Source: Eubacteriales bacterium
GTDB lineage: Bacteria > Bacillota > JASUSC01
Direction: 5' to 3'
DNA length: 43,060 nucleotides
Assembly (NCBI GenBank): GCA_030446285.1
Contig: JASUSC010000007.1
Location: 1-43,060, forward strand
Shown: piece after piece, positions 1-43,060 of the stretch
Position numbering within the stretch: the stretch's first letter is position 1
How the letters are laid out: every line of letters starts with the position of its first letter
The notes under the pieces: model-generated
Seen by the model: only the letters and a program-made list of their open reading frames with translations
The model's database searches: none
What the model was told of the DNA's origin: nothing
Position numbers and translations under genes: made by a program

Positions 1-29
1 GTATGATTTCCTTGAACTCTTTTCTCATT

Positions 30-92
30 GAACCTCACTCCCCTCCATTCGACTTGGGTTTTCCCACTCGGAGTGAGGTTCTTCTTTTTTTG
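30..92 (+). terminator. Rho-independent terminator of a gene off the left edge
   Basis: Perfect 12-bp stem GAACCTCACTCC (30-41) / GGAGTGAGGTTC (70-81), followed by TTCTTTTTTTG. Confidence 0.75.
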
Positions 93-138
93 TGTTACTT
101 TCCTTATCCCGAAATAATTTTACTCGATGCGTTAGCCA

Positions 139-723
139 CTACACCCCGCGGCAGCCGTAAATGGCCACCGTAAGTTGTCCGTCTCCTATCCACAACCGCA
201 GGAGCAGAGGGTAGCCGCAGTTGTTCAAAAAACGGAAATCTTTATCGTCGTAAACGGTGGCGTCCCCCCTCCCAGCAGTACGTAACTTACCGGCCGGCTG
301 TGAGGTTCACGCTCCAAAACGGGCAGACCGGCCGTCAGGACCGCGTTGTAGAGGGTGGAAGAAACCTAGCACATCCCCCTCGCCCGGCTCGTATTTCAGC
401 GAGCCGTCGTCTTCCATAACCGGCGCCGGTACGAACCCTTTTGCCACCGTAACCGCCCCTACGGCGCGGTTGAAGGAAAATTCCGCTCCCGAAGGGATGC
501 GGTAAAAGTTAAGACGGGAGGCAGTGATCAGCATGTTCCGTTCTCGGGCCACGTCGTCGGTCATGTAAGTGGTAGTGTAGCTCCCGAGAAGAATGTATTT
601 TTCTTCTTTCTTCTCCTCTCCACTGCGGGCAGGAGGACGCCGGGCCGGGGGTACAAGAATGGCACAGCCGGAGAAAAACAGCAGCAAAAAAGGACACAGG
701 CAGAAAAATTGTTTCCCCTTCAC
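139..723 (-). pseudogene. VanW-family lipoprotein pseudogene
   Basis: ORF 307..723 has a lipoprotein signal (LLLFFSGC) and VanW-like text (LGSYTTTYMTDDVARERNMLITASRLNFYRIPSGAEFSFNRAVG). The rest of the domain continues in other frames: GMC*VSSTLYNAVLTAGLPVLEREPHSRPVSYVLLGG, then DATVYDDKDFRFLNNCGYPLLLRLWIGDGQLTVAIYGCRGV*. Confidence 0.85.
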
Positions 724-805
724 TTTTTCCCTCCTTTTCGCTCGAAGTTGTCCTGCCGCTCACCCATCTGCCACCGCCGTCCTAGGAGCTGGCCTGCTGA
801 CCTGA

Positions 806-1354
806 GTTCCTCCCTGCCTCGCCTGCCGGGCTCTGGCCTACTTTTCCCCTGTACCGCGCTGTCTGCAGGTCATCCCGGCCGGAGAGTTTATCATTGTCGA
901 CGACACTGCCCTCAATCCCCACAGCTACCAAACCCTTTTCCAGGCAATACAAAAAATCCCCTGCTGCCGCCGCCTGACGGTGGTAAACGCCAGCAGAGGC
1001 AACAGGGGTGAACAGATAAACTATGAAACCGGCCTAGTTCTGGCAGAATCTTTGCGCCGGTTTTCCGTGCAGCGTCTTATCATCACTGCTTCCCGGGACT
1101 GCACCGGCAGCAAGGACGCAGTTTCACTGGCAGAGGAATGGGCTTTTCTCCGCGCCCTCCGGGAAAGCAAGATGGACTGCGTCTTCTACCCGGACCTGGC
1201 TATCGCCATCCGCGATGCTCTGGAATACACCGGTGCCGGCGACCCACTCCTCTTGGGAGCCCAGGGGATGGACGCCGGAGCGGAAATGGTCATGACCTAC
1301 CTGTCAGCCCAGGGCACCAGCCACAGCCGGCGCGACCTCCAGTATTCTGGCTGA
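806..1354 (+). pseudogene. Isolated Mur-ligase (MurE-like) C-terminal domain fragment
   Basis: The open frame starts after TGA at 803-805: ...VIPAGEFIIVDDTALNPHSYQTLFQAIQKIPCCRRLTVVNASRGNRG...AIRDALEYTGAGDPLLLGAQGMD. This resembles the MurE-type C-terminal pattern (VDYAHNPxS... GDRDxGKR... AIxxAL..GDxVLxAGKG). No N-terminal or ATP-binding central domain is present. Confidence 0.5.
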
Positions 1355-2215
1355 AACCCCATGATGAGAGAAGGTGGTGACCATAGCCTCTTTTACCGCC
1401 GCCGTTTCCCCTTCCCGACAGAAGGCAATAAGGGCCGGACCCGCACCGCTCAAAGCTACGGATAGGGCTCCGGCCTCCCGCGCCGCCGTGAACACCGCTT
1501 CCATCCCGGGCACTAGGGGACAGCGGTATGGCTGGTGGAGCCGGTCAGCCATGGCTTCCCCCAGCCGGGAGTAGTCGCCGCTGGCAAAGGCTGCCACCAG
1601 CAGAGCCGCTCGGCTCACATTGAAGACGGCATCACGAAAAGGAACGGTGGTCGGGAGAACCTCCCGGGAGCGGTTGGTCGCTAGGGGGAAGTCGGGAACT
1701 GCCACCACACACATCAAGCCCGGCGGCGGCGAAAAGCGGTGGTAAATGACATCGCCGCTGCTGTTCAAACAGGCCACGGTAAATCCGCCCAGAAGGGCCG
1801 GAGCCACGTTGTCGGGGTGGCCCTCTAAGGATACAGCCAGCTTCAAAAGTTCCGCCTGCGTTGCAGGAGTGCCACTCAGGCGGGAAGCTGCCACCAGCCC
1901 GCCGATAATGGCCGTGGCGCTGCTACCCAGGCCGCTGGAGACAGGAATTCTGTTTTCGATGGCTATTTTCAGGGGTGGTATTTTCTTCCCTTTTTTCCGG
2001 TAAAAGAGGACCGCCGCCTGGTAAACCACGTTGTTCTCGTCCCGGGGTATCAGATCTGCACCTTCCCCCTTCACTTCAATTTCCAGCCTGCCGGCAGGGT
2101 TTTCTTCCATTTCAATGCGGTTGTAGATATTCAGCGCCAGACCCAGGGTGTCAAAACCCGGTCCCAGGTTGGCTGTTGTTGCCGGAACGTCTACCCTCAC
2201 TCTTTTATTACCCAT
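1304..2215 (-). CDS. thrB: Homoserine kinase
   Basis: GHMP kinase: MGNKRVRVDVPATTANLGPGFDTLGLALNIYN, PVSSGLGSSATAIIGGLVAA. Confidence 0.95.
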   Translation of the reverse strand: MGNKRVRVDVPATTANLGPGFDTLGLALNIYNRIEMEENPAGRLEIEVKGEGADLIPRDENNVVYQAAVLFYRKKGKKIPPLKIAIENRIPVSSGLGSSATAIIGGLVAASRLSGTPATQAELLKLAVSLEGHPDNVAPALLGGFTVACLNSSGDVIYHRFSPPPGLMCVVAVPDFPLATNRSREVLPTTVPFRDAVFNVSRAALLVAAFASGDYSRLGEAMADRLHQPYRCPLVPGMEAVFTAAREAGALSVALSGAGPALIAFCREGETAAVKEAMVTTFSHHGVSARILEVAPAVAGALG

Positions 2216-2220
2216 ATCCT

Positions 2221-3513
2221 TTAATCGTCCTCGCCTTCTACGCGAATGACATTGCTGATTTCAGCCACGATGGAAAGCCCGCCGATAATCTGGAGGGCGT
2301 CCTGCATGTTCCTCTCCCTGGCCCGGTGGGTTACCCACACAATTTCCGCCAGGGGTCCGATGTTCCGCTTCTGAATTACGGAGGCCAGGGAAACCTCTTG
2401 GTTACCAAAAACGCTGGCGATGGCTGCCAAAACACCGGGTTTGTCCACTACTTTCATCCGGACGTAGAACTTACTGGCGGTATCTTTGATGTCCCGCACC
2501 TTTTTCTCTTCGTAGCAGGTGCAGCCGATCCGGCAGGGGGTACCGCAGAGAAGGTTCCGCGCTGCCTCCATTATGTCCCCCACCACCGCACTGGCAGTTG
2601 GCAGTTCACCGGCTCCCCGGCCGTAGAACATAGTATCCCCTACAGCATCGCCCCGGACAAAGATGGCGTTGTAGACATCGTTGACGGAAGCCATGGGATG
2701 GTGGATGGGCACCAAAGCCGGATGGACGCGCACCTCTACCTCTCCGTTTTCTTCTTTACCTATGGCCAAAAGCTTGATGACGTAGCCCAGCTCCCGGGCG
2801 TACTCGATGTCACGAGCGGAGATTTTGGTAATTCCTTCCACATAAACATCGTTGATCGTGAGCCGGGTGTTAAAGGCTATGGATGCCAAAATTGCCAGTT
2901 TGCGGGCCGCGTCCAGACCTTCCACGTCGGATGCCGGGTTGGCCTCGGCATAGCCTTTGGCCTGGGCCTCTTTCAGCACGTCTTCGTATTCACGCCCTTC
3001 TAAGCTCATTTTGCTCAGCATGTAGTTAGTGGTCCCGTTGACAATACCGTAAATGAGGCGAATGTTGTTGGCCGCTAAGCACTGCTTCAGGGGACGGATA
3101 ATAGGAATACCGCCCCCAACACTGGCTTCAAAGAGGAAGTCCACATTGTTCTTCTCCGCCGTTTCAAAAAGTTCCTGACCGTGGAGCGCGATAAGATCTT
3201 TGTTGGCCGTAACTACGCTTTTCCCCTTGTTCATGGCCGCCAGGATGAATTCCCGTGCCGGGCTGATGCCGCCCAGCACTTCTACCACAATGTTGATTTC
3301 CGGGTCGTTGAGAATGTCGTTCACATCCAGGGTGTAAAGCTCCGGAGGAACGGCAATACCGCGTTCCCGGGTTTGGTCCTTCTCCAGAATGCGTTTGACA
3401 ACAATCTCTGCCCCTACTCTCCGGGCAATGATATCCGCGTTGTTGACCAGCACTTTGTAGACGCCGGTTCCAACTGTACCCAGTCCCATGATTCCCACAC
3501 CAATTTTGCGCAA
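2221..3513 (-). CDS. hom: Homoserine dehydrogenase with C-terminal ACT domain
   Basis: GIMGLGTVGTGVYKVL, NGTTNYMLSKM, AEANPASDVEGLDAARKLAILA; ACT domain VVDKPGVLAAIASVFG. Confidence 0.96.
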   Translation of the reverse strand: MRKIGVGIMGLGTVGTGVYKVLVNNADIIARRVGAEIVVKRILEKDQTRERGIAVPPELYTLDVNDILNDPEINIVVEVLGGISPAREFILAAMNKGKSVVTANKDLIALHGQELFETAEKNNVDFLFEASVGGGIPIIRPLKQCLAANNIRLIYGIVNGTTNYMLSKMSLEGREYEDVLKEAQAKGYAEANPASDVEGLDAARKLAILASIAFNTRLTINDVYVEGITKISARDIEYARELGYVIKLLAIGKEENGEVEVRVHPALVPIHHPMASVNDVYNAIFVRGDAVGDTMFYGRGAGELPTASAVVGDIMEAARNLLCGTPCRIGCTCYEEKKVRDIKDTASKFYVRMKVVDKPGVLAAIASVFGNQEVSLASVIQKRNIGPLAEIVWVTHRARERNMQDALQIIGGLSIVAEISNVIRVEGEDD

Positions 3514-3564
3514 GTTCTATCCCTCCCACTGCATATTATCCGCTGGAAAAGTTCCCAGGATTTT

Positions 3565-4068
3565 TTACCCCGTGCGCCCCACCACCTCAACCTTGCGCAC
3601 TCCCCTGATGAGCTGCAGGGAGGCAATCAGTTTCTCCGGCGGGACCATCAGCCTGCTGGTGTCGACGGCCAGCGACACGCTGGCTACCCCGGCCAGAGGA
3701 ATGTTCTGGTTGATGGTGAGAATGTTGCCCTCCTCGGCGGCGATGGTGTTAAGGACGGTGGAAAGAACTCCAGCTCGATCTTCCAGCAGTAGGGAGAGGG
3801 TGAGGATCTGCCGGCCGCTACCCTCGTAGAAGGGCTGAACGCCGTCGCGGTACTTGTAAAAAGCGCTGCGGCTGAGCCCCACCATCTCTACCGCTTCATG
3901 GACAGAACGTGCTTCCCCTCTGGCCAGTAACTCCTTCACCAGGGCCGTTTTCCGGATAGCCTCCGGGAGAATGTCTTCCCGCACTAAGTAGTACCTCTTC
4001 CCCCCGCCTTCCACCACTGCTGCCTCCTGTCTATTTGCTAAGGACAATTGTTTATGTACAGTAAACAT
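3565..4068 (-). CDS. pheB: ACT domain protein, PheB/UPF0735 family
   Basis: YYLVREDILPEAIRKTALVKELLARGEARSVHEAVEMVGLSRSAFYKYRDGV plus ACT domain LLLEDRAGVLSTVLNTIA; located next to hom. Confidence 0.85.
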   Translation of the reverse strand: MFTVHKQLSLANRQEAAVVEGGGKRYYLVREDILPEAIRKTALVKELLARGEARSVHEAVEMVGLSRSAFYKYRDGVQPFYEGSGRQILTLSLLLEDRAGVLSTVLNTIAAEEGNILTINQNIPLAGVASVSLAVDTSRLMVPPEKLIASLQLIRGVRKVEVVGRTG

Positions 4069-4195
4069 TATAGCTGTCCCTCAAGAAAAACACAAGTACT
4101 TTATTTGAAAACAGTTGAAAAGTTGCTTTTAGTTTTTTTGTGTAAAATTTTGATATAAAATTGTAGTATAAAAAGTGATACCGGGGGGAAAGCAC

Positions 4196-4930
4196 ATGCA
4201 CCTCCACCGCCCGCTACTGGAAATCACCTCTATTACCGCTCCCGCACACATCTGGCGGGAAGGAGAAACTTTCACCGCTACAGTAGTAAGCACCGACGGC
4301 AACACGGTGGTGCTGGCAGGAAATGGTTTCCTCTTCCGAGCCACCACGACCGTTCCCCTTAGCGCCGGCGCAGAAATTTTCCTCCGTTTCCGCGGTCGCA
4401 GCGGGGAACGAATAGTTTTTCAGTTGGTGGAAAAGAAAAATCCCGGCAAACCCCAGCGGGCCGGCATTCAACCGCGGCCAGAGGAAGCAGACTTCCCCTC
4501 CTTCTCTCTGGCCGGCAGAACGACGAAAGAAAAAGCCGCTCCGCCGCCCACCACCGCTGCCTGTTTCTTCCTCTTGCCAACAGGAGATAAGTACATCCCC
4601 GTGCACCTGCAGGTGGAATATGAGAAAGAAAAAAACCGTGCTGGCAGCACAAATAGACCCCTCACCGTCCTCCTCTCCCTTTCTCCCCCCTCTTTAGGTC
4701 CTGTGCAGGCCTGCCTCACCCTCCGGGAAAACCAGCTGGTGGTTACCATCAACGTGAGCGTAGAGAAGAGCAGGACCATCCTCAACTCCCTTCTCCCTGG
4801 CTTGCGGGAAAAGCTGACCCGCACCGGTCTCAAGGTCAGCCTGCCACCGGTACGCCTTACCTCCACCATTTCACTCTCAGGAAACGGAAAAGGCGAATGG
4901 CAAAGCCCCGGCATAGATCTTAAAATATAG
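4196..4930 (+). CDS. Hypothetical protein, possibly FliK-like, upstream of an FlhB-C protein
   Basis: ORF 175/4196..4930; ATG at 4196 preceded by GGGGGGAAAGCAC. Position next to the FlhB-like ORF suggests flagellar relatedness. Confidence 0.5.
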   Translation: MHLHRPLLEITSITAPAHIWREGETFTATVVSTDGNTVVLAGNGFLFRATTTVPLSAGAEIFLRFRGRSGERIVFQLVEKKNPGKPQRAGIQPRPEEADFPSFSLAGRTTKEKAAPPPTTAACFFLLPTGDKYIPVHLQVEYEKEKNRAGSTNRPLTVLLSLSPPSLGPVQACLTLRENQLVVTINVSVEKSRTILNSLLPGLREKLTRTGLKVSLPPVRLTSTISLSGNGKGEWQSPGIDLKI

Positions 4931-4942
4931 GAGGTACACGAT

Positions 4943-5221
4943 ATGACAAAAGATAAAAAGAAAAAAGCCGCCGCTCTCAAATATTCCCCTTCCATGAATG
5001 CGCCCCGGGTTGTAGCTGCCGGCGAAGGTTGGTTAGCGGCGAAAATTATTACCGCCGCCCGGGAAGCGGGAGTACCGGTGCGGGAAGATCCGGCCCTGGC
5101 AGAAGCCCTGGTGCAGGTGCCAGTAGGGGAAGAAATTCCGCCCGAATTATACCAGGCGGTGGCAGAAGTTCTGGCCGTAATTATGAGGGCCGAAGAAAAG
5201 GCATCGAGTAGGAAGGGGTGA
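4943..5221 (+). CDS. FlhB-like cytoplasmic-domain protein (EscU/YscU/HrcU family, FhlX-like)
   Basis: KKKAAALKYSPSMNAPRVVAAGEGWLAAKIITAAREAGVPVREDPALAEALVQVPVGEEIPPELYQAVAEVLAVIMRAEE; SD AGGAGG upstream. Confidence 0.85.
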   Translation: MTKDKKKKAAALKYSPSMNAPRVVAAGEGWLAAKIITAAREAGVPVREDPALAEALVQVPVGEEIPPELYQAVAEVLAVIMRAEEKASSRKG

Positions 5222-5823
5222 CTAACCCCCGTCTTCTCCCACCACTGGCCATGCGGGTCCGCATCCGGCGGTTCACCAAGCTTGACGAAGTCTTCGATAG
5301 CGTTCGGTTAAGCTTATCAGGCTCTGGGCCGCCAGTAGGCGTTGTCCAGGGCTTTATTCATTGGCCCGTGGGCCATCCGTCATGGCCCTTTCCGGCTGTG
5401 GGCGTATTGGAGTACCACCACTCCACTAGCTTCAAAGCTCGCAGTTCCTCTGTCCGGGCCCGTACCCACTTCCACTGTTCCCAGAGACATGCCCGCAATC
5501 GTCACATTATCCACCCTTCTATCTCGCGAAAAACGCCGGCTGTCTCCGCTAAGGAGTAGTATCCTGCCCACCTCCGCAGATATTTGTTGATGTGTTCTAT
5601 GCGTTCCTGCATGTTTATGTCTGCCTGGGATCTCGCTGTGTTTTGCCAGCTTATCCAAACAGCTTAGCCTCATATGGGGCTCTTGTTCATCGAACCGTGG
5701 CTTTGCCTCCAGCTCCCTTCCGACCCCACCTCCCGGTAGGCGCCCTTCCCTTCAGCTAGCAGACTGGGCTGCCTCGCCTGCAGTGGACTTCCACCACCAA
5801 GTTGACGCCCATGCCGGGCGCAC
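5203..5823 (-). mobile_element. Internally deleted group II intron remnant (bacterial class C-like)
   Basis: Minus-strand 5' end GTGCGCCCGGCATGGGCGTC (to 5823), internal CACGGTTCGATGAACAAGAGCC, maturase C-terminus MQERIEHINKYLRRWAGYYSLAETAGVFREIEGWIM*RLRACLWEQWKWVRARTEELRALKLVEWW ... NKALDNAYWR ... SLISLTERYRRLRQAW*, then GAACCGCCGGATGCGGACCCGCATGG and a domain VI-like 3' end GACGGGGGTTAGTCACCCCTTCCTACTCGAT. No RT domain. Confidence 0.87.
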
Positions 5824-5862
5824 AAAAAAAACCGGTCCGTTTTTTTACGGCACCGGTTTAAG
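5824..5862 (-). terminator. Rho-independent terminator of the SHOCT gene, immediately 5' of the intron
   Basis: Minus strand AAACCGGTGCCGTAAAAAAACGGACCGGTTTTTTT followed directly by intron GTGCGCCC. Confidence 0.85.
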
Positions 5863-5865
5863 GCT

Positions 5866-6048
5866 TCATTTAGCCAGCAACTCTTTTCTTCTCCGGTATT
5901 CTTCTTCGCTGATTTCTCCCCGGGCGTAGCGCTCTTGCAAAATCTCCAGAGGGGTTTTTCTGTTTCCCTTCCCGAAGAGATTAATGTCGCCCCGTTGCCA
6001 GAGAATGTACAGAAGTACCAGGATTATTAGCAAACCGATAAACCCCAT
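5866..6048 (-). CDS. Small SHOCT-domain membrane protein
   Basis: One N-terminal TM helix; PLEILQERYARGEISEEEYRRRKELL. Confidence 0.85.
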   Translation of the reverse strand: MGFIGLLIILVLLYILWQRGDINLFGKGNRKTPLEILQERYARGEISEEEYRRRKELLAK

Positions 6049-6083
6049 TTCGGGTCACCTCCTTTTTCGGCGTTAGTTAGGAA

Positions 6084-6350
6084 TCACTTTTCCTCCTCAA
6101 GGACTTTTTTCCGTTCCAGGTATTCTTCCGGCGTAATTTCACCCCGGGTCAGGCGCTCCTGAAGGATGGTCAGGGCCTGTTTTTTACCGTCCCTTTGCCC
6201 TTGATAAAGTTTGCGGACCAGCAGCACTAAAACCACCAGAAGAAGAATCCAGAAAAGACCGCTGACCAGCATAGCTACTCCCATGTACTTGAAGCCCGGT
6301 CCCCAGGCAGCCCAGCTTTTATCCCACCACCAGTGCATCATCTTTCTCAT
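6084..6350 (-). CDS. SHOCT-domain membrane protein
   Basis: TM helix; ALTILQERLTRGEITPEEYLERKKVLEE. Confidence 0.85.
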   Translation of the reverse strand: MRKMMHWWWDKSWAAWGPGFKYMGVAMLVSGLFWILLLVVLVLLVRKLYQGQRDGKKQALTILQERLTRGEITPEEYLERKKVLEEEK

Positions 6351-6465
6351 CTCCTTTCCTTGTTTTCTAAGTTCATTGTACCCCGGAGATGTGATAAAAT
6401 TATTGCCGTTTTTTGAACTTTTTGTGAAAAAAATAAAGCCTAGGAGAACGGGCTGAAGGTATTTT

Positions 6466-7236
6466 CTACCTTACTTTCTTTTCCTGCGAACCACTTCCAG
6501 TTATCTCGGCCAGACCGCTCAGCAATTTGGTTATAGCTTTTTTCTCAATGCGGGAAACGTAGGAACGGGAAATTCCCAGTTGTTTGGCCACTTCCCGCTG
6601 GGTAAAGCGGATCCCGCTGAGGAGGCCAAAACGCATCTCCAGGACCTTTCTTTCCCGGCGACCCAAAAATTTCAGTCGCTCGTACAGACGTTTCCGTTCA
6701 ATGTTGCTTTCGACTCGGTCGATGACCTCGTCGGGATCCGTTCCCAGGACATCGGAGAGGGTAATCTCATTTCCTTCTTTGTCAAAACCGATAGGGTCGC
6801 TCAGAGAAACTTCGCCACGTCTTTTCTTCAGACTGCGCATGCACATGAGAATTTCGTTTTCAATGCAGCGGGCCGCGTAAGTAGCCAGCCGGATACCTTT
6901 GCTGCGGTCGTAAGTGTTGATGGCTTTAATTAAGCCAATGGTTCCAATGGAGATAAGGTCGTCATTCTCCACCCCGCTGCCCTCGTACTTTTTCACAATG
7001 TGGGCCACCAACCGCAGATTGTGTTCAATAAGTGCGTTGCGGGCCTCGGTATCCCCCGCAGCCATTCGTTCCAAATATTCGGCTTCTTCCTCCTCGCTCA
7101 ACGGGCGAGGAAAGGAGCCGCCGGTTATGTACGCCACCAGTAGGAGCAGACCCTGCAGGACCGACACCAGAAGCAAAACGATATATCCCGTACCCATTAC
7201 CGCCACCACCCCCGTAAACCTTTGCGCTACTATCAT
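6466..7236 (-). CDS. sigK: RNA polymerase sporulation sigma factor SigK
   Basis: PLSEEEEAEYLERMAAGDTEARNALIEHNLRLVAHIVKKYEGSGVENDDLISIGTIGLIKAINTYDRSKGIRLATYAARCIENEILMCMRSLKK; region 4 HTH ISRSYVSRIEKKA; uninterrupted. Confidence 0.92.
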   Translation of the reverse strand: MIVAQRFTGVVAVMGTGYIVLLLVSVLQGLLLLVAYITGGSFPRPLSEEEEAEYLERMAAGDTEARNALIEHNLRLVAHIVKKYEGSGVENDDLISIGTIGLIKAINTYDRSKGIRLATYAARCIENEILMCMRSLKKRRGEVSLSDPIGFDKEGNEITLSDVLGTDPDEVIDRVESNIERKRLYERLKFLGRRERKVLEMRFGLLSGIRFTQREVAKQLGISRSYVSRIEKKAITKLLSGLAEITGSGSQEKKVR

Positions 7237-7380
7237 ACGGGAGCGGCCCTACCCCGGTGTCTGTCCCAGAAAAATTAGCCTCGGGAGAAGTAATATTCTT
7301 TTTGTAATAATTTTCCACGTTATAACGATTTTCCCGGGGGGGAAAAATATTCTCGAAAAAATCGGGAAGGAGGACTGTCG

Positions 7381-7578
7381 ATGCGGGAAAGACTGGCAAT
7401 GCATGAAACCCTGGACCTGCACGAGCTCATTTCCTTCAAAAGCGTCTGCGCCACCAAAGCTGCAGCAATGAGCAACATGGCCACCGACCCGGCTCTGCGC
7501 TCTTTGCTGCAGCAGGACCTGCAGATGGCGAAAAAGCACATCAACGATCTGCAAAATCTGCTGCAAAAACACTTCTAA
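7381..7578 (+). CDS. Spore coat protein, CotF-like
   Basis: MRERLAMHETLDLHELISFKSVCATKAAAMSNMATDPALRSLLQQDLQMAKKHINDLQNLL; followed by a CotF-type ORF; SD GGAAGGAGG. Confidence 0.75.
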   Translation: MRERLAMHETLDLHELISFKSVCATKAAAMSNMATDPALRSLLQQDLQMAKKHINDLQNLLQKHF

Positions 7579-7596
7579 GCCACGGGAGGGAGTTCA

Positions 7597-7875
7597 ATGG
7601 CTGCCAACCTTACAGGGGTTAATCTCACGGACCAGGTAATCTGCGGCGACCTGCTCAGTTCCGTCAAGTCTTCCATTAAAACCTGCGCTTCCGCCATCAC
7701 CGAGGCAACCTCGCCGGAAGTAAGAAATGTCCTCCGCCGGCAATTAGAGGATGCCATCACCTTCCACGAAAAAGTATCCGAGTATATGATGGAGAAAGGC
7801 TGGTACCATCCCTACGACATCAACGAACAGATCAAACTGGACCTGAAAGGTGCCCAGTCCGCCCTCAATCTTTAA
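7597..7875 (+). CDS. Spore coat protein, CotF family
   Basis: LTDQVICGDLLSSVKSSIKTCASAITEATSPEVRNVLRRQLEDAITFHEKVSEYMMEKGWYHPYD. Confidence 0.85.
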   Translation: MAANLTGVNLTDQVICGDLLSSVKSSIKTCASAITEATSPEVRNVLRRQLEDAITFHEKVSEYMMEKGWYHPYDINEQIKLDLKGAQSALNL

Positions 7876-7884
7876 ATTACGGCT

Positions 7885-7917
7885 AAAGCCCTCTGCATCA
7901 CAGCAGAGGGCTTTTTA
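7885..7917 (+). terminator. Rho-independent terminator of the coat genes
   Basis: AAAGCCCTCTGC atca CAGCAGAGGGCTTTTT. Confidence 0.85.
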
Positions 7918-8854
7918 TCGCTTCCTGCATCCAAGCCACCGTTTGTTTTATTCCTTCATCCAAAGAGGTGGTAGCTTCCCAGCCGGTGGCTTTTTTGATA
8001 GCTGCGGTATCGGCAGCATAAATTTCCAGCCCCGGCCTTCCGGTGGGAATGTAGATAAGTTCTCCTTTCCCTCCGGTATGGTGTAATACCTTTTCGGCTA
8101 AGGTTTTCACCGTTACCGGCTTCCCCGTTCCCAGATTAAAAGTTTGCCCGGCCAGTTTTTCGCCTTTCTCCAGCAAAAGCTCCAGCGCCCGGGCCGCATC
8201 CTCACCGTAAAGAAAATCCCGAGCTTCTTCTCCGTCGTTGTAGAGAACCAGATTTTCTCCTCTGAGGGCTTTGCGGATAAAATTGGCCACTACCCCGGCA
8301 TACCCGTGGCAAGCCATTCCCGGACCATAGGTGTGGGAGCTACGGACGATTATCACGGGATAGTTGTACCAGGCAAACGCTGCCCGGCAGTACGCTTCTG
8401 CTGCCACCTTGCCGGCAGCAAAGAAGTCTCGCGGGCAGGCGGGGTGGCTTTCGTCCACCGGAAGATAGCGGGAAAAACCATAAACGTGACAGCAGGAGAG
8501 GTAAATTAACAGCGGCCTTTTTCGGGTTCGCAGGAGAACATGAAGAAACTTAAAAAAACCCTCCACGTTGTTGCGAAAATATTCTTCAGGGTCCTGGACC
8601 GCTTCCGCCGGCGAACTGTAACCGGCTAAGTGTACCACCCGGTCCACTTCCATCCGGTTAATTTCCCGCACTGTGAGCTGGCGAAAATCTTTTTTAATCT
8701 TGACTATCCTTCCTCCTTCGGGCAGAAAGGAAACGCCGGGCCGGTCAAAACCGGTGTCCAGAGCGTAAACTGCTTCGCAGTTTTTATTCTGGCTCAGACG
8801 CCGCATTAAGTGCAAACCATACAGACCAGCGGCACCGGTTATAAGAACCCTCAT
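7898..8854 (-). CDS. NAD-dependent epimerase/dehydratase (extended SDR)
   Basis: MRVLITGAAGLYGLHLMRRL, VDRVVHLAGYSSP, LSCCHVYG, TFNLGTGKPVTV. Confidence 0.88.
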   Translation of the reverse strand: MRVLITGAAGLYGLHLMRRLSQNKNCEAVYALDTGFDRPGVSFLPEGGRIVKIKKDFRQLTVREINRMEVDRVVHLAGYSSPAEAVQDPEEYFRNNVEGFFKFLHVLLRTRKRPLLIYLSCCHVYGFSRYLPVDESHPACPRDFFAAGKVAAEAYCRAAFAWYNYPVIIVRSSHTYGPGMACHGYAGVVANFIRKALRGENLVLYNDGEEARDFLYGEDAARALELLLEKGEKLAGQTFNLGTGKPVTVKTLAEKVLHHTGGKGELIYIPTGRPGLEIYAADTAAIKKATGWEATTSLDEGIKQTVAWMQEAIKSPLL

Positions 8855-8932
8855 TTTCCCTCACCTCTCCCGGCTTTACCCCTTACCATATTACTGAGCA
8901 GCCGGGAAAAGGGTGAGTAGAGAAGGAAAATT

Positions 8933-9769
8933 TCATTTCCTTTCAGCCAAAATTTGGCCCAGCCGGGCAAACTCTTCCACCGAAAGAGTTTCTCCCCGCC
9001 GCCCGGGGTCAACACCAGCCGCCAGCAATACTTTTTCCGCCTCTTCCCGTGCTATTCCCAGACCGTGACTTAAAGCGTTGGCCGCCGTCTTGCGCCGCTG
9101 ACCGAAGAGAGCCTGGACAACGCGGGCAAAAAGACCCTCGTCCCCTACCGGGTAAAAAGGTTTTGAAAAAACGCGTAGCCGAACCACCGCCGAATCCACT
9201 TCCGGCCGCGGCCAGAAGAGGCCGGCGGGTACGGTAAAGAGATATTCCACTTTGGTGTAAAGGGCTAAGTTTACGGTCAGGGCCCCGTACTCTTTGCTCC
9301 CCGGGGAAGCCGTCATGCGGCGGGCCACCTCTTTCTGCACCATGAGAACCATGAGGGGAAAGAGCCGGCGGTGTTCCAGGAGGCGGAAGAGAACGGGAGT
9401 GGTGATATAGTAGGGAAGGTTGGCCACTACTTTGGCCGAACGATTGGCCAGGAGGGCAGGCAAATCCACTTTGAGGATGTCCCCTGCCACTACCCGCGCT
9501 CCGGGATAAGGAGCAAGAACCTCCTCCAGCAGAGGTATCAGCCGTCGGTCCACTTCTACCGCTATCACTTCTCCCGCCCGCCGGGCCAGCTCCAGGGTAA
9601 GAAAACCGGCTCCCGGGCCGATTTCCAGAACCAGGTCCTCCGGCCCAATTTCCGCCGCTTGGACGATGCGTTCAATTGTGCGCGGGTCGGATAGAAAATT
9701 CTGGCCGAGACTTTTCCGCGGTCTGAACCCCTCCGCCCGCAGGCGTTCCTTTATCTCTTTACTGTCCAT
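8933..9769 (-). CDS. rsmA: 16S rRNA (adenine1518/1519-N6)-dimethyltransferase
   Basis: RPRKSLGQNFLSDPRTIERIV, VLEIGPGAGFLTLELA, VVANLPYYITTPVLFRLLE. Confidence 0.96.
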   Translation of the reverse strand: MDSKEIKERLRAEGFRPRKSLGQNFLSDPRTIERIVQAAEIGPEDLVLEIGPGAGFLTLELARRAGEVIAVEVDRRLIPLLEEVLAPYPGARVVAGDILKVDLPALLANRSAKVVANLPYYITTPVLFRLLEHRRLFPLMVLMVQKEVARRMTASPGSKEYGALTVNLALYTKVEYLFTVPAGLFWPRPEVDSAVVRLRVFSKPFYPVGDEGLFARVVQALFGQRRKTAANALSHGLGIAREEAEKVLLAAGVDPGRRGETLSVEEFARLGQILAERK

Positions 9770-9833
9770 TATTTCCTCCCGCCTTTTTTAGAACTAAAAG
9801 AGAGGGCTTACGCCCTCCCCTTTTTGCCCTCTA

Positions 9834-10841
9834 TTATTCAGCTAAAAAATACACCGTAACCCAACGCTGTCCCCAGGTCCGGGCTTCCGTCGCCGTTTCA
9901 AAAAAGAGGTCGATACGGTTGCCGCGAATAGCACTGCCTTTATCGGCGGCGATAACATAGCCGTACCCCTCGACGTAGAGCTTCGTCCCTAAGGGGATAA
10001 CGCTCGGGTCAACCGCCGCCACCCCCCGGTAGGGCATGGTTCCACTAGCCGTCCTGCACCCAGTGTGGGTGTAGCCGGTGGCCAGCATCTGCACCGCCTT
10101 GTAGTAGCGGATTTTTTCCCCGCGGGAGCCGATACGGAAGCGCACCGTTCCCAGAGCCACAATCTCACTTACAGGTTTTTTCAGCACCGTCTGTTCTAAA
10201 ATTTCCCGGGCAGCTTCGCGCCCGTCTTCGTAGACAATTCGCACCTTGTATTTCATCAGTCCTTTTTCCCCGGGACGGAGAACCTTGCTCTGTCCGTAGT
10301 CCATGGTATTGTCCTGGCGGTGTTCAACTCCGTAGGGGATTTCTTCGGTATACTCCTGCTCTTTTACCACCACCCGGATTACTCTGATTTCCATTCCTTT
10401 TTCAATTTTCGCCTTCCGGTCGGGTAGAACCCGGTCCAGTTTCCCCACCCGGACCTTCTTTTGCTCCAGCACTTCTGCCACAGTGTCCGCCGTTGTCTTA
10501 AAACTTTGCTTCCGGCCGTCCACTACCAGGACCACCGGCACGGCCCTTTTTACCGTCACCGTCATCCCGCTGAAGACCTTGCTGGACAGAGAAGGACGGA
10601 CTAAGTCTTCTGGTGCTAACCTTATCCCGGCTTTCTTCAGCACGTCCTCTACCCGTCCGTAACCCGTACGCACCTGGACAGTCTTGCCGTCAGCTTTCAC
10701 GGTAACGGTGCGGGGCCAGAACCATATCCCACCAGCAGCCAGGACCAAAAGGATAAGGGTACCTCCCGCCACCTGACGCAGTAGAGGCGGTATGAAACCG
10801 ACCTTTCCTCCGTCCCTGCCGGGGATTCTCTTGAAAAGCAT
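9834..10841 (-). CDS. yabE: DUF348/G5/3D-domain protein (YabE-like, secreted cell-wall enzyme)
   Basis: DUF348 repeats (VTVKADGKTVQVRTGYGRVEDVLKKAGI), G5 region, C-terminal 3D domain MLATGYTHTGCRTASGTMPYRGVAAVDPSVIPLGTKLYVEGYGYVIAADKGSAIRGNRIDLFF. Confidence 0.88.
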   Translation of the reverse strand: MLFKRIPGRDGGKVGFIPPLLRQVAGGTLILLVLAAGGIWFWPRTVTVKADGKTVQVRTGYGRVEDVLKKAGIRLAPEDLVRPSLSSKVFSGMTVTVKRAVPVVLVVDGRKQSFKTTADTVAEVLEQKKVRVGKLDRVLPDRKAKIEKGMEIRVIRVVVKEQEYTEEIPYGVEHRQDNTMDYGQSKVLRPGEKGLMKYKVRIVYEDGREAAREILEQTVLKKPVSEIVALGTVRFRIGSRGEKIRYYKAVQMLATGYTHTGCRTASGTMPYRGVAAVDPSVIPLGTKLYVEGYGYVIAADKGSAIRGNRIDLFFETATEARTWGQRWVTVYFLAE

Positions 10842-10987
10842 TAAACCCCTCCACTGTTTCAGGTTTTACCGCTGACCGGCATCCCCAGGTCGCTCCTTTT
10901 CCCCGGGAAGCCACAGTTGTGTTAATTATAGCAGCCGGAGGGGGAAAAGTCAAAACATTTTTGTATATCATTTCCAGTTAGCAGGCG

Positions 10988-11020
10988 GTAAATAAAACAG
11001 GGGCCGTACCCCCCTGGAAA
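10988..11020 (-). terminator. Rho-independent terminator after the zinc-ribbon CDS
   Basis: Minus strand CCAGGGGGGTACGGCCCCTGTTTTATTT. Confidence 0.55.
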
Positions 11021-11022
11021 AT

Positions 11023-11436
11023 TTAGATGGCATCGTTTTTCACCTCAACCCGTTCTTCTTCGGGAGCTACCTCGCCTTCGCTGATAAAAACCACTTCTTC
11101 GCAAGAGGGACAGACGATTTCTACCACCTCATCGTCTTCCAAAATAGAGGCTTCAAAGTATACGTCTTCGTGACAGGTAGGACACTCGACGTGAATCCAC
11201 TCATCCTCCTCGTCGTAAACTTCCTTTTCTAGCTCGACAACATCCTCATCCAGGGAATCCACGTAATCTTCCAGTTGCTGGTGAGCTTCTTCCAGGTCGG
11301 AAAGGGACACGGCCATGTCCTCCAGCACGTCCAGAATCCCGCTCATCAGCCGGGCCTGGCGGCGCGGACTCATGTCCCCTTCCAGGTTTTCAGCTATTCC
11401 CTGCAGGTAAGCTATTTTCTCCCGTACCTTGTGCAT
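11023..11436 (-). CDS. CD1247-type N-terminal domain protein with zinc ribbon
   Basis: MHKVREKIAYLQGIAENLE... DEWIHVECPTCHEDVYFEASILEDDEVVEIVCPSCEEVVF. Confidence 0.7.
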   Translation of the reverse strand: MHKVREKIAYLQGIAENLEGDMSPRRQARLMSGILDVLEDMAVSLSDLEEAHQQLEDYVDSLDEDVVELEKEVYDEEDEWIHVECPTCHEDVYFEASILEDDEVVEIVCPSCEEVVFISEGEVAPEEERVEVKNDAI

Positions 11437-11526
11437 AACAAGGCCCCCTTCCCATTGCTTTTATTACTCTATTATGCCGGATTAGGGGAGCAATTATGTT
11501 TTCTCCCGCCGACGGTAAAAACAGGG

Positions 11527-12372
11527 TCAGTTAGCGGGATAAGGCTGACAGGCAGGGCAGTAACTGGTAGTTCTACCACAAATTTTCATCTTGGCAACGG
11601 GGGTCCCGCAGGTTAAACAAGGCTCACCAGCGCGGCCGTAAACCCGTAAAAAGTTCTGAAAACCACCCTTTTTCCCCTCTCCGTCCACGTAATCACGGAA
11701 GGTGGTACCGCGGTGGGCTATTCCCTCCTTTAGGACGTCCCCTATAGCCCGGTGCAGGCTTTCCACCTCGCCTGCCGTCAAAGAGCAGGCAGGGCGGGCA
11801 GGGTGAATCCCGGCCCGGTGCAAGGCCTCATCGGCGTAGATGTTGCCCAGGCCGGCCAGAAGGGACTGGTTCAGCAGGACTGCCTTCACCGGTGCCCGAC
11901 GTGGTTGTAGCATTTCCTGGAGGCGGGTAACGGTAAACTCTTCCGTAAGGGGTTCCATTCCCAATCCGGCGAGGGGTGGAAAAACCGGGAGTTCCGCCGC
12001 CGGTAGGAGCCACATGCGCCCGAACCGGCGCGGGTCGATGAACCGGAGCTCTCTGCCGTCATCCAGGTTTATGATGACATGGGTATGAGGGGGATGCTTT
12101 TCTTCTTTCTTGCTAATTACCAGCCGTCCCGTCATCCGCAAATGGATGACGAGAACTTGGTCGCCGCTCAAAGAGAGCAAAATAAATTTCCCCCGCCGGC
12201 GGAGGGCGGTAATTTCCCGCCCCGCCAGGAGGGAAGAAAAACTTTTCGCCTCTGGTTCCTTCACTACTTCCGGCCGGAATATATTAACCCCGGCAATTTT
12301 CTGCCCCAGCAAGATGTTCCGCAGAGTGCGAACCACCGTTTCCACTTCCGGCAACTCCGGCAACACCATCAC
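11527..12372 (-). CDS. mutM: Formamidopyrimidine-DNA glycosylase
   Basis: LPELPEVETVVRTLR; LAGLGNIYADEALHRAGIHP; zinc finger CLTCGTPVAKMKICGRTTSYCPACQ. Confidence 0.96.
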   Translation of the reverse strand: MMVLPELPEVETVVRTLRNILLGQKIAGVNIFRPEVVKEPEAKSFSSLLAGREITALRRRGKFILLSLSGDQVLVIHLRMTGRLVISKKEEKHPPHTHVIINLDDGRELRFIDPRRFGRMWLLPAAELPVFPPLAGLGMEPLTEEFTVTRLQEMLQPRRAPVKAVLLNQSLLAGLGNIYADEALHRAGIHPARPACSLTAGEVESLHRAIGDVLKEGIAHRGTTFRDYVDGEGKKGGFQNFLRVYGRAGEPCLTCGTPVAKMKICGRTTSYCPACQPYPAN

Positions 12373-12379
12373 CTAACCT

Positions 12380-15022
12380 TTACAGTTCTAACTTTTCCAT
12401 TGAGTACCAATTTTTTCCTTGTTTGAGCTCTACTTCCAGCGGTACGCGGAGAGGTAGCACCCTTTCCATGGCCTCCCGCACCAGGTGGGCCACCGGCTGT
12501 AGTTCCTCCGCCGGCACCTCGAAGAGAAGCTCGTCGTGGACCTGGAGAAGAAGCCTAGCCCGCATCCCCTTCTCCCGGAGAGCTTTTCGCACCGCGATCA
12601 TGGCCAGCTTGATGATATCGGCGGCGCTCCCCTGGATGGGCGTGTTCATGGCCGTCCGCTCGCCAAAACTGCGCAGGTTCCGGTTGGGGCTAAAGAGGTC
12701 AGGCAAGTAGCGGCGCCGGTTGAGGATGGTGGTGACATAACCTTTCTCCCGGGCCGCCGCCACCGTGGCGTCGAGATACCGTTTCACGCCCGGATAGCGG
12801 CGGAAATAGTTCTCGATGTACTGTTTGGCCTCTTTGCGGTCAATTTTCAAATCCCGGGCCAGCCCAAAATCGCTGATGCCGTAGATGATGCCGAAATTGA
12901 CCGCTTTGGCCCGGCGCCGCATCTCCGGCGTTACCTCCGCCGGAGAAACACCGAAAACTTCCACCGCTGTCCGGGTGTGGATGTCCTCTCCTCGGCAGAA
13001 GGCTTCGATAAGCTTTTCGTCTCCCGCCAGGTGAGCCAGGACTCTGAGCTCGATCTGGGAATAATCGGCCGAAAGAAGTAGCCATCCCTCTTCCCCGGTC
13101 ACAAAAGCTTCCCTGATCCTCCTCCCCTCTTCCATGCGGATGGGGATGTTCTGGAGATTGGGTTCGGTGCTGCTCAGGCGGCCGGTGGTGGTCACCGTCT
13201 GGTTGAAGGTAGTGTGAACCCTGCCAGTAACCGGATTGACCAGTTTAAGGAGACCGTCCACGTAGGTGGATTTAAGTTTCATTAACTGGCGGTAGTCCAA
13301 AATTTTGGCCACCACTTCGTGCTCGCTGGCTAAGGTCTCCAGTACTTCCACGTCGGTGGAATAGCCGGTCTTGGTTTTCTTTACCGGCGGCAGTTTCATC
13401 TTTTCAAAAAGGATATATCCTAACTGGCGGGGGGAATTGAGATTAAACTCCTCTCCGCAGATATCATAAATTTCCTGACTGATCTGCTCCAAACGGTGCT
13501 GGTACTCTTCTCCCAGAGCCTGAAGTTTTTCCACATCCACTTTTATCCCCGTAAGTTCCATTTCCGCCAGGATGGCGGCCAGAGGCAGCTCCACCTCATA
13601 GAAGAGGTACTCCATCTCCAACTCTTTTAACTGATGAGAAAACATCTCCCGCAAATTAGCCACAATCTCCGCTTCCGCCACTAAGCTTTCCCGGCTGTCT
13701 TCTTCCAGATGGCCCCGTCCCAGGTATTTCAGGGCCAACTCCCCTACTTTTTGATTGGGCTGGCCGGGATTGAGAAGGTAGGCTGCGATCATGGTGTCGA
13801 AAAACTTTCCCTGCCGTCCTCCCAGGAGCTGAAAAGCCTTTTTGGCATCGTGAAGAATAATTTCTCCCTTAGCTTCCTGCCACAACCGGCGCAGGACCTC
13901 CCCATCTCCCTCCGAGTAATACGTTCTGCCCTCCGTCGTCCGCACCGCCGCTTTTTCCATTTCCTCCCGGGGGAGGGAACCGCGGTAGCGGTAAGCTACG
14001 GCAATTTTTTCTTCCCGGACAACGTCAGCTAAAGCCTCGTAGTCAAGGGTTGCTACTTTAACTTCCGCTTCCGCTGGCGGAGAGGAGAAAAGTCCTTCGC
14101 CGAACAAGTCCTGCTGCTTTTCCCGGGCTTTCTGTTTTTCCAAAAAAGCGCGGGCGAGGGTTCTGAATTCCAGTTTTCGGAAAATTCTGAGGAGGGCGTC
14201 GTAATCGGGCTCCTGGACCAGACAGTCTTTTTCAATATCCACTTCCAGGGGAACGTCCCGCTCTACCGTCACCAGTTCCCGGCTAAGGCGGGCCTGGTCG
14301 CCGTACTGGCGCAGGGCATCGCCCACCTTGCCTTTGATTTCGTCCCGCCGCCGCAGAACCTCGTCCAGGGAACCGTACTCCTGAAGGAGTTTTACCGCTG
14401 TCTTCTCGCCAATACCCGGCACGCCGGGCACATTGTCGGAGGGGTCGCCCATCAGCCCTTTTAAGTCAGGCATGAGATGGGGAGGCAGTCCGTAACGTTC
14501 CTTCAGCTTGGCCTCGTCGTACACTTCCAGCTCGGAGATACCTTTGCGGGTAATCATCACTCTGGTACGGGGGGAAATGAGCTGGAAGGCGTCCCGGTCG
14601 CCGGTAACCACCACCGTTTCCCAGCCTTTTTCCTCCGCCATCCGCACTAAGGTGGCTATGATGTCATCGGCCTCGTACCCCTCCTTCTCAAGCACAGGTA
14701 CCCGCATGGCGGCGAGGATTTCTTTGATGAGGGGAAACTGGGGGCGAAGTTCGTCCGGAGTTCCCGGTCTGGTTCCCTTGTATTCGGCAAACATCTCATG
14801 ACGGAAGGTAACCCGGCTGCGGTCAAAAGCCACCGCCACGTAATCGGGTTTCACTTCTTCCATGGCTTTCAAAAACATATTGGTGAAACCGAAAGCGGCG
14901 TTAGTAATCACACCGCTGGAAGTGGTAAGCAGCGGCAAAGCGTAAAAAGCCCGGTGGGTGAGACTGTTGCCGTCGAAGACCAGAAATTTTTTAGAGCCGT
15001 TTTTCAATGACGCCACCCCCAA
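12380..15022 (-). CDS. polA: DNA polymerase I
   Basis: 5' nuclease domain [17 protein letters not shown]; polymerase motifs [49 protein letters not shown]; about 880 aa. The 3' end of mnmA overlaps its annotated 5' end. Confidence 0.97.
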
Positions 15023-16091
15023 TTACCAGATCCCCGGTATAATAGACCGCCGCCTGTCCGGGTGTTATTGCCCGCTGGGGTTCCGCAAACTCCACCCGCA
15101 CTTTCCCTTCCCCCTCCGGAGAGAGAAAAGCCTTGGCGGGGCGGGCCGTGTAGCGAATTTTCACTTCCGCTTCCACCGGCTCTGTGAGCTCGTCCATCAG
15201 GATGAAATTGTTGTCCCCGGCCAGAAGCCCGCGGCTGAAAACCTCCTCATACCGCCCCAAGATCACAGCATTCCGGTCAGGGTCGATGTCCACCACGTAG
15301 TACGGTTTCCCCAGAGCCAAGCCCAGCCCTTTCCGCTGACCGATGGTGTAGAAAGGGATCCCTTGGTGCGTCCCTAAAATCCGCCCGGACGTGTCTAAAA
15401 AAGGCCCGGGTTCAATTGGCACCGGGCTGTTTTCCCGGATAAAACGACGGTAATCGTTGTCCTCGATAAAGCAGATCTCCTGGCTTTCCTCTTTTTCCGC
15501 CACGGGCAACCTCAGGCTGCGCGCTATCTGCCGGACTTCGTCTTTGGTGTACTCTCCCAGGGGAAAAAGGACAGCCGCCAGTTGTTCCTGAGTGAGGGAG
15601 TAGAGAACGTAAGTCTGGTCTTTGCGGGGATCTTTCGCTCTCCGGAGCAGATACCGTCCCCGTTCCGGATCGAATTCAATCCGGGCGTAGTGGCCGGTGG
15701 CGACGTAATCCATTCCCATAGCCCGGGCCCGGCGGAGAAGCTCGTCAAATTTGACGTAGCGGTTGCAGGCTATACACGGGTTGGGAGTACGACCACGCAG
15801 GTATTCCGCCACGAAATAATCGATGACCTTTTCCCGAAAAAAATCCCGGAAGTTCATCACATAATGGGGGATTCCCAGACGGTGGGCTACCCGGCGGGCA
15901 TCGTCAACCGCCGCCAGGGAACAGCAACCTCCCCGCCGGGCCTCCGTTTCCGGGTCTTCCTTCTGCCAGATTTGCATAGTAACGCCTACCACTTCATATC
16001 CCTGTTCCAGGAGCAGGGCAGCCGCTACCGAACTGTCTACCCCGCCACTCATGGCCACCAGCACCTTTTTCCGCCCGGCCAACAACCTCAC
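14991..16091 (-). CDS. mnmA: tRNA-specific 2-thiouridylase
   Basis: [73 protein letters not shown]. Confidence 0.96.
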
Positions 16092-16145
16092 CTCGCCTTA
16101 AAAACGGACCAACCGGCCGCCCAGGACCGGTTGCCCTAATCGCTG

Positions 16146-16520
16146 TTATTTCTGACCCTGTTTCTTGAGATAGTCTTCAATGGCCTTGTGGAGAGCATCT
16201 GCCGCCAGGTTGGAGCAGTGCATCTTCTGAGGCGGAAGACCTCCTAAAGCTTCCGCCACCGCTTTGTTGGTTACTTTTAAAGCCTCATCGATGGTTTTCC
16301 CCTTCACCATCTCTGTCACCATGCTGCTGGTGGCCACCGCCGCCCCGCAGCCAAAAGTCTTAAACTTAATATCTTTGATAACGTTGTCCTCCACCTTGAT
16401 GTAAATGCGCATAATGTCGCCGCAAGTGGGATTCCCCACCTCGCCCACTCCGTCGGGATTTTCTATTTCTCCCACATTCCGAGGATTCTGAAAATGTTCC
16501 ATAACCTTCTCATTGTACAT
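16146..16520 (-). CDS. iscU: Fe-S cluster assembly scaffold IscU/NifU-like
   Basis: MYNEKVMEHFQNPRNVGEIENPDGVGEVGNPTCGDIMRIYIKV; KFKTFGCGAAVATSSM; MHCSNLAADALHKAI. Confidence 0.95.
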   Translation of the reverse strand: MYNEKVMEHFQNPRNVGEIENPDGVGEVGNPTCGDIMRIYIKVEDNVIKDIKFKTFGCGAAVATSSMVTEMVKGKTIDEALKVTNKAVAEALGGLPPQKMHCSNLAADALHKAIEDYLKKQGQK

Positions 16521-16548
16521 CTAAACACCACTCCTTCTTTTCGGCCGC

Positions 16549-17739
16549 TTAGCGTGCCTTCTGATCTTCTTTCTGGTAAAGGGGCGACATGGCCCTCAGC
16601 CGTTCCACGATTTCCGGCAGCACTTCCAGCAGGTAGTCAATCTGCTCCTCCGTGTTATCCTTGCCCAGGGTGAACCGTACAGAACCGTGGGCAATTTCAT
16701 GGGGAATACCCATAGCCAGCAGGACGTGGGAGGGCTCCAGGGAACCGGAAGTGCAGGCCGAACCGCTGGAAGCGGCTATCCCTTTCATATCCAGCATGAG
16801 GAGGATGGACTCTCCTTCGATGTACTGGAAACTGAAGTTGGCGTTGTTGGGGAGCCGTTTTTCCGGATGGCCGTTGAGTTTGGTATGAGGAATGGTGTTC
16901 ATCACGGTGTTGATAATCTTGTCCCTAAGCTTCCTCTCCTTCTCCGCCCGCTCAGGCATCTCCCGCACCGCCTTTTCAATGGCCACCCCGAAACCGACGA
17001 TCCCGGGCATGTTCTCTGTCCCCGCCCGGCGGCGCCGCTCCTGGGCTCCTCCGTGCTGGATGGGCAAGATACGGGTCCCTTTGCGAACGTAGAGGCAGCC
17101 GATCCCTTTCGGACCGTAAATTTTGTGGGCAGAGATGGAGAGGAGGTCGCAGTTGAGGTCCTTGACGTTAACGGGAATTTTTCCTACCGTCTGGACAGCA
17201 TCCACGTGGAAGTAGATGCCCTTTTCCCGGGCCAAGCGGCCGATTTCTTCCACCGGCTGGATGGTCCCCACTTCGTTGTTGGCATGCATGATGGAAATGA
17301 GAATGGTCCGGTCGGTAATGGCCCGGCGTACGTCCTCCACCGAAACCATCCCGTATTCGTCCACCGGTAGGTAGGTAACCTCAAAGCCGTGTTTTTCTAA
17401 ATATTTGCAGGCATCCAGCACGGCGTGATGTTCGACAGAAGAAGTGATAATGTGATTACCCCGTTTGGCGTTGGCCTCGGCCACCCCTTTTATCGCCAGG
17501 TTGTCGGCCTCGGTGCCCCCGCTGGTAAAGATAATCTCAGCCGGATCGTCAGCTCCGATGGCCGCTGCCACTTTTTCCCGGGCTTCTTCCATAGCTTTCT
17601 TGGCTTCCCGACCAAAGGAATGGATACTGGAAGGATTACCCCAGTTGTGGAGCATGCATTCATACATGGCCCGGGCAACTTCCGGGTCCACCGGCGTGGT
17701 AGCACTGTGGTCCAGGTACACCTTCATCTTCCCGGTCAT
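16549..17739 (-). CDS. iscS: Cysteine desulfurase
   Basis: VYLDHSATTPVDPEVARAMYE; SISAHKIYGPKGIGCLYVRKG; SGSACTSGSLEPSHVLLAMG. Confidence 0.95.
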   Translation of the reverse strand: MTGKMKVYLDHSATTPVDPEVARAMYECMLHNWGNPSSIHSFGREAKKAMEEAREKVAAAIGADDPAEIIFTSGGTEADNLAIKGVAEANAKRGNHIITSSVEHHAVLDACKYLEKHGFEVTYLPVDEYGMVSVEDVRRAITDRTILISIMHANNEVGTIQPVEEIGRLAREKGIYFHVDAVQTVGKIPVNVKDLNCDLLSISAHKIYGPKGIGCLYVRKGTRILPIQHGGAQERRRRAGTENMPGIVGFGVAIEKAVREMPERAEKERKLRDKIINTVMNTIPHTKLNGHPEKRLPNNANFSFQYIEGESILLMLDMKGIAASSGSACTSGSLEPSHVLLAMGIPHEIAHGSVRFTLGKDNTEEQIDYLLEVLPEIVERLRAMSPLYQKEDQKAR

Positions 17740-17774
17740 CTCCTTTTCCCCGTTGTTGTTTGGTAATTACGCAA

Positions 17775-18224
17775 TCATATGTAGTACATATAACCGCCCG
17801 CCTGGCGGGCTTTTTCTGCCTCCCGCACCAGATCCTCGAGGGTAGTATTGTCCAGCACCTCCTCGATGCTGGCCTTGACCTTCTCCCACAAGTTCCTGGT
17901 CACACAGTAGTCCGCCCGCAGGCAGCATTCTGGGTCTTCTTCGTTGACGCATTCCACCGGTGCAATGGGCCCTTCGAGAACCCGTATGATCTCCCCTATT
18001 TTTATCTCGTGGGGCTCCCGAGCCAGAGTATACCCTCCCTGGGCTCCCCGCACGCTCTTGACCAGACCCGCTTTGCGCAGCACGGCAATAAGCTGCTCCA
18101 GGTAGTGTTCCGACAGGTTCTGACGCTCGGCCACACTCTTTAAGGGAATAGGCCCTTCCCCATGGTGCAGAGCTAAATCCAGCATGGCCATAACGCCGTA
18201 ATGACCGCGGGTGGAGATTTTCAC
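17775..18224 (-). CDS. Rrf2-family regulator (IscR/CymR-like)
   Basis: MKISTRGHYGVMAMLDLALHHGEGPIPLKSVAERQNLSEHYLEQLIAVLRKAGLVKSVRGAQGGYTLAR; Cys residues CVNEEDPECCLRADYC. Confidence 0.93.
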   Translation of the reverse strand: MKISTRGHYGVMAMLDLALHHGEGPIPLKSVAERQNLSEHYLEQLIAVLRKAGLVKSVRGAQGGYTLAREPHEIKIGEIIRVLEGPIAPVECVNEEDPECCLRADYCVTRNLWEKVKASIEEVLDNTTLEDLVREAEKARQAGGYMYYI

Positions 18225-18243
18225 CCTCCGCCCCCCTTTGGTT

Positions 18244-18335
18244 AAATTCCTACTAAATAAGTCAGAATTAGCTACGGTTTATATTAGCACAGGCTGGTAA
18301 ATAAGTCAATGACAAATTCCCAGTAAATCAGTGCG
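18244..18335. promoter_or_regulatory. Repeated Rrf2-type operator candidates around the iscR promoter
   Basis: AAATTCCTACTAAATAAGTCAG (18244-18265) and AAATTCCCAGTAAATCAGTGCG (18314-18335); TAAATAAGTCA also occurs over the -35 region (about 18298-18308). Confidence 0.5.
18281..18309 (-). promoter_or_regulatory. SigA-type promoter of the rrf2-iscS-iscU operon
   Basis: Minus strand TTGACT (18304-18309), 17-bp spacer, TAATAT (18281-18286). Confidence 0.7.
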
Positions 18336-18382
18336 TTTTTAGTGTAACTGCTGGAATTAGTTTTTATGTAAGCTAAGAGAGA

Positions 18383-18421
18383 AAAAAATCCGCGTTGGCC
18401 ACAGGCCAGCACGGATTTTTC
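18383..18421 (-). terminator. Terminator of the BtuFCD-type operon
   Basis: Minus strand AAAAATCCGTGCTGGCCtgtGGCCAACGCGGATTTTTTTC. Confidence 0.85.
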
Positions 18422-18432
18422 GTAACTATAGG

Positions 18433-19206
18433 TCAAACAAGCACCTGGGGAACACCGATTTGCGGATGCTTAATGATATACACTTCCGTTCCGTACACTT
18501 CCCGGATGACTTCCGGGCAAACCACCTCTTCCGGTGGACCTTCCGCTACGACTCTACCTTCTTTGATGAAAATAAGACGCTGGCAGTAGCGGGCTGCCAA
18601 ATTGATATCGTGGAGAATGGCCATTACCGCTATCTGCCGTTCCCGGGCGAGGGAAGCAATCAGATTCATTATCTCTTTCTGGTTGCTAAGATCCAAGTAA
18701 GCCGTGGGCTCATCCAGAATCAATACCCGCGGCTCCTGGGCCAGGGCACGAGCAAGATAGGCTTTCTGCCTTTCCCCGCCGCTCAGTTCGGTAACGGGCC
18801 TGTCGCGGAGATGCCAGATACCGGTTGTCTCCATGGCTTCCCGCACCAGGCGGAAGTCTTCTTCCTTTTCCCGGCCAATGCCGGAGAGGTGAGGATTGCG
18901 GCCCATCAGCACGAACTGGTGCACGGTAAAAGGAAAGTTCGGAACCACCGTTTGCGGCACCACCGCCAGCCGACAGGCAACGTAGCGGCCGGGCAGGCGG
19001 TGCAAGGGTTGCTGAAAAAGATAAACCTTGCCTTCCCAGGGTGCAAGATAACCAGAGACGTACTTAAGCAGCGTGGTTTTGCCCGTGGCATTGGGACCGA
19101 GGATGGCAACTACTTCTCCAACCCGAAGGGCAAAGCTGATCCCTTTTAAAATTACCCGGGACCGGTAGCCGCCGGACAGATTTTCCACCTGCAAACAAGA
19201 AGCCAT
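18433..19206 (-). CDS. btuD: ABC transporter ATP-binding protein (cobalamin/Fe-siderophore class)
   Basis: Walker A LGPNATGKTTLLKYVSG; LSGGERQKAYLARALAQEPRVLILDEPTAYLDL; FecE/BtuD-like length and context. Confidence 0.88.
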   Translation of the reverse strand: MASCLQVENLSGGYRSRVILKGISFALRVGEVVAILGPNATGKTTLLKYVSGYLAPWEGKVYLFQQPLHRLPGRYVACRLAVVPQTVVPNFPFTVHQFVLMGRNPHLSGIGREKEEDFRLVREAMETTGIWHLRDRPVTELSGGERQKAYLARALAQEPRVLILDEPTAYLDLSNQKEIMNLIASLARERQIAVMAILHDINLAARYCQRLIFIKEGRVVAEGPPEEVVCPEVIREVYGTEVYIIKHPQIGVPQVLV

Positions 19207-19209
19207 TTC

Positions 19210-20235
19210 CTACCCTTCCTTTCTGCTGCGCCGTAACAGGTAAATGAAAAAAGGTACTCCTAAAAAGGAAGTCACTACTCCCACCGGCAGCTCCAGAGGA
19301 GCGAAGATAGTCCGCGCCAGGTTGTCCGCCCAGACGAGAAAAATCCCCCCGCTGAAAGCGGTTACGGGGATTAAGATACGGTAATCGGGCCCCACTACCA
19401 TCCGGCACATATGGGGAATAACCAGCCCGACAAAACCTATCGAACCGGCTACCGAAACCGCCGCCCCCGTGAGCAGTGAAGCAGCTACCAGGATGATCTT
19501 TCTGGTTCTCTCCACGGAAACCCCCAGCCAGTGAGCCTCCTCGTCCCCAAGAGTGAGAATGTTCAGGTGGCGTCCTTCCAACCACAGGACCAGCACCCCG
19601 GCCAGAAGGATAATCGCCACTACTATCGCATACTCCCCTTTACGCAGGGCCAGGCTGCCCATCATCCAGTATATTAGCTCGTGCACGTTTTCCCCGGCCA
19701 TGGTGAGAAGAAAGGAAATGACCGACGACATAAAGGTGTTCACCACTATCCCTGCCAGCACCAAGGTTTCGGCCTGCAGGCGGCGGTCTATGCGTGCTAA
19801 ATAAAATACCACCGTCAGGGTAATTATACCGGCAACAAAAGAGAGTACCGGCACAAAATAAATTAGGTTGCCGAAATGGGGGACAAGGAAAATCAAACTG
19901 AGGCACGCTCCTGCCGCCGCTCCCGACGAAATGCCCAGGGTATAGGGATCGGCCAGAGGATTGCGCAGCAATCCCTGGAGGGCAGCCCCGGCTACTGCCA
20001 GAGCTGCCCCCACGGTCATGCCCATCGTTATCCGCGGCCAACGCAGCTGGGTAATGATGGCGTAATAGCGTTGCCCCACCTCGCCGTCACTGCCGGCCCG
20101 GTGCAGGAGAACTGCTGCCACGTCCTTTAGCGGTATCCAGACCGGACCTATGGCCACTGAAACGAGGACGGTTATCAAAGCGAGAGGAATAAGTATCGCC
20201 AGTGCTATTAGCAGTCGCTGCTGCCAGCCGCTCAT
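19210..20235 (-). CDS. btuC: FecCD-family ABC permease
   Basis: LRWPRITMGMTVGAALAVAGAALQGLLRNPLADPYTLGISSGAAAGA; GSIGFVGLVIPHMCRMVVGPDYR. Confidence 0.93.
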   Translation of the reverse strand: MSGWQQRLLIALAILIPLALITVLVSVAIGPVWIPLKDVAAVLLHRAGSDGEVGQRYYAIITQLRWPRITMGMTVGAALAVAGAALQGLLRNPLADPYTLGISSGAAAGACLSLIFLVPHFGNLIYFVPVLSFVAGIITLTVVFYLARIDRRLQAETLVLAGIVVNTFMSSVISFLLTMAGENVHELIYWMMGSLALRKGEYAIVVAIILLAGVLVLWLEGRHLNILTLGDEEAHWLGVSVERTRKIILVAASLLTGAAVSVAGSIGFVGLVIPHMCRMVVGPDYRILIPVTAFSGGIFLVWADNLARTIFAPLELPVGVVTSFLGVPFFIYLLRRSRKEG

Positions 20236-20256
20236 CAGCTATCGCCTTTCTCGTGA

Positions 20257-21216
20257 TTATTTCTGGAACAGCTGAGGATAAAGGGCTTTGGCTACCGCCT
20301 CTAAGGCCTCCGCTACCCGCGGACCGGGATGGTTAATGAGATCGGGATCGATGTCCGTAACGATCCGGTTTTCCTTCACCGCTTTAATGTTCTGCCAGCC
20401 CGGCCGGGCTTTGATCTTTTCCTTCAAATCGGGAATATAGTACCCTTCCGTGGCAATAATTACATCCGGGTTTTTCTCCACCACTTTTTCCTCGCTGTAT
20501 TGAGCCCAGGAATTCACGTCCGCTGCCACATTTATTCCCCCGGCCTTTTCCACCAGGTCATGCAGGTAAGTGTTTTTCCCGGCAGTAAAGAGGGGTTCGC
20601 TGCCAACTTCGATAAAGACCCGCGGTCTTTCTTCTTTCTTAACTTTGGCCACCTTTTCCGTTATCTCTTTTATTTTGGCATCAATTTTGGCAATCAGTTT
20701 CTTACCTTCTTCTACCCGGTTGGTAGCTTTAGCAATTAGCATTATCGAATCGTTGACATCAGCCATGGTATTGGCTTCCACCGTCAGAACGGTCACTCCC
20801 GCCTGCCGCAGAGCTTCGACGGCATTCTTGTTCAGGGACGGGCTTGCCACCACCAGGTCGGGATTCAGTTCCATCACTTTTTCCGCACTGGGGTTAAGAT
20901 CCCCCACCACCTTCTTGTTCTTCACTTCCGGCGGGTACTTGTCCCATTTGGTTACTCCCACGAGTTTATCTCCAAGTCCCAAAGCAAAGATAATTTCCGT
21001 GTTGCTGGGTGTCAGGGAAACAATACGGGCAGGTTCCTTTTCAATCTTTACCTCCCTACCACTGGCATCCTTGAGAGTAAGGGGATAAGTAACCTTTTCC
21101 GCCGTTTCCTTGCTGGTTTTGCTACCCCCTCCCGAAAAACTGCAGCCGGCAAAGAGAAGGGCTGCCACAGTAAAGACCAGCACCGCTGCCAGAACCAAAC
21201 TTTTTCTCCCTTTCAT
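20257..21216 (-). CDS. btuF: ABC substrate-binding lipoprotein (cobalamin/iron type)
   Basis: Lipobox LFAGCS; RIVSLTPSNTEIIFALGLGDKLVGVTKWDKYPPEV; LNPDLVVASP. Confidence 0.88.
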   Translation of the reverse strand: MKGRKSLVLAAVLVFTVAALLFAGCSFSGGGSKTSKETAEKVTYPLTLKDASGREVKIEKEPARIVSLTPSNTEIIFALGLGDKLVGVTKWDKYPPEVKNKKVVGDLNPSAEKVMELNPDLVVASPSLNKNAVEALRQAGVTVLTVEANTMADVNDSIMLIAKATNRVEEGKKLIAKIDAKIKEITEKVAKVKKEERPRVFIEVGSEPLFTAGKNTYLHDLVEKAGGINVAADVNSWAQYSEEKVVEKNPDVIIATEGYYIPDLKEKIKARPGWQNIKAVKENRIVTDIDPDLINHPGPRVAEALEAVAKALYPQLFQK

Positions 21217-21260
21217 TCTTCCCTCTCCTTTCGCGTTTTTTTAAAGCAAAAGCAATTGTT

Positions 21261-21290
21261 TTAAAAATTGTCGGCCCCCGCCGGGGCCGG
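21261..21290 (-). terminator. Terminator after cbiO / before btuF
   Basis: Minus strand CGGCCCCggcgGGGGCCG followed by ACAATTTTTAA. Confidence 0.7.
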
Positions 21291-21317
21291 GAAAAGGAAC
21301 TGAAGGATGGGTCTACC

Positions 21318-22145
21318 TCAACTTTCCAGGCAGGCTTTGAGCTCTTCCCCCGTCCTGGGGACAGTTGCTGACCTGTCTACCAAACCTTTTTTCCGCAAAG
21401 TCAGCCACATATCCAGTACCCAAGGACGGTGCAAGCCGGCCTGCCGGAGAAGGTCATCCTGCATGAATATTTCCACAGGGTCACCCTGGGCAATCACAGT
21501 GCCATCTTTCATTACCACCACCCGGTCGGCCCAAGCATAAGCTAAGTCCACGTCATGGGTGGATATTACCACCGTCACCCCCGCAGCCGCTGCCCGGTCC
21601 AGAAGCTCCATAACCTGCTGGCAGCCGTCCCGGTCCAGCCAGGCAGTGGGTTCATCACACACCACCACCTGCGGCTCCATGGCCAAAATACCGGCAATGG
21701 CTACCCGCTTTTTCTGGCCGTAGCTCAAATACTGGGGCGACCGGTCCTGAAAAGGGAGGGCTCCCGTCAATCGCAGAGCTTCCTCCACCCTCTTCCTGAC
21801 CTCATCTTCAGGCAGATCCAAGTTCAGCGGTCCGAAGGAGACATCCTGGTACACGGTAGCGGCAAAAAGCTGGGTATCCGGGTCCTGGAAAACCACCCCC
21901 ACAGTGCGCCGCAGCTCTTTCAGTTCCCGACGGCTGTACTTTATTTCCCTGCCCTCCAAGAGCACCCTGCCGTGGGTGGGTTTTAAGATGCCGTTAAAGT
22001 GAAGCAGGAGAGTGGTCTTACCAGAACCGTTGGGTCCGATGAGAGCCAACTTCTCTTTCCGCTCTACCTTAAGGTCTACCCCCCGCAGGGCGGTTGTCCC
22101 ATCTTCATACGTGTAGTGAACCCCGACCAGTTCAATTATGGCCAA
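21318..22145 (-). CDS. cbiO: Cobalt ECF transporter ATPase
   Basis: LIGPNGSGKTTLLLHFNGILKPTHGRVLLEG; VFQDPDTQLFAATVYQDVSFGPLNL; LSYGQKKRVAIAGILAMEPQVVVCDEPTAWLD. Confidence 0.94.
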   Translation of the reverse strand: MAIIELVGVHYTYEDGTTALRGVDLKVERKEKLALIGPNGSGKTTLLLHFNGILKPTHGRVLLEGREIKYSRRELKELRRTVGVVFQDPDTQLFAATVYQDVSFGPLNLDLPEDEVRKRVEEALRLTGALPFQDRSPQYLSYGQKKRVAIAGILAMEPQVVVCDEPTAWLDRDGCQQVMELLDRAAAAGVTVVISTHDVDLAYAWADRVVVMKDGTVIAQGDPVEIFMQDDLLRQAGLHRPWVLDMWLTLRKKGLVDRSATVPRTGEELKACLES

Positions 22146-22927
22146 AGGTACAACCTCCCCACCGTCAGAAGCACCGGCAGAAGGGCAAGGATGCCGATAT
22201 AGAAAGCCTCCTGCAGCCGGGGCAACCTCTCTTCCCGGTGATCAAGGAATCTTATTTCCCCCTCGTAACCGCGTGCCTCCATAGCCGTATAAAGTTTGTT
22301 TCCCCTGTCCAACGTATGGACGAAAAGGCGCGCTGTGAGGAGGGAGAGGGAACGCATGCCTTTCTGCGGGCTGCTGTAGCCCAAACGCGCATCCTGGGCA
22401 CGGTAAATTTGCCCGGCGGTTTCGAGAAGGGTAAACAAATAGCGGTAGGTAAGAACCATGAGTTCGCTGAGAAGGGACGGAACGCGCAGACGCCGTAGCA
22501 GGGCAATTAGGTCAGACACCGGTGTGGTGAGAATAAGCAGGTAGAGGCTGGCGACAGCGCCTAACGAGCGGAAAAAGAGGGTGGTGGCCGTCTCCCACCC
22601 ATTGGGAGTTACGACCAAAGTAACCGGTCCCAGGGAAAATTGAGCCAGAGCCCTTCCGCTTCCGTTCCCGGCGAGGTCAAAAAGAACGGCAGCACACCCG
22701 CTGCCGAGGAAAAACACCGGCAGGAAGAGAAGGCGCAAGTAGAAACGCCAGGGAATCCTCGCCCCGGCAACAAGAAGAAACGTTGTGGTCACGAGGACCA
22801 GAAGCGGGATAGTAAAGTTATGAGCGAAAAGGGAAAGCAGTAGATAAGTAATGCTCAAGGCCACTTTAAATCCAGCCGAAAAGTGGCTCCAGCGATTGTG
22901 AGCGGCGTAATAATCAATGTTCAGCAT
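22136..22927 (-). CDS. cbiQ: Cobalt ECF transporter transmembrane protein
   Basis: MLNIDYYAAHNRWSHFSAGFKVAL; AQDARLGYSSPQKGMRSL; YTAMEARGYEG. Start chosen at the ATG with SD rather than the longer ORF start at 23035. Confidence 0.9.
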   Translation of the reverse strand: MLNIDYYAAHNRWSHFSAGFKVALSITYLLLSLFAHNFTIPLLVLVTTTFLLVAGARIPWRFYLRLLFLPVFFLGSGCAAVLFDLAGNGSGRALAQFSLGPVTLVVTPNGWETATTLFFRSLGAVASLYLLILTTPVSDLIALLRRLRVPSLLSELMVLTYRYLFTLLETAGQIYRAQDARLGYSSPQKGMRSLSLLTARLFVHTLDRGNKLYTAMEARGYEGEIRFLDHREERLPRLQEAFYIGILALLPVLLTVGRLYLWP

Positions 22928-23246
22928 AGTCTTCCGCTCCCCGCCGGTTTTTCTCCCCGGTTCCCACCTTCTTCCCCCGGTAATAACCGATGAAGTAACC
23001 GATGAAAGCGCTCCCAGCCGCCGCCTGCAGGGCAAACAGGAAGGATTCTACTTCCCCGCTGGGTGGTTCCCATAGAGGTTCTGTCCAGGGCTTGTAACCC
23101 GGAGCAAGATCGTTTATCGCCTTCTCCGCCTGCTCATCGGCACCGGCAAATTCGGCTTCCCGGTGCAAGACGAGAGGAGCGAAGGCAAGAAAAGCCGCCA
23201 GCAGAGCTATCAGAAGGGTGATCCATTTTTTGCCGCCGGAAGCCAT
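22914..23246 (-). CDS. cbiN: Cobalt transport protein CbiN
   Basis: FAGADEQAEKAINDLAPGYKPWTEPLWEPPSGEVESFLFALQAAAGSAFIGYFIGYYRGK. Confidence 0.93.
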   Translation of the reverse strand: MASGGKKWITLLIALLAAFLAFAPLVLHREAEFAGADEQAEKAINDLAPGYKPWTEPLWEPPSGEVESFLFALQAAAGSAFIGYFIGYYRGKKVGTGEKNRRGAEDYAEH

Positions 23247-23998
23247 TATTTGCTCCCCCCTTCGCCGCTTATTACGGAAAGCTCCATGAGTTCGTTACGG
23301 TTGTGTTCCCGCAGGAAATTGAAAACAAGGGCGGTTAACAGGCCTTCGCTGATGGCCAGGGAAATCTGGGTTACGGCAAAGATACCGGCGAATTTCACCA
23401 GGGAGGCCAGCACTCCACCGTGGGCAGCGGGATAGGCCAGGGCCAGCTGGAGGGAAGTAACCAGGTATGTAGCCAAATCTCCCAGCATCGCCGCCAGGAA
23501 TACCGCCACGGCAGGCGAAGCGCGGCGGGTCAGGCGGTAAACAAAGTAGGAAACCACTGGTCCTGCCACGGCCATGGAAAAAGCGTTAGCTCCTAAAGTA
23601 GTCAGCCCGCCGTGAGCCAGCAGAAGGGCTTGGAAAAAGAGCACGATAAAACCGATTACCGAGGTAGCCGCCGGGCCGAAGAGGACAGCTGCCAGTCCTA
23701 CTCCTGTTGGATGGGAACAACTACCGGTAACGGATGGGATCTTAAGGGCCGAAAGGACGAAGGCAAAAGCACCAGCCAAACCCAGAAGAATCTTAATACG
23801 GGGATTCTGGCGGGTAACCCGGCGCAGTTGCCAGAGACCATAGAGAAGAAATGGCAACACCACAACCCACCATCCCGCAGCCCAGGCGGGAGGCAAAAAC
23901 CCTTCCATAATGTGCATGGCCATGGCGTAGGAAGGCCAGAGGGCAAAGGTTAAGAAAACGGTAAGCAAAAAGAGCACGGCAGTTTTTTTCCTGCCCAT
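23246..23998 (-). CDS. cbiM: Cobalt ECF transporter S component CbiM
   Basis: [49 protein letters not shown]. Confidence 0.95.
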
Positions 23999-24024
23999 CG
24001 CTACTACCTCCTCAAAATTTAGAA

Positions 24025-24792
24025 CTAATCGTTCTTTTCTATCTCCTCCAGAAGCTCTTCAGGAGTATAAAACTCATTTTCACGCGGCGGCTTGCGAGTT
24101 ATAACTACCACCGGTATTTGCAAATCGAGAGCAGCAGCTACTTTGGTGTCGGTTCCACCCGCCGCCCCGGTATCTTTGGTTACCACTACCGAAGCCCGGC
24201 AGGCTTTGAACATGGCCCGGTTGAGTTCGCGGGAAAAGGGCCCCTGCATGGCAATAATGTCCCGTTGGTTTATGCCTAAATCCTGTACTTTTTTGATAAC
24301 TTTGTAATCCGGCAACACCCTGACAATCAGACGGCAGTCCTTGGTATAAAAGCTGTTGACAAAGAGTTCGAGATTGTAACTGCCAGTAGTAAGGAAAATA
24401 GTCTTTCCTAAAGAGGCGGCTTTGGCCGGGGCTTCCTCCCACGTATAGACTCGGTGAATGAGAGGATGAGGCGTAGCCACTGCCGCCGGCCGGGAAAAGC
24501 GGAAATAGCGCCAGCCCTTTTTCCGGCAGAGCTCCCGCACCCGCTCAGACAACTCCTCGTCAGTGAAAAGGCGGGACGCGTCAACTACCGTCCTTACTCC
24601 TTTCGCCGTCAATGCCTCTCCCAGTTCTCCGCCAGATCGTCCCCCCCAGAAGCAGATAAAATCCGCTCCGCTGCCCTCCGCCAGTTGCCGGCCGTAATCG
24701 TTCCACACTACCGCAAGTACTTGATGGCCTCTTCTTTTTAACTGGAAGCTGATTTCTTTTCCTTCTTTACTGTTGATCATTACGGCAATCAT
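24025..24792 (-). CDS. cobK: Precorrin-6A reductase
   Basis: [82 protein letters not shown]. Confidence 0.87.
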
Positions 24793-24825
24793 TTTTCATC
24801 CCTTTCTGGAACAAATTCCCACAAG

Positions 24826-24884
24826 AAAAAGACGCCTATTCCAATCAGCACTCACCTCCCGGAAGTGTGATTAGAACAGGCGTC
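24826..24884 (-). terminator. Terminator of the second leader element, upstream of cobK
   Basis: Minus strand GACGCCTGTTCTAATCACACTTCCGGGAGGTGAGTGCTGATTGGAATAGGCGTCTTTTTC: a roughly 21-bp stem with a T-tract. Confidence 0.85.
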
Positions 24885-24995
24885 CTGTCATCTCAGGGTC
24901 ATCACACTTTTCCGGTCATATCCACGTCGGAAAAGTGCTTGCCGTCGTGACAGATTTCCTTTAAGCCCTGTCCCCCGGGACAGGGCACCCGTTCC
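24870..24995 (-). ncRNA. Divergent cobalamin-riboswitch-like leader element
   Basis: Shares TTTAAGCCCTGT and GGGCAC (+ strand, 24960-24971 and downstream) with the canonical riboswitch, and a similar 3' part (GAACAGGCGTCCTGTCATCTCAGGGTCA versus GAACAAGCAGGTCTCCTGGCTCGGGTTCA). Internal stems CTGTCA/TGACAG and CACTTTTCC/GGAAAAGTG. Confidence 0.6.
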
Positions 24996-25019
24996 CTAAA
25001 CCGTAATTATCTTTGGAAC

Positions 25020-25050
25020 AAATAAATGCCCTTCCCGCAGGGGAAGGGCA
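25020..25050 (-). terminator. Terminator of the first (canonical) cobalamin riboswitch
   Basis: Minus strand TGCCCTTCCCCTGCGGGAAGGGCATTTATTT. Confidence 0.8.
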
Positions 25051-25099
25051 GAAAAACCTCCTTTTACCTTCCCATCCGCGTGGGAGGTACTGCCGTCCC

Positions 25100-25275
25100 G
25101 GAACAAGCAGGTCTCCTGGCTCGGGTTCACTGCCCCCTGCCCCTTCCCAGCTCGACGCCAGTGGGATAATGCAGGTGGGCTCCCCCTCACAGTGGCGGGA
25201 CCGCGCCGGATTTGCACCGGCTTCCCTTTTAAGCCCTGTTTCTTTGCGGGCACTTGCTCCGGTAAGGTTATTCAG
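25100..25275 (-). ncRNA. Cobalamin riboswitch
   Basis: Minus strand GGGCTTAAAAGGGAAGCCGGTGCAAATCCGGCGCGGTCCCGCCACTGTGAG...GAGCCAGGAGACCTGCTTG; matches the known cobalamin aptamer core and B12 box. Confidence 0.96.
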
Positions 25276-25542
25276 CTGTTTTTAATTTTAACATAAGACA
25301 TCAGGAATGCGCAAGAAGTTTTGCGAAAATTGTGAAGCTTAGAAAACAAAAAGACGGTTTCCTGGGTGCGGGTGCCAGACTGTACCCGGCAAAGGGAGGA
25401 TAATTTACGTCACACAAGGGGGTTTTGCCGGTCCCGCAAGAGGATTCCGGCAGCTCAGTTAGGCTCGCAAAGTGTTAAAAATACAAGCATATAAAATATA
25501 AAATAAAAACACCATGAAAGTTCATCCAAAACCTTCATGCTT

Positions 25543-26367
25543 TCACTTTCCTCGCAGGTGTTTTTTTAAAAAAGCAACTCCTTCATCTATCGTCAGGGGA
25601 AGGGGATCAACCCCGGATATACCGGCCTGGAAAAACAGCTTCCATACGGTGGGATAATCCAAAGAAGCTTCTTCCACCACCGCCGGATCGGTAAGAAGGC
25701 GTCTGTCACCGTGTCGTAAGACAGAACCTTCCTTGAATACCACCACTTCCTCCGCCCACTCTACCGCAAAATCTACATCGTGGGTAGCCACAACCACCGT
25801 AGTTCCTTCGCGGTGCAGAAGGTTGAGAATTTCCGTAAGCTCCCGCTTCCCCGCTGGGTCTAGGTAGGCCAGGGGTTCATCAAGGACTATTATCTCCGGT
25901 TCCATGGCTAAAACGCCGGCAATGGCTACCCTTTTCTTCTGCCCGTAACTCAGGTGCTGGGGAGGCTTGCGGGCGTAGGAAAGCATCTGCACCGCCTGAA
26001 GAGACCGTTCTACCCTTCTCTCTACTTCTTCTGCCGGTAGTCCCAAATTTTCCGGCCCGAAGGCAACATCATCCCATACCGTAGGAGAAAAAACCTGATC
26101 ATCTGGGTCTTGAAAAACTAATCCTACCTTCTGGCGGACAGCCATCTCATTCCCTTTTTTTACTTCTATGCCGGCAACCTTTACCGTACCCCTCTGGGGT
26201 AAGAAGAGAGCATTGAGGTGAAGGACAAAGGTGGACTTACCAGCCCCGTTTGGCCCTAAAATGGCTACCTTGCGCCCCTTTGGCAGACGCAGATTGACGT
26301 TTCTTAACGCGATGGTACCGTCCGGATAAGTGTGACAAAGCCCTTCTACTTCAACAGCCCAGTCCAC
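25543..26367 (-). CDS. cbiO: ECF transporter ATPase (second, nickel-type locus)
   Basis: VEVEGLCHTYPDGTIALRNVNLRLPKGRKVAILGPNGAGKSTFVLHLNALF; LSYGQKKRVAIAGVLAMEPEIIVLDEPLAYLDP. GTG start at 26367 with SD GGGAGG preferred over the ORF-track start at 26664. Confidence 0.92.
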   Translation of the reverse strand: MDWAVEVEGLCHTYPDGTIALRNVNLRLPKGRKVAILGPNGAGKSTFVLHLNALFLPQRGTVKVAGIEVKKGNEMAVRQKVGLVFQDPDDQVFSPTVWDDVAFGPENLGLPAEEVERRVERSLQAVQMLSYARKPPQHLSYGQKKRVAIAGVLAMEPEIIVLDEPLAYLDPAGKRELTEILNLLHREGTTVVVATHDVDFAVEWAEEVVVFKEGSVLRHGDRRLLTDPAVVEEASLDYPTVWKLFFQAGISGVDPLPLTIDEGVAFLKKHLRGK

Positions 26368-27170
26368 AATAAACCTCCCATTTCCATGCTGAATAGAAAG
26401 GCCAAAGCAACGGTAACACCCAGCCCAAAAACCAGATCGGGTTTCTCCAGCCGCCAAGGAAAAGAACCTTTCCGCGGCAGAGCAGTCAGCCCTTCCCTCC
26501 CGTAGCCCCGGGCCTGCATGGCCAGCCAGACCCGCTGGCTGCGGGCGTAAGCCCGGACGAACAGGGCTCCCACCACTTCCGCCGTTTTCTGTCTGGTCCG
26601 CCCGTCCAGCAAACTCCGGCCGGGGCGGTAGCACCGGGCTGCCCGCGCCATCTTCATCCGACACACTTCATCGCCTAAAACCTCAAGGTAGCGCAGGGCA
26701 AACTCCATAATGGCCACTATCTCGCGGGGAACTCTTAGTCTCTGCAAACCCCGCAGCACCTCGTGCCGGGGAGTTGACAGCAGCAAAAGCATCATGGCCG
26801 TAAAAGCCGCCATCAACCGCAAGCTCAAAACCAGCGCTTTTTCTACACCGCGGTCAGTTACCGCCACCTGCCAGCTTCCTATCTCCCATGCTGCCAAAGG
26901 GACACCGGGGGTAATAAAGGGGAAAATGAGGAGGCTCGTAATCAGCAAGGGGAGGATAAGAAAGAGCCTCTTCCCGGCCTGTCGAAGGGAATGACCCTCA
27001 GCAACCAGCAGTAAAACAACCAATACAAAACCGGTTGCCAGTGCCGGCACGCTGTTAAGAGCAGCCAGCCCGGCAATAAACGCCGTAATGCCCGCTATTT
27101 TTACTTCCGGCTTCAGCCGGTGGAGCCATTTCCCTTCCCGTCCTTCGTGGCCGGACAGCATCCTCCCCAT
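26346..27170 (-). CDS. cbiQ: ECF transporter transmembrane protein CbiQ-like
   Basis: LHRLKPEVKIAGITAFIAGLAAL; LQRLRVPREIVAIMEFALRYLEVL; WLAMQARGYGREG. Confidence 0.9.
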   Translation of the reverse strand: MGRMLSGHEGREGKWLHRLKPEVKIAGITAFIAGLAALNSVPALATGFVLVVLLLVAEGHSLRQAGKRLFLILPLLITSLLIFPFITPGVPLAAWEIGSWQVAVTDRGVEKALVLSLRLMAAFTAMMLLLLSTPRHEVLRGLQRLRVPREIVAIMEFALRYLEVLGDEVCRMKMARAARCYRPGRSLLDGRTRQKTAEVVGALFVRAYARSQRVWLAMQARGYGREGLTALPRKGSFPWRLEKPDLVFGLGVTVALAFLFSMEMGGLLWTGLLK

Positions 27171-27189
27171 AAAAGACGGTCCCCCTTTT

Positions 27190-27402
27190 TTATTGTTCGC
27201 CTTCCTTCAGCTTTTCAATGATAATTTTGTGGTCGACCAGAGCCATTTCGGCAATCCGGCCTTTTATCATTTTCCGTTTGCCGAAGATGTTCTCCAGCAG
27301 AAGCATACCGTTTTCCGGTACCACCTTATCTACCGCTTCCAGGAGCAGTTCCAGCTGATCTCCTTTCCTGAGATAAGCATTGGCTTCACACACCGCTACC
27401 AC
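27190..27402 (-). CDS. CooT-family nickel-binding protein
   Basis: MVAVCEANAYLRKGDQLELLLEAVDKVVPENGMLLLENIFGKRKMIKGRIAEMALVDHKIII; characteristic size and N-terminal Cys. Confidence 0.88.
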   Translation of the reverse strand: MVAVCEANAYLRKGDQLELLLEAVDKVVPENGMLLLENIFGKRKMIKGRIAEMALVDHKIIIEKLKEGEQ

Positions 27403-27820
27403 CCCTCCTTTCCTGAATAATTTCCCGCAAGCGGACCACCATCTCGTCGGCCAGATGGGGCAGGGGTTCCTCCTTCACCCCTACGATGGTTACCCCCGAC
27501 CGGTTCAGGGGGAGGAGAAGCTTGATGGCCCTACTCGCTGCCACCGCTTCCGCCATGCGGGGAGTCATCTCCCCCATCATGGAATGGGCCAGAACAATCG
27601 CCAGAGTTCCGACAATCACATCCACCCGGCCGATGTTCTGCACCAGGGCATTTTCTCCCGTGGCCCCCTCATCGGCTCCAGCTTTCAGCATCTGCGCAGT
27701 AGCCATGGAGTTGGTGCCGAAGGCCCAGATCTCTACCTCATCGCAGAAAGCCCGGCGGATCCTGTCTACCAGTACCTTACCTATTCCCCCGCCCTGGCCG
27801 TCTACTACTGCTACAATCAA
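27386..27820 (-). CDS. DUF3842 family protein
   Basis: MIVAVVDGQGGGIGKVLVDRIRR...EIWAFGTNSMATAQMLKAGADEGATGENALVQN. Confidence 0.85.
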   Translation of the reverse strand: MIVAVVDGQGGGIGKVLVDRIRRAFCDEVEIWAFGTNSMATAQMLKAGADEGATGENALVQNIGRVDVIVGTLAIVLAHSMMGEMTPRMAEAVAASRAIKLLLPLNRSGVTIVGVKEEPLPHLADEMVVRLREIIQERRGGSGV

Positions 27821-28176
27821 AGGCTACCACCCTTGGCTCCCGGTCCCATCCCGGGTTTTCGGTCAGCGTAGTCACCGCTGCGGCGGAAAAGAATCTTACC
27901 AACCAGAACGAACAAAATAAAGGTAAGAAGAGTACCCACAACTCCAGCCAGGCTGCCGGCCAGGGTCTCGTTGGCCACGCCGGGCATGACATAGTCGGGA
28001 ATGGGAGATTTAATCACCTCTTTGCCCTCTCCCTTTTCCAAAAAGCCGTGGTCTTCCGCCACCCGCTCCAGACCATCGGGCTTGGTGGAAGCAAAAGGAC
28101 TCAGAAAAGCAGCCACTATTAAGGCTACCAGTAAACCGCCTATAACCCATTTCTGTCTCCTGCTCATTACCTTCAC
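27817..28176 (-). CDS. PDGLE-domain (CbiN-like) protein
   Basis: LSPFASTKPDGLERVAEDHGFLEKGE...IPDYVMPGV; two TM segments. Confidence 0.9.
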   Translation of the reverse strand: MKVMSRRQKWVIGGLLVALIVAAFLSPFASTKPDGLERVAEDHGFLEKGEGKEVIKSPIPDYVMPGVANETLAGSLAGVVGTLLTFILFVLVGKILFRRSGDYADRKPGMGPGAKGGSL

Positions 28177-28185
28177 CTCCAGCGA

Positions 28186-28830
28186 CTACCGCCTCATGCT
28201 AGCTGTACTACCCGTAATTTCCGGCAACATCTGAGTTCTGGTTAAATAAGCTAGAATAGCACCAGTTATCAGACCTTCTCCCGTGCCGATCAGCACGTGC
28301 CATCCCAACATGGCAGGTAAAACTACTTTCAGCGGCACCGTGCCGGAGACCGCTAACTCCAACGAACAGGCCGTAGCCGCCACCAGAACCGAGGCCGCTC
28401 CAGCCAGCAGAGCTGATACAAAAACCGGTACCTTTCTGCCGTCACCCAGCAGGCGGAAGATGAGATAACTGACCAGGGAACCGAGAACGGCCATGTTCAG
28501 CAGGTTGCTCCCCAGTGCCGTCACGCCGCCGTCCTGGAAGAAGAGAGCCTGGATTATTACCACCGTGGACATAACCAGCATACTACTCCACGGTCCTAGC
28601 AGGTAGGTAGCCAGGGCCGCCCCCAGGAGGTGGCCGGAAGTTCCACCGCCAACCGGGAAGTTCACCATCTGAGCAGCAAAAATGAAAGCTGCCATGACTC
28701 CCATCAGAGGTACCTGCTTCTGGTCCCCCGTTTCCCTGCTCTTCTTCACCGCCACGGCTAATGCTGCAGCGCTCATCACCGCCGTAGTTACTCCCGTCTT
28801 CAAGTCCACAAACCCGTCCGGAATGTGCAT
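28186..28830 (-). CDS. cbiM: ECF transporter S component CbiM/NikM-like
   Basis: MHIPDGFVDLKTGVTTAVMSAAALAVAVKK; AAQMVNFPVGGGTSGHLLGAALATYLLGPWSSMLVMS. Start at MHIPDG with SD GGAGGAGGGGG. Confidence 0.93.
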   Translation of the reverse strand: MHIPDGFVDLKTGVTTAVMSAAALAVAVKKSRETGDQKQVPLMGVMAAFIFAAQMVNFPVGGGTSGHLLGAALATYLLGPWSSMLVMSTVVIIQALFFQDGGVTALGSNLLNMAVLGSLVSYLIFRLLGDGRKVPVFVSALLAGAASVLVAATACSLELAVSGTVPLKVVLPAMLGWHVLIGTGEGLITGAILAYLTRTQMLPEITGSTASMRR

Positions 28831-28852
28831 TCTCTTTCCCCCTCCTCCAATA

Positions 28853-28903
28853 ATAAAAGCCATGAAAACTAGCCCTCCATCGGGCAGCCTTCATGGCTTT
28901 TTT
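28853..28903 (-). terminator. Terminator-like hairpin in the leader of the nickel-type cbiM
   Basis: Minus strand AAAAAAGCCATGAAGGCTGCCCGATGGAGGGCTAGTTTTCATGGCTTTTATTATT. Confidence 0.65.
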
Positions 28904-28999
28904 CTTCCCGCTTATTTTCTTGTCCTCGCCCGCATTGTTTTTAATCTGCTCGCAGCCTTCCTGGCTCGCATGCGCCTTCGTGGCGCTATTTCCGCTTCT

Positions 29000-29029
29000 A
29001 TTCTAAAACGAAACACGCGGGAGTGTCAA
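29000..29029 (-). promoter_or_regulatory. SigA-type promoter of the nickel-type ECF operon
   Basis: Minus strand TTGACA (29024-29029), 18-bp spacer, TAGAAT (29000-29005). Confidence 0.6.
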
Positions 29030-29038
29030 CAAGAATTT

Positions 29039-29692
29039 TTATTCCTTCATTTCTTTAGCCACCAGCGCCCCGACCGGGCAGGCCTCCACGCACGCTAAAC
29101 ACTCGATACAGGGAGAGTCGGCCAGAGGCTGCTCCCAGAAGGCGGCTACCCGCCGGTCCATCCCCCGTCGGACAAAACCGATGGCCCCTATTTTGGCCTT
29201 TTCCCGGTCTGCCCAAACGCAGCGCCCGCAGAGGACGCAGCGGTTGGGGTCGTAGTAAAACTTCTCCGGGCTATCGTCTACAGGCTTTTCCACCAGCAGG
29301 GAACGCATGCGGGTGAGTTTCAGCTTCAACCCGCGCTCCTGAGCAATTTTTTGCAGTTCGCAGCGGCCGTTCTTGCCGCATTTGGCACAGCTTAGGCGGT
29401 GGTTGCTCAAAAGAAGTTCGAAAGCAGTCCGCACCAGCCGGTCCACCCGCTCGCTGCGGGTCCGAACCACCATCCCTTCTTTCACCGGCAGGGTGCAGGA
29501 CGTCACAGGATTTGGCAGCCCTTCCACTTCCACAAAACAGAGGCGGCAGCTGGCATCGGGGTGTTCCTTTTCCCTGATGCCGCAAAGGTGAGGAATGTAT
29601 ATCCCGTGGTCCAGTGCTACCCAGAGGAGTTTGTCCCCTTCGGCAGCGGTGACCTGCTGACCGTCAATGGTAATGGTTACTTGCCGGCTCAT
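29039..29692 (-). CDS. [2Fe-2S]/[4Fe-4S] protein, HoxU/NuoG-N-terminal-like
   Basis: VTITIDGQQVTAAEGDKLLWVALDHGIYIPHLCGIREKEHPDASCRLCFVEVEGLPNPVTSCTLPV; CAKCGKNGRCELQKIA; CVLCGRCVWADREK; CIECLACVEACPVGAL. Confidence 0.88.
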   Translation of the reverse strand: MSRQVTITIDGQQVTAAEGDKLLWVALDHGIYIPHLCGIREKEHPDASCRLCFVEVEGLPNPVTSCTLPVKEGMVVRTRSERVDRLVRTAFELLLSNHRLSCAKCGKNGRCELQKIAQERGLKLKLTRMRSLLVEKPVDDSPEKFYYDPNRCVLCGRCVWADREKAKIGAIGFVRRGMDRRVAAFWEQPLADSPCIECLACVEACPVGALVAKEMKE

Positions 29693-31587
29693 TTATCTTG
29701 CCCCCCTTCCACTTTAAGCGGCGGCGAAACCTTGATAACCGCCTGGTACAGGGGCAGGCAGGTCACCAGGCAGTTGTCGCACTTGACGCATTTCTCCAAG
29801 TCAATGGCCTTGAGCTGGTCCGGTCTGGTGTAGACAGCTTCCACCGGGCAGCTGCCCACGCAGGCATCGCAAAGTTTCCTGCACTTTTTGGGATCGATAA
29901 CGTAGGAAATGAGGTCCTTACACATGAGGGCCGGGCAGCGGCCTTCCTTGACATGGATTTCATATTCGTGCCGGAAAAAGCGCAGGGTAGTCAAAACAGG
30001 ATTGGGAGCGGTTTTTCCCAGCCCGCAGAGGGAACCGGCCTTCACGTCTTCGGCTATTTCTTGCAGCAGATCAATATCCTCTAACTTGCCCCGGCCTTTG
30101 GTAATATCGGTAAGAATCTCCAGCATCTGCCTGGTACCCAGGCGGCAGAAGGTACATTTGCCGCAGGACTCCTTCTGGGTAAACTCGAGGAAGTAGCGGG
30201 CAATCTCTACCATGCAGTCGTCCTCGTCCAGGACCACAACGCCGCCAGAACCCATCATGGCACCAGCCTGCTGGAGGGAATCGAAATCGATGGGCAGGTC
30301 GAGAGCCGATTCCGGCAGGCAACCGCCGGAGGGACCGCCAATCTGCACTGCTTTGAAGGCCTTGTCATTCTTTATCCCGCCGCCCACATCGTAAATGAGG
30401 GTGCGGAGGGTGGTGCCCATGGGCACTTCTACTAGACCGGTCCCCACAACCTTACCAGCGAGAGCAAGAACCGCCGTTCCCGGGCTGCTGGGAGTACCGA
30501 TGCTGCGGAACCACTCGGCGCCGTTGCGAATGATGTGGGGAACGTAAGAGAGAGTTTTGACGTTGTTGATTACCGTAGGCTTGCCGCGGAAACCCTTTTC
30601 CGCCGGGAAGGGCGGCCGGTGGCTGGGAATACCGGCCCTTCCTTCCATGGAAGCGATAAGGGCCGTCTCTTCCCCGCAAACGAAAGCGCCCGAACCTTGG
30701 AAGAGGTCGATGGCAAAGCTGAACCCGCTGCCTAAGATATTTTCTCCTAAGAGCCCCTTTTCCCGGGCCTGAGCTAAAGCCGTCTTTAGCCGTTCGATGG
30801 CCAGAGGATACTCGGCCCGTACGTAAATGTAACCCTGTTTAGCTCCTACAGCGTAACCGGCGATGATCAAGCCTTCCAGCAACTGATGGGGGGTGGATTC
30901 CAGCAACGCCCGGTCCATGAAGGCACCCGGGTCCCCTTCGTCAGCGTTGCAAATGACATACTTTTCATCGGCTTCTTTACTCCGGCAAATTTCCCATTTA
31001 ACCCCGGTGGGGAAACCAGCTCCGCCCCTTCCTCTCAGGCCCGATGCCTTAATTTCGCCGATAATTTCTTCCGGCGCCATGCTCAGAGCCTTGGCCAGAG
31101 CCCGGTACCCGTCCCGCTGCAGGTACTGGTTAATGTCTTCCGGATTAATAAGACCGCAATCGGCCAGAATAATCCGCTGCTCGGAGAAGCCGCGCGGGTA
31201 ATCGGCCAAGGTGGGAAAAACGTCGTTGGGCTCTAACGCCGCGTAGGCAAAGTCAAAACAGGGATCTCCCCCTACCAGATAGTCGGTTACCAGCCGAGAG
31301 GCGATCCCTTCATCTACATTCATGTAGCAGAGGGGAGGGAAACCGGGCTTGTAAATAATTACCGTAGGCTCAGCATAACAGTAACCTAAGCACCCTACTT
31401 CCTCCACTTCCACATCTAAGCCGTGCTGGGCTACCCCTTCCCGGAACACTTCCAGAACTTTCAGTGCTCCGGCCGCCCGGCCGCAGGTAGCCGTCCCCAC
31501 CAGTACCCGCGGTTTTTCCAGCCTGGCTGTCAGAGTTTGTTCTGCCTGCCTTTTTAAAGCCTCGTAACGTTCCAGCACCGCGCTCAT
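29689..31587 (-). CDS. NuoF/HoxF/HydB-like FMN- and NADH-binding subunit
   Basis: IKASGLRGRGGAGFPTGVKWEIC; CNADEGDPGAFMDRALLESTPHQLLEGLIIAGYAVGA; ESCGKCTFCRLGTRQMLEIL; C-terminal Fe-S cysteine motifs. Confidence 0.93.
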   Translation of the reverse strand: MSAVLERYEALKRQAEQTLTARLEKPRVLVGTATCGRAAGALKVLEVFREGVAQHGLDVEVEEVGCLGYCYAEPTVIIYKPGFPPLCYMNVDEGIASRLVTDYLVGGDPCFDFAYAALEPNDVFPTLADYPRGFSEQRIILADCGLINPEDINQYLQRDGYRALAKALSMAPEEIIGEIKASGLRGRGGAGFPTGVKWEICRSKEADEKYVICNADEGDPGAFMDRALLESTPHQLLEGLIIAGYAVGAKQGYIYVRAEYPLAIERLKTALAQAREKGLLGENILGSGFSFAIDLFQGSGAFVCGEETALIASMEGRAGIPSHRPPFPAEKGFRGKPTVINNVKTLSYVPHIIRNGAEWFRSIGTPSSPGTAVLALAGKVVGTGLVEVPMGTTLRTLIYDVGGGIKNDKAFKAVQIGGPSGGCLPESALDLPIDFDSLQQAGAMMGSGGVVVLDEDDCMVEIARYFLEFTQKESCGKCTFCRLGTRQMLEILTDITKGRGKLEDIDLLQEIAEDVKAGSLCGLGKTAPNPVLTTLRFFRHEYEIHVKEGRCPALMCKDLISYVIDPKKCRKLCDACVGSCPVEAVYTRPDQLKAIDLEKCVKCDNCLVTCLPLYQAVIKVSPPLKVEGGQDK

Positions 31588-31618
31588 TCTTCTCTACCTT
31601 CTTCTTTCTCTTCTTCAA

Positions 31619-32149
31619 TTATCTCTTCTCTTCTTCGTTTTTCTTCCCTATTTCTTTCCCTAACGCCATAAGGATACCGTCCACCCGAGTGGGACGCACT
31701 TTACCCTCCACATTTTCGTTGACTACCACCACCGGCGCTAAGGCACAACAGCCCACGCAGGCTACCCGCTCCAGGCTGAATTTTCTGTCGGGAGTGGTTT
31801 CTCCTTCTTTTATGTTCAGCCTGCGGGCAAAAGAGTCCATGATAATGTGGCCGCCGGCCATGTGGCAGGCCGTTCCCATGCAGACCTTAATCTGGTGCTC
31901 ACCGGGCGGGTTGAGCCGGAATTGGTTGTAGAAGGTAGCCACACTGTAAACGTCCACCTCGGGAATTTTTAACGAGGAAGCGATTTGCTCCATCGCTTCC
32001 CGCGGCAGGTAACCAAGCCGTCCCTGCACCTCCTGCAAAATTGGCAGGAGCCTGTCCCGCCGATAGGAGTTTTTCTCCAAGGCCTCTGCCACCGTGGTTT
32101 TAATCGCTTCCCTTTCTTCCGCAGTAATTTCGATTTCCATCTTCACCAT
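31619..32149 (-). CDS. NuoE/HoxE/HydC-like [2Fe-2S] subunit
   Basis: LLPILQEVQGRLGYLPREAMEQIASSLKIPEVDVYSVATFYNQFRLNPPGEHQIKVCMGTACHMAGG; VACVGCCALAPVVVVNE. Confidence 0.93.
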   Translation of the reverse strand: MVKMEIEITAEEREAIKTTVAEALEKNSYRRDRLLPILQEVQGRLGYLPREAMEQIASSLKIPEVDVYSVATFYNQFRLNPPGEHQIKVCMGTACHMAGGHIIMDSFARRLNIKEGETTPDRKFSLERVACVGCCALAPVVVVNENVEGKVRPTRVDGILMALGKEIGKKNEEEKR

Positions 32150-32309
32150 CCCCCAGGGTATTTTGGGGTCAACTTGGCCACATGCAGAGTATTTGTAAGA
32201 ACCTTATTTAGCCAAATCCAATAAACCCCTACCCGGTATTTTACACCATATTTATTTCGCTAAAAAGACGGGAAATCCTGCAAAAAAGCAGAATTTCTTT
32301 AACTCTCTC

Positions 32310-32335
32310 CAGTTAAAAAAGGAGGGGTCTACCCC
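32310..32335 (-). terminator. Terminator of the sulfur-assimilation operon
   Basis: Minus strand GGGGTAGACCCCTCCTTTTTTAAC. Confidence 0.65.
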
Positions 32336-32568
32336 TTCTTTTCGACATAGACAGCGGCAAAATTGCCTTCTTTTTCCACAGCCAGGACCATCTGGCCGTC
32401 TTCGGCCAGGCTGCGGCAGACGTTGCGCAGAGTATCTCCATCTTTCAGCGATACTTTTAAAACCCGGCCTGGTTCCATCTCCTCCAGGGCCAACCTAACT
32501 TTGACGTAGGTAATGGGGCATTTGTCCCCGGTTACGTCCAGGAGTCGAGCAGGCTCACACTTCTTCAT
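32329..32568 (-). CDS. TusA-family sulfurtransferase-like protein
   Basis: LLDVTGDKCPITYVKVRLALEEMEPGRVLKVSLKDGDTLRNV. Confidence 0.87.
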   Translation of the reverse strand: MKKCEPARLLDVTGDKCPITYVKVRLALEEMEPGRVLKVSLKDGDTLRNVCRSLAEDGQMVLAVEKEGNFAAVYVEKKG

Positions 32569-33490
32569 GACTTCTCTCCCCTACTTTTCTTTGCCCGGCT
32601 GAGCTTGTCCACCCAACTTTTCTTCTAAACTCCCTTAACCCTACCCGTTGCAAGGTATCGCCTAACCGTTCTCCTTCCCGCCGCAACTGAAGGAAGGTCT
32701 TCAGCACCGCCTCTACCGCCGCCGTTGCTTCTTCCTCCGTAACAAAGGGAACAACCACCCTGCCCAGGCGGGGACTGCTTCCGACCTGCCCGCCGGCAAA
32801 GAGGTAAAGGCCGCGCCGCCTTTCTTCCCAAGCCCCGGCAGGACAGATGGCTATACAGCTTCCCTCCCCCATGCACAGCCGCCGGTTGAGATGTGGCTTG
32901 CCTTCCTTCATTTTTATGGCGCCGCGCGGGCAAAGGGTCGCGCACAAGCCGCAACCGTGGCACTTTTCCGCCCGTAAGACCGGTTCGACCGCCCCCATCA
33001 GCCCGATATCGTTCTCCTGCGGCTTGGCACAGGAATTGGGACAGCCGGAAACGGCAATTTTAACTTTTATCCCCACTTCCCGGCCGAAAAATTCCCGATC
33101 CAGCTCTTCCGCAAGCTGCCGGGAATTGACCAGGCCGTAAGGGCAGACTTCCCGACCCGGACAGGCCACCACCGTCCGCACCCTGGGTCCACACGCTCCG
33201 GCGAGAAGTCCCCTTTCCCGGGCTTCCTTTGCCAGTTGGGCAGCCTTGTCCATTGCCACCCCGGAAATCTCCACCCCCTGGCGGGTGGTTAAGTGGACGG
33301 AGCCCCGGCCGTACTTCTCCGCCAGGTCGGCCAGGGCGCGAAGTTGCGCGGCGGTAAGATTGCCGGCCAGACTCCGAAAGCGAGCAATAACCCTATCCTG
33401 TTGCCGCTGCCGGATGATACCGCTGCGCAGCAACTCATCTCCTGCTCCCATCTCCTCTTTCTTTCCGCCACAATGGTTCTTCTTTTTCAT
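32555..33490 (-). CDS. Sulfite reductase-like siroheme/4Fe-4S protein with ferredoxin insert
   Basis: [86 protein letters not shown]. Confidence 0.88.
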
Positions 33491-34650
33491 CCTCCGTTCC
33501 TCCCCTGATAATAAGCCAGCAAAACCTCCGCCACTTCCCGGCGGGTAAACTCCTCCGGCGGCACCTCTCCCTTAGCCAGCATTTCCCTCACCTTCGTTCC
33601 GCTCAAAAAAACGTGTTCTTCGTCTCCGTGAGGACAGGTCTTACTGCTGGCCATGCCGCCGCAAGCTCGGCAGTAGAAGGCATGTTCGAAGAAGAGGGGG
33701 GTAATCCCTAACTCTTCCGGAGCAAACTCATCAAAGATCAGCTGGGCATCGTAAGTGCCGTAGTAATTCCCCACTCCGGCGTGGTCCCGACCGACGATAA
33801 AGTGGGTGGCCCCGTAATTTTTCCGCACCAAGGCGTGGAAAATAGCTTCCCGCGGGCCGGCATAGCGCATGGCCGCCGGGAAGGCGGATATAAACACCCG
33901 CTCGCGGGGATAATACTTCGCCAGCAGGACCTGGTAGCACTTCACCCTCACCACCGCCGGGATGTCGTCCTCTTTGGTTTCCCCCACCAGCGGATTGAGA
34001 AAGAGTCCGTCACATATCTCCAGGGCACATTTCTGCAGGTATTCGTGGGCCCGGTGGATGGGGTTTCTGGTCTGAAAAGCCGCCACCCGTCTCCATCCCC
34101 GTTCGGCAAAAACCCGCCGTGTCTCTCTAGGGTCTAAGTACAACTCCGGGAAAAGAGCCGGTTTTTCCCTGTTTACCAGCACTATTTCTCCACCCAGGAG
34201 GAGTTCTTTTCGCCGGTACAACCTTCTCACCCCCGGGTGAGCCGGATCGGTAGTCCAGAACACCTGCCGCGCTTCTTCTTCTTTGTCGTAGGGGTAAATT
34301 TCTTCTACTTTTATCAGGCCCAGGAGAAGACCTTTTTCACTGTAAAGGGCGGCCTCCCCGGCTCCGCGCAAGCTCTCCGCTTCTTCCCTGGACACCCCCA
34401 GCACAATGGGGATGCTCCACACCAGCCCGTTTTCCAGGCGCATCTCCCCGACTACCTTCTCGTAGTCGGCCCGCTTCATGAAACCGGTGAGCGGGCTGTA
34501 AGCTCCGTTGGCGATAAGCTCTAAGTCGGAGGTTTCCCAGCTATCCAGGTAGAGGCGGGGCAGAGAGGCCGCCCTCGCTATTGCCGCCTCCCTCTCTTCA
34601 CCCCGCAGGATCCGATCAATCAGCACACCCCCATGGGGTTTGATCGTCAT
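33487..34650 (-). CDS. sat: Sulfate adenylyltransferase
   Basis: [62 protein letters not shown]. Confidence 0.96.
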
Positions 34651-34976
34651 TCTTCTCTCCCCTTTCCCCTAACCGTGATAATTGTTTCTTCCCGTCCGTC
34701 CGGACGGCGTATCCGCCAGATAATGCGGTCATCTTTCACCTCTGCCTGCAAGGTAGAACCCCGTCCTCCGATAGCCGGCGGCAGGTACATAAATATGGCT
34801 CCGTAAGGACAGGCTTTAATGCAGGCAGCGCAGTCCCAGCAGCGGGCGGGATCCCGCAGAACAACACCGCCGTCTGTCCCGGGAGAGAAGAGATCCCCCG
34901 GGCACACCCGCATGCAGGGGGGCTCGCCCTTCCGGCCGCACCCGCGGCAGAGATTGCGGTCAATTTTTACCGCCAT
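34647..34976 (-). CDS. 4Fe-4S ferredoxin, AprB-like (assimilatory)
   Basis: [30 protein letters not shown]...[20 protein letters not shown]; 109 aa. Confidence 0.82.
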
Positions 34977-36682
34977 AGCCCATCACCGCACCTTTCCGGC
35001 CGGCGTTCGATCATGTGAAATTCGTCTTTTTCCCGTTCGTAGATGGAGTTAACAAAAACTAACCAGCGCTCATCATCCCGTTGGGGGTAGTCGCTCCGCT
35101 GCTGGTACACCGGCCAGCGGGTCTCCCGGCGGTACAAAAGATGTTCCACCACTGCCCGCCCTAAGATAATCCGGTCCAGAACTTCGTGGGCCAGCATTAG
35201 CTCGTGGGGATCGGTAGCAATCAGCCCCTTTTCCGCATCCTCCTGTAAAACCCGCAATTTTTTACGGGCAATAAGAAGTCGGGGTTCGCAAACGGCATAG
35301 CCAGCCGTTATTCCTCCCGCATATTCGTCCATAATTTTCTGCAGCCGTTCCTCCATATCCGCCGGCTGAAAACCCTTTTCCCGACGCAGGGGGGCAAATA
35401 CCCGCCTCAGTTTCTCTTCCATCGCCGCCAAATCAGGCTGAGGAGACTCTTCTTCTCCCTCTATCCAGGCGAGAGCAGCTTCTCCTGCCATCTCACCTTC
35501 CGCCATGCAACCGGTGACATACTTCTTGGGCGCGCCTCCCACCACATCGCCGGCGGCAAAAAGCCCTTTCAGGGTCGTGCGGCGTTCTCTATCCACCCAG
35601 TAACCTGCCTGACCGTGCCCGCCCACTATATACGGTTCGGTACCGCATATCTCCAGGGGTTGGTCGCTGGGTTCCCCACCTTCATCGGCCCACTTCAGCA
35701 CGATGCCCGGCGACATATTGAGGTAAGCCTCTTTCACCCGGCGATTTTCTTCCGGGGTCAGATGGCTTAAGTCCAAATAGCACGGACCCCGCCCCTCCTG
35801 TTCTTCTCTGAGGGTAGCGGCAAGCCGCCCGGCTGTAGTCCGGTCGGGATAACGGCGCAGGTACTCCTCCCCTAAGGCGTTGATCTGGCGCGCTTTCACC
35901 CCCTGAGCCACGGTGCCGGTGGGAGAAATAACATCTTTAACCCGCAAGGCTACAAATCTCATTTCCAGGGTAGTCATCTCCGCGCCGGCCCTTATCCCCA
36001 TGGCCAGTCCCGTCCCCACGTTAAAAGGGCAGTACCACATCTTGTGGGGAGCTCCTACCGGATTGTTAGGCCGGTAAAGACCGGCAGCTCCTCCTGTGGC
36101 GCAAATCACGGCCCGGGCTGGAATAACATAAAATTTTTTCTCCCGCACGGAAAAGGCGTAGATCCCTGCCACCTTTTCTCCCTGCAAGATAAAAGCACTG
36201 GCCGCCACTCGATTGAGAACCCGCGCACCGGATCGGGCCAAGGCGCGGGCCATCAGAGGCTTTATCCCCTCTCCGATAATTTCCACGCTGCGCCGACCTC
36301 TGGCCTTATACCTGCCTTTTGCGTCTCTAAGAAAAGGAAGGCCCCATTCTTCCAAGCGGGCAGCCATGTGGTTCAAGCGCTGCCCAATAGTGTAGACTAA
36401 GTCCTCCCGGACCAGCCCGGCCCCTTCTTTGCGCACGTATTCCAGGTAACTTTCCGGCGTTTCCCCGGGATTGAGGTAAGCGTTAATGGCGTTTACACCG
36501 GCGGCCAGACAGCCGCTGCGACTGACGTGGGCCTTCTCCACCACTAAGACTTCCAGGTCCGGGTTTTTTTCTTTCACTGTAATTGCCGCCATGCACCCGG
36601 CCGTTCCCCCGCCTACCACCACCACGTCGACGGGTAAAACCACAACTTCGACGTCATCCCGGTAAAAACTCTTCTCCCCCAA
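34967..36682 (-). CDS. aprA: Adenylylsulfate reductase alpha subunit-like flavoprotein
   Basis: VDVVVVGGGTAGCMAAITVKEKNPDLEVLVVEKAHVSRSGCLAAGVNAINAYLNPGETPESYLEYVRKEGAGLVREDLVYTIGQRLN; next to sat. Confidence 0.92.
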   Translation of the reverse strand: MGEKSFYRDDVEVVVLPVDVVVVGGGTAGCMAAITVKEKNPDLEVLVVEKAHVSRSGCLAAGVNAINAYLNPGETPESYLEYVRKEGAGLVREDLVYTIGQRLNHMAARLEEWGLPFLRDAKGRYKARGRRSVEIIGEGIKPLMARALARSGARVLNRVAASAFILQGEKVAGIYAFSVREKKFYVIPARAVICATGGAAGLYRPNNPVGAPHKMWYCPFNVGTGLAMGIRAGAEMTTLEMRFVALRVKDVISPTGTVAQGVKARQINALGEEYLRRYPDRTTAGRLAATLREEQEGRGPCYLDLSHLTPEENRRVKEAYLNMSPGIVLKWADEGGEPSDQPLEICGTEPYIVGGHGQAGYWVDRERRTTLKGLFAAGDVVGGAPKKYVTGCMAEGEMAGEAALAWIEGEEESPQPDLAAMEEKLRRVFAPLRREKGFQPADMEERLQKIMDEYAGGITAGYAVCEPRLLIARKKLRVLQEDAEKGLIATDPHELMLAHEVLDRIILGRAVVEHLLYRRETRWPVYQQRSDYPQRDDERWLVFVNSIYEREKDEFHMIERRPERCGDGLWR

Positions 36683-36696
36683 CGGCAGATCCCTCC

Positions 36697-37308
36697 TTAT
36701 TCCCCGCCCGGGATTATTTTCTGCTTACGCAGATATGCGATCACCTTGTTTGCCGATTCCTCCACACTCTCACGGTGCGTCTCTAAGACCAGTTCGGGTG
36801 CCAGAGGTTCCTCGTAGGGTGCGGATATACCGGTAAACTCCTTGATTTCCCCGGCTCTGGCTTTTTTGTACAACCCTTTGACATCCCTGCGTTCGCATTC
36901 CACTAAGGGGCAGGCCACGTAAACCTCGATAAAATCCCCCTCTGGGAGCAGCCGCCGCACCATGTCCCGGTCTTCCCGGTAAGGGGAGATAAAAGCCGTC
37001 ATGGTGATAATACCGGCATCGGCAAAAAGTTTTGCCACCTCGCCCACCCGTCGGATATTTTCTTTACGGTCGGCCGGCGAAAAACCCAGGTCTTTGTTCA
37101 GCCCAAAACGGATGTTATCCCCGTCGAGAACGTAAGCTAAGTGGCCCATGTCGTACAGCTTTTTCTCCACCCTTCGAGCCACCGTCGATTTTCCCGCTCC
37201 GGAGAGACCGGTAAACCACAGAACCGCGCCCCGCTGCTGCAGGAGCTTCTCCCGGTCCTGCCGGCTTACCTCCCCTGCATGCCAGAATATGTTCGAAGCC
37301 TTGGCCAT
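36697..37308 (-). CDS. cysC: Adenylylsulfate kinase
   Basis: AVLWFTGLSGAGKSTVARRVEKKLYDMGHLAYVLDGDNIRFGLNKDLGFSPADRKENIRRVGEVAKLFADAGIITMTAFISPYREDRD. Confidence 0.96.
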   Translation of the reverse strand: MAKASNIFWHAGEVSRQDREKLLQQRGAVLWFTGLSGAGKSTVARRVEKKLYDMGHLAYVLDGDNIRFGLNKDLGFSPADRKENIRRVGEVAKLFADAGIITMTAFISPYREDRDMVRRLLPEGDFIEVYVACPLVECERRDVKGLYKKARAGEIKEFTGISAPYEEPLAPELVLETHRESVEESANKVIAYLRKQKIIPGGE

Positions 37309-37337
37309 AATAGCATCCTCCTTTGCCCTTTTCTCCT

Positions 37338-38099
37338 TTATGCCCTGTCAAGGCCCCAGCGAGAACGCAAGGAAGCCTCCACCCGTGCAAAAAACAGCTT
37401 TTCCACCGCCAGTCCCAAAAGGATGATGACCACCATTACCGCCACCACCAGGTTCATATCATGCAGGTCCCGCCCCATTACCAGCACATACCCCAACCCG
37501 CTCTGGGGGGAAAGGAGCTCCCCGGCCAGGAGAGCCCGCCAGGCAAAAGACCAGCCCTGTTTCATCCCCGCCACAAAAGAGGGCAGAGCAGCGGGGAAAA
37601 TTACGGTGGTAAACATCTGCCAGCCGCTGGCCCCCATCGTTTTCGCTACCCACCGGTAGAGGGGAGAGATGTTTTTCACGCCGCTGACAAAGGATATAGC
37701 AATGGAAAAGAGAGAACCAGCGGCGACGACGAAGAGAATGGCCTTTTCTCCCATCCCGAACCATAAAACGGCCAGAGGCAGCCAGCAGATGCTGGGGAGG
37801 GTCTGCAAGCCCAGGAGGAGGGGCCCAAAGCATTCTTCCAGAAACCGGATTCTCACCAAGGCAACCCCTAAGAGAATGCCCCCGGCAAGAGAAATAAGAA
37901 ACCCGGTTATCACCCTCTGCATACTGACGGCGGCAGCAAGGAGCAAACTCCCATCCTTTATCCCCTCCCCTAAGCTCCGGAAAACCCCTGACGGCGAGGG
38001 AAAGAGGTATTCCGGCCACAACCGACTCCTAAATGCCATCTCCCATATTGCTATTAGGAGCAGGTAGAAAAACATCTTCTTCAGGACTCCACTCACCAT
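37338..38099 (-). CDS. ABC permease, SsuC/TauC-like
   Basis: LGVALVRIRFLEECFGPLLLGLQTLPSICWLPLAVLWFGMGEKAILFVV. Start chosen at MVSGVLKKMFFYLL (38099). Confidence 0.88.
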   Translation of the reverse strand: MVSGVLKKMFFYLLLIAIWEMAFRSRLWPEYLFPSPSGVFRSLGEGIKDGSLLLAAAVSMQRVITGFLISLAGGILLGVALVRIRFLEECFGPLLLGLQTLPSICWLPLAVLWFGMGEKAILFVVAAGSLFSIAISFVSGVKNISPLYRWVAKTMGASGWQMFTTVIFPAALPSFVAGMKQGWSFAWRALLAGELLSPQSGLGYVLVMGRDLHDMNLVVAVMVVIILLGLAVEKLFFARVEASLRSRWGLDRA

Positions 38100-38874
38100 C
38101 GTATTCCGCCCGCGCAACCTTCGCCACCTCCTCCTCCAGTTCCCGGAGAATCTCTCCGGCCAAAAAAGCCAGATCAACGTTCTTCAGATGCCGGGGACGG
38201 GAAAGCTGAATGGCAAACTGTTTTTTGATGCGGCCGGGGTTGGCCGCCATGACTACTACCCGGTCAGCCAGCAAAACTGCCTCTTCCACACTGTGGGTCA
38301 CAAAAACAATGGTCTTCCCAGTTACCTGCCATATCTCCTGTAACTGTCGGTGGAGAAGGTAGCGGGTTTGAGCATCCAAAGCGGCAAAGGGTTCATCCAT
38401 CAGAAGTACGTCGGAATCCACTGCCAGCGCCCGGGCCAGAGCCACCCTCTGGCGCATGCCACCGGAGAGCTGGTGGGGGTATGAATCGGCAAACCGGCTG
38501 AGGTGAACCATTTTTAGGTAACGAAGGGCTTTTTCCCGGCGAACTTCCTTGGGAATACCGGCTATCTTCAAACCGTACTCCACATTTTCAATCACCTTCA
38601 GCCAGGGAAAAAGAGCGGCTTCCTGAAACATCACTACGCGGTCAGGTCCGGCAGCGGTAATTTCCTTGCCGTCTTTGTAAACCCTCCCCCGGTCGGCCTT
38701 CTCCAAACCTGCAATAATGCTCAGCAGAGTAGATTTACCGCAACCGGACGGACCTACCAAACACACGAATTCGCCCGACTTCACTCTCAGGTTAATGTTT
38801 TCCAGCACCAGCCTGTCGGTCCCGGAACTGGAAAAATACTTGTAAACCCCCTCCAGAACCAGCAACTCAACCAT
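38029..38874 (-). CDS. ABC ATPase, SsuB/TauB-like
   Basis: LVGPSGCGKSTLLSIIAGLEKADRGRVYKDGKEI; LSGGMRQRVALARALAVDSDVLLMDEPFAALDAQTR. Confidence 0.9.
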   Translation of the reverse strand: MVELLVLEGVYKYFSSSGTDRLVLENINLRVKSGEFVCLVGPSGCGKSTLLSIIAGLEKADRGRVYKDGKEITAAGPDRVVMFQEAALFPWLKVIENVEYGLKIAGIPKEVRREKALRYLKMVHLSRFADSYPHQLSGGMRQRVALARALAVDSDVLLMDEPFAALDAQTRYLLHRQLQEIWQVTGKTIVFVTHSVEEAVLLADRVVVMAANPGRIKKQFAIQLSRPRHLKNVDLAFLAGEILRELEEEVAKVARAEYDGEWSPEEDVFLPAPNSNMGDGI

Positions 38875-38895
38875 CTCCTCCCCTTCCGCAAAAAC

Positions 38896-39882
38896 TCACT
38901 CTACCTTTGCCACCAAACGGGAGATATCCCCTTCTCCCTGCAAGTAACCTTCTCTCTTCATCAATTCCGCCAGTTCCCGCAAAACGCGGCGATCAACTTC
39001 ACCGGTGAAGGTAATTCTTTTAAGGGAAGTAGCCATCACATCACCGGGTAAGGCTTTTCCGGTAAGTTCTTTTAACATAGCATTTACCTGCTTGGCGCTG
39101 CCGGCAGGATCTTGCTGCAACCGCTGGGTGAGGTGGCGGTGAGCAGCGAGAAATTTAGCCACCAGTTGCGGGTGCTGCTGGAAAAATTCCCGCCTTACTA
39201 CCACCACCGTCACCGGATACTTACCGCCCCGCCAGAGGTCTTTATTGTCCACTACCACCTCCGCTCCAGTCTCCTTTACCAGCCGCGAGCCCCAGGGCTC
39301 GGGGACCAAAGCCGCATCTACCTGCCCCCGGGCCAGAAGAGTCAAAATATCAGGATTTTCTGCCGGCACCACCGTAACTGTTCCGCCTTTCGTCCTGTCC
39401 CTGAGTCCCGCCCGCCTCAGCAGTTCCCGGAGAAGCAGGTCCTGGGTATTTCCCAACTGGGGAACGGCAACCTTCTTATCTCTCAGGTCCCCCACTTGCG
39501 TCACCTTCGCCTCCCGGCGCGCCACCAGAACCGAACCACCTTCGGCCGCTCCCGCAATTACGATGGCAGCTCCTCCAGAACGCACGAAACCGTTAATCGC
39601 CGGTACTGGTCCTATGTAGGCAATATCCAGTTCACCGGCCAGCAGCGCTTCCATTGCCGCCGGCCCGGCATTGAACACCCTCTTTTCCACCTGCCCTTCG
39701 CTACCGAAAGTTTTAGAAAAAGTACCGTCGGCGAACCCTAAAAGCGCCTGGGCATGGGTGATGTTGGGAAAAAAACCGATGCGCACCGCTGGCTGTTCTT
39801 CTTTTTCCCTTCCCTTGCAGCCGGCAACGGCAACCGCTGCCACCAGCACCAGGGCTACAAAAACGAAAATTTTCCTCCCCAC
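38896..39882 (-). CDS. ABC substrate-binding lipoprotein, SsuA/TauA/NrtA-like
   Basis: Lipobox VAVAGCKG; VRIGFFPNITHAQALLGFADGTF; ELDIAYIGPVPAINGFVRSGG. Confidence 0.88.
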   Translation of the reverse strand: MGRKIFVFVALVLVAAVAVAGCKGREKEEQPAVRIGFFPNITHAQALLGFADGTFSKTFGSEGQVEKRVFNAGPAAMEALLAGELDIAYIGPVPAINGFVRSGGAAIVIAGAAEGGSVLVARREAKVTQVGDLRDKKVAVPQLGNTQDLLLRELLRRAGLRDRTKGGTVTVVPAENPDILTLLARGQVDAALVPEPWGSRLVKETGAEVVVDNKDLWRGGKYPVTVVVVRREFFQQHPQLVAKFLAAHRHLTQRLQQDPAGSAKQVNAMLKELTGKALPGDVMATSLKRITFTGEVDRRVLRELAELMKREGYLQGEGDISRLVAKVE

Positions 39883-39984
39883 AGCTACTCCCTCTTTGAA
39901 AGTATACTATTCTTATCGGAATTTATTACTTTGTTGCTTGATAATATACCATGTCCTCCCTGCCCTGTCAACCCCCGCTATAAA

Positions 39985-40020
39985 AGAAAAAACTGCCGGC
40001 ATTAAGCCAGCAGTTTTTCC
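39985..40020 (-). terminator. Terminator of the miaB-ylbF unit
   Basis: Stem AAAAACTGCCGGC / GCCAGCAGTTTTT with a T-tract on either strand. Confidence 0.75.
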
Positions 40021-40039
40021 TTGTCCCAGGTTTTTGCTT

Positions 40040-40411
40040 TTAATGGCAACCGTTGCACCCCGGACTGCAGCTTTCACAATCAGCAGGAGGATTAAAGGCC
40101 TGGCTGATGATGAAGTTCACGCTCTGCAGCAGTCTTTCCAACCTTTCCTGGGCAGCGATGTACCTCTGGATGCTCTCGTTCCGGCTCATTTTCTCTTCGA
40201 TTTCTTCCACCAGCTGCTTGTCTTCATCACTGAGTTCGATACCCTGTTGTTGCTTGCTGAAGATGTCCTGTTGTACCCGCCGGAATTCCTGAAGTATATC
40301 CAGAGCCTCCTGATCCTGCTCTATCAGAGCTTCCGCCTCCCGCATGGCAGCCAGTTCCTCCGACGCTGCAATCGCTTCTGCTAATTCCTTCGCCTTGTCC
40401 AGTACCAGCAT
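40040..40411 (-). CDS. YlbF/YmcA family regulator with C-terminal Cys motif
   Basis: KELAEAIAASEELAAMREAEALIEQDQEALDILQEFRRVQQDI...ESIQRYIAAQERLERLLQSVNFIISQAF...CESCSPGCNGCH. Confidence 0.88.
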   Translation of the reverse strand: MLVLDKAKELAEAIAASEELAAMREAEALIEQDQEALDILQEFRRVQQDIFSKQQQGIELSDEDKQLVEEIEEKMSRNESIQRYIAAQERLERLLQSVNFIISQAFNPPADCESCSPGCNGCH

Positions 40412-40482
40412 TTTTTCACCTCCGGTTTATAAGGTCTACCCGCTTATTCTACAATTCATACCCGAAATCCCGCTTCCGGTTT

Positions 40483-41817
40483 CTACTTTTCTCCCTCATC
40501 CGCCAGCAAAGGCTCCCCTTCTAAATTCCACATCTTCGCAGCGGTTATCCGCACCGGAACAATTTGTCCTACCTTATCGGGCAAAGGCGGGAAGAAAACC
40601 AGTTTGTTACCGCCGGTACGGCCGCAGTACTTATCCGGATGTTTCTCCGCGGGCCCTTCCACCAATACTTCCTGCACCGTTCCTACTTCGGCCAAATTTT
40701 TCTCCAGCGTTATGCGGTTCTGGACTTCTACCAGATGGGTAATGCGCTTGCGTTTGACTTCGGCCGGAACTTGGTCGGGCATTTCCGCCGCCGGCGTTCC
40801 GGATCTCTTGTTGTAGACGAAGGTAAAGGCGGAATCAAACCGCACCTTCTCCACCAGGTCCATGGTGTCGGCAAAATCTTCCTCCGTCTCGCCGGGGAAA
40901 CCGACGATAATGTCAGTAGTAATGGCAGCTCCAGGTACCTTTGCTCTTATTTTTTCTACCAGTTCCATGTAATATTCCCGCGTATAACCGCGGTTCATCC
41001 GCTCTAAAATGCGGTTGCTGCCGGCCTGAACGGGCAGGTGGAAGTTTTCACACACCTTTTTCGAAGCGGCAATGACGTCAATCAAACGGTCGGTAAAGTC
41101 GCGAGGATGAGACGTGGTGTAACGAATGCGCAGCAGCCCTTCCACCCGGTCCAACCGCTCTAAGAGAGAGGCAAAATCCGTGGGCGGATCCAGGTCCTTC
41201 CCGTAAGAGTTCACATTCTGACCTAAGAGGGTAACTTCTTTAACCCCTTTTTCCACTAACTCCCTTACTTCCCGTTCGATATCCTCCGGACGGCGGCTCC
41301 GCTCTCGTCCGCGGACGTAAGGCACAATGCAGTACGTGCAGAAGTTGTTGCACCCATACATAATGGTAACCCAGGCTTTTAAGCTGTCCTCGCGCAGGGC
41401 GGGGAGGTTTTCGATGACATCACCGTCGCTCTCCCAAATTTCCACCACCGGCTCCCGCTTTTCCCACAGTTTCCGCAGAAGTTCAGGTAAACGGTGCAGA
41501 TTGTGAGTGCCAAAAATGAGGTCGACGTGGGGAGCGCGCTGGCGGATCTTCTCCGCCGCCCCCGGCTGCTGGGCCATGCAGCCGCAAACACCGATAACCA
41601 TGTGGGGTTTGCGGTTTTTCAAATTTTTCAGTTCGCCCAGATGTCCGTAGATCCTGTTTTCGGCCGACTCCCGTACGCAACAGGTGTTGACGATAACCAG
41701 ATCGGCGTCGGACAGTTTTTCCGCCCGGATGTACCCCATGCTGGCGAGAAGACCGGCTAAGGTTTCCGAATCCCGCTGATTCATCTGACAACCGAAAGTC
41801 AAAATGCTGTAACGCAA
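40483..41817 (-). CDS. miaB: tRNA-2-methylthio-N6-dimethylallyladenosine synthase
   Basis: YSILTFGCQMNQRDSETLAGLLASMGY; radical-SAM CxxxCxxC YGCNNFCTYCIVPYVRGRERSRRPEDI; TDIIVGFPGETEEDFADTMDLVEKVRF. Confidence 0.96.
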   Translation of the reverse strand: MRYSILTFGCQMNQRDSETLAGLLASMGYIRAEKLSDADLVIVNTCCVRESAENRIYGHLGELKNLKNRKPHMVIGVCGCMAQQPGAAEKIRQRAPHVDLIFGTHNLHRLPELLRKLWEKREPVVEIWESDGDVIENLPALREDSLKAWVTIMYGCNNFCTYCIVPYVRGRERSRRPEDIEREVRELVEKGVKEVTLLGQNVNSYGKDLDPPTDFASLLERLDRVEGLLRIRYTTSHPRDFTDRLIDVIAASKKVCENFHLPVQAGSNRILERMNRGYTREYYMELVEKIRAKVPGAAITTDIIVGFPGETEEDFADTMDLVEKVRFDSAFTFVYNKRSGTPAAEMPDQVPAEVKRKRITHLVEVQNRITLEKNLAEVGTVQEVLVEGPAEKHPDKYCGRTGGNKLVFFPPLPDKVGQIVPVRITAAKMWNLEGEPLLADEGEK

Positions 41818-41963
41818 GGTTCATCACCCGTACCGAAATATTAAAGCTGTACTATTATAACAAAGGATGGATACCTTTACAACATTATTATTGCAAGCCC
41901 AAGGCTGCTCTCTATTTATCCTACCCTAAAAACTAGCCACCAGCACTATGACCTAAATCACAC

Positions 41964-41999
41964 CGGAAAAAAATTTAAGCTGTTGTGAGCCACAACAGC
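41964..41999 (-). terminator. Terminator of the small coiled-coil ORF
   Basis: Minus strand GCTGTTGTGGCTCACAACAGCTTAAATTTTTTTCC. Confidence 0.85.
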
Positions 42000-42012
42000 C
42001 GGAAAAATCTCG

Positions 42013-42165
42013 TTATTTTTTCATCTCTTCCTTTATTTCCACCAACATCTTTTTTATTTCCGCTATCTGCTCCTGCATTTCCTCTAATTTTTGCAAAATC
42101 CGAATTTCCGTCGATTCAAGTTCCTCTAACTCCGGTTTTTCTTTGCGGTACTCCATTACGCCCAT
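42013..42165 (-). CDS. Small coiled-coil protein (50 aa), absent from the ORF track
   Basis: MGVMEYRKEKPELEELESTEIRILQKLEEMQEQIAEIKKMLVEIKEEMKK*; SD GGAGGTG 8 nt upstream; strong terminator downstream. Confidence 0.75.
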   Translation of the reverse strand: MGVMEYRKEKPELEELESTEIRILQKLEEMQEQIAEIKKMLVEIKEEMKK

Positions 42166-42244
42166 GTCTCTTGTCACCTCCCCGCCACAACTAATAAAAT
42201 TATACTATGATTGCAAATCCTTGACCAGAAAAAGGAGGAAAAAA

Positions 42245-42661
42245 ATGAGCGGTTATCTTTTCGCCTTCCTCACCGTTCTCTTCTGGGGGATAACCCCCGC
42301 CCTGGAAAAAGGGGCCCTCCGGCAAACGGATCCCTTGATTGCCATGGCTGTCCGCAACTTTTCCATCAGTTGCATCCTTCTCCTTCTCCTCACGGGGAGC
42401 GGTAATCTCAGCAAGCTCAAGGAACTCGATGCCAAAACCACCCTCCTCATAGCTGCCGGTGGGTTTTTAGCGGCGCTGGCCGGGCAGTGGACCTATTTTA
42501 AAGCTCTGCAGAAGATCGATGTCTCCCGTCTCACCCCCATCGTCGGCTCTTACCCTCTGGTTACCCTTTTGGTGGCCACTTTAGTACTGGGCGAAAAATT
42601 CACTCTCACCAAACTGGTTGGCACTCTGCTCATCGTAGTCGGAATTGCCCTGGTGAAATAA
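42245..42661 (+). CDS. Single-domain EamA-family (DMT) transporter
   Basis: MSGYLFAFLTVLFWGITPALEKGALRQTDPLIAMAVRNFSIS...LTPIVGSYPLVTLLVATLVLGEKFTLTKLVGTLLIVVGIALVK; SD AAAGGAGG. Confidence 0.87.
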   Translation: MSGYLFAFLTVLFWGITPALEKGALRQTDPLIAMAVRNFSISCILLLLLTGSGNLSKLKELDAKTTLLIAAGGFLAALAGQWTYFKALQKIDVSRLTPIVGSYPLVTLLVATLVLGEKFTLTKLVGTLLIVVGIALVK

Positions 42662-42666
42662 AAGGA

Positions 42667-42712
42667 AAAGCCGCCCCCTTATTCTGAAAATTAAGGGAAC
42701 ACGGCTTCTTTA
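42667..42712 (+). terminator. Terminator of the EamA gene
   Basis: AAGCCGCCCCCTTATTctgaAAATTAAGGGAACACGGCTTCTTT. Confidence 0.6.
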
Positions 42713-42742
42713 CCGGCAGAATAAGCCGGTTTTTTTGTTTTT

Positions 42743-42916
42743 TTATTTTTCTTCGCGGGTTTTATTGAGATAATCGCGGTCCACCAAGCCCCAGTCGGGC
42801 GAAGAGCAAGAATTATCGACGGAAGAACATTTCTCCCCGCAGTAAGGACACCGTTCCGGTGGCGATTCGTATTCGACCGTGTACCCACAAACGGTACACT
42901 TCCTCTTGACCAGCAT
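42743..42916 (-). CDS. Small zinc-ribbon/rubredoxin-like protein (57 aa), absent from the ORF track
   Basis: MLVKRKCTVCGYTVEYESPPERCPYCGEKCSSVDNSCSSPDWGLVDRDYLNKTREEK*; CxxCG...CPYCG; AGGTGA upstream. Confidence 0.75.
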   Translation of the reverse strand: MLVKRKCTVCGYTVEYESPPERCPYCGEKCSSVDNSCSSPDWGLVDRDYLNKTREEK

Positions 42917-43060
42917 GTGAACTCACCTGGTCATCTAAACTGTGCAAAACTGCACCAGTTCAGACGGCTGGGGTATTTGTAGTCCGCCTTTCAGGTTGCC
43001 TCAGCCCCAGCAGGCGGTTTTTGAGACAACCATAGCCCCTGCCCCAAGAAGCAGGAACTC

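Follow-up and report, generated by a model that had tools for sequence, protein, structure and literature searches.

The leader of cobK-cbiMNQO in the window (the whole 43,060-nucleotide stretch of Eubacteriales DNA analyzed here) raises the question of what a second structured RNA element, followed by its own terminator, does behind a canonical cobalamin riboswitch. A preliminary description of this leader had offered two answers, namely that the element is a diverged cobalamin-class aptamer with altered ligand specificity or that it is a decayed duplicate whose terminator still works. We evaluated these possibilities, together with others, based on the fold of the element, its homologs in related genomes, and the genes that it precedes.

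Organization of the cobK Leader

On the minus strand, the leader reads canonical riboswitch, terminator 1, second element, terminator 2, and cobK-cbiMNQO, with each of the two tandem elements having its own terminator. A scan with the Rfam cobalamin models, as suggested in the preliminary description, identified the canonical aptamer (first switch) at positions 25089 to 25272 (-) (RF00174, 131.4 bits, E = 5.8e-33), in agreement with its earlier placement at about 25275-25100. Terminator 1, earlier placed at 25050-25020 (-), comprises a stem at 25050-25027 followed by a T-rich tail. The genes, all on the minus strand, are cobK (precorrin-6A reductase; 24025-24792; TIGR00715, 137.2 bits versus a cut-off of 129.85), cbiM (23246-23998; TIGR00123, 302.8 bits), cbiN (22914-23246; TIGR01165, 110.5 bits), cbiQ (22136-23035; TIGR02454, 171.3 bits), and cbiO (21318-22145; TIGR01166, 269.1 bits). 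Immediately upstream of the leader, at 25543-28863 (-), lies another, different cobalt/nickel ECF transporter set (CbiM-like, CbiQ, CbiO). Elsewhere in the window a group II intron domain was matched at 5555-5740 (-) (RF02001, 67 bits). A further canonical cobalamin riboswitch in the same genome (L033; G000:C79:16990-17204) has no second element and lies upstream of a ThiC-like gene that is probably involved in lower-ligand (bza) synthesis.

The second element, which the preliminary description had placed at about 24995-24870, comprises an aptamer-like domain of P1, P2, and an inner arm that a covariance model (R1, described below) positions at 24997-24872 (-). The 5' strand of P1 (GGAACGGGU) lies at 24987-24995 and its 3' strand (GCCUGUUCU) at 24873-24881, with the helix GAACGGGU/GCCUGUUC pairing 24994-24987 with 24881-24874. 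P2 is a 9-bp hairpin (GCCCUGUCC/GGACAGGGC, loop CGGG; 24965-24986) followed by the conserved joining segment UUAAA (24960-24964), which is common to canonical cobalamin riboswitches. The inner arm is formed by CUGUCA (24948-24953) paired with UGACAG (24890-24885) and surrounds an inner hairpin (GCACUUUUCC/GGAAAAGUGU; 24904-24938), which corresponds to a helix (helix 4) that covaries in the family. On the 3' side of this hairpin is a GAUGA motif (24899-24903) that is also part of the Rfam cobalamin consensus. Terminator 2 (24826-24884), likewise located where it was first proposed, consists of a hairpin at 24884-24831 and a TTTTT run at 24830-24826. Its 5' arm includes the 3' strand of P1, an overlap that the preliminary description had not noted, such that P1 and terminator 2 are mutually exclusive.

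The other sequence features originally noted were also recovered. The 12-mer ACAGGGCTTAAA is common to both elements (24971-24960 and 25239-25228), a CTGTCA/TGACAG stem encloses the CACTTTTCC/GGAAAAGTG hairpin, and the second element lacks both the B12 box and the P4 segment. When compared to dinucleotide shuffles, folding z-scores were -8.1 for the terminator 2 hairpin and -6.7 for the stretch comprising the element and terminator 2 (24820-25010); for the element without the complete terminator (24885-25010), z was -3.1 relative to shuffles. A 20-codon open reading frame with a good ribosome-binding site (24851-24789, -) lies within the 3' arm of terminator 2 and overlaps the start of cobK by ATGA. 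Inspection revealed early stops at the same place in relatives, and a leader-peptide role was rejected. In most relatives, a conserved GGAGGUG in terminator 2 resembles a Shine-Dalgarno sequence.

A Family of Second Elements Behind Cobalamin Riboswitches

With cmscan, the second element of the window matched nothing in the cobalamin clan at E values up to 10 and had no plausible match at E ≤ 10 to the NiCo riboswitch or any other RNA family described in Rfam; low-scoring matches to mir-3145, anti-hemB, and the L31 leader were taken as chance. BLASTN with the element against 100 genomes of the phylum gave no match beyond the two copies in the genome of the window. An exact pattern derived from the window yielded two matches in 299 genomes of the phylum, both by chance in unrelated DNA; it was absent from 84,980 species genomes. 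A family-consensus pattern, which proved too strict, yielded four matches, including in the metagenome-assembled genomes HGW-Firmicutes-8, DJKA51_ANT-F21_bin.18, and K_7_2_bin.50. Plain sequence searching is thus too weak to find relatives of the second element, and the view that it is an oddity of a single lineage, which these null results had suggested, was dropped once the cobK leaders of relatives were read. CobK was not found in viral contigs.

The other copy in the same genome (on contig C48) is 89% identical over 63 nt and follows the tail of a canonical riboswitch and a terminator. This leader (L031; G000:C48:1-540) lies upstream of codY and flgBC, and its second element has a long, altered 3' half and a poor P1. 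Contig C48 starts inside a riboswitch and contig C75 ends inside one, which may mean that they are neighboring contigs or that the assembly is in error here.

Among the 20 best CobK loci scanned in the phylum, 13 have a canonical riboswitch upstream of cobK, and all 13 of these encode a second element of common plan between the riboswitch and cobK. Eleven of these cobK leaders, all from other genomes, were used to build covariance model R1. A first MAFFT alignment had misplaced the inner hairpin of the window, and both the window and locus L047 were therefore kept out; the match of R1 to the window is consequently an independent test. R1 scored the window element at 51.8 bits (E = 1.2e-11), the C48 copy at 32.1 bits, and L047 at 26.3 bits.

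A search of 398 genomes of the phylum with R1 yielded matches in 25. One of these (G050) was rejected as a carrier since its only match was a canonical riboswitch, leaving second elements in 24 genomes from 14 genera and 11 families, including Moorella thermoacetica; in a follow-up sample of Moorella, all 11 genomes had the element. The 24 carrier genomes encode about 160 RF00174 matches and 50 R1 matches, five of which are canonical riboswitches (27-43 bits) that, like the one in G050, were removed based on overlap with RF00174. Among the remaining 45 matches, 43 follow an RF00174 match on the same strand at a distance of 66-303 nt (median 96); of the other two, one is the C48 copy, where the end of the contig interrupts the riboswitch, and one is a low-scoring remnant that precedes a truncated cobK. 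The second element is therefore essentially always found behind a canonical cobalamin riboswitch, a distribution for which the tandem leaders used to make R1 were a biased first set and the genome search was unrestricted by place. The remnant (L142; G037:C13:50482-50637; 24 bits) has no RF00174 match upstream, and the cobK behind it appears truncated after about 35 codons and fused to an unrelated coding sequence. A triple tandem of one canonical riboswitch and two second elements was observed in HGW-Firmicutes-8 (L106:6341-6960) before a gene for a DUF2162 predicted transporter.

Covariation and Descent from the Cobalamin Riboswitch

The preliminary description had called for a covariation test on homologous leaders and had held that its proposal would fail if there were no covarying homologs, no match to any cobalamin model, and no ligand-dependent change in probing or termination; covarying homologs exist, and the window copy has no match to the cobalamin models. 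Among 41 sequences, 91.9% of the cells in P1, P2, and the two inner helices are standard pairs versus 31-51% with slid partners. Compensatory, two-sided changes are present in 21 of 26 pairs and total 203 cells as compared to 70.5 in shuffles, counts that overstate the number of independent events because the model structure guided the alignment (A6), in which closely related Moorella sequences form a cluster. Across the family, eight of the nine P2 pairs vary on both sides, and compensations in P2 are visible already in an unfitted MAFFT alignment. Strong conservation is confined to P1 (GGU / GCCUrUuC), P2 with its YGAG-type loop (YGAG in most relatives, CGGG in the window), and UUAAA. The inner arm varies among second elements and is thus less conserved than a usual metabolite pocket, a degree of variation that would also fit a protein ligand or no ligand at all.

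The second element and the cobalamin riboswitch have P2, J2/3, UUAAA, and 3' motifs in common, and the second elements at L105 (59.0 bits) and L118 (32.7 bits) still score above the RF00174 gathering cut-off. Another locus of the L127 copy (L097) scored 20.9 bits, and most other second elements scanned with RF00174 had no match at E ≤ 1. These observations support descent of the second element from the cobalamin riboswitch. Motifs of the B12 core tell the two apart: the B12 box (RCCRCTG) is present in all 42 upstream canonical riboswitches but in only two of 43 second elements, the UCCCG motif of L5 in 29 of 42 versus none of 43, and GAGACC in 34 of 42 versus none of 43. Conversely, GCCURU in the 3' strand of P1 characterizes 36 of the 43 second elements and none of the 42 canonical riboswitches. 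On inspection, neither a P13 following P1 nor an L13 was seen in second elements. Of the features that define the cobalamin class and that were checked, the window element has P1, P2, and the UUAAA joining segment and fails the rest. The loss of B12 motifs together with the presence of GCCURU indicates that the second elements are one family rather than the products of repeated, independent decay.

A Predicted Second Transcription Switch

In the window, GCCUGUUC can pair with GAACGGGU in P1 or with GGAAUAGGC in terminator 2. When the aptamer was folded by itself, the minimum-energy structure contained P1 in 41 of 43 members; terminator 2 captures the P1 strand once it is transcribed in 39, and both states, P1 and then terminator 2, are recovered in 38. 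In a subset of 33 of these members, the strand was captured by the terminator in 32, as compared to 19% when the downstream part was shuffled. A further, third hairpin was found in 25 members and is absent from the window copy; at about 20 of these 25 loci, complementarity of its 5' arm to the freed strand of terminator 2 exceeds that in about 90% of shuffles. This complementarity implies that formation of P1 would relieve both stops.

These data are consistent with a model in which a cobalamin riboswitch was duplicated and one copy would have lost the B12 core (B12 box, P5/L5, and L13) while retaining the P1-P2 switch module. The target would be RNA polymerases that have passed the B12-controlled terminator 1. 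If P1 is held, the 5' arm of terminator 2 would be occupied and transcription would run into the cobalt/corrinoid genes; if it is not, its 3' strand would be taken by terminator 2 and transcription would stop. In many relatives, the third hairpin would be tied to the same choice, since the terminator 2 strand, once freed, is able to pair with the 5' arm of this hairpin. In most aptamers the effector stabilizes P1. We presume that the stabilizing agent here is a ligand and not a protein or the upstream aptamer, and the layout predicts an ON switch behind a B12 OFF switch, with NOT B12 AND X as the likely logic; an effector that destabilizes P1 would invert the sign of control.

The genes immediately behind second elements encode CobK, CbiM, BtuF-type periplasmic binding proteins, S-layer/DUF4430 proteins that often adjoin a CbiQ-type protein, and the DUF2162 transporter. 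With the exception of a few loci that have no clear gene (L114, L126), they fit cobalt or corrinoid acquisition or synthesis almost throughout, which leads us to favor an effector that belongs to corrinoid metabolism. The most likely identity of X is a small molecule from that metabolism, but not the cofactor in its complete form; candidates include incomplete corrinoids, corrin precursors, and cobalt, any one of which we would name only with low confidence. S-layer proteins, most with DUF4430, lie behind the second element at L105, L108, L111, L117, L119, L122, L128, and L131; these recurrent proteins may be surface corrinoid-binding proteins.

Alternative Explanations

We consider it more likely than not that the second element is a conserved, duplicated regulatory RNA acting as an independent second transcription switch. 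One competitor, a decayed duplicate with a leftover terminator and no regulatory input, could account for the loss of the B12 core, and decay does occur, as evinced by the altered 3' half and poor P1 of the C48 copy and by the remnant in G037. Nonetheless, it is a highly improbable reading, and for the family the decay option of the preliminary description is excluded by covariation and conservation over 11 families, a conserved P1 sequence, and the retained exclusion between P1 and terminator 2. Terminator 2 might instead be a constitutive second brake on escape, with P1 only setting folding kinetics, as the displacement of P1 by terminator 2 in nearly all full-length folds and the want of an obvious conserved pocket would permit. 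It would be unexpected, however, for a constitutive brake to retain about 130 nt of covarying P1, P2, and inner arm, and the linked third hairpin suggests a controlled choice, rendering such a passive attenuator unlikely.

The remaining alternatives accept regulation and differ in the effector. That the element still senses a complete cobamide through a minimal or altered pocket, such that a same-ligand tandem sharpens or widens the B12 response, is in keeping with its clear descent, with the RF00174 scores of L105 and L118, and with known AdoCbl/AdoCbl tandems (PMC9481103). However, nearly all members have lost the B12 box, L5, and GAGACC, L13 was not seen, and the P1/terminator wiring would have a cobamide turn the genes ON, opposite to the upstream switch; we regard this as improbable. 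Similarly doubtful is binding of a protein or docking on the upstream cobalamin aptamer, whereby the tandem position would reflect a physical partnership. No intact locus has the second element without an upstream riboswitch, whereas HMP-PP riboswitches are in tandem in only about 30% of cases (PMC6478431), and the inner arm is variable; such a partnership could explain both features of the second element. Yet a complete terminator stands between the two elements, the second folds well alone, and its conserved YGAG-type P2 tetraloop is, by inspection, not complementary to upstream loops. Returning to the independent switch, an altered ligand specificity of the putative aptamer, as first proposed, is plausible, and a second signal beyond B12 probably also controls these genes. 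The most specific form of this reading, an activating class derived from the cobalamin riboswitch that has lost the B12 pocket, senses another molecule of corrinoid or cobalt metabolism, and works only behind a B12 switch, has in our estimation slightly less than an even chance of being correct.

Comparison to Known Systems

The second element resembles the cobalamin riboswitch (RF00174) in the order of P1 and P2, in UUAAA, and, in some members, in GAUGA and P6-like CUG/CAG motifs; it differs in the lack of the B12 box, P5/L5, GAGACC, and L13, and in that P1 rather than P13 competes with the terminator. In the literature searched, a single activating corrinoid riboswitch was found, that of cobT in Alkalihalobacillus halodurans (PMC10653944). 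It likewise belongs to a corrinoid regulon and is predicted to antiterminate upon stabilization, but it relies on an L5-L13 kissing loop and a P13 antiterminator, neither of which the second element has. The nearest working analog is the TPP/HMP-PP (thiS motif) tandem, in which an end-product OFF riboswitch with its terminator precedes a second aptamer that excludes a terminator of its own and responds to a precursor as an ON switch, resulting in NOT A AND B logic (PMC6478431). HMP-PP aptamers, however, are a separate class, are embedded in the terminator, and occur in tandem in about 30% of cases (PMC6478431), whereas the second element descends from the first switch and is essentially always in tandem.

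Tandems of AdoCbl with AdoCbl or other riboswitches also have two switches with an expression platform each, but their second aptamers belong to known classes (PMC9481103), and the second element of the window matches none in Rfam. No such pair is listed in a review of tandem riboswitches, which left out orphan partners that had been seen (PMC9481103), and the second element may therefore have been sighted previously without publication. The element is apparently undescribed in Rfam and the literature searched. Its layout suggests that it works like a second riboswitch, with a ligand as the presumed effector, and there is a fair chance that it represents a new riboswitch class.

Collectively, these findings point to a widespread second control step in the B12/cobalt regulon of many anaerobic bacteria that was seemingly overlooked because Rfam misses the second element. 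They also provide a traceable case of one riboswitch class becoming another regulatory RNA, in which members ranging from near-canonical through intermediate to fully diverged are extant. The presence of the element in M. thermoacetica, a cultured acetogen, makes work on its ligand and on termination feasible. The B12 riboswitch alone may not predict the expression of cobalt/corrinoid uptake genes and, if the new-class reading is true, these genes would be under NOT B12 AND X control in Moorella and its relatives.
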